Both the position numbers and the translations under genes were made by a program. DNA of 64,000 nt from Sorangium aterium (lineage in GTDB: Bacteria > Myxococcota_A > Polyangia > Polyangiales > Polyangiaceae). The notes beneath the pieces are model-generated. The model was not told the origin of the DNA. It did no database searches and worked only from the letters and a program-made list of their open reading frames with translations. The stretch is taken from assembly GCF_028368935.1 (NCBI RefSeq), contig NZ_JAQNDK010000005.1:558001-622000 (forward strand). The letters run 5' to 3'. Shown here piece after piece: positions 1-64,000 of this stretch (positions are counted from its first letter, which is position 1; each line of letters opens with the position of its first letter).

Positions 1-1375
1 CGGTCTATTCACCGATATCGGCAGCAGGACCTACCCGAACCTCGAACTCACGATCGACGACGAGGCTGCGTTCCCGGCCGGACACTTCACCCTGCTGAAC
101 GGCATGATGGTGCAGCCGGAGCTCGACTACCGCTTGCACTGGTTCGATGGGGAGAACGCTGGAGGCCGGTGGACGCTCACGCTCCGGGACGATACGGACA
201 ACTCGAACAACCTCGGCGTGTTGTCCGCGTGGAGCCTCACGATCTGCGACGCGCCGATCCCCGCGCCCTCGTGCTCTAGCGGCGACGCCCCGGCCGCCCT
301 GCTGTCAGCGGACTTCGAGGGCGGCGCGCAGGGTTTCACGCACGCCGGCACGGCCGACGCGTGGGCGGTCGGCACACCGAGCGCCGCGCCGATCGCGACG
401 TGCAACGGCGGGACGCAATGCTGGAAGACGAACCTCTCCGGCGTGTACAACGCGAGCTCGAATCAGGATCTCGTCTCCCCGCCGATCGACCTGTCCGGGG
501 TGCAGGCGCCCATCCAGCTCCGCTGGGCGATGAAGTACCAGCTCGACGACGCGTCCTCGGATTACGGATGGGTGGAGATCCGAGAGGTCGGGGGTGCGAA
601 CGCCAGACGCCTCTGGGAGTTCCTCGACGCATCGATGACCACGACCGTCGGTAGCTCCAACCTGGTGCTCCAGGAGAGCGCGGGATGGGGCACGCACTAC
701 GCCGACATCAGCGGATACGCCGGAAAGCGAGTCGAGGTGGTATTCCACCTCGACAGCGACGCGATCGTCCAGCTCGCCGGTCTCGCGATCGACGACGTGT
801 CGGTCCTGGGCTGCCCGCGCAGCGGCACGGGCGAAGGCGGCGGTACCGGCGGCGGAAGCACCACGGGTGAGAGCGGCGCGACGGGCAGCGGCGGTGGCGG
901 CGCGGGGACTGGCGGCGCCACGGCGACCGGAGGCGCCGTCACGAGCGGCGCAAGCACCACGGGTGAAGGCGGCGCGACGGGCAGCGGCGGTGGCGGCGCA
1001 GGGGTCGGCGGCGCCGCGGCGGGCAGCGGCGGCAGCACCACGGGCGAAGGCGGCGCGACCGGCAGCGGCGCCGGCGGCGCGGCGACCGGCGGGGCCACGG
1101 CGGTCAGCGGCGCCGGCACGAGCGGCGGCAGCACCACGGGCGAAGGCGGCGCGACGGGCAGCGGCGCCGGCGGCGCGGGGACCGGCACCCCCGCGTCGGG
1201 CACCGGCGCGGGCGCCAGCTCGAACGGCGACCCATCCGCCAGCAGCGATACGACGGGCGGCTGCGGGTGCCGCTTCGTGGGGGGTGACGAGCCCCCGTGG
1301 CCATGGCCCGCGGCGCTCGCGCTCATCGCGCTGGTCAGAATGCGTTGTAAGCGGTTGCGTTCGCAAAGCTCCTGA
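1..1375 (+). CDS. Secreted P-domain protein with MYXO-CTERM-like tail (5' partial)
   Basis: The reading frame is open from base 2, so the gene begins before the window. The first ~80 residues match the C-terminal half of a proprotein-convertase P/Homo B domain (GGRWTLTLRDD, LSAWSLTICD). A ~160-residue beta-sandwich-like domain follows (DFEGGAQGFTHAG, LAIDDVSVLGC), resembling MAM/Ig-like domains of secreted peptidases. A ~120-residue Gly/Thr/Ser-rich linker comes next, then GGCGCRF, a hydrophobic stretch (WPAALALIALV) and a basic end (RMRCKR). That ending fits a MYXO-CTERM-type surface-sorting tail, though its Cys signature is not textbook. Any catalytic domain would lie upstream of the window. 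The role is probably extracellular or cell-surface. Confidence 0.75.
   Translation, partial: GLFTDIGSRTYPNLELTIDDEAAFPAGHFTLLNGMMVQPELDYRLHWFDGENAGGRWTLTLRDDTDNSNNLGVLSAWSLTICDAPIPAPSCSSGDAPAALLSADFEGGAQGFTHAGTADAWAVGTPSAAPIATCNGGTQCWKTNLSGVYNASSNQDLVSPPIDLSGVQAPIQLRWAMKYQLDDASSDYGWVEIREVGGANARRLWEFLDASMTTTVGSSNLVLQESAGWGTHYADISGYAGKRVEVVFHLDSDAIVQLAGLAIDDVSVLGCPRSGTGEGGGTGGGSTTGESGATGSGGGGAGTGGATATGGAVTSGASTTGEGGATGSGGGGAGVGGAAAGSGGSTTGEGGATGSGAGGAATGGATAVSGAGTSGGSTTGEGGATGSGAGGAGTGTPASGTGAGASSNGDPSASSDTTGGCGCRFVGGDEPPWPWPAALALIALVRMRCKRLRSQSS
838..1190 (+). repeat. Degenerate tandem repeats encoding a Gly/Thr/Ser linker
   Basis: The module AGCACCACGGGYGAAGGCGG recurs about four times at roughly 60-75 bp spacing, each copy followed by GCGACSGGCAGCGGC. 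It encodes STTGEGGATGSG-like units of the linker between the beta-sandwich domain and the membrane anchor. The repeats are coding and stay in frame. Copy-number change would alter only linker length. Confidence 0.7.
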
Positions 1376-1390
1376 GGAGATCCTGCCCAG

Positions 1391-2599
1391 ATGACCCCTG
1401 AAACCATCGATATCCTCGATCCGGACCTCTACCTCGCTGGTGCGCCGCACGATCGCTTCGAGATCCTCCGCCGGGAGGCGCCCGTCTACTGGCACCCCGA
1501 GCCGGCGGGCAGGGGCTTCTGGGCGATCACGCGGCACGCCGACGTCGCCCGCATCTCGCGCGATCCGGCCGCGTTCTGCTCGGGGCGCGGCCTCTTCATC
1601 GAGGATCTCCCGCCGGGGGACATGCGCGACAACCCCGATGTCATGATCATGATGGATCCGCCCAGGCACGGCCGGTTCCGGGCGCTGGTCAGCAAGGGGT
1701 TCACGCCCCGTGTCATCCAGCGCCTCGAAAGCCACGTGCGGGAGCTCGTGACGAGGCTCATCGACGACGCCTGCGAGCGCGGCGGGTGCGACTTCACCAG
1801 CGACATCGCGGGCAAGCTGCCGCTCGCCGTGATCCTCGAGATGCTCGGCGTCCCCCGCGAGGATCAGGAGCAGATGCTCGACTGGACGACGCGGTTCTTC
1901 GGGGCCAGCGATCCCGCCTATGGCGTCACGCCCGAGGAGCTGAACGCCGTGCTCCACAACATGAACGCCTATGCGCACCAGCTCGCCGAGCAGCGACGGA
2001 AAGAGCCCAAGGACGACATGTTGAGCCTGCTCATGGCCGCCGAGGTGGACGGCGAGAAGCTCTCCTACACGGAGTTCGGCGGCTTCTTCAACTTGCTGCT
2101 CACCGCCGGCCACGACACCACGAAGAACCTCATCTCCAACGGGATGCTCGCGCTCCTCGAGCACCCCGACCAGCGCCGGCGCCTGCTCGACGATCCCTCG
2201 CTCCTCCCGACCGCCATCGAGGAGATGCTGCGCTTCACGCCGCCGGTCTATTACTTCCGTCGCTCCGCGGTGCGGGACACCGAGATAGGCGGGCAGCGGA
2301 TCGCGGCCGGGGACAAGGTGGTGCTGTGGTACGTCTCGGCCAACCGCGATGAGGCGGTCTTCAGCGATCCGCACAAATTCGATGTCGGCCGGACGCCCAA
2401 CGAGCACCTCTCCTTCGGCATCGGCCCCCACGTGTGCCTGGGCCTCGTGCTCGCGCGCCTGGAAGCGCGGGTCGCCTTCGAGGAGCTCCTGCGCAGGCTC
2501 CCCGATCTCGAGCTCGCCGGGCCGGCGGTGCGGCTCCGCTCGAACTGGGTGAGCGGCGTGAAAGCGATGCCGGTCCGGTGCGCGCGCCCCGCCAGGTAG
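1391..2599 (+). CDS. Cytochrome P450
   Basis: This is a 402-residue soluble bacterial class I P450. The haem-binding signature is FGIGPHVCLG with the thiolate ligand Cys349. The I-helix oxygen-activation motif is AGHDTT and the K-helix ExxR is EMLR. The length is normal for the family and there is no membrane anchor. The ATG at 1391 has GAGGAGA 10 bases upstream. It starts 15 bp after the P-domain gene, so the two could be cotranscribed, although they have no obvious functional link. No ferredoxin or ferredoxin reductase is adjacent, so electron partners must be encoded elsewhere. The substrate cannot be read from the sequence. Confidence 0.95.
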   Translation: MTPETIDILDPDLYLAGAPHDRFEILRREAPVYWHPEPAGRGFWAITRHADVARISRDPAAFCSGRGLFIEDLPPGDMRDNPDVMIMMDPPRHGRFRALVSKGFTPRVIQRLESHVRELVTRLIDDACERGGCDFTSDIAGKLPLAVILEMLGVPREDQEQMLDWTTRFFGASDPAYGVTPEELNAVLHNMNAYAHQLAEQRRKEPKDDMLSLLMAAEVDGEKLSYTEFGGFFNLLLTAGHDTTKNLISNGMLALLEHPDQRRRLLDDPSLLPTAIEEMLRFTPPVYYFRRSAVRDTEIGGQRIAAGDKVVLWYVSANRDEAVFSDPHKFDVGRTPNEHLSFGIGPHVCLGLVLARLEARVAFEELLRRLPDLELAGPAVRLRSNWVSGVKAMPVRCARPAR

Positions 2600-2834
2600 C
2601 GCGCGGCGGCGAGAAATAGGCGTCCCGTGCTGGGAATGGGCGCGAGCGACGGCGAACGAGCACGTCTCCGCGATCGGTGCGTCGGGGAATGCCAGGGCCG
2701 GCGGTCGGCCGAATGCCGTAGCCGGCACCCGTTGCGCCGGACGCCGAATGGAGAGGCTTCCTTGCTTGTGCGGCGCGGCCGCCGCATCGAAAAAGCCCCC
2801 GGGCCAGCGATGAGGAGAAGATGAGGAGAAGGCC

Positions 2835-3173
2835 ATGGGAGACCAGGTGTACCCGCTGCAATCGAAGGAGACCTCGCAGAAACGGCACGATCTGGCGCCC
2901 GAGCCGGACGAGGCCTTCCGCGAGTTCAGCAAGCGCGTGTTCGCCGAGGGCGCCCTGCCGGCGAAGGTGAAGCAGCTCATCGCCGTCGCCGTGGCGCACG
3001 TCACGCAGTGCCCGTATTGCATCCGTGGCCACACCCAGGGCGCGCTTCGACACGGAGCGAGTGAGCAGGAGATCATGGAGGCCATCTGGGTCGCAGCCGA
3101 GATGCGCGCGGGCGGCGCGTTCGCGCACTCGGTCATCGCGATCGCCGCGATGGGGGAGCCGCCGACCCGATAG
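2835..3173 (+). CDS. Carboxymuconolactone decarboxylase/AhpD-family protein
   Basis: This is a 112-residue all-helical protein with the CxxC pair of the AhpD-like family (QCPYCIRGHTQGA) followed by a conserved helix (ASEQEIMEAIWVAAEMRAGGAFAHS). The family includes AhpD peroxidase partners and gamma-carboxymuconolactone decarboxylase. The CxxC-xxxH arrangement favours a thiol-disulfide or peroxidase-type role over ring decarboxylation. The length is typical of single-domain members. The ATG follows AGGAGAAGGCC, a good ribosome binding site. It lies 235 bp after the P450 with no terminator seen between them. The partner peroxidase is not in the window. Confidence 0.85.
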   Translation: MGDQVYPLQSKETSQKRHDLAPEPDEAFREFSKRVFAEGALPAKVKQLIAVAVAHVTQCPYCIRGHTQGALRHGASEQEIMEAIWVAAEMRAGGAFAHSVIAIAAMGEPPTR

Positions 3174-3209
3174 GCCGGCGTCCAGGCCCATGTTCGAAGG
3201 AGGAGGGCC

Positions 3210-3329
3210 ATGAGCACCGGGAAGGCGGAGTCCACGAATCACCGGCAGATTGGCCGGGAGACCGTCGTGCAGCGCGAGGGCTTGGAGGATCGTACGCTCG
3301 TCGTGGTCAAAGCGCGCCTCGCCTCGTAG
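3210..3329 (+). CDS. Small ORF, 39 aa, strong Shine-Dalgarno
   Basis: The short frame encodes a 39-residue charged peptide that begins MSTGKAESTNHR and ends LVVVKARLAS. A near-perfect ribosome site (AAGGAGGAGG, 3198-3207) sits just before the ATG, better than that of most large genes here. It lies between the AhpD-like gene (36 bp upstream) and the DUF488 gene (29 bp downstream) on the same strand, consistent with a small operon member. I recognise no family. It could be the truncated start of a lost gene. Confidence 0.45.
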   Translation: MSTGKAESTNHRQIGRETVVQREGLEDRTLVVVKARLAS

Positions 3330-3358
3330 GGTTTGCAACGAGAAGGGAAGAAGGGGGC

Positions 3359-3958
3359 GTGGCCAACGTGAGGCGACGAACGGCGACGGGGAGGGCGCGG
3401 ACTGCGCGCGTCGGTGCCGAGACGGCGGACGCGGTGCTCCTCAAGAGGGCTTACGAGCAGCCCGAAGCGGCCGACGGGTACCGTGTGCTCGTGGACAGGC
3501 TGTGGCCGCGAGGCGTGCGCAAGGACACGCTCGCGATCGACGCCTGGATGAAGGAGGTCGGGCCGAGCGACGAGCTCCGCCGCTCGTTCGGTCACGACGC
3601 TGCCCGATGGGAGGAGTTCGCGGCGCGCTATCGCGAGGAGCTCCGCCGCCAGCCGGCCTCGGGGCTCGTGGACGAGCTCGTCGCGCAGGCGAAGCGCGGG
3701 ACGCTCACGCTCGTGTACGGAGCAAAGGACGAGCTCCACAACCAGGCTGTCGTCCTCCGCGAAAGGATCGAGCAGCGGTTGCGCAGGGCTCGCATCCGTG
3801 CACCGGCCGCCCACGTCCCGGCAGAGGCCACCCCCCGGGCGCGAGATCGAGCCCTCGCGGCGCAACACCCTACCTCGTCGAGGGGGCGGGCCCTGGGCGC
3901 GACGAAGGCGCGTACGTCGCCCGCGCGGCGCACCGGCCCACGCGTGCGCTCGCATTGA
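3359..3958 (+). CDS. DUF488-family protein
   Basis: The core of about 115 residues matches the YeaO-like DUF488 family: VLLKRAYE, a central VDRLWPRGVRKDTLAIDAW, then RSFGHD, WEEFAARYREEL and LTLVYGAKDELHNQAVVL. The biochemical function of the family is unknown. The protein is 199 residues, longer than usual because of a basic, low-complexity tail from about residue 145, which may be read-through of poorly conserved sequence. The chosen start is GTG at 3359 after GAAGGGAAGAAGGGGGC. The stop lies 10 bp before the AlkA-like gene, suggesting cotranscription. Confidence 0.8.
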   Translation: MANVRRRTATGRARTARVGAETADAVLLKRAYEQPEAADGYRVLVDRLWPRGVRKDTLAIDAWMKEVGPSDELRRSFGHDAARWEEFAARYREELRRQPASGLVDELVAQAKRGTLTLVYGAKDELHNQAVVLRERIEQRLRRARIRAPAAHVPAEATPRARDRALAAQHPTSSRGRALGATKARTSPARRTGPRVRSH

Positions 3959-3968
3959 GCTCGGCACG

Positions 3969-4916
3969 ATGTCGCACCGAACCGCGGCCCGAACGACGAG
4001 GATCACCGTTCAAGTGAGGACGCCCTTCCGCCTCGCGCTCACCGTTGCCGCGCTTCAGAGGCGCCCCGAGAACCCGGTCGACACGTGGTCCGCGGATCGC
4101 CGCTACCTGCGGGCGTTCGACACCGCGCGCGGCCCGGTGGCCTGGGCGGTGACCGAGGAGGCAGGCGGGACGCGGCTCCGCGTCGAGCTCTTCGGGGACG
4201 TCCACGATCCGAGGAGGTGGCGCGGCCTGGTTACCCGGCTGCTCGGGACCGACATCGATCTGGTGCCATTCTACGCGCGAGCGGAGCGGTTGCCCGCCGT
4301 CGCCGCGCTCGCGGCGCGGTTCCGCGGGGTCAAGCCTCCACGCTTTGCCTCGCTCTGGGAGGCGATCGTGAACTCGGTGGTCTTCCAGCAGCTCAGCCTG
4401 GCAGCGGCGATGGCGGCGGTGCGACGCCTCGTGCTTCGGTTCGCGAGCCCCGTCGACCTCGCGGGGCAGCGGCTGTTCCCGTTCCCTCCGCCCGAGGTCG
4501 TGGCGAGCTCGACCCCGCACGATCTGCGCACCCTCGGCCTGAGCGGAGCGAAGGCGGACGCGCTGCGGACATGCGCGCGGATGATCGCGGCGGGCGAGCT
4601 GCGGGAGGAGGAGCTCGAAGCACTGGCCAATGGTGAAATCGAGCGGCGCCTGCGCGAGCTTCCGGGCATCGGGCCCTGGACCGCGTCGGTCATCCTGCTC
4701 CGTGGCTTTCGCCGGCTCGATGTCTTTCCGGGCGGAGACGTGGCGGCCGCTCGCGGCCTCGGCGCCATCGCCGGCGAGCACGGGGGCGAGCTCGTCGAGG
4801 CACTCGGTCCCTATCGCGGGATGTTGTACTTCCATCTGTTGCTGAGCTCGCTGGCTGCGCACCGGTCCGGGCCATCCCGCCTGGCCAGCCGGATGGCCCG
4901 CCCGACGTCGCAGTAG
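3969..4916 (+). CDS. alkA: DNA-3-methyladenine glycosylase II (AlkA type)
   Basis: This is a base-excision repair glycosylase of the HhH-GPD superfamily, 315 residues, that removes alkylated purines. The helix-hairpin-helix is LPGIGPWTASVILLRG and is followed by DVFPGGD with the expected catalytic aspartate at about Asp257. Upstream, WEAIVNSVVFQQLS is the usual substrate-pocket helix. The N-terminal ~100 residues correspond to the AlkA N-domain. I start at the ATG at 3969 because the frame further upstream is unconserved and overlaps the DUF488 gene. No Ada-type regulator is adjacent. Confidence 0.9.
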   Translation: MSHRTAARTTRITVQVRTPFRLALTVAALQRRPENPVDTWSADRRYLRAFDTARGPVAWAVTEEAGGTRLRVELFGDVHDPRRWRGLVTRLLGTDIDLVPFYARAERLPAVAALAARFRGVKPPRFASLWEAIVNSVVFQQLSLAAAMAAVRRLVLRFASPVDLAGQRLFPFPPPEVVASSTPHDLRTLGLSGAKADALRTCARMIAAGELREEELEALANGEIERRLRELPGIGPWTASVILLRGFRRLDVFPGGDVAAARGLGAIAGEHGGELVEALGPYRGMLYFHLLLSSLAAHRSGPSRLASRMARPTSQ

Positions 4917-5156
4917 ACCGGCCGCGCGCCAGGTGATGACCCGCAGGCCAGGCGCAGAAGAGCGAGGTAGGGAAAGAGCGTCTTCGAGAACATCCCGGAG
5001 AACCGCCGGATACTCGCTCTCGCCCGCGAATGGATCGGTGAGCGAGACGGTGGATGAAGCTTACAGCTCGCCTCGATCCGCCTGACGCCGGCCCCGCCCG
5101 CCGCCGCGTCCCGCGCAACCCTGGATCCGCGCCCTGGCGACGCGGTACGGTCACCC

Positions 5157-6545
5157 GTGACCGAGACCGTCCTGCTCATCGACGACGATCCGGGGTTCCG
5201 CGACGCCTACCGCGAGCTCCTCGCGCTGGAGGGCTACGCCGTCGCCGAGGCCGGGGCCGCCCCGAAGGCGCTCTCGGAGCTCCGCCGCACGAGCGCGCGC
5301 CTCGTCGTGCTCGACCTGATGCTCCCGCCGTCGGGCCGCGCCGAGGAGGGCGCGGCGCTCGCGGACAGGCTCCTCGCCGAGCGGCCCGCGGCCAAGGTGA
5401 TCGTCGTCTCGGGCGCGGGCGAGACCCCGCTCGCGCTGCGCCTCGTCGAGCGCGGCGCGTACGACTTCCTGGCCAAGCCCGTCGACCCGGACGTGCTGCT
5501 CTCCGTGGTCGCTCGCGCCGCCGCGCGCCTCGCGCTCGAAGATCGGGTGGCGGAGCTCGAGCGCTCGCTCGCCGCCCGCGAGGGCGACGCCTCCGCGATG
5601 CTCGGCCAGTCGCCGGCCTTCCTCGAGGCGAGGACGCTGTGCGAGCGCGCGGCGCCGACCGACGTGCCGGTGCTCATCACCGGCGCGTCGGGGACGGGCA
5701 AGGAGGTGTTCGCCCGCTACCTGCACGCAAGGAGCCGCCGGAAGGACAAGGCCTTCATCGCCGTCAATTGCGGCGCGCTCGCACCGACCCTCCTGGAATC
5801 GACGCTGTTCGGCCACAGGAAAGGCGCCTTCACGAGCGCGATCAAGGACGCTCCCGGCCTGTTCGTCGAGGCGGACGGAGGGACCCTGTTCCTCGACGAG
5901 ATCGGCGACATGGAGCCGGCGCTGCAAGTGAAGCTCCTGCGCGTGCTCGAGACGGGCGAGATCCTGCCGGTGGGCGCGGCGCGCCCGCTGACCGTGGACG
6001 TCCGTGTCGTGTCCGCCACCCACAGGGCGCTCGAGTCGATGGTGGCGGACAGGACCTTTCGCGACGACCTCTACTGGCGCGTGCGCGGCATCGAGATCGC
6101 CTTGCCGCGGCTCGCGGATCGCGTGGGCGATCTACCGCTCCTCGCGCAGCACTTCCTGAACCTGTCGCGGGCCCTCGTGCCGCGCTCGCCGGCGACCGCG
6201 ATCTCGCCCGGCGCCATGCGCCGGCTCGAGGCCTGCGACTGGCCCGGCAACCTGCGAGAGCTCCGGCACGAGATGCAGCGCGCGCTCGTGATGGCCGGGG
6301 GCAGGGGAGAGATCCTCGAGGAGGACCTCTCGCCGGCCCGGCGAGGCAGCGGTCCCGCGGCTCTGGCAGGCGACGACGAGCCGGCTGACGGGGCGACGCT
6401 GGAAGAGAAGATCGCGGCGCTGGAGCGGCGCGAGATCGCCGCCGCGCTCCGGGCGACCCAGGGCAACAGGAGCCAGGCAGCGGCGCGGCTCGGGCTGTCG
6501 CGGCAGGGGCTGCTCAACAAGATGGATCGTCATGGGCTGAAGTGA
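5157..6545 (+). CDS. NtrC-family sigma-54 response regulator
   Basis: The protein has 462 residues in three domains. The receiver (about 1-120) has the acidic cluster Asp9-11, phosphoacceptor Asp53 (VLDLML) and Lys107. The sigma-54 AAA+ domain (about 148-390) has Walker A GASGTGKE (176-183) and Walker B GGTLFLDEIGD. The C-terminal Fis-type helix-turn-helix is GNRSQAAARLGLSRQGLLNK. The sigma-54 contact loop reads GAFTSA instead of GAFTGA, with Ser227 replacing the second Gly. The start is GTG at 5157, placed by the receiver N-terminus. No histidine kinase is adjacent. The final codons are part of a 65-bp duplicated sequence. Confidence 0.93.
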   Translation: MTETVLLIDDDPGFRDAYRELLALEGYAVAEAGAAPKALSELRRTSARLVVLDLMLPPSGRAEEGAALADRLLAERPAAKVIVVSGAGETPLALRLVERGAYDFLAKPVDPDVLLSVVARAAARLALEDRVAELERSLAAREGDASAMLGQSPAFLEARTLCERAAPTDVPVLITGASGTGKEVFARYLHARSRRKDKAFIAVNCGALAPTLLESTLFGHRKGAFTSAIKDAPGLFVEADGGTLFLDEIGDMEPALQVKLLRVLETGEILPVGAARPLTVDVRVVSATHRALESMVADRTFRDDLYWRVRGIEIALPRLADRVGDLPLLAQHFLNLSRALVPRSPATAISPGAMRRLEACDWPGNLRELRHEMQRALVMAGGRGEILEEDLSPARRGSGPAALAGDDEPADGATLEEKIAALERREIAAALRATQGNRSQAAARLGLSRQGLLNKMDRHGLK

Positions 6546-6676
6546 CCTCGGTCACTCGTGCGCTGGTGAAGGAAGAATTTGATCGAACGAGAATGATACG
6601 GGATCTCACGAGCTGAAGTGATGTCGGCCACTCATGTGTTGATGAAGGAAAAATTCAATCGATCAAGAACGACACG
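6536..6676 (+). repeat. Two 65-bp imperfect direct repeats after the NtrC-type gene
   Basis: Copy 1 (6536-6600) covers the last codons and stop of the regulator gene. Copy 2 (6612-6676) lies 11 bp further on. Both begin GCTGAAGTGA and share blocks such as TGATGAAGGA/TGGTGAAGGA and GATCRAACGA-like sequence, differing mostly by transitions. Copy 1 contains the perfect inverted repeat GTGACCTCGGTCAC, which is degenerate in copy 2. The remainder of the gap to 6915 holds only a weak inverted repeat (GAGCCGCGC and GCGCGGCTC) and no convincing gene. A regulatory role, such as paired operators for the next gene, is possible but unproven. Confidence 0.6.
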
Positions 6677-6915
6677 TGACCGGAACGCACCCCCAAAAAC
6701 ATGAGCCGCGCCGAGCGCAGGCCGGCACTGAAGGAACCGAGAGCGCGGCTCCTCATGAGCTGCAGCTGGGGCGGGTGGATCGAGAACCTGGTCCCGCCGG
6801 CTCGGGGTCGCCTGTGCACCCCGATCCGGCGCGATGCCCGCCGCCTGGCTCGCGCGATGTCGCTCGCTCCTCGCGAGGAGCGCCCATCGCACGACGCGCA
6901 ACTTCAGGAGGGATC

Positions 6916-7716
6916 ATGATGCTTGGCAGGATGGTGCTCGTGGGGTGTCTGTCGCTGGTGGGCTCCGCTCTCGTCGCCTGTGGGAACGGCGACGCGGATC
7001 GCTTCGGCGAGGGGAGAGGCAACGTGGTCGAGACGCCGCCCGCGTCCGACGGCGACGGCTGTACGCTCACCCAGGGCTACTGGAAGAACCACGAGGAGAG
7101 CTGGCCGACATCGACGCTCACCATCGGAGGAGAGGTGTACTCGCAGGCGGAGCTGATCGAGCTCTTCCAGACGCCGCCGCGGGGCGACACCAGCCTCATC
7201 CTGGGCCACCAGCTGATCGCCGCGCTGCTGAACGTGGGCAGCGGCGCCAGCGACGCGGCCCTGGGCGGGGCGCTCGCGGACGCCGAGGCGTGGATGGCCG
7301 ACAACAAGGACGCCGATGGCCGGCTCCCGTACGGCATCAAGAAAGGCGGCGCGGCCGAGCGTGCCGTCGCGCTGTCCGATGCGCTTGCGGACTTCAACGA
7401 GGGCGGCATCGGCCCCGGCCATTGCGACGGCGGCCCCGGCAGCGGCTCCGACGACCCCGGGGACAGCAGCTCAGGCGATCCGGGCGGCAGCGACGACGGG
7501 CACGATTGCCCCGACGACGGGAGCACGGGCGAGAGCGATGGCGGCGGCGGCTCCGACCCCGGCGGCTCCGATCCCGGCGGCGGCTCCGATAGCGGCGGTT
7601 CCGACCCCGGCGGCGGCGAAGGCGGGTCGGCTCCGACGTGCTCGGATCCTTGCAGCGATGGGTGCGCCGACGGCTACATCTGTGTCGCCGGGTGCTGCGC
7701 GTTCATCGCCAACTGA
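6916..7716 (+). CDS. Lipoprotein with QGYWKNH motif and Cys-rich tail
   Basis: A lipoprotein signal (MVLVGCLSLVGSALVAC) predicts acylation at the LVAC cysteine. The following ~140 residues contain TLTQGYWKNHEESWP, a motif seen in many secreted bacterial proteins of unknown function. A predicted helical segment follows (LILGHQLIAALLNVGSG). Then comes a ~75-residue Gly/Asp/Ser-rich linker and a small C-terminal Cys cluster (CSDPCSDGCADGYICVAGCC), probably disulfide-bonded. The ATG at 6916 follows CAGGAGGG. No enzymatic motif is visible. It is likely a cell-surface or outer-membrane-anchored protein. Confidence 0.8.
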   Translation: MMLGRMVLVGCLSLVGSALVACGNGDADRFGEGRGNVVETPPASDGDGCTLTQGYWKNHEESWPTSTLTIGGEVYSQAELIELFQTPPRGDTSLILGHQLIAALLNVGSGASDAALGGALADAEAWMADNKDADGRLPYGIKKGGAAERAVALSDALADFNEGGIGPGHCDGGPGSGSDDPGDSSSGDPGGSDDGHDCPDDGSTGESDGGGGSDPGGSDPGGGSDSGGSDPGGGEGGSAPTCSDPCSDGCADGYICVAGCCAFIAN

Positions 7717-7737
7717 CCCGACGAAGGGCCCCTGCGC

Positions 7738-7773
7738 GTCGAACTCCCACGGATCGTTGCCGTGGGAGTCGAC
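7738..7773 (+). terminator. Hairpin after the QGYWKNH lipoprotein gene
   Basis: GTCGAACTCCCACGG and CCGTGGGAGTCGAC pair into a stem of about 14 bp with one bulged A and a 7-nt loop. It begins 22 bases after the stop codon of the upstream gene. No T-run follows, so it is either a GC-type terminator or an mRNA-stabilising structure. The rest of 7717-8065 holds the promoter module listed separately and an untranslated leader. Confidence 0.55.
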
Positions 7774-7840
7774 GGACGCGCGGTTGCCGTCGCCGCGCAC
7801 CGGCCGGCATCAAGGACGGCGTCGCGCCGGTCCATTTTGA

Positions 7841-7869
7841 TTGACGCCGACCATGTGAACGCTCACAGT
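7841..7869 (+). promoter_or_regulatory. Promoter with embedded palindromic operator, copy 1 (esterase gene)
   Basis: The layout is TTGACG (7841-7846), a 17-bp spacer, then CACAGT (7864-7869). The palindrome TGTGAACGCTCACA (7854-7867) overlaps the spacer and the -10 element. The same arrangement, with the same spacing and a preceding TTTTSAWT-like tract, precedes both GH62 genes on the other strand. The half-site and central CG suggest a LacI-family repressor. No LacI gene is in the window. The esterase start codon lies about 195 bp downstream, implying a long leader. Confidence 0.7.
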
Positions 7870-8065
7870 CGACTCGTCGATCCTTCTTCCGCTTTGCCAC
7901 GGAGAGGCGCGCCATGCGCACCGGGCCTTTCGTCCTTCTGCGCGGCCGCCCTGACGGACTGGCTGGTGCCTCCAGGTGAGGCGTATCATCGCCCGAGATC
8001 ATCGCGGGATCGGCACGGGGCGAGCGCGGAAAGACGAATCGGGCGTTCAAGAGAGGGTCTAGACG

Positions 8066-9118
8066 ATGCCGAGACCAGGTGCTTATTCCGCTTTCCCCGC
8101 AGTCGCCTTGCTGTTCCTCGCTTGCTCGTCCGAGACAGGCTCACCCGGTACGGGAGGTGGCGGAGCCGGTCAGGCCACGGGCGGCGAAGGCGGAGCCCAC
8201 ACGTCTGCGAGCGCCGGGGAGACCACCTCGACAGGGGGAACGAGCGATGACGCCAGCGCCTCCAGCGGTGGCACGACCAGCGGCGGCACGACAGGTGGGT
8301 CGACCGGGGGCGGACCGCAGGCCGGGGCCGGCGGCACGGGGACCGGCGGCACGGAACCGCCGGCGGGCAACCCGAGCCCAGGCTGCGGCAAGTCGGGGCG
8401 GCCCGCGAGCGGAACGGTGAAGGTCGACAACGATCACATCTACACGTTCCCGGACAGCTACGATGGCAACACCCCTCTCCCCCTCCTGGTGGGGTTCCAC
8501 GCCTGCGGCAACCCGATCGACCAGTTCATCAACCTCACGCGGGGGTCGGCTTTCGAGACGGAGTACGTGCGCGCCGTGGGGAGGTCGTCGGACGGAGGTG
8601 GATGCTGGAACTACAACAGCGACATCGCCAAGGTCCTGCGAATCTACGACGACCTGATGGACAACTACTGCATCGACATGGACCGCGTGTTCGCCACCGG
8701 CCACAGCTCCGGCGCACAGATGATCGTGCAGATCTTGGCGCACAAGTCCGATGCCGAGCACATGAACTTCAGGGCGGTCGCGCCCGTCGCGGCCTCCGAT
8801 TACGGCGCGCTGCAGGTGTCCATGCCCGTGATGTACATCCAGGGCAAGAACGACACCGTCCGCGGGGGAGACGGGGCGAGCACGGTCGCGAGGTTCCGCT
8901 CCGCCAACATGTGCGAGATGAGCTCGACGCCGTATTCCGAGGTGATGGGCTGCCAGAGCAGCGGCAAGACGGTGAACCCCGGCTGCGTGTCCTACAGCGG
9001 CTGTTCGGAGCCGACGATCTGGTGCTCACACGACGACCCCTCGTACAGCAACACGAGCCACGGCGTGCCGTGTTTTGCCATCAAGGCGATGTACGACTTC
9101 TTCACGGGCATGCCGTAA
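8066..9118 (+). CDS. CE1-type esterase (feruloyl/acetylxylan or PHB depolymerase-like), lipoprotein
   Basis: This is a 350-residue exported alpha/beta-hydrolase. The N-terminal signal ends at LLFLAC, followed by a ~90-residue Gly/Thr/Ser linker. The catalytic domain starts near GCGKSGRPASGTVKV, typical of the LpqC/feruloyl-esterase branch of carbohydrate esterase family 1. The nucleophile is Ser214 in GHSSG. A distal SHGVPCF probably holds the catalytic His, and MPVMYIQGKNDTV the acid. Several Cys residues suggest disulfides. The promoter shared with two GH62 arabinofuranosidase genes supports action on feruloylated or acetylated arabinoxylan over polyhydroxybutyrate. The exact substrate is inferred. 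Confidence 0.85.
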   Translation: MPRPGAYSAFPAVALLFLACSSETGSPGTGGGGAGQATGGEGGAHTSASAGETTSTGGTSDDASASSGGTTSGGTTGGSTGGGPQAGAGGTGTGGTEPPAGNPSPGCGKSGRPASGTVKVDNDHIYTFPDSYDGNTPLPLLVGFHACGNPIDQFINLTRGSAFETEYVRAVGRSSDGGGCWNYNSDIAKVLRIYDDLMDNYCIDMDRVFATGHSSGAQMIVQILAHKSDAEHMNFRAVAPVAASDYGALQVSMPVMYIQGKNDTVRGGDGASTVARFRSANMCEMSSTPYSEVMGCQSSGKTVNPGCVSYSGCSEPTIWCSHDDPSYSNTSHGVPCFAIKAMYDFFTGMP

Positions 9119-9170
9119 GGACGCCCCAAGCCGCGATCGCGAGCGCCGCCTGCGGGCCGTCGCCCTGAGC

Positions 9171-9995
9171 TCACGGGTTCGGGGCAAACGCGACGCGGAC
9201 CATCACCGTGGCGGTGACACGGAGCTTGCCGGGCTCGACGGCGAAGGCGCCCGCGCCTCCCATTTCAGCCTTCATCTGCTGCGCATAGGCGAAACGCTCC
9301 GGTTGACCGACCGAGATCGACCGCAGCTCGACGATCCTGATGTTCGCCGCCTTGGCCACCGCCTTGGCGTTCGCCTGCGCGTCCTGCACGGCAGCCGCGA
9401 GGGCCGCCCGGCGCGCCTCGGTGGGGTCGCTCAGGAAGAAATCGAGCCCGCCGACGTCGTTGGCGCCCGAGGTCAGCGCGGCCTGGAGGATCTTCGAGCC
9501 TGCGGCCTGCAGCTCGGCCGGCGACGCGCCCCGCAGCGCGACGGAGAGCTGGTTGGAAGCCGAATAACCGATGATCCTGGGCTCGGTTACTTCCACGGGC
9601 GCCAGGCTCGACTCGTGGATCGGCGAGAGCGAGATATCGACCGTGCGGATCTCCAGCCCTGGGATGGCGAGGCCGCGCAGGGCGGCGAGCACGGCCTGCG
9701 ACCTGGTCGCGGCCTTGTCGCGCGCGGCCTCGAGCGTCTTTTCGCGGGCCTCGACGCCGATGCTCGTGCGCAACGAGTCCGCAGGCCTCGTGACCTCGCC
9801 GTTGCCGCCGATCGTGATGATCCGTTTCTCGGCGTTCTCCGTCGTGGCCTCGGGTTCCTCGGCTGCGAGGCTATCCGCTGCGGGGCGCTTGGCGGCGGGG
9901 CGCCCGGCGAGCGCGGTCGATGAAACGCATGTCATGAGCCCGAGCGCGAGCCCTGCGGTGAGGCTTTGCGTGAGGGTCGGCATAATAGGACGCAT
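9171..9995 (-). CDS. SIMPL-domain (DUF541) periplasmic protein
   Basis: The protein has 274 residues with a cleavable signal peptide (about 1-30, ending STALA) and one SIMPL/DUF541 domain: ITIGGNGEVTRPADSLRTSIGVEA, then a long helix EKTLEAARDKAATRS, and LTSGANDVGGLDFFLSDP. The family (E. coli YggE, mammalian SIMPL, Brucella BP26) forms periplasmic oligomers of unclear function linked to stress. GGAGGAGAA lies a few bases before the ATG at 9995. It is convergent with the esterase gene across a 52-bp gap. Confidence 0.9.
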   Translation of the reverse strand: MRPIMPTLTQSLTAGLALGLMTCVSSTALAGRPAAKRPAADSLAAEEPEATTENAEKRIITIGGNGEVTRPADSLRTSIGVEAREKTLEAARDKAATRSQAVLAALRGLAIPGLEIRTVDISLSPIHESSLAPVEVTEPRIIGYSASNQLSVALRGASPAELQAAGSKILQAALTSGANDVGGLDFFLSDPTEARRAALAAAVQDAQANAKAVAKAANIRIVELRSISVGQPERFAYAQQMKAEMGGAGAFAVEPGKLRVTATVMVRVAFAPNP

Positions 9996-10154
9996 CGCGA
10001 TTCTCCTCCTTCGAGCGGATCGGCTGCGCCCGGCAGCCGAGTTTGCTGTCAGCGTGCCGAATCTAGGGCCGAGGAGGCTCGACCGCGAGGGGCGGACTCA
10101 AGGGGCCTTCGCGTCTGTAAAGTACGGCGTCTGCCCGAGAGGCGCCCGCGCCGG

Positions 10155-11000
10155 TCAGGGCAAGGCGGTGGTGACCACCTCCTTGGTGGTCGCGGTGCTC
10201 TGGCCGGGGCGGTCGATACAGGACGGGTAGTACTGGCCGGCCCCGTTGAGAGTCTGGCAGACCCGGCTGCACGCTCCGACGATGCGGATCACCCCGCACT
10301 CCACGATCTGGCTCCCGGAGATCAGGTGGCCTGCGGCGCAGTCGCGCTGGTAGGCGCGCGAGTTGTCGACCGTCGCGCTGTTGTAGCAGGCGTTGATGTA
10401 GGGCTGCGCCGCGAACAGGTTGCCCCAGAAGGCCCCCTCGACGTCCGGATAATCGACGAGCTCCTGGCTGGAGGAGAGCGTCTTCAGCGGATCCCGCAGC
10501 GAGCGTGCGGAGAGGAGCACCGGTACTTGATAGTAGTTCACGCGCGCCGCCACGCAGCTGGAGACCATGCGCTGCCCGAGCTCGTCGAGCGGCCCGCTCG
10601 CCCAGGTCGGTGCGGTGCCGAGCAGCCCGGGGTAGCGCTCGTTGTGGATTTTGCCTTTGGAGTCCGTCCACGAGAAGGCGAAGGACTCCGTGCTCGTCAG
10701 GGCGCAGCTCGTCGCATAACGCACGAACTCGCGCGCCAGCGCGCCGCCCGGGCCGGGATCCCGGAGCGCGGCGAGGTTTTGCGCGCTGAGACCGTTGAGG
10801 TTCAAGGCGTTGAGGTTCAAGGCGTTGAGGTTCAAGGCGTTGAGGTTCAGGGCGTTGGCGCTGAGCGCGTTGCCGCTCAGGAGGGCCCCCTGGGATTCCC
10901 CCACTGGCTCATCCCACGCACCGATGTCCACCACCTCGGCGGCGCAGCCCGACAGCACCCCAGCCCAGCCAAGCACGATGAATGTCTGCCTGAGAGACAT
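10155..11000 (-). CDS. Lipoprotein with NALNL repeats
   Basis: This is a 281-residue lipoprotein. The signal MSLRQTFIVLGWAGVLSGC has lipobox LSGC. Residues ~42-70 are repeats of N-A-L-N-L/S-A-N-A-L pentads, similar to pentapeptide-like repeats in other myxobacterial lipoproteins. A ~200-residue Cys-containing domain follows (YATSCALTS, SSCVAARVNYYQVPVLLSARS, YQRDCAAGHLISGSQIVECG), probably stabilised by disulfides. I recognise no enzymatic family. I place the start at 11000, where GGGGGGAACCC precedes the ATG and the signal peptide begins, not at an upstream in-frame codon. Confidence 0.75.
   Translation of the reverse strand: MSLRQTFIVLGWAGVLSGCAAEVVDIGAWDEPVGESQGALLSGNALSANALNLNALNLNALNLNALNLNGLSAQNLAALRDPGPGGALAREFVRYATSCALTSTESFAFSWTDSKGKIHNERYPGLLGTAPTWASGPLDELGQRMVSSCVAARVNYYQVPVLLSARSLRDPLKTLSSSQELVDYPDVEGAFWGNLFAAQPYINACYNSATVDNSRAYQRDCAAGHLISGSQIVECGVIRIVGACSRVCQTLNGAGQYYPSCIDRPGQSTATTKEVVTTALP
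10794..10853 (-). repeat. Four 15-bp tandem repeats encoding NALNL
   Basis: GTTGAGGTTCAAGGC (plus strand) occurs three times perfectly at 10794, 10809 and 10824, and once with a single change at 10839. It continues into degenerate units. The repeats encode the N-A-L-N-L pentads near the N-terminus of the lipoprotein. Near-identity at DNA level implies recent expansion or slippage. Gains and losses of 15 bp keep the frame. Confidence 0.9.
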
Positions 11001-11142
11001 GGGTTCCCCCCCATTTCTGGCGTATGACCCGGCGGCTCCCTGCGCGCGGCGCCCGAGCGCGGGCTCACCAACCATTGCCCATAGGTTTGCTATGGGCTCA
11101 ATATTCTACCTTTCCCGCATTGTCGCGCCCGTGCAAGGTGAT

Positions 11143-14100
11143 TCAGCGGCGGCGAGGGTGGGTGTCCGGGGCGTCCGGTTCTGTCAGCTCTGTCAGCTCT
11201 GTCAGCTCCGTCAGCTCCGCGTGCCAGCGACGGAGGCGATTGCCCATGACGGTCGGAATGGTGGAGGCGGCAGCGAGGGCGCGTTCGAGCCGAGACCGGG
11301 CATCGACGTGCCGGCCGCGGCGGAAGGCGGCGAGGGCCCGCGCCTCGAGCACCTCGATCCGCTCCTGCCCTACAGAGCAGCGCGCGGAGCGCTCCTCGAG
11401 CGCGGCCCACGCGGCGTGGTCGTCGTCGCGGGTCGCGAGCTCGATCATCGAGCAGAGCACGTCTTCCGAAGGCTTCAGCGCCTCGCCGCCGGCTTCCTCC
11501 TGCGCCGCTCGGAGCCGCAGGGCGATCCCGCGAGCGCCCGCCTCGTCGCCCTGGTAGAGCCGCAGGCGCGCGGTCAGCAGCGCCACGGCGACCGGCGCGT
11601 GGCGCTCGCCGCAGCGCGGCGCTATCGCCTGGACGGCATGCGCATGCGGCGCCGCAGCCTCGAGATCATCCATCAGATACAGGTACTCGGCGAGGTTGAA
11701 GTGGCCGATGAGCTCGAGCGCTGGCTGGCCGAGGTCGTGCCCGAGCGCGATGGTGCGCTCGCAATCGGCGATCATCCCGGCGCGGTCGCCCTGGAGGGCG
11801 CGCACGAGCCCGCGGTTGTTCAGCGCTGCGCCGAGGTGCATGAGATCGCTGCGCTCCTCGCAGCTGAGGATCACCGCGTCGAGGCCCCGCGCCGCCTCGT
11901 CGACCCGGCCGAGGCTGGCCAGGATGAAGCCGAGCATCAGCCGGGCGATGATGTGCGTCTCGTGGCCCTCGTCCCCGAGCCGCGCAGCTTGCGCCGCGGC
12001 GCGCGACAGCACCGCGGCGGCGTCGTCCTCGCGGTCGGCGCGGTGGAGCGAGCGGCCCACGCCGAGGAGCAGGCGCGCGCCGAGCAGGGGTGAGGCCACC
12101 CAGTCGGCGAGGCGCTCGGCGGCCTCGACCCGCCAGCTTGCCTCCCGGTACTCGCCCATCCAGTCGAGGATCATGGCCTCATCGAGGAGGAGCTCGATCT
12201 CCGCCCCCGGCTCCGACACCGCGGCCGCGTCGTCGCGCGCCGCGGCGAGATCGGCGAGGGCCTCCGTGTGGCGCCCGAGCCGGAAGCGAGCGAGGCCCCG
12301 CGCGTGGCGCGCCGCAGGGAGCAGCGCGCCGAGCAGCGCCTCGGCGCGCCCGTAGCAGCCCTCGGCGTCGAGGTACGCCCGGCGCGCGGCCGCGAGCTCG
12401 GCGCCTCGGACGAGCAGCGACGCCGCCCGGGCGGTCAGGCCGCCGCGCTCGCAGTGCGCCGCGAGCACCAGCGGATCGGCCTCGCCCGCGGCCTCGAGCC
12501 ACTCGGCGGCGAGGCGGTGGCCGAGCGCTCGATCCTCCTCGGTGAGCTGCGCATAAGCGCCCTCGCGCAGGAGCGCCTGGCGGAAGGCATACTCCTCCTC
12601 GCCCGGGAAGCGGCCCTCGCGGCGGCGGACGCAGAGCTCCCCGGTGACGAGCGCCGCGAGGTGATCCGCGAGCGAAGCGGCGTCGCCGCCGAGCAGGTGC
12701 GCGACGGCGCCTCGCCAGAACACCTCGCCGAGCACGCTGGCGGCGCGCAGGATCCGGCGCGCGGGGGGCGGGAGCGCCTCCAGCCGGACCTGCACCATCG
12801 CCACGACGGTGTCGGGCAGCGCGTCGCCCCGGCCCTCCGCCGTCGCGCGGATCAGCTCCTCGAGGAAGAAGGGCTGCCCCTCGGACTGCGTGACCAGGCG
12901 ATCGACGAGCGCCCCGTCGGCCGCGTCGCCCAGCGCCTCCCGCGTGAGCTGCGCGCACGCCCTCGGCGAGAGCTGCCTGAGGCAGAGCTCCTGCCGCCCG
13001 CGCTCGGCCCAGAGATCGGGGTAGGCCTGCTTGATCTCGGGGCGCGCCGTGGCGAGCACGACGAGCGGCTGATCCGAGAGCTCGCGCAGCGCCGTGTCGA
13101 TGGCCGCGACCGAGGCGCGATCGGCCCAGTGCACGTCCTCCAGCGCGAGCACCACCGGCTGGGCCGCGCACTCGGCGCGCAGAAAATCGCGCAGCGCGCG
13201 CTGCATCTGCTCGCCGAGCAGCTCGGGATCCTGCCGGGCGGCGCGGAGCGGGAGGCTGTCCGCGTCGGGGAAGCGGACCCCGGCGAGCTCGCCGAGGAAC
13301 TCCTCGATCCGGCGCCGCTCCGCCTCGGGCACGCGGCGGGCGACGCGGGCCCGGAGGAGCGCGCGCCGCTCCTCGATGGGCTCGCCGCCCTTGATCCCCG
13401 CCGCGCCCCGGATCACCTCCGCGAGCAGGCCGCCGATGGAGCCCGCGCGCAGCGGATCCCCGAGCCCCGCCCAGATCTCCGCGGGCGCGCCGGCGCGCCG
13501 GAGCGCCGCGAGGTGCTCCTGGAGCAGGCGGGACTTGCCCATGCCCGCGGCGCCGATGACGAGCACCGCCCGGGCGGCGGGCTCGCCGGCGCAGGCGGCG
13601 AACGTCTGCTCCAGCAGGCGGAGCTCGTGATCGCGGCCGACGCAGGGCGTGGGCCTGCCGAGGAGCGGGCGCAACGGCTCGGCGGCGTTGCGCTCGCCGC
13701 GAAGCTCGACGGCGCCGGACGTGGTGATCGCGGCCTCGAAGCGGGTCTCGAGCAGCCCGGCGGTCGTCTTGTCGAGGAGGATCTGCGGCGCGCCCGCGCC
13801 GCCCGCGCTCCGGAGCAGCCCCGCCGCGCGCTGGATGGCGTCGCCGACCGGCAGGCCGCGCCCGAGCTCGCCCCAGCCGACCGTGATCGCGATCGGGCGC
13901 TCGGGGACGCGCTCCCGCAGCGCCAGCGCGCAGCGCGCGAGCTGCGCGGCGACGTCGGTGGGCACGTGCGGGCGGCCGACGATGAGCACCGCCGTACCGT
14001 CGGCGAGCAGCTCCAGGCGCCCCTCGAAGCGGGCGGCGACCTCCCGGAGCGCGCCGGCGTCCGCGTCCACGTCGCAGACCGAGAGGGTGGCGTCCAGCGC

Positions 14101-15012
14101 GGACGCTGGCGCGCGGCCGATCACCGCGACGCCGTGGAAGCGGCGCTCGCTGCTCGTGAGGGCGGAGCTCGCCGGCGCCGGGAGCGACCCGGCCTGGACC
14201 TCCTGCGCCGCGAGCGCGGCGTGGGCCGCGGCCCCGTCGCGCGGGCGCCGCGCCGGATCCTTCTCGAGCATCTGCGAGAGCAGCGCGTCGAGCCACGGGG
14301 GCGCGCCGGGGCAGCGGTCCGACAAGCGCGGCGGTTCGTCGAAGATGATCCTGGCGAGGAGGGCGACGAGGTGATCTGCCTGGAACGGCGGCGCGCCGGT
14401 GACGCACTGGAAGAGCACGCAGCCGAGCGAGAAGATGTCCGCTGGGGCGCCGACCTCATCGCCGCTGCGCGCCTGCTCCGGGGCCATGTAGTCGGGCGTG
14501 CCGACCAGCACCCCGGCGCCGGTGATCGGCGCCATGTCCGGGAAACGGGCGACCCCGAAATCGAGGAGCTTGGGCTCCTCGATCCGGCCGCCGACGAGGA
14601 AGATGTTCGCCGGCTTGAGATCGCGGTGGACGATCCCGAGCGCGTGGGCGGCGCCCAGGGCCGCGGAGACGCGCGCCCCGAGCTCCACGGCCTCGGCGAC
14701 CGTGAGCCGCCGACGCGAGAGGAGCCGGGAGAGGTCCTCTCCCTCCAGCCACTCCATGACCAGAAAGGGCGTGCTCTCGCGCGCGGCGCTGTAGGCGACG
14801 TACCGGACGATCCCGGGGTGTGTGAGACGGGCAAGGAGCTCCGCCTCCCGCGCGAAGCGCGCGAGGTGGTGCGGCGACGGATCGTGCAGCACCTTGGCGG
14901 CGACCCGCCTTCCGGTGGTGACGTCAAAGGCGCGGTAGACCGCGCCCATCCCCCCGGTCTCCGCGAGCGCTTCGACCCGGAAGCGCCCCCCCAAGAGCTC
15001 CCCCGTGCGCAC
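11143..15012 (-). CDS. Ser/Thr protein kinase fused to AAA ATPase and TPR array
   Basis: This is a 1289-residue signalling protein. The kinase domain (about 1-270) has a Gly-rich loop (GGMGAVYRAF), Lys40, catalytic HRDLKPAN with Asp131 and DFG at Asp151. A ~170-residue segment follows that may be a degenerate nucleotide-cyclase-like domain (VCDVDADAGALREVAARFEG). A STAND-like ATPase has Walker A GAAGMGKS near residue 488 and Walker B-like VVLALEDVHWAD. The C-terminal ~450 residues are helical TPR-like repeats. The family is common in myxobacteria and resembles PknK/AcoK-type regulators, but no DNA-binding domain is seen. It is probably cytoplasmic. The C-terminus carries an LTE tandem repeat. 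Confidence 0.9.
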   Translation of the reverse strand: MRTGELLGGRFRVEALAETGGMGAVYRAFDVTTGRRVAAKVLHDPSPHHLARFAREAELLARLTHPGIVRYVAYSAARESTPFLVMEWLEGEDLSRLLSRRRLTVAEAVELGARVSAALGAAHALGIVHRDLKPANIFLVGGRIEEPKLLDFGVARFPDMAPITGAGVLVGTPDYMAPEQARSGDEVGAPADIFSLGCVLFQCVTGAPPFQADHLVALLARIIFDEPPRLSDRCPGAPPWLDALLSQMLEKDPARRPRDGAAAHAALAAQEVQAGSLPAPASSALTSSERRFHGVAVIGRAPASALDATLSVCDVDADAGALREVAARFEGRLELLADGTAVLIVGRPHVPTDVAAQLARCALALRERVPERPIAITVGWGELGRGLPVGDAIQRAAGLLRSAGGAGAPQILLDKTTAGLLETRFEAAITTSGAVELRGERNAAEPLRPLLGRPTPCVGRDHELRLLEQTFAACAGEPAARAVLVIGAAGMGKSRLLQEHLAALRRAGAPAEIWAGLGDPLRAGSIGGLLAEVIRGAAGIKGGEPIEERRALLRARVARRVPEAERRRIEEFLGELAGVRFPDADSLPLRAARQDPELLGEQMQRALRDFLRAECAAQPVVLALEDVHWADRASVAAIDTALRELSDQPLVVLATARPEIKQAYPDLWAERGRQELCLRQLSPRACAQLTREALGDAADGALVDRLVTQSEGQPFFLEELIRATAEGRGDALPDTVVAMVQVRLEALPPPARRILRAASVLGEVFWRGAVAHLLGGDAASLADHLAALVTGELCVRRREGRFPGEEEYAFRQALLREGAYAQLTEEDRALGHRLAAEWLEAAGEADPLVLAAHCERGGLTARAASLLVRGAELAAARRAYLDAEGCYGRAEALLGALLPAARHARGLARFRLGRHTEALADLAAARDDAAAVSEPGAEIELLLDEAMILDWMGEYREASWRVEAAERLADWVASPLLGARLLLGVGRSLHRADREDDAAAVLSRAAAQAARLGDEGHETHIIARLMLGFILASLGRVDEAARGLDAVILSCEERSDLMHLGAALNNRGLVRALQGDRAGMIADCERTIALGHDLGQPALELIGHFNLAEYLYLMDDLEAAAPHAHAVQAIAPRCGERHAPVAVALLTARLRLYQGDEAGARGIALRLRAAQEEAGGEALKPSEDVLCSMIELATRDDDHAAWAALEERSARCSVGQERIEVLEARALAAFRRGRHVDARSRLERALAAASTIPTVMGNRLRRWHAELTELTELTELTEPDAPDTHPRRR
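11180..11215 (-). repeat. Four 9-bp tandem repeats at the kinase C-terminus
   Basis: TCTGTCAGC is present three times and TCCGTCAGC once, consecutively, encoding the LTELTELTELTE stretch a few residues before the stop of the kinase gene. It is in frame and probably a slippage-derived tail. Confidence 0.85.
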
Positions 15013-15156
15013 CGCTCAAGGATAGACGGAGAATGCCGTTCGTCCAGCGATCCCCTGGATTCAGGCTGCGGATCCTGCGCGCGCGGCGCCCCGGACGCAT
15101 CGATGGTTTGCCCCGATTCCGACCCGGGCCGATGCCGGCCCGGGCTCGCCGGGGAG

Positions 15157-15178
15157 GCGCCGATCGAGAGATCGGCGC
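15157..15178 (-). terminator. Hairpin between GH62-1 and the kinase gene
   Basis: GCGCCGATC and GATCGGCGC form a perfect 9-bp stem with a GAGA tetraloop, located about 47 bases beyond the GH62-1 stop in its direction of transcription. No T-tract is present. It probably separates the GH62 transcript from the downstream kinase gene. Confidence 0.5.
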
Positions 15179-15224
15179 TTCTGCCTGGACGTCCCTTACC
15201 GAGAGCTCGAGGAGGGGCGCGGCG

Positions 15225-16535
15225 TCACTTCTCGAGCGTGATCAGACCCAGCTTGTACGGCAATCTTTCGTAAGCCCCTCCGGCGTTCGGATCCCTGCCC
15301 TGGTAGAGGAACTGCATGTTGCACGCGTTGATGGTCATTCGCTCGTCGCTCCCGGAGCGGATCATCTCACCATGGCTGATGTCGTCGCTCCAGTCCCCGC
15401 CTTCGAACGTCACGTTGGCAGGGCCGGCGAAGGGCTTCTGCTTGGTGTCCGCCAGGGGAGCCCAGGGGCCGTCGAGGCTCTCGGAGGTCCACGACCTGAA
15501 GAAGCGAGGGCTGTTGTCGAACGCCTCCACCATGAGCAGGTACTTGTTCGTGCCATCCACCTTGTAGACGTTGCTGGCCTCGAACAGGAGCCCCTGGCTG
15601 GGAGCCGTCATGACGGTCTCGTACCCATCGAAGGCCGGGAACTTGTCGATGCTGACCTTGGAGCGGTAGAGCTTCCCGTCGTCCCGCGAGAAGAACAGAT
15701 GGCAGTTCTTGTCGTCGCAGATGTTCCAGAAGTCCAGCGCGCCAAGGGTGTTCCCCATCTGGCCTGGCTCGCCCTTGAGCAGCGCCTGGGGCCGGCTCCA
15801 GCCGTTGGGGTTGTTGATGTCGTCGTTGGTCGAGTACCGGCCGTTCCACTGGAAGATGAGGTACCACTTGTTGTGCGGCCGGAAGAAGAAGACCTGGGGC
15901 GCGACCGTGCCGCCGGTGGGCCAGTTCGCCATGTGCTGCTGCTGCGCGGAGTTCGCCTGAGCGAAGTCGGTGAAGTTCGAATACATGGAGCTCCACCCCC
16001 CGTTGCCCGTGGTGTCGTACACGGTGGCAAATACGTGGTACTTGCCGTCGTGGAACACGATCGTCGGGTCCTTGACGGATGCCCAGGTGCGGCCGGCAGG
16101 CGGCTTGGGGCTGATCACCGGAGGCCCCGACTTCCACTTGAACGTGGTGGGCAGGTCGCAGGTCACGGGCGGCGAGCCGCCCGCGCCCGCGCCGCCGCCG
16201 CCGTCCCCCGGAGCGCCGCCGCTCCCCCCGGTCCCACCCGTCGGGTCGCCGCCCGTGCCCGGGTCGCTTCCGCTGCTCGTGCTCGTGCTCGTGCTCGTGC
16301 CGGGGCCTGATCCACCCGTGCCGCTTGTGCTCGTGCTCGCGCCCGCGCCTGTCGTGCTGCTGGCGCTCGTCGTCGGGTTCTCCGAGCCACCCGTACCACC
16401 ACCGGTGGGCTGCTCGTCCCCCGTGTCGCTGGCGCAACCGGCGAGCGCGGCGAGCACACAGCCGAGGGCAGACAAACGAAGGAGGGAACGGGACGGAGTC
16501 AAAGATTGGCGAGGCAAATCGAAGGGAGTGATCAT
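15225..16535 (-). CDS. GH62 alpha-L-arabinofuranosidase, copy 1, lipoprotein
   Basis: The protein has 436 residues. The signal LLRLSALGCVLAALAGC predicts a lipoprotein. A ~75-residue Ser/Thr/Gly linker follows, then a complete GH62 five-bladed propeller of ~310 residues starting at LPTTFKWKSGPPVISPK. Typical GH62 landmarks are VKDPTIVFHDGKYHVFATVY, APQVFFFRPHNKWYLIFQW, FWNICDDKNCHLFFSRDDGKLYRSK and the C-terminal DDISHGEMIRSG. The family removes arabinose side chains from arabinoxylan. The start has CTGGAGACCAG upstream. The gene is nearly duplicated at 20439-21707 and carries the shared operator-promoter. Confidence 0.93.
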   Translation of the reverse strand: MITPFDLPRQSLTPSRSLLRLSALGCVLAALAGCASDTGDEQPTGGGTGGSENPTTSASSTTGAGASTSTSGTGGSGPGTSTSTSTSSGSDPGTGGDPTGGTGGSGGAPGDGGGGAGAGGSPPVTCDLPTTFKWKSGPPVISPKPPAGRTWASVKDPTIVFHDGKYHVFATVYDTTGNGGWSSMYSNFTDFAQANSAQQQHMANWPTGGTVAPQVFFFRPHNKWYLIFQWNGRYSTNDDINNPNGWSRPQALLKGEPGQMGNTLGALDFWNICDDKNCHLFFSRDDGKLYRSKVSIDKFPAFDGYETVMTAPSQGLLFEASNVYKVDGTNKYLLMVEAFDNSPRFFRSWTSESLDGPWAPLADTKQKPFAGPANVTFEGGDWSDDISHGEMIRSGSDERMTINACNMQFLYQGRDPNAGGAYERLPYKLGLITLEK

Positions 16536-16678
16536 GCTGGTCTCCAGAGGGATGCCCGATCGGGCAGCGAGCTCCTCAGAGCCCGACTGTCAAGGTTGAC
16601 GCGCACGAGGACGAGGACGAAGGGCCCGGTGCCGCATGGCGGCCTACCCAGGGCAAAGCGGAGGGATCTCCGAGCCAA

Positions 16679-16707
16679 ATTGTGAGCGCTCACATCTACG
16701 GCGTCAA
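16679..16707 (-). promoter_or_regulatory. Promoter with embedded palindromic operator, copy 2 (GH62-1)
   Basis: On the minus strand TTGACG (16702-16707) is separated by 17 bp from CACAAT (16679-16684). The perfect palindrome TGTGAGCGCTCACA (16681-16694) covers the -10 side of the spacer. The operator lies ~145 bp before the GH62-1 start codon. The layout is identical to the elements at 7841 and 21846. Repression by a LacI-type protein released by a sugar inducer is the likely mechanism. Confidence 0.75.
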
Positions 16708-16785
16708 TTGAAAACCGGCGCGCGGGACTCGCCGGCCACGATGCCGATCGCCGGAAATTCCTCAGAACGCGCTCCCGGCGTCGCT

Positions 16786-17432
16786 CTACCAGGCATCGAC
16801 GATCAGGGCGATTGGCTCGCCCGGTCCGTGCACGCCCTGAATCAGGATGCCCTCCACGTCGGCCGTCTTGGATGGCCCCGTGCACCAGACCACGTAGGGG
16901 TCGCCGCCGAGCGCGGAGATTGCGGCGCCGAGCGGAAACCCCCCATCGGAGGAGCACCCGCGCCCGGGCCGAACGCCGCCTTCGCTCGATCGCGGAGGCG
17001 CACGAGCAGCTCCTCGATGGGGATGTCGACCGGGCAGACCTCGTGACAGGCACCGCACAGGCTCGAGGCGCGCGGCAAGTCGGCGTAGCTCGGGAACTCG
17101 CTGCCCGCGAGCAGCGGCGACAGGACGGCTCCGACGGGTCCCGGATACACGCGCGGTAAGCGTGCCCGCTCGCCTGCCGGTAGACGGGGCAGACGTTCAG
17201 GCGCGCGCCGCAGCGGACGCAGCGCAAGATCTCGCGACAGTCGCTCGCCAGCACGCTCGTCCGGCCATTCCACGGTCACGCCCGCGTGCTCGAGCACCTC
17301 CACGGTCGCGGCTGCGATGTCGTCGAAGAACGCATCGCACAGGCACGTCGCCATGAGCAGCACCGTTCTCGGGGCGTCCGGCCGCGGACGCGACGGGCGG
17401 CCCGGCGTCGAGCGCGGCGTGGCCGCCGTCAT
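16786..17432 (-). pseudogene. Decayed lutABC (L-lactate oxidation) remnant
   Basis: Three pieces of the L-lactate utilisation operon lie collinearly in different frames. First is a LutA N-terminus ([15 protein letters not shown], to about 17255). Second is the central part of LutB ([20 protein letters not shown], then after a one-base loss [14 protein letters not shown] and [21 protein letters not shown]). Third is the LutC C-terminus ([19 protein letters not shown] and IQGVHGPGEP), ending at 16786. The rest of LutA, both ends of LutB and most of LutC are missing. One ferredoxin Cys is Arg (CGAR). The LutA ATG directly abuts the FAH-family stop codon, so the genes were once coupled. Confidence 0.8.
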
Positions 17433-18242
17433 TCACGCTTCCCCTTCGGAGACGACGTGGTTTTCGAGCACGCCGATCTTCTCGATCTCGATCTCGACCC
17501 GATCTCCCGGGCGCAGCCAGCGCGGCGGTGTTCGGGCCATGCCGACACCATGCGGCGTCCCCGTGAGGATCACGGTGCCCGGCAGCAGCGTCGTGCTGCC
17601 GCTCAAGAACTCGATGAGCTCGGGCACGCCGAAGATCATGTCGCCGGTCGTCCAGTCTTGCACGCGCTCGCCGTTCAGGAGGGTGGCGATGCGGAGCGCT
17701 CCTGGATCTCCGACCTCGTCCGCGGTGACGAGGCGGGGGCCGAGCGGGGCGAACGTGTCGAACGTCTTGCCGCGACACCACTGCCCGCCGCCGCGCCGGA
17801 GCTGCCAGTCGCGAGCCGACACGTCGTTCGCGCACGTGTAACCGAGCACGTGCTCGAGCGCGCGCGCGCGGCTCACGTTCTTGCACGCTTTGCCGATGAC
17901 CACGGCGAGCTCGCACTCGTAATCGACCTCCTCGCTCGCCAGCTGACGCGGAATCACGATCGGCGCGCCAGGATCCTGGACGGCGTTCAGTCCCTTCATG
18001 AAGACGATCGGGTGCTCGGGGAGCTTGGCCTTGGTCTCTTCGGCGTGCCGGCGGTAGTTCAGGCCGATGCCGAGGATCTGCGTGGGAGCGATCGGGGCGA
18101 GCCTGCGCGCGACCTCCGCACGTTCTTGTGTGACCGTGTAGTGCTCGAAGAGGTCGCCTTCGATGCGCAGGGCCGTACCATCGCCCTGCTCGCTCGCGTA
18201 GCGGGCGCGTCCGTTCGTGTCCAGGTAGCGGATGATTTTCAT
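17433..18242 (-). CDS. Fumarylacetoacetate hydrolase-family, probable 2,4-diketo-3-deoxy-L-fuconate hydrolase
   Basis: This is a 269-residue FAH-fold enzyme. The metal ligands sit in [14 protein letters not shown] and the following Asp region. Other family marks are [44 protein letters not shown] and [16 protein letters not shown]. In the non-phosphorylative L-fucose route this family cleaves 2,4-diketo-3-deoxy-L-fuconate to pyruvate and L-lactate. Its position after an L-fuconate dehydratase and before lut genes fits that reaction. The ATG at 18242 overlaps the dehydratase stop by ATGA. The assignment is by context. FAH members acting on other sugar acids look similar. Confidence 0.8.
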
Positions 18243-19567
18243 GAGCGCTCCGAGAGGTCCTGCCAGACCTGCCCGCCGGGGAACGTGTGCGCCGCGAGCG
18301 AGTCGGCCTTCATGGTGATCGATGTGCCTGGCGCCGTGGGGGCGAGGTAGCGCCCGCCGCGCACCACACAGGGGTCGACGAAGTGCTCGTGCAGGTGATC
18401 GACGAACTCGATGCACCGGCGTTCGAGCGACGCGCTCACGGCGATGTAGTCGAACAGCGACGCGTGCGGGACGTACTCGCACAAGCCGACGCCGCCCGCG
18501 TGCGGACAGACCGGCACGCCGAAGTGCGCGGCGAGCAACAGCACCGCCACGACCTCGTTCACTCCGGCGAGCCGGCAAAAATCGATCTGGCAGAACGAGA
18601 TCGCGCCCGCCTGCATGAACTGCTTGAACATCACGCTGTTCGCGCAGTGTTCGCCGCTCGCGACGCCGATGCCGAGCGGCTCGAGCGCTCGAGCGATCGC
18701 GGCATGCCCGAGCACGTCGTCCGGGCTCGTCGGCTCCTCGATCCACCACGGCCGGGTCGGGGCGAGCCGCCGCACCCACTCGATGGCTTGCTCGACGCCC
18801 CAGCGCTGGTTGGCGTCGATCATCAGCGTGTGCTCCGGCCCGATCATGTCGCGCACGAGCGCCGTACGCCGCAGGTCGTCCCCGAGATCCAGGCCGACCT
18901 TGAGCTTGAAGCGCGAAAACCCCTGCTCGATACCTTCGCGGCACGCGCGCCGGATCTTCTCGTCCGGATAGCCGAGCCAGCCCACGGAGGTCGTGTAGGC
19001 GGGATACCCTTCGTCCAGCATCGCGGCCGCGCGTGCGTCGCGGGTCGGGACGAGCCGATCCAGAGAGCGGCGTGCCTCTTCGGGCGTGAGCGCGTCGCTC
19101 AGATAGCGCCAATCGACGAGCTCGACGATCTGTTCGGGGCTCAGCTCCGAGAGCAGCTTCCACAGCGGCTTCTGCTCGAGCTTGGCCCACAGATCCCAGA
19201 GCGCGTTGACGACCGCGGCGGTCGCCAGGTGCATCACGCCTTTGTCCGGACCGAGCCAGCGGATCTGGCTGTCGCCCGTGAGCAGCTTCCAGAATTCACC
19301 CGGTGAGCTCGTGAACGCGGCGATCGGTTTGCCCACGACGAGGTGGCGAAGCGCGTGAATGCCCGCGACCACCACCTCGGTGCCCCGGCCGATGGTGAAC
19401 GCCAGGCCGTGGCCCGTGACACCGTCGCGACGATCGGTCTCGATCACGACGTACGCGGCGGAATAATCCGGATCGCGGTTGGTCGCGTCCGAGCCGTCGA
19501 GCGTAAGCGACGTCGGGAAGCGCACGTCCGACACGCGGACATCCGTGATGATACCCGTCCAAACCAT
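18239..19567 (-). CDS. L-fuconate dehydratase (enolase superfamily)
   Basis: This 442-residue enzyme matches L-fuconate dehydratase end to end. The N-terminus [24 protein letters not shown] is diagnostic (shown in part). The KxK base motif lies in [10 protein letters not shown]. Metal ligands are in [19 protein letters not shown] and SGEHCANS, and the HxG region is [13 protein letters not shown]. The enzyme dehydrates L-fuconate to 2-keto-3-deoxy-L-fuconate. The start is the ATG at 19567, 17 bp after the SDR gene. The neighbouring enzymes make the next two steps, so this is the central member of the operon. Confidence 0.93.
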
Positions 19568-19584
19568 GGTCCGTCACGCCTCCG

Positions 19585-20346
19585 TCATTTGCCTGCGGTC
19601 CAGCCGCCGTCGATCGACAGGCAGCTGCCGGTCACCATCTCCGAGGCGTCGCTCGCCAGGTAGAGCGCGGCAGCGGCGACCTCGTCGGGCCGCACCATGC
19701 GGCCGGTCAGCTGCGTGGCAGCCATCTCCCGGTACGCGCGCTCGGGATCGGGATACGCCGCGATGCGCTGCATCACGAACGGCGTCTCGACGCGGCCGGG
19801 GCAGATGCAGTTGAAACGCACGCCGGTCCCGGAGTGGTCGAGCGCGAGCGCCTTGGTGAGCCCGACGACGGCGAACTTGGTCGTCGTGTAGGCGAGCCGC
19901 TCGCGCACCGCCACGAGCCCGGCCACCGACGCCATGGTGATCACGCTGCCGCGGCCGCGCTCGAGCATCGCCGGTGCCCACGTCTTGGTGCCGTTGAATA
20001 CTCCGCGCACGTTGACCGCGTACAGGCGATCGAGATCGGCCGCGGCCGTGCCGAGCAAATTCCCGACGTGCCCGGTCCCCGCGTTGTTCACCAGCACGTC
20101 GACCGGTCCGGTCCGCTCTCCGAGCGCGGCCATTTCCGACTCGGCGGCGACGTCGGCCCGGGCCGCCTCCGCACGCCCGCCGCGCTCGCGGATCGCGCGC
20201 ACGGCCGTCTCCGCCCCTGTCTCGTCGTGATCGACCACCCAGACGAGAGCCCCTTGCGCCGCGAACAGCTCGGCGATCGCGCGGCCGATGCCCGACCCGG
20301 CGCCGGTCACGAGCGCAGTCTTTGCGTCGAGACGAAAGGGGGTCAT
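19585..20346 (-). CDS. SDR, probable 2-keto-3-deoxy-L-fuconate dehydrogenase
   Basis: This is a 253-residue classical short-chain dehydrogenase. The cofactor motif is TGAGSGIG (14-21), NNAG is at 87-90, and the catalytic residues are Ser140, Tyr153 and Lys157. Asp at the end of beta-2 (VVDHDE) favours NAD over NADP. The C-terminus has the typical LASDASEMVTGSCLSIDGG. As the first gene of the fuconate operon it probably oxidises 2-keto-3-deoxy-L-fuconate to the 2,4-diketo acid. That substrate is inferred from context. No strong Shine-Dalgarno precedes the ATG at 20346. Confidence 0.85.
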   Translation of the reverse strand: MTPFRLDAKTALVTGAGSGIGRAIAELFAAQGALVWVVDHDETGAETAVRAIRERGGRAEAARADVAAESEMAALGERTGPVDVLVNNAGTGHVGNLLGTAAADLDRLYAVNVRGVFNGTKTWAPAMLERGRGSVITMASVAGLVAVRERLAYTTTKFAVVGLTKALALDHSGTGVRFNCICPGRVETPFVMQRIAAYPDPERAYREMAATQLTGRMVRPDEVAAAALYLASDASEMVTGSCLSIDGGWTAGK

Positions 20347-20372
20347 GGGAGGGTGGAATCCAGGTTGCGTCC

Positions 20373-20399
20373 GCCTGGCGGCCCGAGCGGCCGCCAGGC
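20373..20399 (-). terminator. Perfect 11-bp hairpin between GH62-2 and the fuconate operon
   Basis: GCCTGGCGGCC and GGCCGCCAGGC pair perfectly around a CGAGC loop, 39 bp downstream of the GH62-2 stop and 27 bp before the SDR start. It lacks a U-run, so it may be a leaky terminator or a processing site that lets part of the GH62-2 transcript continue into the fuconate genes. No separate operator copy precedes the SDR gene. Confidence 0.6.
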
Positions 20400-20438
20400 T
20401 TACCGGGGTGGTAAAACCACAACTGGAGGGGAGCGGAG

Positions 20439-21707
20439 CTACTTCTGGAGCGTCAACATCCCGAGCCTGTAGGGCAATTTGCCGTAATCACCCCCGACTT
20501 TCGGATCTCTGCCCTGGTAGAGGAACCGCAGGTCGCACGGGTCGATGGTCATCTTCTCGTCGTGCCCGGAGCGGATCAGCTCGCCGTGGCTGATGTCGTC
20601 GCTCCAGTCCTGGCCTTCGTAGGTCACGTTGGCAGGGCCGGCGAAAGGGTTCTGCTTGGTGTCCGCCAGGGGAGCCCAGGGGCCGTCGAGGCTCTCGGAC
20701 GTCCACGACCTGAAGAAGCGAGGGCTGTTGTCGTACGCCTCCACCATGAGCAGGTACTTGTTCGACCCATCCACCTTGTAGACGTTGCTGGCTTCGAACA
20801 GGAGACTCGCGCTGGGGGCCGACATGACGGTCTCGTAACCGTCGTAATTCGGGAACTTGTCGATGCTGACCTTGGAGCGGTAGAGCTTTCCGTCGTCCCG
20901 CGAGAAGAAGAGGTAGCAGTTTTTGTCGTCGCAGATGTTCCAGAAGTCCAGCGCGCCGTTCGGCTCGCCTCGGAGCAGCCCTTGGGGCCGACTCCAGCCG
21001 TTCATGTTGTTGATGTCATCGTTGGTCGAGTACCGGCCGTTCCACTGGTAGATGAGGTACCACTTTTTGTGCGGCTGGAAATAGAAGACCTGGGGCGCGA
21101 CAGTGCTGCCGGTGGGCCAGCTCGCCATGTAGTGCTGCTCAGCGGCGTTCGCCTGAGGGATGTCCGTGAAATTCGAGTACATGGACTGCCATCCGCCGTT
21201 GCCCGACGTGGTGTCGAACACGGTGGCAAACACGTGGTACTTGTTCTCGAAGAACACGATCGTCGGGTCCTTGACGGATGCCCAGCTGCGGCCGGCAGGC
21301 GGCTTGGGGCTGATCACCGGAGGCCCCGACTTCCACTTGAACGTGGTGGGCAAGTCGCAGGTCGGCGGGGAGCCGCCTGCGCCTCCACCACCGTCCCCTG
21401 GATCGCCGCCGCTCCCCGAGGCCGACGTGCTCCCGCCGGTACCCGTCGTACCGCTTCCCCCGCTCCCGACGGAGCTCGACGTAGCAGTGCTCCCGCCGGT
21501 GCCCGTCGTACTGCTGGCGCCCGTCGTACTGCTGGCGCCCGTCACCGGATTCTCCGAGCCACCCGTCCCATCAGGGGAGGGCTGGTCGTCGGTCGTGCCG
21601 CCGCTGCAGCCGGCGAGCGCCGCGAGCACACAGCCGAGAGCAGAGAGACGAAGGAGGGAACGGCACGGAGCCAGAGCGTGGCAGGGCAAATCGAGGTGAG
21701 TGATCAT
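20439..21707 (-). CDS. GH62 alpha-L-arabinofuranosidase, copy 2, lipoprotein
   Basis: This is a 422-residue paralogue of the 15225-16535 protein. It shares the signal peptide (LLRLSALGCVLAALAGC), a Ser/Thr/Gly linker of different length and an almost identical GH62 domain (LPTTFKWKSGPPVISPK, DDISHGELIRSG). Differences include SGNGGWQSMYSN near the N-terminus of the domain and the loss of a short GQMGNTL-like segment. I place the start at 21707 by alignment with copy 1 and AGACTAGCATG context. An in-frame upstream extension is unconserved. The duplication includes the leader and promoter. Divergence is concentrated in the linker. Confidence 0.93.
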   Translation of the reverse strand: MITHLDLPCHALAPCRSLLRLSALGCVLAALAGCSGGTTDDQPSPDGTGGSENPVTGASSTTGASSTTGTGGSTATSSSVGSGGSGTTGTGGSTSASGSGGDPGDGGGGAGGSPPTCDLPTTFKWKSGPPVISPKPPAGRSWASVKDPTIVFFENKYHVFATVFDTTSGNGGWQSMYSNFTDIPQANAAEQHYMASWPTGSTVAPQVFYFQPHKKWYLIYQWNGRYSTNDDINNMNGWSRPQGLLRGEPNGALDFWNICDDKNCYLFFSRDDGKLYRSKVSIDKFPNYDGYETVMSAPSASLLFEASNVYKVDGSNKYLLMVEAYDNSPRFFRSWTSESLDGPWAPLADTKQNPFAGPANVTYEGQDWSDDISHGELIRSGHDEKMTIDPCDLRFLYQGRDPKVGGDYGKLPYRLGMLTLQK

Positions 21708-21845
21708 GCTAGTCTCCAGAGGGATGCCCAATCGGGCCATCGAGCTCCTCAGAGCCCGACCGCCAGGGTGAACGCGCATGAGGACGAGAAGCCGGGGCGC
21801 ATGACGGCCTACCCAGGGCAAAGCAGAAGGATACCCGGAGACCAA

Positions 21846-21874
21846 ATTGTGAACGTTCACATTGTCGTCGTCAA
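21846..21874 (-). promoter_or_regulatory. Promoter with embedded palindromic operator, copy 3 (GH62-2)
   Basis: On the minus strand TTGACG (21869-21874), a 17-bp spacer and CACAAT (21846-21851) carry the perfect palindrome TGTGAACGTTCACA (21848-21861). Sequence similarity to the copy-2 region extends through the ~140-bp leader, consistent with duplication of the whole transcription unit. The operator differs from copy 2 only at the inner positions. Confidence 0.75.
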
Positions 21875-21967
21875 TCAAAAACCGGCGCGCGGTCCATCCT
21901 CGATCCCGATGGGGGCGCAGCGGCGGCCGGCGGCGGTGTCACAGGGACGCAGACTGGATTCTTCCCG

Positions 21968-23383
21968 TCACGCCGCCGCGCCGGCCATGCCGGGGAGCAG
22001 CGACGGCCAGCTGCGGGGCGGCTTGAACCGGTGGGTCGGCGCGGGCCCGTCGACGACGTGCTCGACCTCGTCGAGGCGACTGCCAGGGAGCAACACCCCG
22101 CCCAGCGACGCCCGCACGAGCGGTATCCGCGCCGGATCGAAGCCCATCACCTGCGAGGCGATCGCGTCGACGAGGCCCGGATCGAACCCGCCGATCAGGA
22201 GCCCTGCGCGCACGGGCGTCGCCCCGAGCGGCCCTTCGCCCTCGCCCGCGACGATGCCGTCCACGATCGTCAGGTACCGCCGCTGCGGCTCCCCGCGCAG
22301 CGCGCCGCCGCGGTCCGCGAAGAAGAGGATGCGGTTGAGATCCAGGATGGTCCGCCAGAGCGTGTCGTTCCCCTCCCAGCTGCCGTCGATGACCTTCGGC
22401 GGCGCCCCGAGCCGCGGCGCGCGCGCGACGAGCGAGTGATCGCCGGGGAGCGGGAGCCGGCTGAGCTTGTTCTCCACCGCCTCTCCGAGACCTTGAGGCC
22501 GATCGAACTCGTCGCCGCCGACCGATGGATCGCCCTCGGTGAAGTGCGGGAGCCAGTACTTCTCGTTCGTCAAGCCGATCACGCTCTTCAACGACAGCGT
22601 GATACCCGTCTTCTTGTGCGTCTTCAGCTTGGGGAGGTTGATGACGACATCCGCGTCGAGCAGCGTCTGGGGAATGCTGTATTCGTGCCGCTGCCCCGTG
22701 TGGTGCGGCACCGGCGTCGCGTAATGGCTGCGGTGGAAGCGGAGCGCAGCGCCGCGCGGGGCGCCCGCGCCGGCGAAGAAGCTGTTCGAGCCCAGATCGA
22801 CGACCCGGTAGCCCCGCGGATCGCCGGGCAGGCGGCGGCGGAGGAGCAGGCCGAGGTTCCACGAGCGGCCGAAGCGGCGCACGTCGTCGAGCGCGAACAC
22901 AGGCGCGATCCGGAAATACCGCAGGTCGATGAAATCGACGTCATGCCCCTGGGCCTTCAGGTGATCGATGACGTCGAAGATGCCGAGCGGGCCGGCGACC
23001 TTCTCGATCTCGCAGCCCTCGACAGGGGAGTCGACGACGCGCACCCTCCCGCGCGGGCCGGCGGCGCGGAGCGCGTAGTCGAGCACGGGCCGGAGCAGCG
23101 AGCCGTGGGTGCTGGAGGCGGCGAGCCGCTCGCCCGTGATCTTCTGGTGGAGGTTCTTCGAGGAGACGAGGTTCGGCTTGACGACGACGCGGTCCCCCGG
23201 CGCGATCAGGTCGCCGAGCGGGTTCCACGCGGGCGTGCCCGCGCGGGCCGCATCGAGGCCGAGCCGGCGGAAGAGCGCCTCGACGGCCTCGTAGACGGCG
23301 CCCGGCGGGCCGTAGGGCGCGCTGCCCCCGTAGCTCACGCCCGGCCGAGAGACCGTCACCACGCGGCGGCTCGTCGCTGTCAT
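21968..23383 (-). CDS. DUF362-family protein
   Basis: The 471-residue protein matches DUF362, a family found near ferredoxin-like proteins and with unknown chemistry. Recognisable segments are GDRVVVKPNLVSSKN, VVDSPVEGCEIEKV, DADVVINLPKLKTHKKTGITLSLKSVIGL and LLIGGFDPGLVDAIASQVMGFDP. No Fe-S Cys cluster is present, so it is the domain-only form. It starts 12 bp after the stop of the GT2-PaaK fusion and is surely in the same operon. The neighbours suggest a role in making or modifying an exported glycan or activated acid, but this is inference. Confidence 0.85.
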   Translation of the reverse strand: MTATSRRVVTVSRPGVSYGGSAPYGPPGAVYEAVEALFRRLGLDAARAGTPAWNPLGDLIAPGDRVVVKPNLVSSKNLHQKITGERLAASSTHGSLLRPVLDYALRAAGPRGRVRVVDSPVEGCEIEKVAGPLGIFDVIDHLKAQGHDVDFIDLRYFRIAPVFALDDVRRFGRSWNLGLLLRRRLPGDPRGYRVVDLGSNSFFAGAGAPRGAALRFHRSHYATPVPHHTGQRHEYSIPQTLLDADVVINLPKLKTHKKTGITLSLKSVIGLTNEKYWLPHFTEGDPSVGGDEFDRPQGLGEAVENKLSRLPLPGDHSLVARAPRLGAPPKVIDGSWEGNDTLWRTILDLNRILFFADRGGALRGEPQRRYLTIVDGIVAGEGEGPLGATPVRAGLLIGGFDPGLVDAIASQVMGFDPARIPLVRASLGGVLLPGSRLDEVEHVVDGPAPTHRFKPPRSWPSLLPGMAGAAA

Positions 23384-23395
23384 CGGGGCCCCCGG

Positions 23396-25642
23396 TCAAG
23401 CGCCCGCGCCGTTCGGGCCGGGCGCGAGGATCTCGGCCGGCGCGGCGCGCTGGAAATCGACGTTGAGGCGCGAGACGCTCGCGAGGTGCTTGCCCGTGCG
23501 GACGAGCGCGATGTCGTCGGCGAACTCGACGTCGATGCGCATCCGCTCGCCGAGGTGATGGCGGAACGTCGCCAGCACCTCCTCCAGGACCTGCTGCGAG
23601 AACCGCCCGCCCTTGACCACGCGGAACGTGATGGCGTCGCGCTCCTCCTGCACCACCTGGAAGCGCTTGATCGCGTAATCGAACTCCTTGAGGTAGTGCG
23701 CGAAGAACGTGCCGGGCAGATAGCGTCCGTCCGTCCCCCGGATGATGGACTGGACGCGTCCCTCGATGCGGCCGACGCGCGGCGCCCCCCGGCCGCAGGG
23801 GCACGGCGCGGACGGGGAGATCGCCTCGGCGAGATCGCCGATGCGGTAGCGGACGAACGGCATGCAGAAGTTGTTGAGATCGGTGATCACCACCTCTCCG
23901 ATCTCCCCCGGCTCGGCGGGGCGCCCGTCGCGCAGGACCTCGACGATGTACCCCTCGGCCACCACGTGGTGGCCCTCGTGCGCGTCGCACTCGTACGCGA
24001 TGCCCGAGAACTCGCGGCTGCCGTACTTGTCGAAGACCTTGCAGCCGAACGCCTCCTCGATGAGCCGGCGGCTCGGCAGCGGCAGCGTCTGCGCGCTCGA
24101 CATGATCGCGCGCGGCCGGGCCGCGACCTTTCCGGTGCCCTTGACGTAATGGGCCAGGAAATCGAGCGCCTCGGCGTAGCCATCCATGAGCACCGGCCGC
24201 GCGCCGGCGATCCTCGCGATCATCTCTCCCAGGTTGTCGTCGGAGAGCTCGAAGATCGGGATGAACGTCCGGTTCGACAGGACGGCGTCCGCGCGCTCGC
24301 GGGCAGCCTGCCACTTCGTCATGCCGATCGTCTGGTGCCAGAGCCGCACCGTGGGGTCGCCGAAGCGGTAGCCCGTCCACTCCTGGGCCCGGAGCGTCGC
24401 CGCCCAGCGGAACTCGAGCTGAGCCCGGTCCGCGTAGCAGACGAAGGGCTCGCCGGTGGAGCCGCTCGTCGTGATCTTGAGGACCTGCGACTTGTCGTGG
24501 TTCTCCGACATGATGTCGAAGTAGATGTGGCGCCGGATATCCGCCTTGGTGAGGAACGGCAGCTTGTGGAGGTCCTCCTGGCCGCGGATGTCCTCGGGCC
24601 GGAGCTTGAGCTCCTGCATGCGAGCGCGGTAGTAGGGCACGTTGCGGTAGCAGTGGCGGAGCAGCCGCCTGAGCTTCTCGTCCTGGAGCTCGCGGGTCTG
24701 CGCCGGCGTGAGCCACTGCGTCCTGCGCAGCGTCTCGTAGTAGTGCTCGACGTCGCGCGTGATCATCCAGTGGGTGTGGTTGAACGCGGCCAGGTACGCG
24801 CGCCACCGCGCCGTGGAGAGCGGATCGCGCTCCGGCGAGCGGTCGACCACCGGATTGCGGCGGAGATACTGGGTGGCCACGTCCGGCGGGATCCGGTCCA
24901 CGCGGTACTCCCACGCGGCCTTGCCGAGGTCGTAGAACGACTTGGCCACGGCGCGCGCCGCCGCCTGATCGAGGAAGGAGACGCCCTGCCGCCGCTGCTC
25001 GAAGAGCGTCTCGATCTCCTTGTAGGAGTAGCCCTTGGCGTGGGCGGCGACCAGGATGAAGGACTGCCAGTAAAAATAGCTGCCCTTGTACGTCAAGAGA
25101 TCCTGGAACACCTCCCGGGCGCACATCACGAAGCCGCTCTTGTTGTCGTGGAGCGACATGCCGAAGGTGGTGTTCAAGAGGTGGTTGAGCCCGCGGCTCA
25201 GGTGGTACCGGCGGTCCCTGCGGCGCCCGACAGCGCTCCTCCAGCCCTGGACGACATCGACGCTGTGCTCGTAGAGCTCGCGCCGGAGGCGCAGGAGGTC
25301 CTCGGGCTGGTACTGGAGATCGGCGTCGATGGTGGCGACGAGCTTGCCGCGCGCGGCGGCGGCGCCGGTGCGCCACGCCGCCGTGATGCCGCGGTTCTGC
25401 GGGTGGAAACACCCCACGACGAGCCCGGGGTGCGCGGCCATGAGCGCGCGGATCGTCGTGGCGGTGCCGTCGGTCGAGCCGTCGTCGACGAGGATGAGCT
25501 CGCCCGTGAGCGCCCCCTCGCGGAAGACGCCGAGGATGCGGTCGGTGAGCTCGGGGATGTTCAGCTCCTCGTTGAGGCAGGGCACGAGGACGGAGAGCTC
25601 GATCGGCGCGTCCGGAGCGAGCTCGGTTCGGGGTTCGGACAT
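23396..25642 (-). CDS. Fusion of GT2 glycosyltransferase and PaaK/CapK-like adenylate enzyme
   Basis: This is a 748-residue two-domain protein. Residues ~1-240 are a family-2 glycosyltransferase of the DPM1 type: LSVLVPCLNEELNIPEL, LVDDGSTDGT (52-60) and DAD at 106-108 as the metal/nucleotide site, without a C-terminal membrane anchor. Residues ~330-748 match phenylacetate-CoA ligase/CapK proteins: TTSGSTGEPF is the phosphate-binding loop, with DKYGSREFSGIAYEC, VITDLNNFCMPFVRYRIGDLAE and CPCGRGAPRVGRIEGR. PaaK-like enzymes adenylate carboxylic acids, and CapK members sit in polysaccharide clusters. The two activities in one chain suggest coupled sugar transfer and acyl activation. Confidence 0.88.
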   Translation of the reverse strand: MSEPRTELAPDAPIELSVLVPCLNEELNIPELTDRILGVFREGALTGELILVDDGSTDGTATTIRALMAAHPGLVVGCFHPQNRGITAAWRTGAAAARGKLVATIDADLQYQPEDLLRLRRELYEHSVDVVQGWRSAVGRRRDRRYHLSRGLNHLLNTTFGMSLHDNKSGFVMCAREVFQDLLTYKGSYFYWQSFILVAAHAKGYSYKEIETLFEQRRQGVSFLDQAAARAVAKSFYDLGKAAWEYRVDRIPPDVATQYLRRNPVVDRSPERDPLSTARWRAYLAAFNHTHWMITRDVEHYYETLRRTQWLTPAQTRELQDEKLRRLLRHCYRNVPYYRARMQELKLRPEDIRGQEDLHKLPFLTKADIRRHIYFDIMSENHDKSQVLKITTSGSTGEPFVCYADRAQLEFRWAATLRAQEWTGYRFGDPTVRLWHQTIGMTKWQAARERADAVLSNRTFIPIFELSDDNLGEMIARIAGARPVLMDGYAEALDFLAHYVKGTGKVAARPRAIMSSAQTLPLPSRRLIEEAFGCKVFDKYGSREFSGIAYECDAHEGHHVVAEGYIVEVLRDGRPAEPGEIGEVVITDLNNFCMPFVRYRIGDLAEAISPSAPCPCGRGAPRVGRIEGRVQSIIRGTDGRYLPGTFFAHYLKEFDYAIKRFQVVQEERDAITFRVVKGGRFSQQVLEEVLATFRHHLGERMRIDVEFADDIALVRTGKHLASVSRLNVDFQRAAPAEILAPGPNGAGA

Positions 25643-25724
25643 GGTGTGTTCGCCTATCTTGCCTTGAAGGAGACACCGCAGCAGGGCGAGGGGCGGCCCG
25701 GGCGGCCCGGGCGCGCCGGAGCGC

Positions 25725-26405
25725 TCACCGGGGGACGCAGCGGAAGCACGCGCGGATCGGCAGCGCGCCGTGCGGCGCCGCGCGGCGCTCGGTCACGCGG
25801 AAATGGCGGTCGAGGAGGCGGCCGAACTCGTCGGGAGTCCACTGGTGCAGGTGGTACGCGTCCCCGCCCCACTGGATGCGATCCCGCAGGAGGTAGCCGA
25901 CGGGCGTGCGGCGGACGATGCCCTTCAGCCGCGCGATGAGCGGGTCGTTCGGCACCGTGATCGCGGCCACGCCGCCGGGGCGCAAGAGGCGCGCGATGGC
26001 CGCGAGGACAGCGGCGGGATCCACGGTGTGCTCCAGGACCTCGGTGCAGACGATGCGATCGAAGCTCGCGGCGGGGAGGTCGAGCTTGTCGACCTCGCCC
26101 TTGAGGAAGCGGGCGTCGTAGCCCGCGAGGTTCTTGCGCGCGGTGCCGAGGAAGACATCGGAGACGTCGATCGCCGTGATGCGGGCCCGCGGGAACATCC
26201 GGAGCACGTGCCCGCCGCCCGAGCCGACCTCCGCGAGGTCGAGCCCGGCGCAGTCGCCGAGCATGCCGCGGATGATGGCGAGCCGCTCGCGCTCGATGAG
26301 CCGGATCGGCAGCGGGGCGCGGTCGTAGTAGTCGTCGATCGGGTGCTCTCGGGCGAGGCGGTCGTTCAGCGCCTCCACGTCGATGTCGCCGGCGGCGTTC
26401 GCCAT
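25725..26405 (-). CDS. Class I SAM-dependent methyltransferase
   Basis: This is a ~226-residue methyltransferase of the UbiE/Methyltransf_11 type. Motif I is LAEVGSGGGHVLRMF, the acidic motif II region is ARITAIDVSD, motif III is FDRIVCTEVLEHTVDP and motif IV is LLRPGGVAAITVPND. The C-terminal region contains YHLHQWTPDEFGRLLDRHF, often seen in methyltransferases acting on cell-surface or lipid intermediates. I use the ATG at 26405. Upstream ATGs at 26417 and 26441 are possible. It is the first gene of the three-gene operon, 82 bp before the GT2-PaaK fusion. Confidence 0.85.
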   Translation of the reverse strand: MANAAGDIDVEALNDRLAREHPIDDYYDRAPLPIRLIERERLAIIRGMLGDCAGLDLAEVGSGGGHVLRMFPRARITAIDVSDVFLGTARKNLAGYDARFLKGEVDKLDLPAASFDRIVCTEVLEHTVDPAAVLAAIARLLRPGGVAAITVPNDPLIARLKGIVRRTPVGYLLRDRIQWGGDAYHLHQWTPDEFGRLLDRHFRVTERRAAPHGALPIRACFRCVPR

Positions 26406-26628
26406 GGCCGGGCCCATAGCACGGGGGCGGCGGAGCCTCACCCCGGCGACCGCTCGGCGCCCGCCGATGTGACCGCGCGGTCATCTTCCGACGTGAACGT
26501 CGAGGCGGCGATCCGCCTGGTCGCCGCCGTGGTGGCTCCCTGGTCGTGTGAGAGGCCGCTGACGGTGCGGTGCAGCGCGCATCGAGCAGGTCCGCCGGGA
26601 GACGCTGTTGAGCACCCCCGGACGCATC

Positions 26629-26690
26629 GCGTGCTCGCGCGAGCACGCGACCGCGCGACCGCGCGACCGCGCGAGCACGCGACCGCGCGC
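26629..26690. repeat. 20-bp perfect palindrome followed by 8-bp tandem repeats
   Basis: GCGTGCTCGCGCGAGCACGC (26629-26648) is a perfect palindrome. It is followed by 8-bp units CCGCGCGA at 26651, 26659 and 26667, then GCACGCGA and CCGCGCGC to 26690. The surrounding 26406-26978 gap contains no convincing gene. It includes the divergent upstream region of the methyltransferase and the leader of the RRM gene. The element could be slippage-generated or a protein-binding site. Confidence 0.7.
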
Positions 26691-26978
26691 TGGTTGCCGC
26701 TGCGGGCGGAAAGCGAAAAGATTGCTGAGACACTCCTTGCTGTTGGTGCCCCAAGGGAGTAGCTTGGGCCCCTCACGACGTCACTGGCTCTCGACACGAT
26801 GCGTTCTCTCTCCCTCCACGCGAGGGAGATCGTTGCTCGCGCGGATGACTGGACGACGCACCGTGTGCCTGCGCGGGTTCGCTGCGCGGCACGCCTCCGT
26901 TCGAACCGCGACGGCTTCATCGAATGGCAGGCGAAGAGCGCTCACGAGCGCAGCTGCAAGCCGTGAAAGTAACGTGTC

Positions 26979-27266
26979 ATGGGTAATCGTCTCTATGTCG
27001 GCAATCTCTCGTACAGCACCACCCGCGAGTCCCTCGAGGCCGCGTTCGCTGGCAGCGGCGAGGTCCGCGAGGTCTCGATGCCGACCGATCGGGAGACCGG
27101 CCAGCCGCGCGGGTTTGCGTTCGTCACGATGGGCTCGGCCCAGGCGGCGAACAGCGCCATCTCGCAGCTCAACGGCATGATGCTCGATGGGCGCTCGCTC
27201 AAGGTGAACGAGGCGCAGGAGCGTCCGGCAGGCGGCGGCGGCGGCGGCGGTCGCGGTCGTTACTGA
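26979..27266 (+). CDS. RRM-type RNA-binding protein (glycine-rich)
   Basis: This is a 95-residue single-RRM protein of the cyanobacterial Rbp/bacterial cold-shock-like class. RNP2 is RLYVGNLSYS at residues 3-12. RNP1 is RGFAFVTM near residues 45-52 and retains both aromatic positions of RGFAFV. The C-terminus is a short Gly-rich tail ending GRGRY, which may help RNA binding. The full length is usual for the family. These proteins bind single-stranded RNA and often respond to temperature. A long untranslated leader upstream would fit post-transcriptional control. The gene is monocistronic and ends at a strong terminator. Confidence 0.95.
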   Translation: MGNRLYVGNLSYSTTRESLEAAFAGSGEVREVSMPTDRETGQPRGFAFVTMGSAQAANSAISQLNGMMLDGRSLKVNEAQERPAGGGGGGGRGRY

Positions 27267-27292
27267 TCGCCCCTTCGTCGCGTCGTAACATC

Positions 27293-27327
27293 GCGGCGGG
27301 CCATGAAGGCCCGCCGCGTTTATTTTG
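27293..27327 (+). terminator. Rho-independent terminator of the RRM gene
   Basis: GCGGCGGGCC and GGCCCGCCGC pair perfectly over 10 bp around an ATGAA loop, and GTTTATTTTG follows directly. This is the clearest intrinsic terminator in the window, 26 bases after the RRM stop codon. Confidence 0.9.
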
Positions 27328-27688
27328 TCTTCGAGCCGCCCGGGCCGCAGGCCGGTGCGCGCGAGCGCCGCGCCAGGCGAGGGGGCCGCTGGACCCTGAG
27401 GCCGCCGCACGGGCGCCATCGTGAGCTGGTGCGGCCACCGCTGGGGCGACCGTGGCTTCAACGACGACGACGGCTCGCGCGACATGCTGGCCCTCGATAT
27501 CGTGACGCTCGGCGAGCTCTCCCAGAACGACCGCCACGAGTCCTCAATGAGCCCGAGCTTGCCGGTGCGTCGCGGCGCGCTGGTCCGAGGTCGACGCGAG
27601 CTATCAGGTCGCCCGCCTGGAGCCCGCGGCCGCGCGTGTCGAGGGGTTCACGGTCGTCTCTGGCCGCTGATACCTGAAGCGTAGGATC
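27328..27688. other. Probable gene-remnant region, no intact gene
   Basis: Short open stretches in different plus-strand frames (for example DMLALDIVTLGELSQ around 27480-27525 and SYQVARLEPAAARVEGFTVVSGR ending near 27670) have protein-like composition but are not joined in one frame. None has a good start. I read this as the debris of one or more old genes. I see no RNA gene or mobile element here. Confidence 0.3.
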
Positions 27689-27796
27689 GTGAAAAAGCCC
27701 CGCATCGACGAGATCGGTCTCTATATTATCGTGGTGCTGCGGCTCGTTTTCTGGTACATGATGACGGTCGCGCGGCGAAGTGGACGAGTTGGATAG
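27689..27796 (+). CDS. Possible 35-aa single-pass membrane peptide
   Basis: Starting at GTG 27689 the frame encodes a 35-residue peptide. It has a basic N-terminus (KKPRIDE), a hydrophobic core of about 18 residues (GLYIIVVLRLVFWYMMTV) and a basic end (ARRSGR). The topology pattern is that of a small inner-membrane protein. The DNA is unusually AT-rich for this window. The ribosome site is weak (GTAGGATC), so it may instead be a remnant of a larger membrane protein. Confidence 0.3.
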   Translation: MKKPRIDEIGLYIIVVLRLVFWYMMTVARRSGRVG

Positions 27797-27867
27797 AGAT
27801 GCCGCCTGGACCCGTTGGGCTCGAGCGACAGGCAAGTCCGTAAAGCGCCGCTCGAGGCAGCTCGTGC

Positions 27868-28203
27868 ATGCACACCCGGAAGCACGCGCCCGGCGTGCCT
27901 TCCGCGTTCGTGCGGCTGAGCGCAAGGAAAGTGGTCGCCATGAAAGCGTGTTTATCGCGGGTCGTGGATGGCGTGGAACAGAGGCTCTGCTGGCGCTTCC
28001 AGGTGCACGGGCGGAGCGAGGCCATGTACGAGCCGGCGGACGGCTCGCACGGTCCGTTCGATCGCGACCGCCAGCGGAACCTCAAGCTGGGCGAGACGTT
28101 CCAGCGGCTGGACCGCTCGGGATCTCCCCGGAAGTACGATGGGCTCTTCTGGCAGCCAAAGAGCTCGCCAAAGAGCTCGAGCGACGACGGGTTCGGTCCG
28201 TGA
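27868..28203 (+). CDS. Hypothetical protein, 111 aa
   Basis: The frame has G/C at most third positions from about codon 34 on, as real genes here do, and ends at 28203. The product is polar and charged (WRFQVHGRSEAMYEPADG, LKLGETFQRLDRSG) with no signal peptide or membrane segment. An internal ATG at 27940 may be the real start. No family is recognised. The opposite strand is also open, so coding is not certain. Confidence 0.35.
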   Translation: MHTRKHAPGVPSAFVRLSARKVVAMKACLSRVVDGVEQRLCWRFQVHGRSEAMYEPADGSHGPFDRDRQRNLKLGETFQRLDRSGSPRKYDGLFWQPKSSPKSSSDDGFGP

Positions 28204-28314
28204 GAGTGAGAGGCTGGACCGTGGCGGCCGGAAGCGAGGACAGCATCCATCTCCGGCATGACGCGGAACCGTGAACTTGTCGCTGAGCTAGCAACCGAGT
28301 CGTGCAACACAGCC

Positions 28315-28671
28315 ATGTCGACCTCCCAGAAGCCCGTCACCTCCGCCGCCTTGCTCGCCACCGCTGCCCACCTCAACTTCCGCGCGACGTCCCGCGACCG
28401 GAGCGGCTCGACGCTCGGCGTGCTCGTCGACGCGTCCGGCGCTCAGCAGTACCTCGTGATCGCCTCTGGCGGCGCGGAGGGCACCTGGACGCTCGCTCGC
28501 GAGCTGCCCGTCGGCCTCGCGCCCTTTCTTCTGTACGAGAGCGCCGCCAACGTGCTGCGCGGCGGGAGCTTGAGCGAGGACGGGAGCATCTCCTTCCATG
28601 GAGCGCTGTATACGATCGAGTCATCGTTCGACGGCAGCACCCGCGCAGCGAAGGTGAGCGGTAGTGTTTGA
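28315..28671 (+). CDS. Hypothetical protein, 118 aa
   Basis: Third-position G/C is very strong and the product looks globular. The predicted beta-rich core includes STLGVLVDASGAQQYLVIASGG and the C-terminus ALYTIESSFDGSTRAAKVSG. No signal peptide, Cys or catalytic motif is seen. I use the ATG at 28315. An upstream in-frame ATG at 28258 gives a less typical extension. It is convergent with the CotH gene across a 77-bp gap. Function unknown. Confidence 0.55.
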   Translation: MSTSQKPVTSAALLATAAHLNFRATSRDRSGSTLGVLVDASGAQQYLVIASGGAEGTWTLARELPVGLAPFLLYESAANVLRGGSLSEDGSISFHGALYTIESSFDGSTRAAKVSGSV

Positions 28672-28748
28672 GCGCCGTCGCGCTCGGATGCCAATCCGAG
28701 GATCCGGCTCAGCGCGGTTGCAGGGCTGAGGCCCGAGCTCGCCTCCCG

Positions 28749-29984
28749 TCAAGGCTCGGCGCGGCACCTCGCGCTGCACCCGTCGCCACCCGCCGTGTTG
28801 CCGTCATCGCACGTCTCGAGCCCCGCGACGTCGCCGTCGCCGCAGACGATCGCGGGATCGACCAGCGCGCGGCGCAGCGTGAGGTCGCTGCGCAGGGCGC
28901 CCACGTGCGCCTTGAACGCGCTCAGGTCGCCTCGGGTCGCGGCGCCGGCGCCGGCGCTGGCCTTGCCGAGCACCTGCTCCGCCCGATCGATGGCCGCGAG
29001 CACGGCGCCCTCGTCCCACGCCGCGCTCACGACGCGGGCGAGCTCGGCGCGATACCGCGCGTCGAGCGCCGGGATCTCGCGGATCCGGCGCGGGAGCACG
29101 GCGACGGGCTCCGTCTCGGTGTCGAAATGCGGGTCGTCCAGGATGCGGTCCATCCCGTGGGCGATGAACACGAAACGCCCGTCGGCCGGGTTCTCGTAGA
29201 GATAATAGTTGTTCGCCCGGTAGGCGTAGCCGTCCCAGTGGCCGAGCAGCGTCTCGAGGGCGTAGCTCGTGAGGAACCGATCCAGGTCGAGGCGCTCGCT
29301 CACCTCCGCGGCGAGCTGCTCGTCCGGCGCGTCCTGGATGGCGGCGGCGAGAGACCGGAGCTCTGCCCCGCCGCCGTCATCGCCGCTGTCGAGCTCCACG
29401 GCGTCGACGTCCTCGGCGAAGTCGCCGCAGCACGGGCCCTCGTAGAGCACGCCCTCGTCGTTCACCTCGCCGAAGTGCCGCCGCAGGAACCGCTTGTCGA
29501 TGGCCTCGGTGACGACGTAGATCCCCTGGTCCACGCCGTTGAGGCTCACCACCGCGTGCGCCGTGCGCGCCGCGGGCACGCCGGCACGGTCGTGCAGCTC
29601 CTCGCCGATCTGCTCGCGCAGGAACGTCGGGTCCTGCTTGGAGTTGTTCAGCAGGAGCTTCTTGAGCCCGTGCAGGTTCGCTTCTTCGGCGAACTCGTCG
29701 AGCTTGACGCTGAAGCTCGGCTTCTCGGACAGCTCCACGGCCGAGTTGCCCTTCTGCCGTATGCCAGCGCCGCTGACGACCTCGCCGTCGTAGACGATGG
29801 TGCACGGGGCGCGGTCGTCGAGGTTCGTGCGGAGCTGCCCCAGGTGGGCCTCATCGACGGTGATCGCGATCTCGTGCAGCGCCGCCCGATCGAAGACGAC
29901 GTCGCTGCCCGGGTCGAGGGGCACACAGCCGCCCTGGCTCGCCGCGACGAGCGCGAGGCCCGCGGACGCATGAAGGGCTCTCAT
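28749..29984 (-). CDS. CotH-family protein kinase-like protein, secreted
   Basis: This is a 411-residue protein. A hydrophobic N-terminus (LHASAGLALVAASQGGC) suggests export. The CotH domain spans ~25-340 with AGIRQKGNSAVELSEKPSFSVKLDEF, LKKLLLNNSKQDPTFLREQ and FIAHGMDRILDD, the last holding the Asp equivalent to the metal-binding HDMD of spore-coat kinase CotH. The C-terminus is a Cys-rich CGDGDVAGLETCDDGNTAGGDGC motif of the DUF4215 type found in myxobacterial surface proteins. It follows the TolC-like gene by 10 bp. I use the ATG at 29984. It probably phosphorylates surface proteins, or is a structural relative. Confidence 0.88.
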   Translation of the reverse strand: MRALHASAGLALVAASQGGCVPLDPGSDVVFDRAALHEIAITVDEAHLGQLRTNLDDRAPCTIVYDGEVVSGAGIRQKGNSAVELSEKPSFSVKLDEFAEEANLHGLKKLLLNNSKQDPTFLREQIGEELHDRAGVPAARTAHAVVSLNGVDQGIYVVTEAIDKRFLRRHFGEVNDEGVLYEGPCCGDFAEDVDAVELDSGDDGGGAELRSLAAAIQDAPDEQLAAEVSERLDLDRFLTSYALETLLGHWDGYAYRANNYYLYENPADGRFVFIAHGMDRILDDPHFDTETEPVAVLPRRIREIPALDARYRAELARVVSAAWDEGAVLAAIDRAEQVLGKASAGAGAATRGDLSAFKAHVGALRSDLTLRRALVDPAIVCGDGDVAGLETCDDGNTAGGDGCSARCRAEP

Positions 29985-29994
29985 CGATCCCGGC

Positions 29995-31422
29995 CTACTG
30001 CTCCGCATCGCTCCTGGACTCCGGAGTCCGGCCAGGGTGGCCCGCCTCGGCGGGGAGCCGGCCGCCCACGGCGTGGCGGAGCTCGCCGACAGCGGTCCAG
30101 TAGCGGCGCACGAAGCGCATCAGCCGGAGCTCCAGGCGCACGCGGCGCTCGTCGACCTCGAGCGCCCGCCCCACGTCGACGTTGCGGCCCTCGATCGCCC
30201 GCTGCGCCTCGGCGCCCGCGCGCTCGGCGGCGGGGGTCATCCGGCGTCGGAGCTCGGTCACGAGGGCCCGGGTGGCCTGGGCCTCGCTCAGGCTCGTCCG
30301 CACCTCGCGCGTCACCAGCTCGACCGCGGCGCCGAGCGCGCGCTGCTCCGCCTTGCGCGCCGTGTCCGCCGCGACGGTGGCCGCGCGGTGCGTGTCGAAC
30401 ACCGGCAGCTCGACGCCGAGCCCGAACGTCCATGCGCGGCCGAGCACGCTCTCGGGCCGGAACTCGTAGCCGACCTCGACGAAGGAGAGCCACGGCCACC
30501 GCGCGGCGCGCTCGGCGTGGAGCGCCGCGTCCGCCGCGTCGCCCTGCGCCGCCGCGAGCTCGATCTCGGGCCGACGCTTGAGCGCGAGCTCGACGGCCTC
30601 CGCCTCCGTGGGGAGCTCCGGGGGAGGCCACGCGCCCTTCGGCGCGCCGATGAGGCGCACGGGCACCGCGGGATCGAGCCCCATGCGCGAGAGGAGCGCC
30701 GCGAGCGCCGCGCTCCGCTGCGCGCGCAGATCCACGCCGTCCTGCTCCGCGTCGACGGCGGTGAGCTCCGTCATCGCCTCGTCGACCGCCGTCGTCCGCG
30801 CGGCGGCGAGCTGCCCCTTCATCCAGGTGGCGAGCGACCGGCGCGCCTCGGCCACCGCGTCGGCGGCCTCGATCTCGGCGTCGAAGAGGAGCACCTCGTC
30901 GAACAGCGACCGGACGTCGGCCTCGAGGGCGATCTCGACCTCGCGCGCCTCGGCGAGCGCCTTGGCCTCGTCCACGCGCGCGGCCGCGACGTTCGCGTCG
31001 ACCTCGCCCGGGCGGGTCACCGGGAAGCGGAGCGCGGTGCTCACCCTCGGCCGGCGCTCGAGGATGCGCTCGAGATCGACGTTCGTGATGCGGAGCTCCG
31101 GGTTATCGAAATGGTCCTCCGCGTCGACCTGCGCCGCGGCCGCCTCGGCGCGGGCGCTCTGCGCGGCGAGCTCGGCGCTGTGGTCCCTCGCCCAGGCGAC
31201 GGCGTCCTCCACGGTCATCGCGAGCGGCGCCGCGCTGGACGCGCCCGGGCGCGCGCCCGGGGCCGCGCGGCCGGGCGCCGGCGCGCCGGCGGACGCGCGG
31301 CCCTCGCGGTAGAGGGCGATCGCGCGGTCGGACGCCGCCGGCCTCGGCGGGGAAGAGCAGCCCGAGAGGGCCGCGCAAATCAACATGACGGGGATCGCCG
31401 CGCGGCGGCGGCGCTGGCTCAC
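29995..31422 (-). CDS. TolC/OEP-family outer-membrane efflux protein
   Basis: This is a 475-residue protein. The start is a GTG overlapping the previous stop (GTGA), followed by a lipoprotein-type signal (VMLICAALSGC). Two OEP repeats of long helices follow (DAVAWARDHSAELAAQSARAEA; EVEIALEADVRSLFDEVLLFD; second half GLGVELPVFDTHRAATVAADTARKA). RNDFD-like features of drug-efflux OEPs are weak, but fold and length fit. It is the outer-membrane channel of a tripartite system with the adjacent HlyD protein. No ABC or RND pump is adjacent, so the inner-membrane partner is unclear. DUF4956 is the only candidate in the operon. Confidence 0.88.
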   Translation of the reverse strand: MSQRRRRAAIPVMLICAALSGCSSPPRPAASDRAIALYREGRASAGAPAPGRAAPGARPGASSAAPLAMTVEDAVAWARDHSAELAAQSARAEAAAAQVDAEDHFDNPELRITNVDLERILERRPRVSTALRFPVTRPGEVDANVAAARVDEAKALAEAREVEIALEADVRSLFDEVLLFDAEIEAADAVAEARRSLATWMKGQLAAARTTAVDEAMTELTAVDAEQDGVDLRAQRSAALAALLSRMGLDPAVPVRLIGAPKGAWPPPELPTEAEAVELALKRRPEIELAAAQGDAADAALHAERAARWPWLSFVEVGYEFRPESVLGRAWTFGLGVELPVFDTHRAATVAADTARKAEQRALGAAVELVTREVRTSLSEAQATRALVTELRRRMTPAAERAGAEAQRAIEGRNVDVGRALEVDERRVRLELRLMRFVRRYWTAVGELRHAVGGRLPAEAGHPGRTPESRSDAEQ

Positions 31423-33516
31423 TGGCCCCACGAGAGCTCCTGGAACGAGGGCGTGGCGGCGTCGAACACGATCGTCAGCGCGCCCGGCGTGAGCGACGGC
31501 GTGATCCCCTCGGGCTTGAGCCCCGGGAACCGCTGGACGAGGCGCGGCGAGAGGACGCCTCCCTCGGGGCGATCCACGCGCCACAGCGCGCCGGCGTCGC
31601 CGTCCGCCGTCGAAGGCGTGGACGTCATGGCGAGCGCGCCGTCCGGCATGAAGACGAGCTCCGAGATGCCGCCCGGCGTGGCCTTCCCCGCGACCTCCAC
31701 GTCGACGCGCGCGCGCGCCCACAGCGCGACGCGGGCCGCGTCGAAGCGCGCGGCCTCGGCCGCGGTCCGCTCCTTCTTCTTCGCGCTCGCGGCCTCGACC
31801 TCCCCGCCGAACAGCGCGCCCGGGGAGCCGACCCGCCAGATCATCGCGTTGCCCTGCGCGTCGAGCGGCGCCTTCAGCCCGAGGTACAGGGCGCCCTGCC
31901 GGAAGGCGAGGCCCTCGATGTCGAGCTCCCGCGTCCCCTCGGGGAGGCCGAGCGCCGCGGCGCGCGCGGGATCCGCGTCGATGACCTCGGCCAGGTGGAT
32001 CTCGCCGTCGACGCGGAAGCCCTGGCCGTCCTGGCGGACGCGGAGGAGCGCGGTCCGCTCCGGCTTGCGCTTCCCCTTCTTGCTGTAGCTCTGCGACGAC
32101 AGGAGGTAGATCTCGCCCGCGTCCCCGGCCGCGATCCCCTCGAGGTCGTTCACCTCGTCGACGCCGCTCACCGGCACCGGCTCTGCGGCGACGGCGCCGC
32201 CCGCGGACATCGCGAAGAGCCACGGCACGCCCTCGTTCTGCTCGTGGCCCGTGTCGTCGCTGACGATGAGGTACCGCGACTCGCCGGGGCGCGCGAGGAC
32301 GCCGGACGGCTCGAAGCGCGTTCGGCTCGCCAGGGTCGGGGGCACCTTCATGGGGGACTGCGACGCGACCGCGCCGGCCTTCGGCGCGGCCCCGGCCTTC
32401 GGCGCGGTGGAGGTGGGCTTCGGCGGCGGCTGGGCGGGGGCCGCGCCGCGGCGCGCGTCGAACGTGATGTCGAAGGCCTGGCCGGGGACGAGCGCCATCG
32501 GCGCGTCCAGCGCGATGGTGACGACGCGGCCCCACGCCGGCAGCTCCGGCGTCGGCCAGCAGCGCGGGGGGAGCTGCGCGACGAGCGGCCCCACGGCGAC
32601 GACCGTGCCCGGGATCGCGTCGCCGAGCTGGCCCCGGATGTAGAGCTCGGCCGCGTCCCCGTCGTTGACGCCGAGGGCGAAGCGCTCGGGGACGCAGGCC
32701 AGCGCGCGCGCGCCCGTGCGCGCGCTCAGGAGCTGCACCAGGGGCATCCCGGCCGGGACCACGTCGCCGGGCTGCCTGTCGATGGAGATGACGCGCCCCC
32801 GCGTTCGCGGCGCGCAGCACGTAGCTCGCGCGCCGCTGCTCGAGCATCGCGATGTTCTCGGTCGCGACGCGCACGTCCGCGTCGAGCTTCGCCGCCAGCC
32901 CCGACGTCCGATCCCGGAGGCCGTTCCGCCGCCGCTCGGTCGCCTTGAGCTGCTCCGTGAGCATGCTCAGCGTCCGCGGCTTCTCGCTGGCGATCGCCGT
33001 GACCGTCGCCTGCTGCAGGTCGAGCTTCGTCAGGTCGTCGAGCACCGCCTGCCGGTTCTCGACGAGCGCCTTCACCCTCGATATCTCGCTGTCCAGCACC
33101 TTCGCCTCGGCGACCGCCCGGCGCTGCTCCTCGCGGTGGATGGCGAGGTGGCGCTCGACCGTCTCGCGGTTCGTGTCGAGCTCCTGCTCGAAGACGGCGA
33201 GCTCCATCTGCAGATCGGCCTCGACCTGGGTCTTCTCCGCCTTGGCGACGGCGATCTCGGCGTCGATCACCGAGCTGTCCAGCGTCGCGATGATCTGCCC
33301 GGCCTCGACCTCCTCGCCGACGCTCACCTCGACGGAGGCCACCCGGGCGGTCTCGACCGGCGAGAGCACCTCGGGCAGCGCCTCCGCGAAGCCGAAGACC
33401 CGCCCGCGCGGGCCGCTGCCCAGGTGGAGCCACAGGGCGGCTCCGAGCGTGAGCACGAAGGTGATCGCGGGGGTGGCGTCCTGGAGCGCCGAGCGGAGTC
33501 GCTGGTAGCTGTACAT
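31419..33516 (-). pseudogene. HlyD-family membrane fusion protein with C-terminal beta-propeller, +1 frameshift
   Basis: The first frame encodes a transmembrane segment, a barrel-sandwich half (VETARVASVEVSVGEEVEAGQIIATLDSS in part), a long coiled-coil hairpin and LRAANAG. The other half continues in the next frame (GRVISIDRQPGDVVPAGMPL). One extra base in a run of five (32796-32800) accounts for the break. After the HlyD beta domain, ~290 residues resemble SdiA-regulated/DUF3616 propellers (YLIVSDDTGHEQNEG, VNDLEGIAAGDAGEIYLLS, ELDIEGLAFRQGALYLGLK). The frame then runs to a GTGA overlap with the TolC gene. It may be a true mutation, a phase-variable tract or a sequencing error. Confidence 0.75.
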
Positions 33517-33618
33517 CGATGATCCTTGCGCGGTGATGACGACGGCGGCTGTGTCAACGAAGCGAGAGGGCCCGCGAGGGCGTGACCGACAGGCATCCTC
33601 CGCGATGGACCTCGGCCG

Positions 33619-34263
33619 CTAGAGATCCAGCGTCGGCTCCTGAAGCATGAGAGAGACGTCCTGCACGCCCGGGATGGCCTGGAGCTTCGCGACGAGCGCC
33701 GAGCGCAGATCGGGCGCGAGGACGGTGATCTGGTAAGCATGCTCCATCGCGGTCCCCTGCGCAGCCTCCCGGAGGGTCACCAGCGAGAAGGTCCGGCAGT
33801 GCGCGCGGAGCACCTTCGCGAGCGCGTCGTCCACCTCGGGCCCGACGGGCGCGGTGAAGCGGACCAGGCCATCCGGCTGTCGTCGCGAGCCCCAGCCGGA
33901 GAAATGGAGGAGCACGCTTCCGGCGGCGAAGATCGCGGTCCCGCCGAGGGCCGCGCCGACCGCCTGGAGCCCGCAGGCGATGCCGACGCCGAGCGCCGCG
34001 AAGACGAACATGATGTCGCGGGGATCGCGCATGGTCGTGCGGAACCGGACCGCGCTCAGGCCCACGGCGACGCCGATGCCGGCGGCGATGCTGCTGCCGA
34101 CGGCGAGCATCAGCATGCAGGTGATGACGCTGCCCATCGCCATGCTGTGCACGGATGAGCGGGAGTAGGAGAGCCCGCGAAATGTGGCCATGTAGACGAG
34201 CGCGACCCCCTGGCCGAGCCCGAACGCGAGCAGGAGCGCCACGACCGCCTTGCGGAAGTCCAT
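33619..34263 (-). CDS. DUF4956 membrane protein
   Basis: The protein has 214 residues with four predicted membrane helices in the N-terminal 120 residues (AVVALLLAFGLGQGVALVY, SVITCMLMLAVGSSIA, GLSAVRFRTTMRDPRDIMFVF region, AALGGTAIFAAGSVLLHF). RFRTTMRDPRDIMF is the family hallmark. The C-terminal ~85 residues are a soluble ferredoxin-like fold (ITVLAPDLRSALVAKLQAIPGV). DUF4956 proteins commonly sit beside CotH and VTC-domain polyphosphate polymerase genes. The ATG at 34263 has AGGGGAACGCC upstream, better than the GTG at 34302. It is the first gene of the operon. Confidence 0.88.
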   Translation of the reverse strand: MDFRKAVVALLLAFGLGQGVALVYMATFRGLSYSRSSVHSMAMGSVITCMLMLAVGSSIAAGIGVAVGLSAVRFRTTMRDPRDIMFVFAALGVGIACGLQAVGAALGGTAIFAAGSVLLHFSGWGSRRQPDGLVRFTAPVGPEVDDALAKVLRAHCRTFSLVTLREAAQGTAMEHAYQITVLAPDLRSALVAKLQAIPGVQDVSLMLQEPTLDL

Positions 34264-34381
34264 GGCGTTCCCCTGGGTGACCCATCCGAGCCAGTCTATC
34301 ACGGCGAGCCGCTCTTTCCCGGGGCGATCGCGGGGCGCGGCGCGCGCCGAGCCCCATCCACGCGATCCACGCGCGTCCGCG

Positions 34382-36448
34382 TCATGGCGCCTCGGAGGCG
34401 GCCCCGCGGCCAGGGTAGGGGCGCGCTTGCTTGATGTAGAGCGTCGGCGGCTCGTCGGGGTTCGCGTCGTCGTCGAACTTGAACTCCACGTCCATCGCGT
34501 ACCAGCCGTCGTTGCCGCTCGCGGGCCCGTAAGCGGGGGAGAACCGCTCGTGGATGGCGTCGAGCGCCACGCCGAGCTGATGGACCTGCGCCGTCGAGAG
34601 GACGGTCTGGCCCTCCGGCATGAGGCTCGAGTGCGTCAGGTAGGTGACCGGCTGGTTCGGCTGGTTGAAGAAGTAGAGGAACGCGTCGTTCGTCACGCCC
34701 GCGGGCGGGGCGACCACCTCCACGTCACCGCCGCTCTGCACGTTGACGTAGAACGCGGGCTGGACCCCTGCCGTGTCGAACGGGTTGTTGGTCACGGCCA
34801 CGCCGTTCGCCTCCTCGGACGGGAAATTGTGGTGCACGAGCAAGGCCATCCCGATGGTCCGGTGATCGATGCCGTAATAGGTGCGCTCATCGAAGGTGCG
34901 GAGCTTCCAGGCGCTCGCGTAGGTCTTGCGGATGGCGTCGAGGACATCCTCCCAGTCCGTCGGATCGCCGGTGTTCGAGTCGTAGCAGCCGGCGCACGGG
35001 AACCCGTCGAGATCCTCGCTGTTCGTGCTGGTGCGGAAGCGCATCTTGTGCCCGGGGTAGTCCGCCTCGATCTTCGCCCGGAGGAGCTCCTGGAACTCGG
35101 CGTCGATGGGCGCGCTCTTCATGGCGTCGCGGAGCGCCTTCAGCTGCTCGTCGCGGGCCGCGGCGTCGGTGTTGAACTTCGGGTCGGCGAGCAGCGCGTC
35201 GATCTGTTCGTAGAACCCGTTCTGCTTCATGAACTGGTCATAATAGTACACCGGGATCGCGAAGGCCTTCAGGATGGGGACCTCGGGGAGCCTGGCCAGG
35301 ATGGAGTAGTGGGCCGCCTTGCCGCCGAAGGCGAGCACGGCCTGCTTGATCGCGTCCCGGAGCGGCTCGCCCTCCGGCGGATCGGGGGTCACCTCCTCGA
35401 TGTCGCGCAGATCGGTGACCGTCAGATCCAGCTCGGGGAGCGTGACGGGCGTGGGTTTGTGCGCCTCCCAGAACGTCTCGGCCTCCGCCTCGGTGACCTC
35501 GCGGACGCTCCAGGACGACGGCCCCGCGGTGAGCTCGACGAGCTTGTCCTTCAGCGCGAGCAGCTCGGGGCGGCTCATGGCGTTGCGCAGCCCCATGTTG
35601 GGGGTGCGCCGGTTCTGGGAGAGCACGTTGACGTGGGAGAGCGGCGTCTGGAACTCCTCGGTGATGATCCCCTGGACGACCGAGATGTCGTTGGGCGCCT
35701 CGTCGAGGACGACGATGTCCTGGTGGGACAGGTACTCCGAGTCGAGATCCGCCGCCTTCGCGAAGTGGAGCCGACCCACCGCCGTGCCCAGCGAGAGCGG
35801 CTGGTAGTCGATCCCGGCGTAGAGATCGCCGGTGCTGACCACGGGGATGTCGGAGGGGAGCTTCTTCGCCTCGGCCGCGACGGCCTCCGACGTCGGGTGG
35901 AAGGCGAGCTTCGACCCGAAGAAGGAGGCCGCCTTGGCCGCCCTGAACAGGGTGGTGATCATGTCCGCGGACGCGGTGTCGTAGGGGGAGAGCTCGAGGG
36001 CCCACACGTCTGGACCCTCGTAGTGCGTCACAGCGCCGAGGACGAAGCGGCGATCCGGCGTGAAGTACTCGGTCGCGTTGAACTCGGCGAGGGGCGGGAC
36101 GAGGGGCAGCGCGTCGCCGGAGAGGTGCGATGACACGAAGTCGTAGTGGATCAGGTAGAGAACGCTGTTCTGGAAGTACAGCGCGTTCTTGTCGGCTTGA
36201 TCCAGCACGACCTTGACCGACCGCGCGCCGGGCAAGGTGGCGTCGATGGGCTGCGACGCGAGGGCCTCGAAGTCCGCGGCGCACCCGATGCGCTTCAGGA
36301 ACTCCGTCGATTCATCGGCGTTCTTGCGTTCGCAGACCTCTCCGGTCACGCCGGGGTCGTCCGTGCCGCTGCCGCCACACGCGCCCGGGAGCGCCGCGGC
36401 GAGCAAGGCGAGCGTGACGATCGACGTGATGCGAGTGCCTTTGTACAT
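34382..36448 (-). CDS. Exported PEP synthase/pyruvate-phosphate-dikinase-like protein
   Basis: This is a 688-residue protein. The N-terminus is an export signal (ITSIVTLALLAAALPGAC), a possible but imperfect lipobox. A segment at ~240-310 resembles the PEP-utilizer phosphohistidine domain (EEFQTPLSHVNVLSQNRR). The PPDK/PEP-synthase ATP-binding domain follows: FGGKAAHYSILARLPEVPI and MRFRTSTNSEDLDGFPCAG, then GMALLVHHNF and a C-terminal YIKQARPYPG like the ARPET end of the family. The His domain comes before the ATP domain, as in glucan water dikinases. Export is puzzling because the family uses ATP. GGAGGAATC precedes the ATG at 36448. Confidence 0.85.
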   Translation of the reverse strand: MYKGTRITSIVTLALLAAALPGACGGSGTDDPGVTGEVCERKNADESTEFLKRIGCAADFEALASQPIDATLPGARSVKVVLDQADKNALYFQNSVLYLIHYDFVSSHLSGDALPLVPPLAEFNATEYFTPDRRFVLGAVTHYEGPDVWALELSPYDTASADMITTLFRAAKAASFFGSKLAFHPTSEAVAAEAKKLPSDIPVVSTGDLYAGIDYQPLSLGTAVGRLHFAKAADLDSEYLSHQDIVVLDEAPNDISVVQGIITEEFQTPLSHVNVLSQNRRTPNMGLRNAMSRPELLALKDKLVELTAGPSSWSVREVTEAEAETFWEAHKPTPVTLPELDLTVTDLRDIEEVTPDPPEGEPLRDAIKQAVLAFGGKAAHYSILARLPEVPILKAFAIPVYYYDQFMKQNGFYEQIDALLADPKFNTDAAARDEQLKALRDAMKSAPIDAEFQELLRAKIEADYPGHKMRFRTSTNSEDLDGFPCAGCYDSNTGDPTDWEDVLDAIRKTYASAWKLRTFDERTYYGIDHRTIGMALLVHHNFPSEEANGVAVTNNPFDTAGVQPAFYVNVQSGGDVEVVAPPAGVTNDAFLYFFNQPNQPVTYLTHSSLMPEGQTVLSTAQVHQLGVALDAIHERFSPAYGPASGNDGWYAMDVEFKFDDDANPDEPPTLYIKQARPYPGRGAASEAP

Positions 36449-36532
36449 GATTCCTCCTGAGACAAGTAAGCTGACCGCGCAGCGGCGCGCGCCGGTCATC
36501 CCGCGTCAATCCCGCGTCAAGGTGTCAAGGTG

Positions 36533-37642
36533 TCAAGGTGTCAGCGCGAAGCAGTAGAACCCGCCGTAGCCGCCGCCGGACCCGACGGTGACCGCGCCGG
36601 GCAGCGGTCCCCCCTGCTCCAGGAGGTTGATGCCCGGCGCGCACCCTGACTCGTCGAGCGACGACATCCAGTTGGCCATGTTGATGTTGCCGCCGGGGCC
36701 GGCGCCGGTGCTGCCGCCGCCGGTCGGGAAGCCGCCGCCGGCCGGGGAGCTGCCGCCGGTCGGGAAGCCGCCACCTCCGAAGTTCCTGGGCCACGAGTGA
36801 CCGACGCGCGGCCGCCCCTCGCTCGAGTCGCCCGACTTGGCCGTCCAGTCCTTGCAGGTCGCTGTCGCGCTGTAGAGCTGTCCCTTGTCGTTCGTCCCCG
36901 TCAGCATGTCGTGGTTGTCCACCTCGGGCTGGCTCGGATCGGGCTGGTGGTTGGGGATGCCGTCCTCGTTCGGAAAGTCGTCGATGATCGCAGGGTCGGC
37001 CGCGGAGGGGCGGTCGTTGAGCAGCTCCTCCTTGTTGTTGGCGAGCAGCCGGCCGAGCCGGTCGTACCAGGGACCGTTGCCGATCCGATCGATCGCGTTG
37101 ACCTGCTTGCCGTCCTCCCCTGCGACGGCGCTCAGGAAGGCGCGCCACTGCTTGCCCCCCGCGCCGGGCATGCTCTTCTCGGCGATGGTCGCGCAGATCT
37201 TGTCCGCGCCGCGGAGCCCGGCGCCGGGGCCCGTCTCTCCGAAGCGGAGATCGCCGCCGAAGCCGTCCTGGGAGCCCGACAGCTCCTGCAAGGCGACGAG
37301 GCTGGTCACGAAGAAGCTGAATTTCTCGGTCGTCCCGCCGCCGGAGCTGGAAGAGGTGGCGTTACCGCCGGAGGTGGACGAGGTGGTGTTACCGCCGGAG
37401 GTCGACGAGGTGGTGTTGCCACCGGAGCTGGACGAGGAGGTGTTGCCGCCGGAGCTGGACGAGGAAGTGTTGCCGCCGGAGCTGGACGAGGAAGTGTTGC
37501 CGCCGGAGCTGGACGAGGTGCTTGTCGAGCTGTCGCCTCCGATGTCCACCTCCGGGTCCGAACTGGAGCAGCCGACGCCGACCACAGGGGAGAGCAGCGC
37601 GAGGGTGAGGGGCAGCAGCAAGGGGCGATAAGTGCGTGTCAT
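36533..37642 (-). CDS. Lipoprotein with SSSSSGGNT repeats and endostatin-like domain
   Basis: This is a 369-residue lipoprotein (signal ALLSPVVGVGC). Residues ~38-110 are tandem T/S-S-S-S-S-G-G-N units. The C-terminal ~240 residues resemble the DUF1554/collagen XVIII endostatin-like fold in bacterial surface proteins: GLRGADKICATIAEKS, WRAFLSAVAGEDGKQ, WYDRLGRLLANNKEELLN and LYSATATCKDWTAKSGD, with a terminal FYCFALTP. Gly-rich insertions interrupt the fold near its end (GGFPTGGSSPAGG). The function is probably surface carbohydrate or protein binding, unverified. An AAGGA-type ribosome site precedes the ATG. Confidence 0.78.
   Translation of the reverse strand: MTRTYRPLLLPLTLALLSPVVGVGCSSSDPEVDIGGDSSTSTSSSSGGNTSSSSSGGNTSSSSSGGNTSSSSSGGNTTSSTSGGNTTSSTSGGNATSSSSGGGTTEKFSFFVTSLVALQELSGSQDGFGGDLRFGETGPGAGLRGADKICATIAEKSMPGAGGKQWRAFLSAVAGEDGKQVNAIDRIGNGPWYDRLGRLLANNKEELLNDRPSAADPAIIDDFPNEDGIPNHQPDPSQPEVDNHDMLTGTNDKGQLYSATATCKDWTAKSGDSSEGRPRVGHSWPRNFGGGGFPTGGSSPAGGGFPTGGGSTGAGPGGNINMANWMSSLDESGCAPGINLLEQGGPLPGAVTVGSGGGYGGFYCFALTP
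37356..37517 (-). repeat. Six 27-bp tandem repeats in a lipoprotein linker
   Basis: Units begin at 37356, 37383, 37410, 37437, 37464 and 37491. The last two are identical and the others differ at a few bases. Each encodes nine residues of Ser/Thr-Gly-Gly-Asn type. A 24-bp diverged unit precedes the array. It is in frame and likely variable in copy number between strains. Confidence 0.9.
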
Positions 37643-37703
37643 GGTCTCTGTGTCCTTTTCCTTGTTAAGCTAGACGGTCGGCCGCGCCGCGGATCGGCGA
37701 GGC

Positions 37704-38771
37704 TCACTTGCAGGTGAGATCGCTCTGGCAGGTCTGGCCCTCGGGGCACTGCGAGTCGTCGTTGCACGACGTGAGCCCGGCGATCGCCACCGCCTGCTCG
37801 ATCTGGGACGAGACGACCAGATCGACCCGGCCGGGCGGGATCGTCGTGGAGCCCACGGACTTGCGCGTGACGATGATCGTCGGGAAGCCCGCGACGCCGA
37901 GGTCGAGGAGCTGCTTGACGAGTGATGCCGGGAGCTCGAGCGAGCCGGTGTCCTCGACGTTGCACTCGATCATCCCCTTCGTGCCCCCGTGATGGCTGAT
38001 GTCGAGCTTCACGTGGAGCTTGGCGATGTCGGCCTGCCCCGGCGGGGTCCACGTGAGCTGCAGGGGCTGATCGGGCTCGAGCGCTATCGTCTCGTTCAGG
38101 AGATCGAGGGGGCTCACGCCCTTGGCCTCCACCGTGAAGGCGCTGAAGAAATCGCCGCTCGCCTCGAAGCGGACCACCTGGCCCTCGTTGGCGGGCGGGT
38201 AGCCGAGCTTCGTGCCGGCGGGAGGCTGGTAGTTGTTCGCCGTGGGGCTCATGACGAGGGACGCGGCGCCCGACTCCAGGTTCAGGCCGGTCACCGTCAC
38301 GTCTCCAGCGCTGTGCGCGGCCGGGTAGGGCTGGCACGTGTCGTCCTCCACGCAGACGGCGCTGCCTCCGCAGGGCTCGTTGCAGAACGGGACGCGCGGC
38401 GTGAGGAGCTGACAGCCCCCCTCCTCGGCCTGCACCTCCCAGACGATCTGCGAGGGCGTGGGGCCGTCGTAGATCTTCCCGATCACCGACGTGCTACCCG
38501 CCGCACCCGGCTCGGCAGCAGGCAGCGAGCGCACCTGGAAGGCGCCGACGAGCTTCGTGGGATCGCCGGTCGGTTCACCCGACCCGGTGGAGCCGCCGGA
38601 GCCGCCCGAGCTGCCCGAGCTGCCCGAGCCCCCCGAGCCCGACGTGTCGTTGGTGCCGTCCACGGAGCTCGAGCAGGCGAGCGAGGCGAGGGCCACGACC
38701 CCGCCAAGGACGCCGGCGCGCCATGCGCTTCGTGAAGGTAATTTTTCAATTCGGCAAAGGTTTTGCGACAT
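37704..38771 (-). CDS. Lipoprotein of unknown function, Cys-rich C-terminus
   Basis: This is a 355-residue exported protein. The signal GVLGGVVALASLAC has lipobox SLAC. A ~35-residue Gly/Ser linker follows, then a beta-rich domain of ~250 residues (GAFQVRSLPAAEPG, VWEVQAEEGGCQLLTPRVPFCNEPCGG, LQLTWTPPGQADIAKLHVKLDISHHGGTKGMIECN). A short C-terminal disulfide-rich motif resembles the Cys repeats of myxobacterial surface proteins (SCNDDSQCPEGQTCQSD). No enzyme family is recognised. The ribosome site is weak. Confidence 0.75.
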   Translation of the reverse strand: MSQNLCRIEKLPSRSAWRAGVLGGVVALASLACSSSVDGTNDTSGSGGSGSSGSSGGSGGSTGSGEPTGDPTKLVGAFQVRSLPAAEPGAAGSTSVIGKIYDGPTPSQIVWEVQAEEGGCQLLTPRVPFCNEPCGGSAVCVEDDTCQPYPAAHSAGDVTVTGLNLESGAASLVMSPTANNYQPPAGTKLGYPPANEGQVVRFEASGDFFSAFTVEAKGVSPLDLLNETIALEPDQPLQLTWTPPGQADIAKLHVKLDISHHGGTKGMIECNVEDTGSLELPASLVKQLLDLGVAGFPTIIVTRKSVGSTTIPPGRVDLVVSSQIEQAVAIAGLTSCNDDSQCPEGQTCQSDLTCK

Positions 38772-38828
38772 CTCGATGGCCAGGTGGCGACGCGGCGGGA
38801 TCAGGGGTCAATCTTTTTTGAAGAAGCC

Positions 38829-38888
38829 CCACCGCGCGGACGTCAGCGAGCCGGCGTCCCACCGCGCGGACGCCAGCGAGCCGGCGTC
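38829..38888. repeat. 30-bp tandem duplication
   Basis: Two adjacent 30-bp copies (38829-38858 and 38859-38888), beginning CCACCGCGCGGACG, differ at one base. They lie in the short gap between the TPR gene stop and the next lipoprotein start, so they are non-coding. Origin by slippage or unequal recombination is likely. Confidence 0.85.
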
Positions 38889-38900
38889 AGGCCCCGGCGC

Positions 38901-40082
38901 TCAGCGGCCGCCGAGCTCGGACAGGCGCGCGCGCAGCCGCGGCGCGTGGACGCTCTCGCCGTGACGCGCCAGGAAATCGGCGATGGCCGCGCGCTCGTCG
39001 GCCGCCCGCCCCAGCCGCCGCAGGCACTGCACCCGGCCGACCCGGGCCTCCGCGGCGAGGGGGCCGCCCGCGCCGGCGAGGTAGCGATCGAAATAGCCGA
39101 GCGCCTCCGCCGCCTTGCCCTGGTGGAGCGCGATCTGCCCGAGCGACACCAGGGCCGCGCGCGCCTCGGGGCTCCCCGGGTGCTGTGCGAGCAGGGCGCG
39201 GTAGGCGGCGTTCGCCTCGGCGCTCTTCCCCTGCCCGAGCTGGGCCTGCGCGCGCAGGAGCAGCGCCTGCGGACCCGTCGCGGGCTCCTCCGCGCGCGGC
39301 CTGGGCGGCGGCTGCGCGCGATCCCGGGCCCCGACGGCGCTGGCGGCCGCGGGCTCGCCGGTGGGCGCGCCGGCGCCGGGCGAGGGCTCGGCGGCGGGCG
39401 CGCTCGCGCCGGACGGCGGCTCGGCGGTGGGCGCGCCGGCGTCTGGCGAGGGCGCGCCGGTGCCCGGTGAGAGCGCGCCGGCGCCTGGTGAGGGCTCGGC
39501 GGTGGGCGCGCCGGCGCCCGGCGGAGGCGCTTCCGGCACCGAAAGCGTGGGGAGGCTCAGGACCGTGCGCCGCGCGCCGCTCGGATCGAGCGCCTCGTTC
39601 CCGCTCGGCGCCGTCGGGGGTGCGTGCGCAGGCTCATCGAACAGCTCCGCCGCGAGCGCGGCCAGGAGCGTCGCCGCGACGGCGACGCCCGCGAGCGACC
39701 CGGCGATCCCTCGCCGCAGCATTGGCCGAGGCGCTGCGCGCGGCCTCGCGGTGCTCTCGGGCGCGGCCTCGAGGCGGGCGCCTCTGGCGTCGACGCGAGC
39801 GCCTCGGGGCTCGAGGCGAGCGCCCCCGGGCTCGAGGCGGGCGCGCGCGAGCACCTGCTGCAGCATGGCGGCGTCGCTGAGCTCGCGGCCGTCGCCGCGC
39901 GCGTCGCCGAGCCTGCCGATGGCGGCCCAGAGCGGCGCCTCGCTGCGGAGCTCGGGGTCGTCCTGCTCGGCGCGGCGGAGGAGCTCCGCGTCCTCGGGGC
40001 GGATCGGCTCGCCGCGCGCTTCCGCGGCGAGGATCGCGGGCACGAGGTCCAGATCGATCTCGGACTTCTGCGTCCCTGTCAT
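38901..40082 (-). CDS. TPR membrane protein, probable anti-sigma-like partner of the ECF factor
   Basis: The protein has 393 residues. The N-terminal ~130 residues are acidic and helical and probably cytoplasmic. One membrane helix follows (IAGSLAGVAVAATLLAALAAELF). Then comes a long Pro/Ala/Gly-rich linker with repeated P-x-P-G-A-G-A-P units and three C-terminal TPR-like repeats (AQLGQGKSAEANAAYRALLAQHPGSPEARAA in part). The start overlaps the sigma-factor stop by ATGA, indicating translational coupling. The layout matches the sigma, membrane-anchored TPR protein and exported protein trios common in myxobacteria. It lacks a recognisable zinc-finger anti-sigma motif, so that role is inferred. 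Confidence 0.75.
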   Translation of the reverse strand: MTGTQKSEIDLDLVPAILAAEARGEPIRPEDAELLRRAEQDDPELRSEAPLWAAIGRLGDARGDGRELSDAAMLQQVLARARLEPGGARLEPRGARVDARGARLEAAPESTARPRAAPRPMLRRGIAGSLAGVAVAATLLAALAAELFDEPAHAPPTAPSGNEALDPSGARRTVLSLPTLSVPEAPPPGAGAPTAEPSPGAGALSPGTGAPSPDAGAPTAEPPSGASAPAAEPSPGAGAPTGEPAAASAVGARDRAQPPPRPRAEEPATGPQALLLRAQAQLGQGKSAEANAAYRALLAQHPGSPEARAALVSLGQIALHQGKAAEALGYFDRYLAGAGGPLAAEARVGRVQCLRRLGRAADERAAIADFLARHGESVHAPRLRARLSELGGR

Positions 40083-40762
40083 GATGCTCTCTTCCGGCCG
40101 ACGGCGAGGTCCTGTCGCACCTGCTTGCGGAGCGCGCCGATCCCGAGGCGCAGCCTGCTCTTGACCGTATCGGGGCTGACCTCGGTCATTCCGGCGATCT
40201 CCTCGATGGAATGATCGAGCGCGTGGTGCAGGAGGATCGCAGTGCGCTGCGCCTCCGGCAGTTCGTCGAGGTACGCGCGCGCCTCGCGCGGGAGGGCCTC
40301 GAACGGGGGTTGGTGTGGCGCCAGGGCGATCTCGTCGTCGATCGCGCTCTCCGGGGCCACGGGCGCGCCTTCCCGGCGCTGCTGCCTGGCGTACCGGAGG
40401 ATGGTCCGGACGGCGACGCGCCTGGCCCAGGCCTCGACGGTGGCTTCGCCGCGGTAGCTCGACGCGCTCTCGAGGATCGCGAGCAGGCCGAGCTGCGCGG
40501 CGTCGTCGGCGTCGGCCGCGCTGCGGAGGAACGTCCGCGCGATCCGGCGGACCCGCGAGATCACGTGGGTCATGAGCCAGGCCTGGGCCTCCGGGTCACC
40601 CGCGCCGGCGCGGCGCATCCGTTCGAGGTCAGACGGCACGGGCCCAGAGGGTGACGGGGCAGGCGGCGGGGCGGGGACGGGGCGCGTCATGGCGCTGGCC
40701 AGGAGCGGCTCGGGCAGTGGGCCGAGGCGCCTGGAGAGAGCTCGCGCGTGCTCAGCGTCCAT
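40079..40762 (-). CDS. ECF-type RNA polymerase sigma factor
   Basis: The protein has 227 residues. Sigma region 2 is DPEAQAWLMTHVISRVRRIARTFLRSAADADDAAQLGLLAI. Region 4 is LDELPEAQRTAILLHHALDHSIEEIAGMTEVSPDTVKSRLRLG, shown in part, with a clear helix-turn-helix. A Pro-rich N-terminal extension of ~45 residues may be untranslated if the ATG at 40690 is used. It recruits RNA polymerase to promoters not identified here. It is coupled by ATGA to the TPR membrane protein. Confidence 0.9.
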   Translation of the reverse strand: MDAEHARALSRRLGPLPEPLLASAMTRPVPAPPPAPSPSGPVPSDLERMRRAGAGDPEAQAWLMTHVISRVRRIARTFLRSAADADDAAQLGLLAILESASSYRGEATVEAWARRVAVRTILRYARQQRREGAPVAPESAIDDEIALAPHQPPFEALPREARAYLDELPEAQRTAILLHHALDHSIEEIAGMTEVSPDTVKSRLRLGIGALRKQVRQDLAVGRKRAS

Positions 40763-40837
40763 CGCTTCGACCTGGTGCGATGCACGGTCCGAAGCGGGTC
40801 AATTTTCCTTTCGTGTCGGGTCATGCGGCGCGGATGG

Positions 40838-42187
40838 TCATTTCCTGACCATGCCCGCGGGGGCCGGCGAGGCCGGCAGGGCGAGGCCGAGCTCCAGCCC
40901 GACGCCGGCCAGGATCCGCACCGGATCCGCCGAAAGCGCGAGGGCCGGGTGTACGGCGGCGTCTGGCTTCGTCAGGAGCACGTCCACACCCACCGTCGTC
41001 TTGAGGCGGAGCCACCCGGTGAGCGGGACTCCGAGCTCCGCGACCGGCGCGACGCTCACGAGTACGTCGGTCCGGGCCTCCGGCGGCGGCAGCTGCTGCG
41101 GAAACATCCGTGGCCACCGCCACGGGGGCGGCGGTGGCGGGCCATGACCGGGAGGCGGAGGGAACGGTGGTGGCTCCGTGAGCGCCTGCTGGGTCGTGCC
41201 TTCCTCGGGGACGCGCTCGACGATATCGACGGTGGCGCGCGCGCCGAGCTGCAGGTCGAGGCCGAGGGGGAGCCTGAGCCGGACCTGGCCGGTCGTGATC
41301 ACCGGGTGGCGCGAGAGCTCGAACGTGGACTGCTCGCCGCCGACGGAGGTCGAGGGCATGAGCTCGTATCCCAGGCCGAGGACGGCGTAGTCCACCGGCG
41401 CCCAGGAGGCGCGGACAGCGGCGGCGCTCTGCCAGGGCGCGTCGCTGCTGAAGTTCGCGCCGGTGTAGCCGGCGAGGACGGCGAACGTGGGCAGCGGGCT
41501 CGCGTCGCGGCGGGCGCGCGTGGATGGCGACGGCGGGCCCGCGGGCGCCTGCAGGTCCGGCGCGGCGTCCGTGGGCGTCGCGTTCGCGGGCGCCGCAGGG
41601 GACGCGGCGGGCTCGGGGGCAGCGGCGGGCTCGGGTGGAGCCGCCGGGGCCGGTGGGGCCGGGGCGACCTTCACCTCGGCCAGGCCGGCGACGTGGCCCT
41701 CGCGGAGCTCCTCGGCGACCGCGCCGGCGATGTTGGCGAGCGACTCGAGGGCGGTCGCGCTCTGTCCGGGCAAGATCGGGATGCGGCGGCCGTAGATCTG
41801 CTCGCCGTCGCGCTCGACCACGTACAGGGCGAGCTCGTCGCTCGACCCGGCGTCGATCCAGAGCACGCCTCGCGCGTCCCATGTGTCGGCGAGCGCGTTG
41901 GCCTCGGGGAGGAGCGTTTGCAGCACGGGTCTCGGCGTGCCGGGGCGGACGATCTGAAGGCGGACGCCGACGGGGCGGATATGGGCGACGACGAGGTCGA
42001 GGGCGCGCTTGTCGATGCCGCCGGCGCCCGGGAAGGCGGCGAGGACGAGCACCGGCTCGCCTGCGGCGCGAGGCTCAGCCGCTGCGGCGGGCAGGGCGAC
42101 GGCGGCCAGCAGCGTGCCGGCGACCGCGCTTGCGGCCGTTCGGGCAGCGCGGAGGGCGAGCGCGAGCGACGCGGCCGGCACGGGCAC
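40838..42187 (-). CDS. Exported protein with predicted outer-membrane beta-barrel
   Basis: This is a 449-residue protein. A signal peptide (AASAVAGTLLAAVALPAAAA) is followed by a ~140-residue alpha/beta domain (LVLAAFPGAGGIDKRALDLVVAHIRPVGVRLQIV in part). A Pro/Ala linker comes next, then a C-terminal half with alternating beta strands typical of a barrel (FAVLAGYTGANFSSDAPW, VRLRLPLGLDLQLGARATVDIV, GLELGLALPA). A Pro-rich loop (PPPFPPPPGHGPPPPPPW) interrupts the barrel. It is 75 bp upstream of the sigma factor and probably the first gene of that operon. No specific family is recognised. Confidence 0.75.
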   Translation of the reverse strand: MPVPAASLALALRAARTAASAVAGTLLAAVALPAAAAEPRAAGEPVLVLAAFPGAGGIDKRALDLVVAHIRPVGVRLQIVRPGTPRPVLQTLLPEANALADTWDARGVLWIDAGSSDELALYVVERDGEQIYGRRIPILPGQSATALESLANIAGAVAEELREGHVAGLAEVKVAPAPPAPAAPPEPAAAPEPAASPAAPANATPTDAAPDLQAPAGPPSPSTRARRDASPLPTFAVLAGYTGANFSSDAPWQSAAAVRASWAPVDYAVLGLGYELMPSTSVGGEQSTFELSRHPVITTGQVRLRLPLGLDLQLGARATVDIVERVPEEGTTQQALTEPPPFPPPPGHGPPPPPPWRWPRMFPQQLPPPEARTDVLVSVAPVAELGVPLTGWLRLKTTVGVDVLLTKPDAAVHPALALSADPVRILAGVGLELGLALPASPAPAGMVRK

Positions 42188-42260
42188 GGAAAATTATCAC
42201 CGTTCCTCGCGGGGCACCATCCCCCGTCGGGGCGTAGGCGTTCCCACCCATCGGCCACCA

Positions 42261-42415
<155 letters not shown>

Positions 42416-42493
42416 TGTAGGAGAACGCGGCGCGAGGCTTCGTTAACGCCTTTGCCCCCGGCGGGGACCGGCCGGATGGGCCGCGCCCGCGCC

Positions 42494-43573
42494 TCAGCGC
42501 GCGCCGGTCGACCGCGGGTAGCTCCCGAGCACCTTCACCATCTCGCAGCGCGCGCGGAGCCGCTCGATCGCGTCGGCGACGCGCGGATCGCTCCGGTGGC
42601 CCTCCAGATCGACAAGAAAGACGTAGTCCCAGTGCTTCTGCCGGCTGGGCCTCGACTCGATCCGGGTCAGGTTGATGCCCGCGTCGTCGAAGATGGCGAG
42701 GACCCGGCGGAGCGCGCCGGGCTCCTCCTGCACGGAGAAGACGATCGAGGTCTTGTCCGCGCCCGTGGCGGGCGCGTCGCCCGCGGCGATGACGATGAAG
42801 CGGGTCGCGTTCTCGGCGCGGTCGTGGATGCGCTCCCGCAGGAGCGGCAGCCCGTAGAGCTCGCCCGCCCCGCGGCTGCCGATCGCCGCCGCGGCGGGGT
42901 CGCCGAGGGCCTCGTGCGCCGCCGCGGCCGCGGACACGGTCTGGACGATCTGCGCGCCGGGGAGGTGCTTCGCGAGCCAGAGGCGGCACTGCGAGAGCGC
43001 GTGCGGGTGCCCGTGGACCCGCGCGACGCCGCTCAGCCCCTCTGCCTTGCTGAACAGGCAATAGGCGACGTCGAGCACGAGCTCCTGCCGGATCTGGAGG
43101 TCGCTCTCGATCAGGGCGTCCGCCGTCAGGGTCACCGAGCCGTCGGTCGAGCTCTCGACGGGGACGACGCCGCAGGCCGCCTCGCCCGCGCGCACCGCAT
43201 CGAAGACGCCCTCGATGGTGCCCGTCTCCCGGTAGAGCGCGGCCAGCCCGAACAGGTGCCGCGCCGCGACCTCCGCGAAGGCGCCCTCCGTCCCCGGAAA
43301 GGCCACCTTCATGGGCTCCTCCAGCGACAGGCAGGCGCTCATCACCTCCCGGAAGAGGACCCGGATCGCGTCGCGCGGGAAGCGGCCCGCGCCCTTCGCC
43401 TGCAGGCGGGCGAGCACGCGCCGCTCCCGCTCCGGGTCGTGGAACTGCGTGGCGTTCGCGGCGCGCTTCGCGTGAGCGACCTCGAAGGCCACCTCGGCCC
43501 GCTCCGCGAGGAGCTCGAGGATCCGGTCGTCGATGCTGTCGATGCGCTCACGAAGCTCGCCAAGGGTCGCCAT
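42494..43573 (-). CDS. pheA: P-protein: chorismate mutase/prephenate dehydratase
   Basis: The protein has 359 residues and three domains. Residues ~1-85 are an AroQ-type chorismate mutase (RERIDSIDDRILELLAERAEVA, shown in part). Residues ~90-265 are prephenate dehydratase with FPGTEGAFAEVAA and the catalytic TRF motif (ENATRFIVI). An ACT regulatory domain follows (GALRRVLAIFDDAGINLTRIESRPS), expected to bind phenylalanine. The enzyme carries out two steps of phenylalanine synthesis. GAGGTGAAACAGTTC precedes the ATG at 43573, which fits the conserved N-terminus better than upstream in-frame codons. It is a housekeeping gene next to the island border. Confidence 0.95.
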   Translation of the reverse strand: MATLGELRERIDSIDDRILELLAERAEVAFEVAHAKRAANATQFHDPERERRVLARLQAKGAGRFPRDAIRVLFREVMSACLSLEEPMKVAFPGTEGAFAEVAARHLFGLAALYRETGTIEGVFDAVRAGEAACGVVPVESSTDGSVTLTADALIESDLQIRQELVLDVAYCLFSKAEGLSGVARVHGHPHALSQCRLWLAKHLPGAQIVQTVSAAAAAHEALGDPAAAAIGSRGAGELYGLPLLRERIHDRAENATRFIVIAAGDAPATGADKTSIVFSVQEEPGALRRVLAIFDDAGINLTRIESRPSRQKHWDYVFLVDLEGHRSDPRVADAIERLRARCEMVKVLGSYPRSTGAR

Positions 43574-43803
43574 GAACTGTTTCACCTCGGAAGGGGCAGG
43601 GCGGCCATCAAAGCGCAGGGGGCGCCGCAGCGCAAGGCTCGCCTCGGAGCCGGGAATGCGCGCGGAACGCGCGCGACGGCGATGCACGTCAGGGGCGAAG
43701 CGGCACCCGTGCGGGCTCGACGCATGGAGCGGATGGGCGAGAGAGGACCGGTGAGGGAGCAGGGGAGAGGAAGAGAGAGCTCTTGGCGCGGGAGCTGGAG
43801 CGA

Positions 43804-43908
43804 GAGGAGCGGCTGCCGGCGTGGGAGGATCGGGCGCGGGAGCGGGAGGATCGGCTGCCGGAGTGGGAGGATCGGGCGCCGGAGCGGGAGGATCGGCTGC
43901 CGGAGCGA
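43804..43908. repeat. Five 21-bp tandem repeats at the island edge
   Basis: Units starting GAGGATCGG (first unit GAGGAGCGG) begin at 43804, 43825, 43846, 43867 and 43888 and alternate between two slightly different forms, so the real period is 42 bp. Both strands are open across the array (acidic/basic or Pro/Leu peptides), but neither product looks like a protein. The rest of 43574-44170 shows no convincing gene. The repeats sit at the transition to lower-GC DNA. Confidence 0.85.
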
Positions 43909-44170
43909 GAGAACGGCGCCCGTAGGAGGACTTATGCTTTCGGGCTCAGCTGCCGAGCTTGTCGAGACGGCTGCCTGCACCGGCCCGCAACAGCATGGAC
44001 GCGCTCTGGTCCGAGGCGATTGATGCCGGTCCCCGTCAGGATCCCATGATGACGTTGCCTGGGAAGCGGTATACTGTGCGGCGACAATGCGGCATTATCG
44101 AAAGGATCAGGCGGGAAACGACGATCTCGTCAGCTTTGCCGGCTTCACGCCCCCGAGAGGATGACCCACC

Positions 44171-45214
44171 GTGGAAACATCGTTTGCTCCCTCCAAGATC
44201 CAAACGAAACAAATTAAACACCCCCGGGCCTGGGATGGAAAGAGCCTGACCAAGGACGATGTTGCCTTCGATCTCGGGCCCAGACACCTGGAGGCCTTCG
44301 ACCGCGTGATCCGGGAAGCCCGGAGACGCAGCGTCACGCTCGAGAACGCTTCCAACGAGGATTTTCAGCTCGAGGACATCCAGGGCGATGTGCAGCTCAT
44401 CGCCGACAGGATCCTGAATGGCCGCGGCGTGGTCATCGTCCGCGGATGGCCGATGGACCGCTGTACGGAAGCGGAGATCGCTCTCCTTTACTGGGCATTG
44501 GGCAAGCAATGGGGAGAGCCCATCGTTCAAAGCTGGAAAGGGGATCGTCTCGGCTATGTGACCGATGTTCCCCAGCTGGTACCGGGGACGCGGGGCAAAG
44601 GTTTCACCTCCGAGAACGCGCTGACGCTCCATACAGATTACGGTGGCATCATGGGGCTGATGGCCATCCGGCGGGCCAAATCGGGGGGATTGAGCGGCCT
44701 GGCCAGCGGAATAGAGATTCATAACCGCATCGCCGCCACGCATCCGGAATATCTGGCGCCGCTGTACGAGGGCTACTATATTTACTGGACGGGCAACGAG
44801 AAAAAGGGTGAGCGTCCAATCAACCTCGACTACCGCGTGCCCCTTTTCAGCGAGCTCGACGGGCAGGTCAGCGTTTCTTTCATGAACAGAAGGGTCGTCG
44901 AGCAGGCAGCCGCGGAGCGAAAAGAGCCGCTCACGGAGCTGCAGCGCGAGGCGCTCGAATACTTTCATGCCGTCGGGGATGAACTGAAATTCACCTTCAT
45001 GCTGGAAGCGGGCGAGGCGTTGTTCGTCAACAACTACGCCATTCTGCACGACCGCGCTCCCTTCGAGGACTGGCCGGAACAGGAACGCCGCCGCTTTCTC
45101 CTGCGGCTGTGGCTGAGGACCTCCCAGGAAAAGCAGCCGGTCCATTCGAGCGTCCGTCGTTTTTACGACATAATGGCTGGAAATTTCTCCCCACCGCCGG
45201 CGAAATTGATTTAG
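44171..45214 (+). CDS. TauD/TfdA-family Fe(II)/2-oxoglutarate dioxygenase, copy 1
   Basis: This 347-residue enzyme has the HxD of the facial triad in LTLHTDYGG, the distal His probably in NYAILHDRAPFEDW and the 2-oxoglutarate-binding Arg in RRRFLLRLWLR. GRGVVIVRGWPMD is the usual N-terminal strand pair of the family. The family hydroxylates or desaturates small molecules. The start is GTG at 44171 after GAGAGG. It is paralogous to the next gene (46 bp downstream), with conserved blocks such as FDLGPRHL, HPEYLAPLY and WPEQERRR/WPEVERRR. The substrate is unknown. Context suggests tailoring of an amino-acid-derived product. Confidence 0.88.
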   Translation: METSFAPSKIQTKQIKHPRAWDGKSLTKDDVAFDLGPRHLEAFDRVIREARRRSVTLENASNEDFQLEDIQGDVQLIADRILNGRGVVIVRGWPMDRCTEAEIALLYWALGKQWGEPIVQSWKGDRLGYVTDVPQLVPGTRGKGFTSENALTLHTDYGGIMGLMAIRRAKSGGLSGLASGIEIHNRIAATHPEYLAPLYEGYYIYWTGNEKKGERPINLDYRVPLFSELDGQVSVSFMNRRVVEQAAAERKEPLTELQREALEYFHAVGDELKFTFMLEAGEALFVNNYAILHDRAPFEDWPEQERRRFLLRLWLRTSQEKQPVHSSVRRFYDIMAGNFSPPPAKLI

Positions 45215-45260
45215 TGGCAATTGGCCGTCTTGCCCTGCAACCTTCACGCGGGAAAGCGAC

Positions 45261-46283
45261 ATGTCCAACAGCCTTGCAAGGTACACTGGCCATCCCGGGG
45301 CCTGGAGAGCCTCGGACCTGACGAAAGAAAAAATCTCCTTCGATCTCGGGCCCCGGCACCTGAAGGCGTTCGAAAAGATCATGGAGGAGGCGCGGAAACG
45401 CAACCTCACGCTCCGGACCGCTTCCGAGAGCGATTTTCCTCTCGTCGAGATTCACGACGATATCCGCCGGATCGCCGACGAAGTTCTCCACAGGCGCGGC
45501 GTCATCATCATCCGCGGCTGGCCGGTCGAGACCTATACGCCGGAGGAAATGGGATTGTTGTTCTGGGCCGTGGGCAAGCAGCTCGGAGTGCCGGTCGAGC
45601 AGAGCCATCACGGCGACCGGCTGAACCAGGTCATCGATCGCGGGGGCGGGCGGGCCTACAACTCCAATATTCCCCTGGACATGCACAGCGACTTCGGCGC
45701 GCTGGTCGGGCTTCTGGCGATCCGCAAGGCCAAGCTGGGCGGCCACAGCGGAATAGCGAGCGCCCTCGCCATTCATGACAAGATCGTCGAGACCCATCCC
45801 GAATATCTCGCCCCGCTCTATGCCGGTTACTACGTCCATTGGCAGGGAGAGGAGGCGAAGGGGGAGCGGTCGCTGATAACCGATTACCGTGTTCCGGTCT
45901 TCAGCGAAGTCGAGGGCCAGCTCAGCGTCTTCATGGTCAAGCCGTTCGTTGAGCAGGCCGCGAGGAACAAGGAAATGACCCACCTTCAGCGGGACGCGCT
46001 CGACTATTTCCAGCAAGTCGCCGACAGCGACGAGTTCGCCTACAAGTTCATGCTGGAACCAGGAGAAGCATCGTTGATGAGCAACTACACGGTCCTTCAT
46101 TCGCGCTCCACCTTCGAGGATTGGCCCGAAGTCGAGCGGCGCCGGCTCCTCCTGCGGCTCTGGCTCAAGCTGCATCCCGGGGACCGCCGTCCCCTCCATC
46201 CCGATTTGCAACGCTTGCAGACCCATGACGGGTTCTACGTGTCGGCCAAGAACGGCGAAGCGCCGCAGGCACCGGCCGCGTGA
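45261..46283 (+). CDS. TauD/TfdA-family Fe(II)/2-oxoglutarate dioxygenase, copy 2
   Basis: This is a 340-residue paralogue of the preceding enzyme with all ligands kept: HxD in LDMHSDFGALVG, distal His in NYTVLHSRSTFEDW and Arg in RRRLLLRLWLK. The extended YYVHWQGEEAKGERSLITDYRVPVFSE block aligns with copy 1, so the pair arose by duplication. Both keeping their catalytic residues argues for two distinct oxidations rather than decay. The ATG at 45261 follows GGGAAAGCGAC. The gene ends 25 bp before the fusion gene, consistent with a three-gene operon. Confidence 0.88.
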   Translation: MSNSLARYTGHPGAWRASDLTKEKISFDLGPRHLKAFEKIMEEARKRNLTLRTASESDFPLVEIHDDIRRIADEVLHRRGVIIIRGWPVETYTPEEMGLLFWAVGKQLGVPVEQSHHGDRLNQVIDRGGGRAYNSNIPLDMHSDFGALVGLLAIRKAKLGGHSGIASALAIHDKIVETHPEYLAPLYAGYYVHWQGEEAKGERSLITDYRVPVFSEVEGQLSVFMVKPFVEQAARNKEMTHLQRDALDYFQQVADSDEFAYKFMLEPGEASLMSNYTVLHSRSTFEDWPEVERRRLLLRLWLKLHPGDRRPLHPDLQRLQTHDGFYVSAKNGEAPQAPAA

Positions 46284-46308
46284 CGGAACCTCTACCTGGA
46301 AGGCGTCG

Positions 46309-48438
46309 ATGATCGACCTGGCAATCGTCGGACTTGGGCGGTGGGGCACCTTCCTCGTGGATGCCGTGCAGGGCGTCAGCCCCAAGGTCCGTTTTGCCGC
46401 CGCGGTCAGCCGTACTCCCGGACGCATCGAACAGGCGGCCGCCTCGCGGGGAATCAAGGTCCTCGCCTCGCTGGAAGAAGCGCTGGCCCAACCGACGATC
46501 GCGGGCATCGTACTCGCCACACCCCATTCCCTCCATGCCGCGCAGATCGAGGCCTGCGTCCGCGCGGGGCGCCCCGTTTTCGTCGAAAAGCCGTTCACGC
46601 TCACCTCCTCCAGCGCGGTGCAGGTCTCCGCTGCCGCATCGGCGGCGGGAGTCGTGGTGGCCGCGGGGTTCAACCGTCGGTTCCTTCCCGCGATGCGCAA
46701 ACTGAAGAGCGTCGTCGGGGAGGGCCGCCTGGGCACCCTTCGTCACATCGAATGCAACTTCACCGCGAACCTCATCGGGCGATTTTCCCCCGGGCAATGG
46801 CGATTGACAGCGGAGGAGAATCCGGCGGGCGGCTTCGCCGGGGGTGGCATTCATATGATCGACGCCATTATCCATCTCGGCGGACCCGTCGCCGGCGTGT
46901 TCGCGGCGGGCTCCTCGCGCATTCCGGCCCTGGAGCCTCTTGAGGACACCGTCTCCGCCCGCCTCACCCTGGCCTCCGGAGCCACGGCCTCGGTGACGAC
47001 GATGATGGCCACGGCGCCGACATTTCGCCTTCAGGTATTCGGGACCCAGGGTTCCGCGGAGATCCGTCGCCCGGACACGCTCGAGATCGTCGACCTTACA
47101 GGCAAAGGCGGTCCCCTTTCCTTTGAGGCTGTTTCCACGGAGCGCGCCGAGATCGAGGCTTTTGCCGATGCCATCTCCGGAGAGGCCCCGTATCCCATTC
47201 CCATGGACGAGGTGCTCAACGGCGTGGCGGCTTTCGAAGCCATTGGCCGATCCCTCTCCACGGGCGGCCCTGTTTCCATTGCTGAGGGTGGATGCCTTGA
47301 AATTGGAGTGAAGCGCCGACACGACCACTACATGCTCACGCCGGGGCCCCTTACGGTCCCGACGGAGATCCGTAAGACGATGCTGCTCGACCGGAACCCC
47401 TACGCGGGCGACTTCGTCGACATGACCGCTGCGATCCGCCGCTATCTGCTCGAGATCGCCAACGGCCCGGAGACGCATGCCTGCGTTCCCCTGCAAGGCA
47501 GCGCCAGCTACGCCATCGAAGCGGCCATGCAGACCCTGGTGCCGCGTACCGGCACGATCCTGATCGTGCAGAATGGCTTCTACGGAAGCCGGCTCAGGGA
47601 AATCGCCGAGGGCATTCGCCTCAAGGTCACGACCCTCGACCTTCCGATGCTGCCGCTACCAACGCGCGAGGATCTCGAAAGAGCCCTCGACGCCGACCCC
47701 TCCATCACGCACATCGCCATGTGCCACGCGGAGACCGGCACCGGCGTGCTCAATCCGGTCGAGATGGTAGCGGAAGTGGCCCGGTGCAGGGGCAAGCGCC
47801 TCATCATCGATGCCGTCGCTTCCTTCGGCGGCTTTCCCATCGACGTGGCCACGCTCGATCTCGAGGCGCTCATCATCTCTCCCAACAAATGCCTGGAAAG
47901 CGTCCCGGGCATCGGCCTCGTCCTCGTCCACAAAGGCTCCCTGGCCGCCTCGGCGGGCAGGTCCATGTCGCCTTCGCTCGATCTCCATGCCCAATGGAGC
48001 ACGATGGAAAAGAGCGGCACCTGGCGCTGGACGCCGCCAACCCACGTCGTCGCGGGCCTGGCCAGGGCCTGCGAACGACACCGGCGGGAAGGCGGCGTGG
48101 CCGCCCGCGGGGCACGTTACCGGCGCAATTGGCGCATCCTGATCGACGGCTTCCGCCAGTGGGGATTCCGGACCTTGATCCCCGACGAGGTGGCCATCCC
48201 CATCATCGCGACCTTCCATGTTCCCGAGCCGTTCGCGCATGACTTCCGGCCCTTGTACGAAGCGCTGGAGCGGCGCGGGATCACCATCTTCCCGGGACGG
48301 CTGACCGCCGCCGGGACGTTCCGCATCGGTGTCATGGGCGATCTGGTCGAATCGGACATCCGCATGATCATGAACGTCATCCGCGAAGTCCTCGGCGAAA
48401 TCGACTCGCGCTACAAGGACCTGCCGCGGATCAGCTAG
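46309..48438 (+). CDS. Fusion of Gfo/Idh/MocA oxidoreductase and PhnW-like class V aminotransferase
   Basis: This is a 709-residue bifunctional protein. Residues ~1-340 are a Gfo/Idh/MocA dehydrogenase: Rossmann motif AIVGLGRWGTF, VEKPFTLTS with the catalytic-type EKP, and GGGIHMIDAIIHLGGPV. Residues ~343-709 match 2-aminoethylphosphonate-pyruvate/serine-glyoxylate aminotransferases: LTPGPLTVPTEIRKTML, HAETGTGVLNPV, DAVASFGGFPID and the PLP lysine in SPNKCLESVPG. The join is short (about CLEIGVKRRHDHYM). A transaminase fused to an NAD(P)-dependent reductase suggests handling of a keto or imino intermediate. The ATG at 46309 follows GGAAGGCG. It converges with the ATP-grasp gene by an 8-bp overlap. 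Confidence 0.9.
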   Translation: MIDLAIVGLGRWGTFLVDAVQGVSPKVRFAAAVSRTPGRIEQAAASRGIKVLASLEEALAQPTIAGIVLATPHSLHAAQIEACVRAGRPVFVEKPFTLTSSSAVQVSAAASAAGVVVAAGFNRRFLPAMRKLKSVVGEGRLGTLRHIECNFTANLIGRFSPGQWRLTAEENPAGGFAGGGIHMIDAIIHLGGPVAGVFAAGSSRIPALEPLEDTVSARLTLASGATASVTTMMATAPTFRLQVFGTQGSAEIRRPDTLEIVDLTGKGGPLSFEAVSTERAEIEAFADAISGEAPYPIPMDEVLNGVAAFEAIGRSLSTGGPVSIAEGGCLEIGVKRRHDHYMLTPGPLTVPTEIRKTMLLDRNPYAGDFVDMTAAIRRYLLEIANGPETHACVPLQGSASYAIEAAMQTLVPRTGTILIVQNGFYGSRLREIAEGIRLKVTTLDLPMLPLPTREDLERALDADPSITHIAMCHAETGTGVLNPVEMVAEVARCRGKRLIIDAVASFGGFPIDVATLDLEALIISPNKCLESVPGIGLVLVHKGSLAASAGRSMSPSLDLHAQWSTMEKSGTWRWTPPTHVVAGLARACERHRREGGVAARGARYRRNWRILIDGFRQWGFRTLIPDEVAIPIIATFHVPEPFAHDFRPLYEALERRGITIFPGRLTAAGTFRIGVMGDLVESDIRMIMNVIREVLGEIDSRYKDLPRIS

Positions 48439-49303
48439 GACGTATCGCCGCCACGATGGCGTCCGCCAGCGCATTTGCCGACGCGGGGACCATGTCGAGA
48501 TAGAGCGCGGGATCGATGACCTCAATCTCCATCAGGACAAACTGGCCACCGCGCAGGATGCCGTCGATCCGCGCGTAAACGGGACGACCAGAAACATGCC
48601 GCAAGACCTCCTCCGCGGCCGCCACATGCTCCTTCTCGGGAACGACGAGCACCGGAGCAAGCGGGCGGTAGCGCCCGTTTACCCGAAAATCGTCGGGATT
48701 GGGACGCTTCCTCACGCCATGGGCGAAATGTCCGTCGATGAACACGAGCGACAGTTCGCCTTCGCGGATTTCCGGCATGAATTCCTGGAGCAAGAGATCG
48801 CTCCGGCCCGTCTCGGCGCGCAGGGCCTCGGCCTGCGCGGCCACCTGGTGGCGCTCAACGAGGGTCACGCCCACGCCGCTCTCCCCGATGCAAGGCTTCA
48901 AGACGAGCCGATCTCCAGGAATTTGGGACGCCGTGGTTTCTATCTCTGGATCTTGATCGACGATGCGCGTGACCGGGCAGGGTACTCCGTGGGCGATGAG
49001 GTCCAGCAAATACCGCTTGTTCGAGTTCCACAGTAGCACGTCGACTTCATTGATCACGGGAATGGCTTCGTCCCGCAATCCGTGGAGCCATCGGAAGAAT
49101 TTCTCACTCTGTTCCGTGTAGTCCCATACGGAGCGGACCACCACGCCCGCCGCATGGCCTTTTGCCTCCTCCTGCGGTTCGATCTGGTCCCAGGGACGCA
49201 AGACGGTCTCCACGCCCCGATGTTCCAGGGCCTTCTTGAGGGCCAGATCGCAGCCGATTGCCTCGGGAGGGATCTTTGCGCAGGTCGCCAGTAGCAGCTT
49301 CAC
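48431..49303 (-). CDS. ATP-grasp ligase
   Basis: This is a 290-residue enzyme of the RimK/glutathione-synthetase-like ATP-grasp group. Visible blocks are the central SNKRYLLDLIAHGVPCPVTRIV, RLVLKPCIGESGVGVTLV with a glycine-rich loop, LLLQEFMPEIREGELSLVFIDGHFAHGVRK, DFRVNGRYRPLAP and the metal-binding VLMEIEVIDPALYLD. Such enzymes activate a carboxylate with ATP and couple it to an amine or thiol. The start is a GTG overlapping the stop of the NAS-like gene (GTGA), so the two are translationally coupled. The probable role is amide formation on the NAS-like product, by context. Confidence 0.88.
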   Translation of the reverse strand: MKLLLATCAKIPPEAIGCDLALKKALEHRGVETVLRPWDQIEPQEEAKGHAAGVVVRSVWDYTEQSEKFFRWLHGLRDEAIPVINEVDVLLWNSNKRYLLDLIAHGVPCPVTRIVDQDPEIETTASQIPGDRLVLKPCIGESGVGVTLVERHQVAAQAEALRAETGRSDLLLQEFMPEIREGELSLVFIDGHFAHGVRKRPNPDDFRVNGRYRPLAPVLVVPEKEHVAAAEEVLRHVSGRPVYARIDGILRGGQFVLMEIEVIDPALYLDMVPASANALADAIVAAIRPS

Positions 49304-50163
49304 GGCACACCCTGCTTCTGGTCGACGGCGGCAACCACGCCCGGCTCGCTTCCATCGTGTCGCTCGAGAAGCACGGCGTCATAGACCGCGCCGGTATAGA
49401 TGAGCGGGGTGACGTGCCAGGACCCGGAGAACTCCTTGTCGAACGGATAGTTGCAGAGCGATTTGATGCCGTTGCCGTAGCGAAGGATGATCTTCGCCTG
49501 CCCGTGCATCTGGCTGCCCAGTTGCCGAAGAACGGCGGCCTTCTCCTTGACCAGTGAGGCGATGATGAAATGGCTCGCCTGTCTGACCCAAGGGATCGAT
49601 TCGAGCGGACGGCAGCTACACCGGATCCGCTCCGCCAGCCCCTGATGCATGACAAGCTTTTCCGCGAGACGGGTCGCTTCAGGATCGATATCGTGACACA
49701 GCAACTCCGCCTCACTCTCCCGGGCGAAGAGCAGCGCCGTGACGGGCAGCGCCCCGGCCCCTATGAAAACAATCCTCGATTTCGGGCCTATCCCGGAGGC
49801 CGCCAATTCCGCCCGGAACGACCTCCGAAACTCCGTGTAAGTCGCGTCCAGATAGGCTTCCAGAGGCAAGGTTCCCTCTGCCGGTCGCTGGCAAAGGTGG
49901 CGGGAATGGTTCTTTTCCAGGTCGCAGAGAGCGCGATCCAGGACATCGCGAAGCATCGTGGCCTCGTGAAGAAGCTCGAGATCGCCTTCCCAGCGCCGCC
50001 AGCACGAGGCGTTCTCCGCGTTCATGACGAACTGGCGAACGGAGCCCAGCTTCTTTTCCAAGGGATCGAAATTGCCGCAACGGTCGGCCTCCTGGCGAAG
50101 CTCTTCAAGCTCTGAGCTCAGGGCACGTAATTCAGCCAAGAAAAGATGCTTGTTTGATTGCAT
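49300..50163 (-). CDS. Nicotianamine synthase-like enzyme
   Basis: The protein has ~287 residues. The C-terminal Rossmann domain has the nicotianamine-synthase pattern: RIVFIGAGALPVTALLFA, CHDIDPEATRLAEKLV, a variant of the FLAALVG strand (HFIIASLVKEKAAVLRQLG) and KIILRYGNGIKSLCNYPF. The N-terminal ~110 residues are helical, as in NAS and in CntL-type enzymes of staphylopine synthesis. The family transfers aminocarboxypropyl groups from S-adenosylmethionine to amines. The start at 50163 is chosen over TTG/ATG codons up to 50217, which lack a ribosome site. No opine dehydrogenase of the CntM type or exporter is adjacent. Confidence 0.82.
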   Translation of the reverse strand: MQSNKHLFLAELRALSSELEELRQEADRCGNFDPLEKKLGSVRQFVMNAENASCWRRWEGDLELLHEATMLRDVLDRALCDLEKNHSRHLCQRPAEGTLPLEAYLDATYTEFRRSFRAELAASGIGPKSRIVFIGAGALPVTALLFARESEAELLCHDIDPEATRLAEKLVMHQGLAERIRCSCRPLESIPWVRQASHFIIASLVKEKAAVLRQLGSQMHGQAKIILRYGNGIKSLCNYPFDKEFSGSWHVTPLIYTGAVYDAVLLERHDGSEPGVVAAVDQKQGVP

Positions 50164-50876
50164 GAGCCTTCTCGCCTGAAACCGTGCTGGGGAGATGTGT
50201 CGGAGGTTGGGCATCAACGATGTGGTCTACGACCGGGGTCGCTTCGGCGCCCATGGGCGTTGACCGTGGGTGTCCGGAGTAGCTTTGGGGGCGGCGCTTC
50301 TGGAGCGAGAGCGTTTTGCTCATTTCGCTCGGCGCAGCTTGGGTCGAGGCGGCGGCAGCGGTGAGGGGACATCGCCCCCTGCATAACGTGCACGGTGCGT
50401 TCGGTCATGCTCCTGCTGCAGGTGGAACGCCCAGCAGGCTTCGAAGTCGCCGCTCGAGCGCAGCGAGTGGAGGCGCAGCGCCGGCGCGGCGCGCGCCCTC
50501 CGGTCCGGGGAGGTGATCACGCTTACGGATGGCTCGGCCGGGGAGCCCAGGTCGCGCCCCCGCCGCTGGACCCCTGTCTCTGTCGAGGAGACACCTGGTC
50601 CTGCCGGGGCGACAGCTCGCTCGAGGCGACGGGCTCGCGAGGGGGCCGGAAGAAGCGTTCCTCCCGCTCATGCGCGTCGACGATCCGCGGGGGCGAGCGC
50701 CGCCCCGACCCGGCACGTGCGTTGCTGAAGGCTGGAGAGCTGAAGAACGAAGCGTCGCTGACGAGGCCCGCTGAACGCCCTCTGACGACGGAGGGCGGGA
50801 GCGCGCGCCAGCGCAAGCGATGCATGTCCCCTTCGCGCGTCACTGCGGCGGGCGAAGCGAAAAGGAGGGTAGCGGA
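50164..50876. other. Divergent intergenic region, no gene seen
   Basis: This ~710-bp region lies between the divergently transcribed NAS-like and protease genes. GC rises back to the genomic level within it, so the right edge of the acquired segment is here. Short frames on both strands have no ribosome site or recognisable product. Promoters for both flanking genes must be here, but no clear -35/-10 pair or palindrome stood out. Confidence 0.5.
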
Positions 50877-52640
50877 ATGAGGATTGAACCGATGACTCAA
50901 AAGCATGTTCGCCGACGGCGCTGGCTGTGTCCCTTGCTGGCGCTGCCGCTGGCCGCCTGCGCGGCCGACGCCAGCGAGGCGGGCGACTTCGAGGAGACGG
51001 CCCAGGTCGCATCGCCGATCGTCGACCCGACGCCGGCGGGGCCCAGCGATCTGCTCGCGATGGTGAAGGTGTCGACCTCGCACGGGAGCTGCTCGGGCAT
51101 GGTCATCGCTGCGGACACGGTCCTCACCGCCGCGCACTGCTTCTGCGAGGATGGCTACGTCGGCGACAATGCCTGCTCCACGGACGCGACGGTGACCTTT
51201 CGCCCCGATCCGGCGACGCCGGGCGCGCGCCCACGCGTGCTGAGCGGCGTGGCCAGGATCCAGCCGGACTACAACCCGTCCTGGACCGAGAGGCAGATCG
51301 AGCATGACGTCGCGGTCATCAAGCTGAATGGCGTCGCGCCGGCGCACGTGAAGCCCTTCGTCGTGGCCAACGATTACCCCGGCGAGGGATCGCGCGTCAC
51401 GATCGCCGGCTTCGGGCGCACGGGCGCCGACTGCAGCACCCCCTTCGGCACGCTGAACTTCGACGCCGCCGTGGTCGGCGGGTACGAGGATGGCCACGAC
51501 ATCCTGCGCTTCAACGACCAGGTCTTTTGCAGCGGTGACTCGGGCGGGGCCGTCTTGAACGTCGAGGCGAGCCGGCTCTACGCCGTCCACTCGATGCACA
51601 CGTGGACGGTGACCCACGGCTGGGTCAGCAAAGGGGTCACGACGGGCTCCGAGTTCGACTGGATCAAGTCGCATATGTGCCCGTCGTCACGCTCGAACCA
51701 GTGCAGCGGCCACGGCGACACGTGCGACTGCTCGGCCAGCACCAACTTGCTGTGGCGGCACACCAACGGCCAGGTCGCCATCTGGTTCATGGACGGCGGC
51801 GACATCGTCGGCGAGGCCTACCCCGGCGGCCAGGATCCGAGCCTCTCCTGGAAGATCCAGGGCTCCGGAGACTTCGACGGCGACGGCCAGAGCGACGTGC
51901 TCTGGCGGCACACGAGCGGCCAGGTCGCCATCTGGTTCATGGATGGCGGAGCCGTCGTCGGTCAGGCCTACCCCGGCGGCCAGGACCCGAGCCTCTTCTG
52001 GAAGGTGGCTGGCGTCGGTGATTTCGACGGCGATGGGCGCTCGGACGTCCTGTGGCGCGACGCCAACGGCCAGCTCGCCATCTGGTTCAAGGGCGACGCC
52101 GCCCAGGCCGCCTATCCCGGCTACAACAACCAGCCCGCGCCGGTCGACAACGCGTGGAAGGTGCAGGGCGTCGGCGACTTCGACGGCGATGCGCGCTCAG
52201 ACATCCTGTGGCGAAACACGAACGGTCAGGTCGCCCTCTGGTTCATGTCGGGCGGGACGCGGGTGGGCGAGGCCTACCCCGGCGGCCAGGACCCGAGCCT
52301 CTTCTGGAAGGTGCAGGCCATCGGCGACTTCGACGGCAACCTGCGCTCGGACATCCTGTGGCGGGACGAAAGTGGCCAGCTCGCCATCTGGTTCGGCGGC
52401 GAGCAGGGCTTCGACTCGCCCTCATACAACAACGCGCACGGGCCCGGCGACCTCGCATGGCAGGTGCAGGGCGTCGGCGACTTCGATCACGATCGCCGCG
52501 ACGACATCGTCTGGCGGCACACGAACGGCCAGGTCGCCATCTGGCTGATGCACGGCGCGCACTTCGTCGGGGACCTGTACCCGCGCCAGGTCGACAGCGG
52601 CTGGGCGATCAAGGGCATGCTCCACGACGCCGGGCGGTGA
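50877..52640 (+). CDS. Secreted trypsin-like serine protease with six FG-GAP/VCBS-like repeats
   Basis: This is a 587-residue protein. A signal peptide with a possible lipobox (LLALPLAAC) precedes a chymotrypsin-fold protease (about 45-290). The triad is His in VLTAAHCFCED, Asp in EHDVAVIKLN and Ser in CSGDSGGAV. The Asp six residues before the Ser, predicted for trypsin specificity, is not obvious. Residues ~305-587 hold six repeats with GDFDGDGQSDVLWRH and GQVAIWFMDGG cores, calcium-binding propeller blades of the FG-GAP/VCBS type. AAGGAGGG lies 8 bases before the ATG at 50877. It is a typical predatory or degradative exoprotein, transcribed alone. Confidence 0.92.
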   Translation: MRIEPMTQKHVRRRRWLCPLLALPLAACAADASEAGDFEETAQVASPIVDPTPAGPSDLLAMVKVSTSHGSCSGMVIAADTVLTAAHCFCEDGYVGDNACSTDATVTFRPDPATPGARPRVLSGVARIQPDYNPSWTERQIEHDVAVIKLNGVAPAHVKPFVVANDYPGEGSRVTIAGFGRTGADCSTPFGTLNFDAAVVGGYEDGHDILRFNDQVFCSGDSGGAVLNVEASRLYAVHSMHTWTVTHGWVSKGVTTGSEFDWIKSHMCPSSRSNQCSGHGDTCDCSASTNLLWRHTNGQVAIWFMDGGDIVGEAYPGGQDPSLSWKIQGSGDFDGDGQSDVLWRHTSGQVAIWFMDGGAVVGQAYPGGQDPSLFWKVAGVGDFDGDGRSDVLWRDANGQLAIWFKGDAAQAAYPGYNNQPAPVDNAWKVQGVGDFDGDARSDILWRNTNGQVALWFMSGGTRVGEAYPGGQDPSLFWKVQAIGDFDGNLRSDILWRDESGQLAIWFGGEQGFDSPSYNNAHGPGDLAWQVQGVGDFDHDRRDDIVWRHTNGQVAIWLMHGAHFVGDLYPRQVDSGWAIKGMLHDAGR

Positions 52641-52678
52641 GCTGTCGAGCAGGGGGCCTCGGCCGCCCGGGTCCCCTC

Positions 52679-53869
52679 TCACAGGTGGGCGCCGCTGACG
52701 AGATCGTCGATCTCGCCGGGCGCAAACCCCACCAGATCGGGCTCGGCCGAGAGCGCCACGCCGAACCGATCGAGCACGCCTCGCCGCACGCGCCGCGCGA
52801 GGCCGAGCAGCTCCTCCGCCGTCGCGCCGCCGCGGTTCACAAGCGCGAGCGTGTGGCGCGTCGAGATGCCCGCGGCGCCGTGGCGCGTCCCCTTCGTGAA
52901 GCCGGCGCGCTCGATCAGCCAGGCCGCGGACAGCTTCACCCGGCCGCCGTCCGCCGGATACCGCGGGATCGCCTCGCCGGGCGCGAGCACGCCCGCCACC
53001 TCGATGCGGGTGAGGACGGCCGCCGCGACGTCGGGCGCGAGCGTCGGGTTCATGAAGAACGACCCCGCGCTCCGGCCGTTCTCGTCCGCCGGATCGAGCA
53101 CCATCGACTTGCCGCGGCGGAGCGCGATCACCGTGCGGCGCACCTCGCCGAGCGGCGGCGCGGCGCCCCCCGCGGGCACGGCGAGCGCCCGCTGGAGCTC
53201 GGGGTAGCGCACCGTCGCGGCGCCCCCCGGGCGCAGCGCGAACGTGACGGCCGTGATGACGTACCGCCCGCGCCACGCGCGCTTGAACCGGCTGTCGCGG
53301 TAGCCGAAGCCGCAGTCCGCGCCGGAGAGGACCACGGCCGCCCCCGTCGCGCGATCGATCGCCCGGACCTCGACGATCGTCTCCGCGACCTCCTGGCCGT
53401 ACGCGCCCACGTTCTGGATCGGCGTCGCGCCGACGTCGCCCGGGATGCCCGACAGGCACTCGATACCCGCCCAGCCCTCGGCGACCGAGCGCGCCACGAG
53501 GTCGTCCCAGGCCTCGCCCGCCCCCGCGCGCACTAGGGCGCGCGCGGCCTCCGCGTTGCCGCCGGCCTTTGCGCTGCCGCCGGCCTCCGCGCCGTCGGTC
53601 TCCGCGCCGCTGGCCACCCCGCGCCCGCGCAGCAGCTCGATCCCGCGGACGCGCACGCGCAGCACCAGCGCGTCGACGCCCCGGTCCGCGACCAGCAGGT
53701 TCGAGCCGCCGCCCAGCACGAAGAGCGGCACGCCGCGGGCCTCGGCGAAGCGGAACGCGTCGACCACCGCGGCCTCATCGGCGGCCTCGGCGAAATAGCG
53801 CGCAGGCCCGCCCACGCCGAGCGTCGTGAGCGCGGCCAGCGGGACGGACTCGCGGACGTCGAGGCTCAC
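52679..53869 (-). CDS. murB: UDP-N-acetylenolpyruvoylglucosamine reductase
   Basis: MurB, 396 residues, is the flavoenzyme reducing UDP-GlcNAc-enolpyruvate in peptidoglycan synthesis. The FAD domain is LTTLGVGGPARYFAEA, FVLGGGSNLLVAD and GIECLSGIPGDVGATPIQNVGAYGQE (in part). The active site has GYRDSRFK and the proton-donor Ser in GRSAGSFFMNP. A ~25-residue Gly/Ala insertion (around 95-120) is unusual. The start is a GTG overlapping the stop of the upstream giant gene (GTGA). MurB is normally in the dcw cluster, so its location behind a transglutaminase-like gene is notable. Confidence 0.93.
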   Translation of the reverse strand: MSLDVRESVPLAALTTLGVGGPARYFAEAADEAAVVDAFRFAEARGVPLFVLGGGSNLLVADRGVDALVLRVRVRGIELLRGRGVASGAETDGAEAGGSAKAGGNAEAARALVRAGAGEAWDDLVARSVAEGWAGIECLSGIPGDVGATPIQNVGAYGQEVAETIVEVRAIDRATGAAVVLSGADCGFGYRDSRFKRAWRGRYVITAVTFALRPGGAATVRYPELQRALAVPAGGAAPPLGEVRRTVIALRRGKSMVLDPADENGRSAGSFFMNPTLAPDVAAAVLTRIEVAGVLAPGEAIPRYPADGGRVKLSAAWLIERAGFTKGTRHGAAGISTRHTLALVNRGGATAEELLGLARRVRRGVLDRFGVALSAEPDLVGFAPGEIDDLVSGAHL

Positions 53870-56800
53870 GGCTTCTTCTCCGGCGCCTGCTGCCGCGCTC
53901 CGCCGCGGACAGCGCCGGGCCCCTGCGCGCCGCTGGCTTGCCGCGCGGGCGCCGCCGGGCGCGCCACCCGGATGCCGGCCATGAAGCCGCTGTCGACCGC
54001 CTGCACCCGCTCGACGAACGCCTTGTACTCGTCGATCGACACGGTCCCCGTCGGCAAGCTCAGCGCGAAGTCCTCCTCGATCGCCGCGCCGTAGCTGCCC
54101 TTGCGCGACGCCGCGAGGCCCGCGTGCTCGACGCGCACGCCCTCGGGCGCGCGCGCCACCGCGTAGCCCTCGGGCAGCTCGATCCGGCGGCGCACGTGGT
54201 ACTGGAGCGCGGTCTCGATCGCGAGCGCGCTCTTGCGCGCCCCCCGCGAGGCGTACGAGGCGCCGAGCGTGCTCGTGTACGCGCGCGGGAACACGAGGTG
54301 CACCGGCTCGAGCCCCGGCAGCGTCCACGCCGCGGCGTCCTTGCCCGCCGGCTGCGCGAAGCCGTGGATCGTCACGGCCGCGCGGAGCGCGACCTCCCAC
54401 GAGCCCTCCGTCGACGAGACGACAACGTCCTCGACGTCGGCCCACGGGAGCCAGCCGAGCACGACGCCCCGGAGCATCTCGCGCCGCGCGGTGCCGACCA
54501 CGGTCTCGAACGCCTCCGAGAGCGCCTGCGCCGCGCGGCCATGCAGGAGGATCGTGAACGTTCCCGTGGCGTTCCCCTGCGCGTCGACCGTCAGGCGCAG
54601 GTCGACCTCGTCGCCGGTCTCGCCGCTCGTCCCGGCCACGGTGACGAGCTCGCCGCTCGGCAGCATGGCGGCGCGGCCGCGCAGCTCGGGGCTGATGCGG
54701 CCGGGGGGCAGCGGCGGGCCCTCGACGTCGGCGTCGATCCACACGTCGCCGCCCGGAAGGCGGGCGATCACGAGCGGGTGGCGGAAGCGCCCCGCGTGCG
54801 GCGGGAAGTCCGCCGACGAGCTGAACGGCTCGGTCTCGGCGATCGCGAGATCGGCGCGCACGCCGAGCTCGCGCAGCGCGCGGTAGACGACCCACGACCG
54901 GCTGCCCTGGCCGAGCTCGATCATCGCGCGCGCCGTCGTGCGCTGCGGGCCGCCGCCGAGGAGCGCCGCCATGTCCGAGAGCTCGGCGCCGCCGGCGACC
55001 TTCACCGCCTTGCCCGCGGCCGCGACGACGCGCTCGAGCAGCGCGGGCGACGGCGTCCGGTCGGCGCCCGCGGCCTCCCGCGCCCAGCGGGTCATGGTGG
55101 GATCGCGGTCCTCGAGCGCGCGGATGTTCTCGTCGAGCGCCGCGGCCACGTGGTCCCAGGTCTGCGTCCCCAGGCTGACGCCGACGCCCATCTCCACGCG
55201 AGGCACGCCGTCCTCCATGCGCCGCGGCGGCTGATCCTTGATGCGCCAGACGCTGACCGTGGAGGCGCCCTCGGCGCGCTGCTCCGCGGCGCCGAGCAGC
55301 GGGTGCGACCAGAGCGCGAGCGGGAGCGACGTCGGGCGGCTGACCTCGATCGTCGCCTCGCGGACGCTCGTGCGCTCGGGGAGCAGGTCCCACGTGTCGA
55401 TGACGAGCTGGCCGCCGTCGCCCGGCAGCGCGTACCCCTCGGTGACCTGCTCGACGTAGTCGCCCTGCTCGAGCTGGGAGAGGTCGCTCTGGTCCTGCGC
55501 GGCGTTCGAGGCCGCGTCGGGCGCGAGGATGCGGCCGTCCCGCTTGTGGATACGGCGGCGCAGGAGGCGCGGCATGGCGCGGCCCTCGATGAGCGGGCCG
55601 TAGGTGGCCGTGCCCTGGGCGACGTCCGTGGTGCCGGAGACGCGGCGGAGGTCGTACGTGACGTAGTGGACGAGCCCGTCGGGCGAGATCGTGAACCGCT
55701 CGACGTGGCGGAGCACCGCGGTGGCGGCGCCGGGGAGGAACGCCTTCTGCTGGTCCTCCAGCACGAGCTTGCGGCCCTCGGCCTCGAGCGCCGGCGCCGG
55801 ATCCGGCGCGAGGCCGAGGGCGCGGGTGATGGGGCCGATCCCGGCGGGGGTGTCGCGCGCGGTCGTGCGGTCGCGGGCGAGGCGGCCCCGGACGGCGCGG
55901 GCGTCGCCGCGGCCGGCGGCGAGGCCGAGCGCCTCGAGCATCGCCCGCTGCCCCGGCGGCATCGCGTCGTAGACGGCGAGCGCGCCGCGCAGGTCGCCGC
56001 GGGCGACGCGCTCGCGGAGCTCGACGTCGCGCAGGGCGTCGGGCGCGCGGCGGAGCCGGCGCAGCCGCTTGATCTCGGCGAGGACCGCGTCGCGATCGCT
56101 CGCGCCGAGGAGCGCGCCGAGGCACGCGGCGCTCGAGCGATCGAGCCCGCCCTCGCAGGCGGCCTTCACCGCGTCGACGCCGGCGCGGCCGTGGATGCGG
56201 TCGTCGACGACGGCGAGCAGCGTCGAGCCGGGCGCCGCCGCGGCGAGCTTCGCGTAGGCGGCCTCGGCGACGTCGGTGACGTTCGCGCGGTGAGCGACCG
56301 CCGCGAGCTCCGCGAGGACCATGCGATCGGCGTCGGCGACGGTGGGCGCGCTCGGGCCGGTCGGCCCGGGGGGCGCGACCCGGACGCCGAGCTCGCGGAG
56401 GGCGTCCATGGTGCCCTCGCCACGGCCGCCGCGGCGCTCGGCGAGCTCCGCCTTGTAGAGGCGCGCCTCCCACGACGCGGGCCATGCGGCGAGCACGCGA
56501 TCGACGGCGGCGCGGATGCGCTCGACGACCTCGGCCTCGGGCAGATCGCCCACGCGGCGGATGGCCCTCGCGTAGAGCAGGTCGAGGCGCGGCGAGCGCG
56601 GCGCGGCGGCGGCCGGGGGCGGCGCGGCGGCCGGCGAGCGTGGCGCGGCGGCAGCCGGGGGCGGCGCGGAGGCCGGCGAGCGTGGCGCAGAGGCGGCCGG
56701 GCGTGGCGCGGAGGCTGCGGAGCGCGCGTCGCTCTGGTGGAGGCGGCCGTCGCCGTCAGGATCGAGGAGGTGCTCGGCCGTGCGCGCGTCGCCGAGGGCC

Positions 56801-58023
56801 AGCAGGGCCGCGGCAGCGACCTCGATGCTCGCCGCGCCGGGGCGCTGGCCGGCGGCGCCGCTCGACGCCGCGGCCGGAGCAAGGCTCACGGCGGCGGGCC
56901 GGGACGCCGACGCGGTCGCGGCGGCGCCGGGGCGCGGCGCGCGGGCGCGGAGCGGCAGGCCGTTCTCGCCCCACGCGGTGAGCTCGATGGCGTCGCCGTC
57001 GCCCTTCTGCGCCACGCGCACGACGACGCGCAGCGTCCCCGGCTGGGCCTCGACCGTCGCGAAGCGCGTGACCTGCGCGCCGCCCGCCGCGTAGTCGCGT
57101 TGGAGGGCGGGAACGCCGCCCACCTCGAGCACGGCGGCGGACGACGAGGCGAGCGCGAGGCTCACCCGCTGGGCGATCGGGTTGTGGAGGTCGACGACCA
57201 CGGCACGCGTCCCCTGGAGGGCGCTCACCGCGTCGATGTCGATGGCGCACGCATCGGCGCGGACGACGATGGGCGAGGCGCTCTGCGCGAACGGCGCGAG
57301 CCCCGGGTAGGCCCTGGCGAGCGGCGCGCCCGGCGCGGAGCTCACGGGGGACGGCCGGGCGAGGCCGTGGAGGGGCGCCGCGTCGAGCGGGCCGACGATG
57401 GCGGCCTCGCCCGCGCAGCCGCGGCGCGCGCTCCAGGTCGCTGCCGCGGCCTCGTCGCCGACGAAGAGGGCGATGCGGTGGAGGGCGCTCGCGAGGGCGC
57501 CGCGCACGAACGGCATCTCCGGCGCGCCGCGGCCGGAGACGTCCGCGAACGCCCAGGCGCGCTGGAGCCGCCGTGCGACCTCGGGGAGCGCCCCGCGCGA
57601 GCGGAAGGCGATGGCCGCGGCGTCGGGGTCGGGGCCGCCCGCGGTGCCGGCGCCGAAGACGAGCGCGTCGAGGGACGCGATCACGGTGGCGAGGGCGCCC
57701 TCGGCGCTCGGCGCGTCGACGGCGCGGTCGAGGGCGTCGAGGTACGGCGCGGCGGCGGCGGAGCTCGTGATCTCGGCCTCCAGCGCGGCGGAGAACGCGG
57801 AGGGGAGCGGCGCGTCGGCGGCGAGCGGCGACGCGGCGCCCCGAGGCGCGCACGCAGCGGGCGCGGCGGCGGCGAGCGCGAGGGTGAGCGCCAGGGCGGC
57901 GCGGCGAGCGACGAGGAGGGGGCGGCGGGCGACGTGGGGGCGCTCGGCGGGGCGAGGGCTCCCGGGGCGCTGGCCGGCGCTCGTGGGGCTGCGGGGGTGG
58001 GTGGTCACGATCGGCGTCTCCAC
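53866..58023 (-). CDS. Giant lipoprotein with DUF3857/transglutaminase-like region, catalytic Cys missing
   Basis: This is a 1385-residue exported protein. A signal with lipobox PAAC follows a ~40-residue basic leader. The N-terminal ~700 residues are Ala-rich and helical, with TPR-like pieces and a Pro/Ala/Ser repeat. Then come a DUF3857 domain (VERFTISPDGLVHYVTYDLRRV) and a transglutaminase fold (HPLVIARLPGGDVWIDAD, with His and Asp). The expected GDCKDK Cys helix instead reads GQGSRSWVVYRALRELGV, so transglutaminase activity is unlikely. The C-terminal ~250 residues resemble the trailing beta domain of DUF3857 proteins. The GTG at 58023 is the apparent start. It is translationally coupled to murB. 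Confidence 0.82.
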   Translation of the reverse strand: METPIVTTHPRSPTSAGQRPGSPRPAERPHVARRPLLVARRAALALTLALAAAAPAACAPRGAASPLAADAPLPSAFSAALEAEITSSAAAAPYLDALDRAVDAPSAEGALATVIASLDALVFGAGTAGGPDPDAAAIAFRSRGALPEVARRLQRAWAFADVSGRGAPEMPFVRGALASALHRIALFVGDEAAAATWSARRGCAGEAAIVGPLDAAPLHGLARPSPVSSAPGAPLARAYPGLAPFAQSASPIVVRADACAIDIDAVSALQGTRAVVVDLHNPIAQRVSLALASSSAAVLEVGGVPALQRDYAAGGAQVTRFATVEAQPGTLRVVVRVAQKGDGDAIELTAWGENGLPLRARAPRPGAAATASASRPAAVSLAPAAASSGAAGQRPGAASIEVAAAALLALGDARTAEHLLDPDGDGRLHQSDARSAASAPRPAASAPRSPASAPPPAAAAPRSPAAAPPPAAAAPRSPRLDLLYARAIRRVGDLPEAEVVERIRAAVDRVLAAWPASWEARLYKAELAERRGGRGEGTMDALRELGVRVAPPGPTGPSAPTVADADRMVLAELAAVAHRANVTDVAEAAYAKLAAAAPGSTLLAVVDDRIHGRAGVDAVKAACEGGLDRSSAACLGALLGASDRDAVLAEIKRLRRLRRAPDALRDVELRERVARGDLRGALAVYDAMPPGQRAMLEALGLAAGRGDARAVRGRLARDRTTARDTPAGIGPITRALGLAPDPAPALEAEGRKLVLEDQQKAFLPGAATAVLRHVERFTISPDGLVHYVTYDLRRVSGTTDVAQGTATYGPLIEGRAMPRLLRRRIHKRDGRILAPDAASNAAQDQSDLSQLEQGDYVEQVTEGYALPGDGGQLVIDTWDLLPERTSVREATIEVSRPTSLPLALWSHPLLGAAEQRAEGASTVSVWRIKDQPPRRMEDGVPRVEMGVGVSLGTQTWDHVAAALDENIRALEDRDPTMTRWAREAAGADRTPSPALLERVVAAAGKAVKVAGGAELSDMAALLGGGPQRTTARAMIELGQGSRSWVVYRALRELGVRADLAIAETEPFSSSADFPPHAGRFRHPLVIARLPGGDVWIDADVEGPPLPPGRISPELRGRAAMLPSGELVTVAGTSGETGDEVDLRLTVDAQGNATGTFTILLHGRAAQALSEAFETVVGTARREMLRGVVLGWLPWADVEDVVVSSTEGSWEVALRAAVTIHGFAQPAGKDAAAWTLPGLEPVHLVFPRAYTSTLGASYASRGARKSALAIETALQYHVRRRIELPEGYAVARAPEGVRVEHAGLAASRKGSYGAAIEEDFALSLPTGTVSIDEYKAFVERVQAVDSGFMAGIRVARPAAPARQASGAQGPGAVRGGARQQAPEKKP

Positions 58024-58146
58024 GGCGCCGCGCGCGCGGTGCCTGTCCGCCGTTCCTTACGGGCCTGGGATTGCCGACGCAAAGGTGAACTTCGGCAGGC
58101 CACCGCGATCTCCCCGACCTCCAAGGCCAGCCTCGTGTCCTGGACC

Positions 58147-59388
58147 TCAGCGCCCGTCGCTTCCCGGGAGCCTCGGCGCTGCGCCCCCGGGGGCGCGCGG
58201 CGGCGCTCCGGGCGGCGCCGCGCCGTCCGCTGCCACGCGCCGCATGCAGAGCTTCAGGCCCGCGCGGAGATTTCCGACGGTCGCGATGCCCGACAGATCG
58301 AGCCCGAGGGAGACCATCGTCTGCGCCACGTTGGGCCGGATGCCCGTGATGACCCCCTCGGCGCCCAGGAGCCGGATGGCGCGGATGAGCTCGATGAGAT
58401 AACTCGCTGTCTCCGTGTCGACGACCTCGACGCCGGTGAGGTCCAGGATCGCGAAGCGGGCCCGCTTGTCCACGATGGCGGCCAGGAGGTCGTCCATCAC
58501 GTCGGCGGCCCTCCTGCTGTCGACGACGCCCACCATCGGGAGGGTCAGCACGCTGTCCCAGACCTCGATGATGGGCGTCGACAGATCGCGGATCACCTGT
58601 TGCTGGCGCTCGATGAGGTCGAGCCGCGCCTTCAGCTCGTCTTCCCTGACCTTCGCCTCGGTGGCGTCGAGCGTGAAGCTGACCGCGCCGTTGCGCTCCC
58701 CGCGCTCGTCGGTCAGCGGGACGAGCCACGTCTCCCAGGCCATCCCGAACGCCTCGACGCGCGTGCGGACGAACTCGCCCCGGACCGCCCTGCGCATCGG
58801 CTCCATGTCCATCGGCGCGGGAGGTTCGTCGAACACGTTCAATCCGACGAACTGGCCCGATCGGAGGCCGAGGGACTGGAGCGTCTTGCCCTCGTGAAAG
58901 GTGCAGACTCCATCCCGATCCATCCGGGTCACGGCCGCATCCACGGTGCCGAGGATGGCCCGGAGGATCATGTCGCCCTCCTTGAACTTCTCGACGGCCT
59001 CGACCTGCTCCGTGACATCCTGCCCGAAGCAGAGCAGCCGAATCGGCTCGCCGCCGTCGTCGAGCACGGGCGCATACCGCCACTCGCACACGACAACGCG
59101 CCCGTCCTTGCGGGCGTGGGTGCAGCGGAGCGGGGCGCTCTCTTTCCCGAGCGCACGCCCGAAGGTCTCGGCGTCCGGCTCGCTCACGATCGTGTCCGCG
59201 AGGCGGCGGCCCACCGCTTCGTCAGCGGTATATCCAAAGATGCGTTCTGCCTCGGCGTTCCACTCGGCGACCACGAGCTCGTCGAGGTTCCCCGCGCACT
59301 CGATCACCGCGAAAGGCGCGCTGCGGACAGCCCTCATGTAACTCGCGGCGAGGCCCGGAGATCCGGGAGCAGTCCCTGTGCTCATCAT
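58147..59388 (-). CDS. PAS-PAS-STAS regulator (RsbR-like)
   Basis: The protein has 413 residues. Two PAS domains (ELVVAEWNAEAERIFGYTADEAVG and a second around TRMDRDGVCTFHEGKTLQ) are followed by a linker helix and a STAS domain: FAILDLTGVEVVDTETASYLIELIRAIRLLG (shown in part) and NLRAGLKLCMR. The TETAS segment contains the Thr phosphorylated in RsbR/RsbS stressosome proteins. The C-terminal 25 residues are Pro/Gly-rich. Stressosome partners RsbT/RsbS/RsbU are not adjacent. It probably senses a ligand or redox state and works through protein interaction. Two ATGs are adjacent (59388 and 59385). Confidence 0.88.
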   Translation of the reverse strand: MMSTGTAPGSPGLAASYMRAVRSAPFAVIECAGNLDELVVAEWNAEAERIFGYTADEAVGRRLADTIVSEPDAETFGRALGKESAPLRCTHARKDGRVVVCEWRYAPVLDDGGEPIRLLCFGQDVTEQVEAVEKFKEGDMILRAILGTVDAAVTRMDRDGVCTFHEGKTLQSLGLRSGQFVGLNVFDEPPAPMDMEPMRRAVRGEFVRTRVEAFGMAWETWLVPLTDERGERNGAVSFTLDATEAKVREDELKARLDLIERQQQVIRDLSTPIIEVWDSVLTLPMVGVVDSRRAADVMDDLLAAIVDKRARFAILDLTGVEVVDTETASYLIELIRAIRLLGAEGVITGIRPNVAQTMVSLGLDLSGIATVGNLRAGLKLCMRRVAADGAAPPGAPPRAPGGAAPRLPGSDGR

Positions 59389-60029
59389 CTTTCGTCCAAG
59401 GTAAACGGGGCTGGCTGTCGGTGTCGAGGACGAGCGACGGGAGGCCGGCAGGGAGGACGATAGGTGAGCCGAGCTTGTGAGATGAACTTCGTTGGGGCGC
59501 AAATGCGGACTTCCGCAGGCGGGCGTGACCTGACCGACGGTGGGGCGGGTTGCTGTGAGCCGCGCGTGGGCGCGCGCAGGGACAGGGCGCGGATGCGCTT
59601 CGCCGGCGGGTGTGCAGGCGGCCGCCGCCCAACCTGGGTCGCCCAGGGGGTTCCAGCCTGCGGGGTCGCCCCCATGTGCCGCCGCCAACCTGGGCCGCCC
59701 CGCGGGGTCGAGCCCTTCGAGGCACAAGGCACACATGGAGCGGGGGCCGCCGTCATGTTGCGGCGGACCTTGGTGACGGCACGGACCGGGGCGAGCTGCG
59801 CGACGCCTTGGTCTGAAGGTAGCCCAACGCGGGTCGTGAGCGGCCGTGAAGTGGGTGTTCCTCGCGACCCGGACGTATCCGCGCGGCGAGACCGGTCAAG
59901 TGCGGCGGCGCCACTCGCACGAGACGGTGCTTCAGCGGGTGGCGCGCGTCGCGGAGCTCGCGAATCCCCTCTGGTGTGCCCATTCGTGAACGGTTACGTT
60001 CGACAGGACGAGGAGGCGCGGCGTCTACC
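59389..60029. other. Intergenic region without a supported gene
   Basis: This ~640-bp region contains an imperfect short direct repeat around CCAACCTGGGYCGCCC (near 59628 and 59688) and weakly coding-like frames in several registers, none with a good start. A near-palindrome CGTGAACGGTTACG (about 59987-60000) resembles the LacI-type sites elsewhere but is too degenerate to call. Confidence 0.4.
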
Positions 60030-60263
60030 ATGAACGCGATCGACTACCGCACGGGTGATGCGACAGATCCCGTCGGAGAGGGCGCAAGGATCATCTGCCA
60101 CGTCTGCAACCGCCCGGCTCACGGAGCACGCGCAGCGTGTCAGCGCATCAATCCATATGCCAAGGATCGGTTGCGGCCTGGCGGGGAGTGGCCAGAGGTC
60201 GAGTCCATTGTCCAGAGAACGTTCTGTGCCGCCGGACTGTCCGTGCACATTTATGACCTCTAG
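60030..60263 (+). pseudogene. Broken macrodomain (ADP-ribose-binding) gene
   Basis: The N-terminus MNAIDYRTGDATDPVGEGARIICHVCN (shown in part elsewhere) starts a YmdB/POA1-like macrodomain. The next family-specific block, ASIHMPRIGCGLAG, appears immediately afterwards in a different frame, and GEWPEVESIVQRTF returns to the first frame. About 80 central residues and one base are missing. An intact gene would bind or hydrolyse ADP-ribose species. The remnant directly precedes a GNAT gene. Confidence 0.7.
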
Positions 60264-60285
60264 CGCAGGGATCGATACCAAGAAG

Positions 60286-60810
60286 ATGAAGCTCATACGC
60301 GCAGAAGACAGCCATGTGATGGCGATGAGGAAATGGTTCCCCGATCGGCGAAGCTGCGAGATATGGGGTGGTCCGCAGTTCAGGCTCCCGTTTACGGACA
60401 GCACCTTCCTGGAGGACACGCGTAGCCATGTGCTGCCCTCCTATGTGATGCTCGGAGCTGGTGACCAGCTTCTCGGTTTTGGCCAGTATTACCTGAGGGC
60501 CGGTCGCTGTCATCTCGGACGGCTCGTGATATCGCCCGAGCACCGGGGTGCGGGGCTGGGCCGGTGGCTCGTCGGTGGCCTTGTCGAGCTTGGCGTTCAG
60601 GAGCTCGGCGTCGGCGAATGCTCCTTGTTCGTCGTTGCGGACAACACGCCCGCAATGCGGTTATACCGGAGGCTGGGCTTCGTGGAAAGCCCGTACCCGG
60701 AAGATGACCCCGGCGTCGCATCCTTCGTGTATATGGTGGTGCTCGCAACCCGACTGGCAGAGCTGCGCCTGGGTGCCCAGCGAGGCGCTGCGAGCGACGC
60801 GCGAGATTGA
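60286..60810 (+). CDS. GNAT acetyltransferase
   Basis: This is a 174-residue protein of the RimI-type GNAT fold. Motif A is LGRLVISPEHRGAGLGRWLV with the acetyl-CoA loop HRGAGLG. Motif B is CSLFVVADNTPAMRLYRRLGFVE. The start is taken as the ATG of MKLIRAEDSH. An ATG at 60253 is an alternative. It follows the macrodomain remnant and overlaps or closely abuts the next small gene, so these short genes form one transcription unit. The substrate is unknown. Confidence 0.85.
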   Translation: MKLIRAEDSHVMAMRKWFPDRRSCEIWGGPQFRLPFTDSTFLEDTRSHVLPSYVMLGAGDQLLGFGQYYLRAGRCHLGRLVISPEHRGAGLGRWLVGGLVELGVQELGVGECSLFVVADNTPAMRLYRRLGFVESPYPEDDPGVASFVYMVVLATRLAELRLGAQRGAASDARD

Positions 60811-60866
60811 GCGCGGACGCTGGGCCTGCGCCAGCTTCATTGCACCCTATCGAGGCCGTCGACCCT

Positions 60867-61172
60867 GTGACGAAACAAGAGATCCAAGCCTTATGCGCTG
60901 TCGCGCTTGAGTCCTTCAAGGACGTGCTCCCCCCAGAGCGCTTCCGCGATGCGCACGACTGGGTTCACCGGTACGGGGAGTGGGGGCTCGCCATGGAGCA
61001 CGTCATCGACTGGATCGCCGACCTCGATCTCCCGGTCGACCAAGCCCAGTTTGACGCCATCGAGCGCGCCATGGCGGCGATGGGATGGGCTGAGAGCTCG
61101 AGGATGAAGTGGCTCCGAGGGTATCTCGCGGCGCTCGGATCGCGGAATTCTCAGGAGGGTGAGTCCGCATGA
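60867..61172 (+). CDS. Small helical protein, possibly MafI-like immunity protein
   Basis: This is a 101-residue, acidic, all-helical protein. RYGEWGLAMEHVIDWIADLDLPVDQAQFDAIERAMAAMGW (read in pieces) resembles the GE-x-x-A-x-E-x-L core of MafI-type immunity proteins. The start is uncertain: GTG at 60867 gives the conserved core. A TTG at 60807 overlapping the GNAT stop adds 20 unconserved residues. No toxin gene is adjacent. The stop overlaps the next GNAT start by ATGA. The immunity role is tentative. Confidence 0.6.
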   Translation: MTKQEIQALCAVALESFKDVLPPERFRDAHDWVHRYGEWGLAMEHVIDWIADLDLPVDQAQFDAIERAMAAMGWAESSRMKWLRGYLAALGSRNSQEGESA

Positions 61173-61714
61173 AGCTTCACGAGCGCCATGCTGTGCATGG
61201 CGCCCTGCAGGAGGAAAGCCAGTTGCCTGAGCTCCATTTCCGCCGTTCCCATCCCGAGGACGCGGCCCGCCTTCAGGACATCCGGCGCGCGGCCTTTGCT
61301 CCCGTGTTCGCGTCGTTCCGCTCGATCCTCGGCGACGATCTCTACGAACTTGCGCAGCGGCGAGACGACGAAGCGCAGGAAGGGCTGCTGACGTCGCTGA
61401 TGGCGGCCGACTCGGGCTGGGAGCTGTACGTGGCGCAATCCGGCGACGAGGTCGTCGGCTTCGTGGCGCTTCGGCTCGCTCCGGAGACGCTTGTAGGCGA
61501 GATCGGCCTCAATGCCGTCGACCCCGCGCAGGCCGGCAACGGAATCGGCACGGCGATGTACGAGTTCGCGGCGGCGTGCCTGAAGCAGGCCGGGATGAAG
61601 GTCGCCACCGTCGGAACCGGCGGCGATCCGAGCCACGCTCCGGCGCGACGCGCGTACCGGAAGGCGGGGTTCGACATCGAAATCCCCAGCGTGTGGATGT
61701 ACCGCAAGCTCTGA
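61169..61714 (+). CDS. GNAT acetyltransferase
   Basis: This is a 181-residue GNAT-fold enzyme. Its acetyl-CoA region is VGEIGLNAVDPAQAGNGIGTAMYEFA (in parts; the loop is QAGNGIG). The C-terminal strand region is ATVGTGGDPSHAPARRAYRKAGFD. LHFRRSHPEDAARLQDIRRAAF is the typical N-terminal helix pair. It starts inside the stop of the preceding small gene (ATGA), so it is translationally coupled. It is not closely related to the GNAT at 60286. Substrate unknown. Confidence 0.88.
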   Translation: MKLHERHAVHGALQEESQLPELHFRRSHPEDAARLQDIRRAAFAPVFASFRSILGDDLYELAQRRDDEAQEGLLTSLMAADSGWELYVAQSGDEVVGFVALRLAPETLVGEIGLNAVDPAQAGNGIGTAMYEFAAACLKQAGMKVATVGTGGDPSHAPARRAYRKAGFDIEIPSVWMYRKL

Positions 61715-61834
61715 TCTGGTCAGCACGTCGACGCGCGCGCGGCTCGCGTCGCCCTCCGACAGCGAGGCGCAGCCGAGCAGATCGCCGCCTGGCCAGGCAC
61801 CTGCTCGGGCGCGGCGGTGGTACGCTGCGGCGCG

Positions 61835-62629
61835 ATGAGCGCTTCCGCGAGCCCCGCACGCCTCCGCCTCCATCACGCTGCCTCGTCGTACTACTCGATG
61901 ATCGCGCGCCTCGCGCTGGTCGAGCGCGGCGTCCCCTTCGAATCGGTGAGCGTCGACATCCACCGCAGGGCGCAGCAGCTCGCGCCGGACTACGCGCGCC
62001 TCAACCCGAACCTGACGGTGCCGACGCTGCAGGTCGACGGCCGCGTGCTCTCGCAGAGCCGCGACATCCTCCTGTTCGCGTTCGGCACGACCGAGGCCGC
62101 GCTCGACGACGCGACGCGGGGCTGGCTCGACCGCCACTACGCCTTCCCCATCGAGGAGCTCACGTTCGGGTGGCTGCTCTCGTGGAACCCGCTCGCGCGA
62201 CCGGCCGTGCGAAGGACGCTCGTGGCGACGGAGAAGCGCCTGCGCCAGCTCGCGACCGAGCACGCGGACCTCGCGGACATCTACGCGCGGCGGGCCGAGG
62301 TGTTCGCCGGGCGCATCAAGACGTTTGACCCGGAGGGCGTGGTGGCGATGTTCGGCGAGCGCAAGCACGCGGCGTTCGAGCTCCTGGACGCGCTCGATGA
62401 TGCGCTCGCGGATGGGCGCGAGTCGCTCGTCCCCGGTGGTTACGGGCCCGCGGACGTGGTGTGGACCGTGTTCCTCGCACGGATGGGCTTCGTGCGCCTC
62501 GACGCCGAGATCGCCAGGCGAGCACACCTCGCCCGGTATGCGAAGGCCGTCAAGGCGCGGCCGAGCTTTCGCGAGGCGGACGTCTGGGACCGGTTGAGCC
62601 CGCTGAAGTTGCTCAAACAGGTGCTCTGA
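61835..62629 (+). CDS. Glutathione S-transferase-like protein
   Basis: This is a 264-residue protein with an N-terminal thioredoxin-fold domain (LRLHHAASSYYSMIARLALVERGVPFE; NPNLTVPTLQVDGRVLSQSRDIL with the cis-Pro VPTL and glutathione gamma-glutamyl-site SR). The C-terminal domain is helical (RWLDRHYAFPIEELTFGW-like; GYGPADVVWTVFLARMGFV). SSYYS near the N-terminus is the likely catalytic Ser/Tyr position. The ATG at 61835 starts just before the first strand. It probably conjugates or isomerises small molecules with glutathione. The gene stands alone. Confidence 0.87.
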   Translation: MSASASPARLRLHHAASSYYSMIARLALVERGVPFESVSVDIHRRAQQLAPDYARLNPNLTVPTLQVDGRVLSQSRDILLFAFGTTEAALDDATRGWLDRHYAFPIEELTFGWLLSWNPLARPAVRRTLVATEKRLRQLATEHADLADIYARRAEVFAGRIKTFDPEGVVAMFGERKHAAFELLDALDDALADGRESLVPGGYGPADVVWTVFLARMGFVRLDAEIARRAHLARYAKAVKARPSFREADVWDRLSPLKLLKQVL

Positions 62630-62775
62630 CGCCGCTCGTGCGCTGGTAGCCGACGTTGCTGCCCGCGATGCGCATGGCACAATGCGCTTTGCCGCCGAGC
62701 AGGTCGCTGCCGATCGGCCATGCGGGCAGTCAGGGTCCGGCCTGCTCGTCGTGCATCCGTGCGTCGGGTGATCGC

Positions 62776-63333
62776 ATGAAGACCTACAAGAAGGCAGATT
62801 TTCCTGTCGCGAACGTCCGGCGCTTCCTGGAGCCGGGTCCTGTGGTGCTGGTGAGCTCTGCGCACAAGGGCCAGCGGAACATCATGACGATGGGCTGGCA
62901 CATGGTCATGATGCAGGAGCCGTCCCTCGTGGGGTGCTTCCTCTGGGACCAGAACGATAGCTATGAGATGGTGCGGCGCAGCAAGGAGTGCGTGATCAAC
63001 GTGCCCACGGTCGATCTCGTGCGCGCCGTCATCGGGATAGGGAACAGCCACGGATCCGAGGTCGACAAGTTCGAGCAGTTCGGGCTCACCGCCGTCGAGG
63101 CGACGAAGGTCGGCGCGCCCCTCATCGCCGAGTGTTATGCGAGCTTCGAGTGCAAGCTCGTCGATACGAGCGCCGTCAAGCGCTTCAGCCTGTTCGTCTT
63201 CGAGGTGGTGAAGGCGCACGTCGCGACATCGCCGCGCTATCCGACGACCGTCCACTACCGCGGCGACGGGGTGTTCATGGTGTCCGGTCGCAACGTCAGC
63301 TACCGGAGGCTCTTCAAACCGGAGAACCTGTAG
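62776..63333 (+). CDS. Flavin reductase-like domain protein
   Basis: This is a 185-residue single-domain protein of the flavin-reductase-like (DIM6/NTAB) family with a split-barrel fold. PGPVVLVSSAHKGQRNIMTMGWHMVMMQEPSLVGCFLW is the FMN-binding N-terminal half (read in pieces). ECVINVPTVDLVRAV, VGAPLIAECYASFECKLVD and a C-terminal VHYRGDGVFMVSGRNVSY complete the fold. Such proteins bind FMN and often reduce flavin for a partner or act as small oxidoreductases. No partner monooxygenase is adjacent. The ATG at 62776 begins a clear MKTYKKADFP start. Confidence 0.87.
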   Translation: MKTYKKADFPVANVRRFLEPGPVVLVSSAHKGQRNIMTMGWHMVMMQEPSLVGCFLWDQNDSYEMVRRSKECVINVPTVDLVRAVIGIGNSHGSEVDKFEQFGLTAVEATKVGAPLIAECYASFECKLVDTSAVKRFSLFVFEVVKAHVATSPRYPTTVHYRGDGVFMVSGRNVSYRRLFKPENL

Positions 63334-63788
63334 GTCGCCCGGCGCAGGACTGCAACGTCGCTTCCCGAGGCCCCGCTGCCGCGATCCGCAGCTCCCGCAC
63401 CCCGAGGCCGACCGTCCGAAGTGTTATCGCTGCCGCTTCGATTCAATCGCCTGCGCGATCCGGCAATGGCTCCCGCCCGCTCGCCCGCCAGCGCCGTGCG
63501 CGCCCGCAGCGACGAAGCGCGGCGGGCGCACCGGAGGCGCCGCTCGCGCGCCGTGCGCACCTCTTCCGTGAGCATCCTCATCATGACGGCTATGCGACGC
63601 GCGCGAGGAGACGCTCCCGCCGGATAGAGAGCTGAACAACCTCTTGCGATGTGCCGGCCAACCCGCCGACACGACCGAGAAATCAACGTCCTCGTCGGGA
63701 ATTCCCCTCAGGACGGCTCGGTAGAAGCCCTGTCCGCGCTTGCAAGAAAGTGGACCGCGCGGCGAAGGTTCTGCTAGGGGGGTCTATC
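63334..63788. other. Intergenic region without a supported gene
   Basis: This ~455-bp region separates the flavin reductase from the ParA-type gene. A 68-residue Arg-rich frame (63421-63627) has no ribosome site or homology-like features. I see no terminator with a T-run and no repeat. The promoter of the ParA-type gene presumably lies in its last 150 bp. Confidence 0.4.
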
Positions 63789-64000
63789 ATGATCATCGCG
63801 CTCACCGGACAGAAAGGTGGGATCGGCAAGAGCACCACGGCCGTGAGCCTCGCCGTGGCCGCGCTGGCGAACGGCCGGCGTGTGCTGCTCGTCGACGCCG
63901 ATCCCCAGGGGACCGTCCGCACGTGGGGCGACGTGGCCGCCGAGGCGGGGCACGATACGCCGACCGTCATGGCCATGGGCGCCTCGATGCACAAGCCGGG
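63789..64000 (+). CDS. ParA-family ATPase (3' partial)
   Basis: The window ends after ~70 residues. The deviant Walker A is [16 protein letters not shown], with the signature Lys of [18 protein letters not shown] is the A-prime motif, both typical of ParA/Soj-like partition ATPases. In this position it may serve chromosome, plasmid or cargo positioning. A ParB partner would be downstream, outside the window. The spacing GGGGTCTATC before the ATG gives a weak ribosome site. Confidence 0.88.

Follow-up and report, generated by a model that had tools for sequence, protein, structure and literature searches.

Among described systems, those closest to the locus reported here are the opine metallophore loci for staphylopine, pseudopaline and bacillopaline, in which a CntL-type aminocarboxypropyl transferase is accompanied by a CntM dehydrogenase, a racemase, an importer and a DMT exporter. 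In a survey of bacterial opine-like zincophores, CntM, nicotianamine synthase (NAS) and transporter genes are described as co-located in the known opine-type systems, and the authors, whose survey started from CntM, note that it finds only CntM-requiring systems (PMC7438024). The plant mugineic-acid route comprises NAS, an aminotransferase, a reductase, IDS2 and IDS3 (PMC4191161).

The window, by which we mean the whole 64 kb stretch of DNA analysed, contains a five-gene set (Table 1) that shares with the opine metallophore loci a CntL-type aminocarboxypropyl transferase, recognisable by sequence, predicted fold and catalytic glutamate. Unlike those loci, the set holds no racemase, no relatives of CntM, the importer or the DMT exporter occur in the window, and an ATP-grasp ligase, two TauD dioxygenases and a MocA-PhnW fusion are added. 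We consider it quite possible, though not probable, that the set is an acquired cassette that would make a small amino-acid-derived molecule by way of aminocarboxypropyl transfer, an ATP-grasp enzyme, a transaminase-reductase and a TauD pair.

Table 1. Positions of the five cassette genes, the neighbouring gene and the acquired stretch within the window.
Feature	Position	Strand	Evidence
TauD1, 2OG/Fe(II) dioxygenase	44171..45214	+	PF02668 E 2.9e-24; HTD at 154, LHDR at 292
TauD2, tandem paralogue of TauD1	45261..46283	+	PF02668 E 4.5e-27; HSD at 142, LHSR at 279
MocA/Gfo-Idh and PhnW-family class V aminotransferase fusion	46309..48438	+	PF01408, PF22725, PF00266
ATP-grasp ligase, DcsG/RimK-like	48431..49303	-	PF02955 and PF08443 above cut-off
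NAS-like (CntL-type) aminocarboxypropyl transferase	49300..50163	-	PF03059 39.9 bits, cut-off 27.1
Trypsin/FG-GAP repeat protein	50820..52640	+	PF00089, PF13517; GC3 0.913
Acquired stretch, pheA to murB	43690..52700, ends approximate	none	blastn against relatives

The five genes, their strands, the GTGA overlap coupling the NAS-like and ATP-grasp genes (49300-49303), the convergence of the two groups and their lower GC content, all of which had been reported in a preliminary description, were confirmed in the sequence. The fusion and ATP-grasp genes overlap tail to tail by 8 bases (48431-48438), and the five genes have a GC content of 0.593-0.660 and a GC3 of 0.739-0.813, against a GC3 of 0.907-0.958 in flanking genes (n=3: pheA, the murB-side ORF and the ORF at 40838). 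The fusion is read from an ATG, with an alternative in-frame start upstream at 46225, and a longer ORF of the NAS-like gene extends to 50217. In two relatives the blastn match to the window is interrupted at this point, stopping at 43681 and restarting at 52711 with only 88 bases between (G283, L148), and stopping at 43678 and restarting at 52700 with only 159 bases between (G284, L150), compared with about 9 kb between pheA and murB in the window (the murB side being identified by PF02873 MurB_C). Since pheA and murB are adjacent in these two relatives, the roughly 9 kb stretch with the five genes was most likely acquired from elsewhere. In a third relative (G285, L151) the match runs to 43861, and the left edge of the stretch may reach that far right; in a fourth (G282) the pheA side carries a different insert. 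The island had earlier been delimited at 44171-50163, which does enclose the five genes, but the acquired stretch is larger, at about 43.7-52.7 kb, and includes the trypsin/FG-GAP gene, which has a native-like GC3 and, though within the stretch, is probably unrelated to the cassette.

The GTGA overlap, the lowered GC3 of all five genes and their location in one stretch absent from two relatives support a single pathway. An alternative, which we regard as unlikely though deserving of weight, is that the TauD-TauD-MocA/aminotransferase genes, as a catabolic set, and the NAS/ATP-grasp pair are unrelated operons that came to be neighbours; the opposite strands, the GC content of the fusion (0.66, versus 0.59-0.62 in the other four genes), the different insert in G282 and the occurrence of some stand-alone TauD relatives among apparently catabolic genes, as judged by eye and from annotation, are consistent with it, whereas the tail-to-tail overlap, the similar base composition and the failure to find either operon alone in five other genomes of the genus argue against it.

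The NAS-like core of the earlier description is borne out by family match, predicted fold and catalytic residue. The protein matches the CntL model NF033601 (E 1.3e-23, 83.6 bits, below the equivalog cut-off of 350) and, over positions 115-243 of 276, PF03059, its 39.9 bits comparing with 238 and 231 bits for two copies of the plant-type NAS of the genus. Its predicted model (pLDDT 88.6) matches the CntL fold with a Z of 30.1 across 250 residues. Glu82 (A3 numbering of the NAS-like protein; Glu101 in the long ORF) is kept in 27 of 27 aligned proteins and falls, in a profile alignment, on MtNAS Glu81 and CntL Glu84, the positions changed in the solved mutant structures MtNAS E81Q and CntL E84Q. 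According to a review, MtNAS Glu81 and Tyr107 deprotonate the acceptor amine (PMC10491745); the invariant Tyr103 (A3) of the NAS-like protein lies five columns away from MtNAS Tyr107 in the profile alignment, which does not fix the partner of Tyr107. In the NAS tree the protein stands apart from the other NAS-like proteins of the genus and with CntL-type proteins, of which only the split from the former is relied upon, as the branch is long (1.26) and its position unsure. Sequence and model thus place the protein with CntL and not with plant NAS, and the CntL fold and the kept glutamate make aminocarboxypropyl transfer a likely activity. A different NAS, of the plant type, is encoded next to methionine-salvage genes in other genomes of the genus, which constitutes a strong separate lead.

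Changes near conserved sites, together with an 8-residue linker insertion of its own (A3 residues 94-97 and 105-108), suggest that the acceptor of the NAS-like protein may differ from that of CntL. The same insertion, the long branch, the F236C substitution (A3) and a search for sigma-70-like promoters that returned none in the acquired stretch would also fit a protein devoid of transfer activity or a silent cassette. This we judge very unlikely, as 25 of the 26 columns invariant among 26 relatives are kept, the catalytic glutamate included and F236C being the exception, and all five reading frames are open. Of the columns conserved at 90%, 40 of 48 are retained; terminator-like sites in the stretch number 6, versus 5.0 in shuffles.

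The closest named enzyme to the ATP-grasp ligase is DcsG, presumably a ring-closing enzyme of cycloserine biosynthesis, which is also its closest solved relative (6jil, E 3.9e-12, PDB); its match to the D-cycloserine synthetase model NF058666 (E 9.3e-28, 97.2 bits) falls below the equivalog cut-off of 360, so it is not DcsG itself. Amidation by this ligase is plausible from its family. On a plasmid of V. coralliilyticus a FecCD-type importer, with 39-47% identity to the importer of a V. lentus opine-metallophore locus, precedes a homologue (34%), the one case of a metallophore-type importer among five plasmid homologues inspected (L186-L188 being judged by eye), which is only a hint of a link to metal uptake.

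The two dioxygenases, 53% identical over 291 positions, have FrbJ as best solved relative (TauD1: 5eqn, E 2.6e-23; TauD2: E 1e-32), a dioxygenase that we take to belong to phosphonate antibiotic biosynthesis. Relatives of the pair occur in mixed contexts: the closest one inspected (45%, G297) stands alone, one on a Pantoea plasmid (L123) lies within an apparent natural-product operon, and NAS, ATP-grasp or fusion genes were found in none of the six surroundings inspected (L123, L124, L127, L162-L164). The FrbJ likeness is thus a family-level one and no proof of substrate, and a phosphonate specificity of the pair was set aside; oxidation by it is plausible from family membership.

The fusion carries, in its MocA half, EKP at 93 and GGGIHMID at 178 and, in its aminotransferase half, SPNKC with Lys 527; these motifs and those of the dioxygenases were read against what we take to be the family signatures. 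The aminotransferase half, by its profile matches, belongs to the PhnW (2-aminoethylphosphonate:pyruvate transaminase) family: it scores 412.1 bits on the 2-aminoethylphosphonate transaminase model PRK13479 (cut-off 296), 380.2 bits on TIGR03301, above the cut-off of 360.8, and 381.4 bits on TIGR02326, below the cut-off of 400.8, and a solved relative is 7e7g (E 1.1e-97). The PLP lysine is kept. Unlike stand-alone PhnW, the window protein is joined to a MocA domain and retains only 79 of 105 PhnW-conserved columns, compared with 91-100% in 24 stand-alone relatives; the 26 changes are as expected if the fusion has a new substrate.

These family ties also raise a phosphono-opine route, in which the PhnW half would convert 2-aminoethylphosphonate to phosphonoacetaldehyde, the MocA half would couple this aldehyde reductively to the NAS product in place of CntM, and FrbJ-like dioxygenases would hydroxylate a phosphonate. 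We consider it improbable: the PhnW-model score, the FrbJ likeness of both dioxygenases, a locus with PEP-mutase-like and phosphonopyruvate-decarboxylase-like genes about 770 kb away in the same genome, and a next best match to the aminotransferase half in that genome of only 29% identity (E 2.0e-24) favour it, but the altered PhnW columns and the TauD relatives in contexts without visible phosphonate genes do not, and imine reduction by such a MocA domain is speculation. Moreover, the PEP-mutase-like protein scores 292.1 bits, below the model cut-off of 319.55, and reads EDN..CS where the PEP mutase signature is presumably EDK..NS, and its locus also occurs in two of five relatives (G282 and G284), both without the island.

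The statement that no CntM-type dehydrogenase, exporter or receptor is present is supported for the 64 kb window, where tblastn at E 0.01 returned no relative of two CntM proteins and none of FecB, FecCD, Nik-type or DMT proteins from annotated loci, the exporter queries covering the DMT family. Likewise, neither a Fur-like box, with as many as 3 mismatches allowed, nor the palindrome GTTATNNNATAAC (1 mismatch) was matched in the window, two patterns that may not fit the phylum. With no relative of CntM, of the tested importers or of a DMT exporter and neither metal box matched in the window, the label metallophore is unsupported. That an ordinary opine-type zincophore is nonetheless made, with dehydrogenase, importer and exporter elsewhere in the genome, is highly doubtful; the grouping of the NAS-like protein with CntL-type proteins and the presence of CntM near NAS in 67 of 86 loci examined speak for it, while the lack of a CntM relative and of a metal-box match in the window, and the co-location in known systems described in the survey (PMC7438024), speak against.

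The remaining 19 of these 86 loci comprise five from the genus and 14 from Bacillota, the latter lone NAS genes by eye, and an ATP-grasp, TauD or MocA domain was present at none of the 86; the underlying contig scan, which is not exhaustive, used a pair of short peptide patterns, and loci of Staphylococcus and Pseudomonas were missing from its output. No second copy of the set was found among 282 genomes of the phylum searched with the NAS-like protein, and no MocA domain lay beside the PhnW-half matches at the loci of nine genomes out of 55 matching among these 282, the NAS-like protein and the PhnW half being the two queries used across the phylum. Across 398 Pseudomonadota genomes, also searched with the TauD pair, the whole fusion gave 40 listed matches in 39 genomes, none of which started before residue 322 of its 709; two first-look candidates were scored per genome. 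Viral contigs yielded no confirmed match to the NAS-like protein, ATP-grasp ligase or TauD2, and plasmids, queried with these and the fusion, no linked set among the records inspected (13 regions). The MocA-PhnW fusion was thus not seen in the genomes and plasmids sampled, although records near the window's genome may be missing from the searched data. The five-gene combination was not seen a second time in the searched data, and the cassette is so far a single case. The expectation of a recurring class is thereby weakened, and comparative support for one shared pathway is lacking as no second genome with the set was found; since the searches took samples or relied on patterns, a rare cassette is not disproved.

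Returning to the single-cassette reading, the earlier proposal that a nicotianamine-like molecule is made, amidated and oxidised stands as a fair hypothesis. The CntL-type enzyme would move the 3-amino-3-carboxypropyl group of SAM onto an amino acid acceptor, at its amine, as the enzyme's fold, family and catalytic glutamate suggest; the coupled ATP-grasp ligase might then activate a carboxylate of this product and form an amide with a second amine, or an intramolecular amide, e.g., a lactam, similar to ring closure by its distant relative DcsG. The fused transaminase-reductase, both motifs of which are present, would swap an amine for a carbonyl and reduce the latter to an alcohol, or the carbonyl could serve in a reductive N-alkylation, and TauD1 and TauD2 would each hydroxylate, at two positions in all.

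The reaction kinds are those of the plant mugineic-acid route (NAS, NAAT, DMAS, IDS2/IDS3), namely aminocarboxypropyl transfer, transamination, reduction and two 2OG hydroxylations, but the enzyme families differ, aminotransferase and reductase are fused and an ATP-grasp ligase is added, so that the likeness is one of logic only. The window protein is CntL-type and not a plant-type NAS (39.9 bits on PF03059). It also counts against the single-cassette reading that PhnW takes the amine at the omega position of 2-aminoethylphosphonate, where the mugineic route would need an alpha-amino acid. By analogy, the cassette could be a bacterial counterpart assembled from unrelated families, in which the CntL-type transferase builds a nicotianamine-like chain, the ATP-grasp ligase closes or extends it, the fusion takes the roles of NAAT and DMAS and the two TauD enzymes those of IDS2 and IDS3, leading to a hydroxylated, CntM-independent chelator. 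We hold this to be a distinctly slim prospect.

Altogether, the cassette gives a definite candidate for a system free of CntM. Its tailoring enzymes were not met together in the searched data, and its fused transaminase-reductase can be expressed and directly assayed. If the product is a chelator, the cassette would represent a further way to build nicotianamine-like molecules; if it is not, a CntL-type enzyme would have been recruited to other small-molecule chemistry.

The five genes reported in the preliminary description hold in identity, position and strand, and the GTGA coupling of the NAS-like and ATP-grasp genes is seen in the sequence. In addition, the convergent 3' ends of the fusion and ATP-grasp genes share 8 bases, and the two TauD genes are paralogues (53% identity across 291 positions). 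The order and coupling of the genes are observed, as are the gap in relatives, the families, the predicted fold of the NAS-like protein and the motifs. The cassette is described as a real, coherent set without a match in the data searched, and its predicted role is in NAS-type small-molecule biosynthesis.

Features of the cassette, its surroundings and related loci
Feature	Location	Strand	Basis or source
TauD1, TauD2, MocA-aminotransferase fusion	window, within 44171-50163	+	domain/profile matches
ATP-grasp ligase, NAS-like enzyme	window, within 44171-50163	-	domain/profile matches
GTGA overlap of NAS-like and ATP-grasp genes	window, 49300-49303
Tandem repeat, 21/42-base	window, 43789-43911
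SpvB/RHS/TcdB-type open frame	L149:4951-14130		G282
PEP-mutase-like/nucleotidyltransferase fusion, split phosphonopyruvate-decarboxylase-like pair, second nucleotidyltransferase, CDP-alcohol transferase	G000:C5:1376820-1381718 (L128:5320-10218)		window's genome
TauD2-like piece	G000:C6:358928-359074 (L129:5935-6075)		window's genome
Plant-type NAS loci	L024:3677-9217, also L022, L023, L025		G283, G282, G284, G285
Second NAS-like open frame	L021:7836-8723		G284
Locus with ATP-grasp relative	L125:2569-6858		Vibrio coralliilyticus plasmid
Annotated operon with TauD	L123:1-8944		Pantoea agglomerans 38 kb plasmid
CntL-type loci	L045, L048, L054, L063, L067, L069, L078, L080, L086, L088, L089, L098, L099, L109		Bacillota

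Sought elsewhere, the five genes yielded no second copy in the searched genomes, plasmids or 86 NAS loci. Among six genomes of the genus, the NAS-like protein occurs only in its own (13.5 Mb, 7 contigs), with matches of 27-28% in four of the other five and none in the remaining one; TauD2 has matches of 31-35% in four of these relatives and none in the fifth, and a full-length relative of the fusion is absent from all five. Across the phylum, 9 of 282 genomes, including its own, gave an NAS match, the other eight being weak (E 8.9e-5 to 4.4e-4). With the aminotransferase half as query, 55 of the 282 matched at E 1e-30, and the nine loci checked among them showed no MocA domain. In Pseudomonadota, the 39 of 398 genomes with a fusion match at E 1e-75 matched in the aminotransferase half only, and none of 965 plasmid records with a match reached 80% coverage of the fusion. 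Furthermore, the NAS loci (76 GTDB contigs, 5 plasmids and 5 from this genus, with flanks of about 8 kb or less) included CntM in 67 cases, an ATP-grasp, TauD or MocA domain in none, and the aminotransferase half as one weak match (24%). Since no co-occurrence emerged from any of these searches, the five-gene set is a single case so far in the data searched; a search of an open-access library brought up no publication describing a cassette of this kind.

The NAS-like core stood up to closer analysis in its family, predicted CntL fold and catalytic Glu, and its aminocarboxypropyl transfer is graded as likely on sequence and model. The protein scores 39.9 bits against the Pfam NAS model (cut-off 27.1) and 83.6 against the CntL model, under the cut-off of 350, and matches solved CntL at E 8.1e-15. 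A structure was predicted from 27 aligned proteins, comprising that of the window and 26 relatives taken from named genomes (mean pLDDT 88.6). It is closest to CntL (Z 30.1, with 1.9 A across 250 residues), followed by MtNAS (Z 24.5), and the top row other than these has Z 16.0. The Glu aligned with MtNAS Glu81 and CntL Glu84, a residue mutated in some solved structures and a member of the amine-activating pair in MtNAS (PMC10491745), is kept in all 27 proteins. In the window protein, 25 of the 26 columns that do not vary among its 26 relatives are retained, with F236C as the exception. So are 40 of the 48 columns (83%) that reach at least 90% conservation; for these the relatives, each left out in turn, range over 71-100%, with 24 of the 26 at 90% or higher. 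An 8-residue linker insertion of its own and a long branch in the NAS tree suggest that its acceptor may differ.

The partner enzymes are likewise assigned by family. The ATP-grasp protein is DcsG-like at 97.2 bits, far under the model cut-off of 360 (solved DcsG 6jil, E 3.9e-12), while both TauD proteins keep the HxD...H pattern and have FrbJ as nearest solved protein. In the fusion, a Gfo/Idh domain with EKP and GGGIHMID motifs is linked to an aminotransferase of the PhnW family (412.1 bits against a cut-off of 296; solved 7e7g, E 1.1e-97). Among 105 columns with at least 95% conservation in 24 stand-alone members of that family (9 from the window's phylum, 15 from Pseudomonadota), the fusion retains 79, whereas each of the 24, left out in turn, keeps 91-100%, which speaks for a changed substrate.

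This alteration bears on the main rival reading of the fusion, namely phosphonate chemistry, as the PhnW substrate is 2-aminoethylphosphonate (PMC10574752). The genome does carry a PEP-mutase-like/nucleotidyltransferase fusion, next to which lie a CDP-alcohol transferase and a phosphonopyruvate-decarboxylase-like pair that is split. This is a possible phosphonolipid locus, and its PEP-mutase-like fusion recurs in G282 and G284 (92-96% identical; three of six genus genomes). The active-site stretch of the fusion reads EDN..CS, against the PEP-mutase signature EDK..NS. However, the aminotransferase half is altered and nothing links this locus to the cassette, so the phosphonate reading is rated lower. 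For the cassette pathway as a whole, we infer all reactions; it resembles the mugineic-acid route of NAS, aminotransferase, reductase, IDS2 and IDS3 (PMC4191161) in reaction kinds only. Elsewhere in the genome, a fragment of some 50 codons shares 53% identity with the TauD2 C-terminal part; its surroundings hold no other TauD match, and it is probably a remnant.

As to metallophore function, the absence of a CntM-type dehydrogenase was upheld in the 64 kb window, and the reported lack of exporter and receptor holds there for relatives of DMT exporters and of FecB/FecCD and Nik-type importers. No metal box was found in the window with a Fur-like and a palindromic pattern, which may not fit this phylum. 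The known survey of zincophores took CntM as its basis and, by its own account, finds CntM-dependent systems only (PMC7438024). Separately, 14 Bacillota loci (13 Paenibacillus, one Psychrobacillus) hold a CntL-type gene, lone by eye, with no CntM match nearby. In Vibrio coralliilyticus, a plasmid-borne relative of the ATP-grasp protein (34%) follows a pseudoazurin and a FecCD-type importer, the latter 39-47% identical to that of a Vibrio lentus opine-metallophore locus, with no NAS match near the plasmid gene. The Pantoea operon, annotated as ThiF-like, TauD, GNAT, CapA, ATP-grasp, PurD, MFS and amidase genes, resembles a small natural-product cluster; the TauD in it is 33% identical to TauD2 and the ATP-grasp does not match that of the window.

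The cassette was most likely acquired. In agreement with the lower-GC island originally described, GC3 is 0.739-0.813 in its five genes versus 0.907-0.958 in the three genes measured on its flanks. Matches to the pheA side (identified by domains) and the murB side (by the MurB domain) lie 88 bases apart in G283, 159 in G284 and about 9 kb in the window (43690-52700), while G282 bears another insert on the same pheA side, a 3059-codon frame, and the G285 contig stops there. The gap beside pheA is an insertion hot spot, holding the island in the window, the SpvB/RHS/TcdB-type frame in G282 and almost nothing in G283 and G284. A tandem repeat lies at the left edge of the stretch; because a trypsin/FG-GAP gene within the stretch has GC3 0.913, more than one event may have produced it.

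A different NAS, of plant type, is found in four of the other five genus genomes; the four copies (L022-L025) group closely in the NAS tree, and those of L022 (231 bits) and L024 (238 bits) match PF03059 near full length. This NAS is absent from the window's genome, whose only PF03059 match is the island. G284 also holds a second, more diverged NAS-like frame (56.5 bits) on a very long branch. The neighbours of the plant-type genes, namely PhyH dioxygenase, methionine aminotransferase, MtnA, MtnB and ARD at L024, and ARD, MTAP and asparagine synthase at L023, would recycle the methylthioadenosine released by NAS. This lead is better founded than the cassette: the loci are candidates for a bacterial pathway to nicotianamine that also recycles its by-product.
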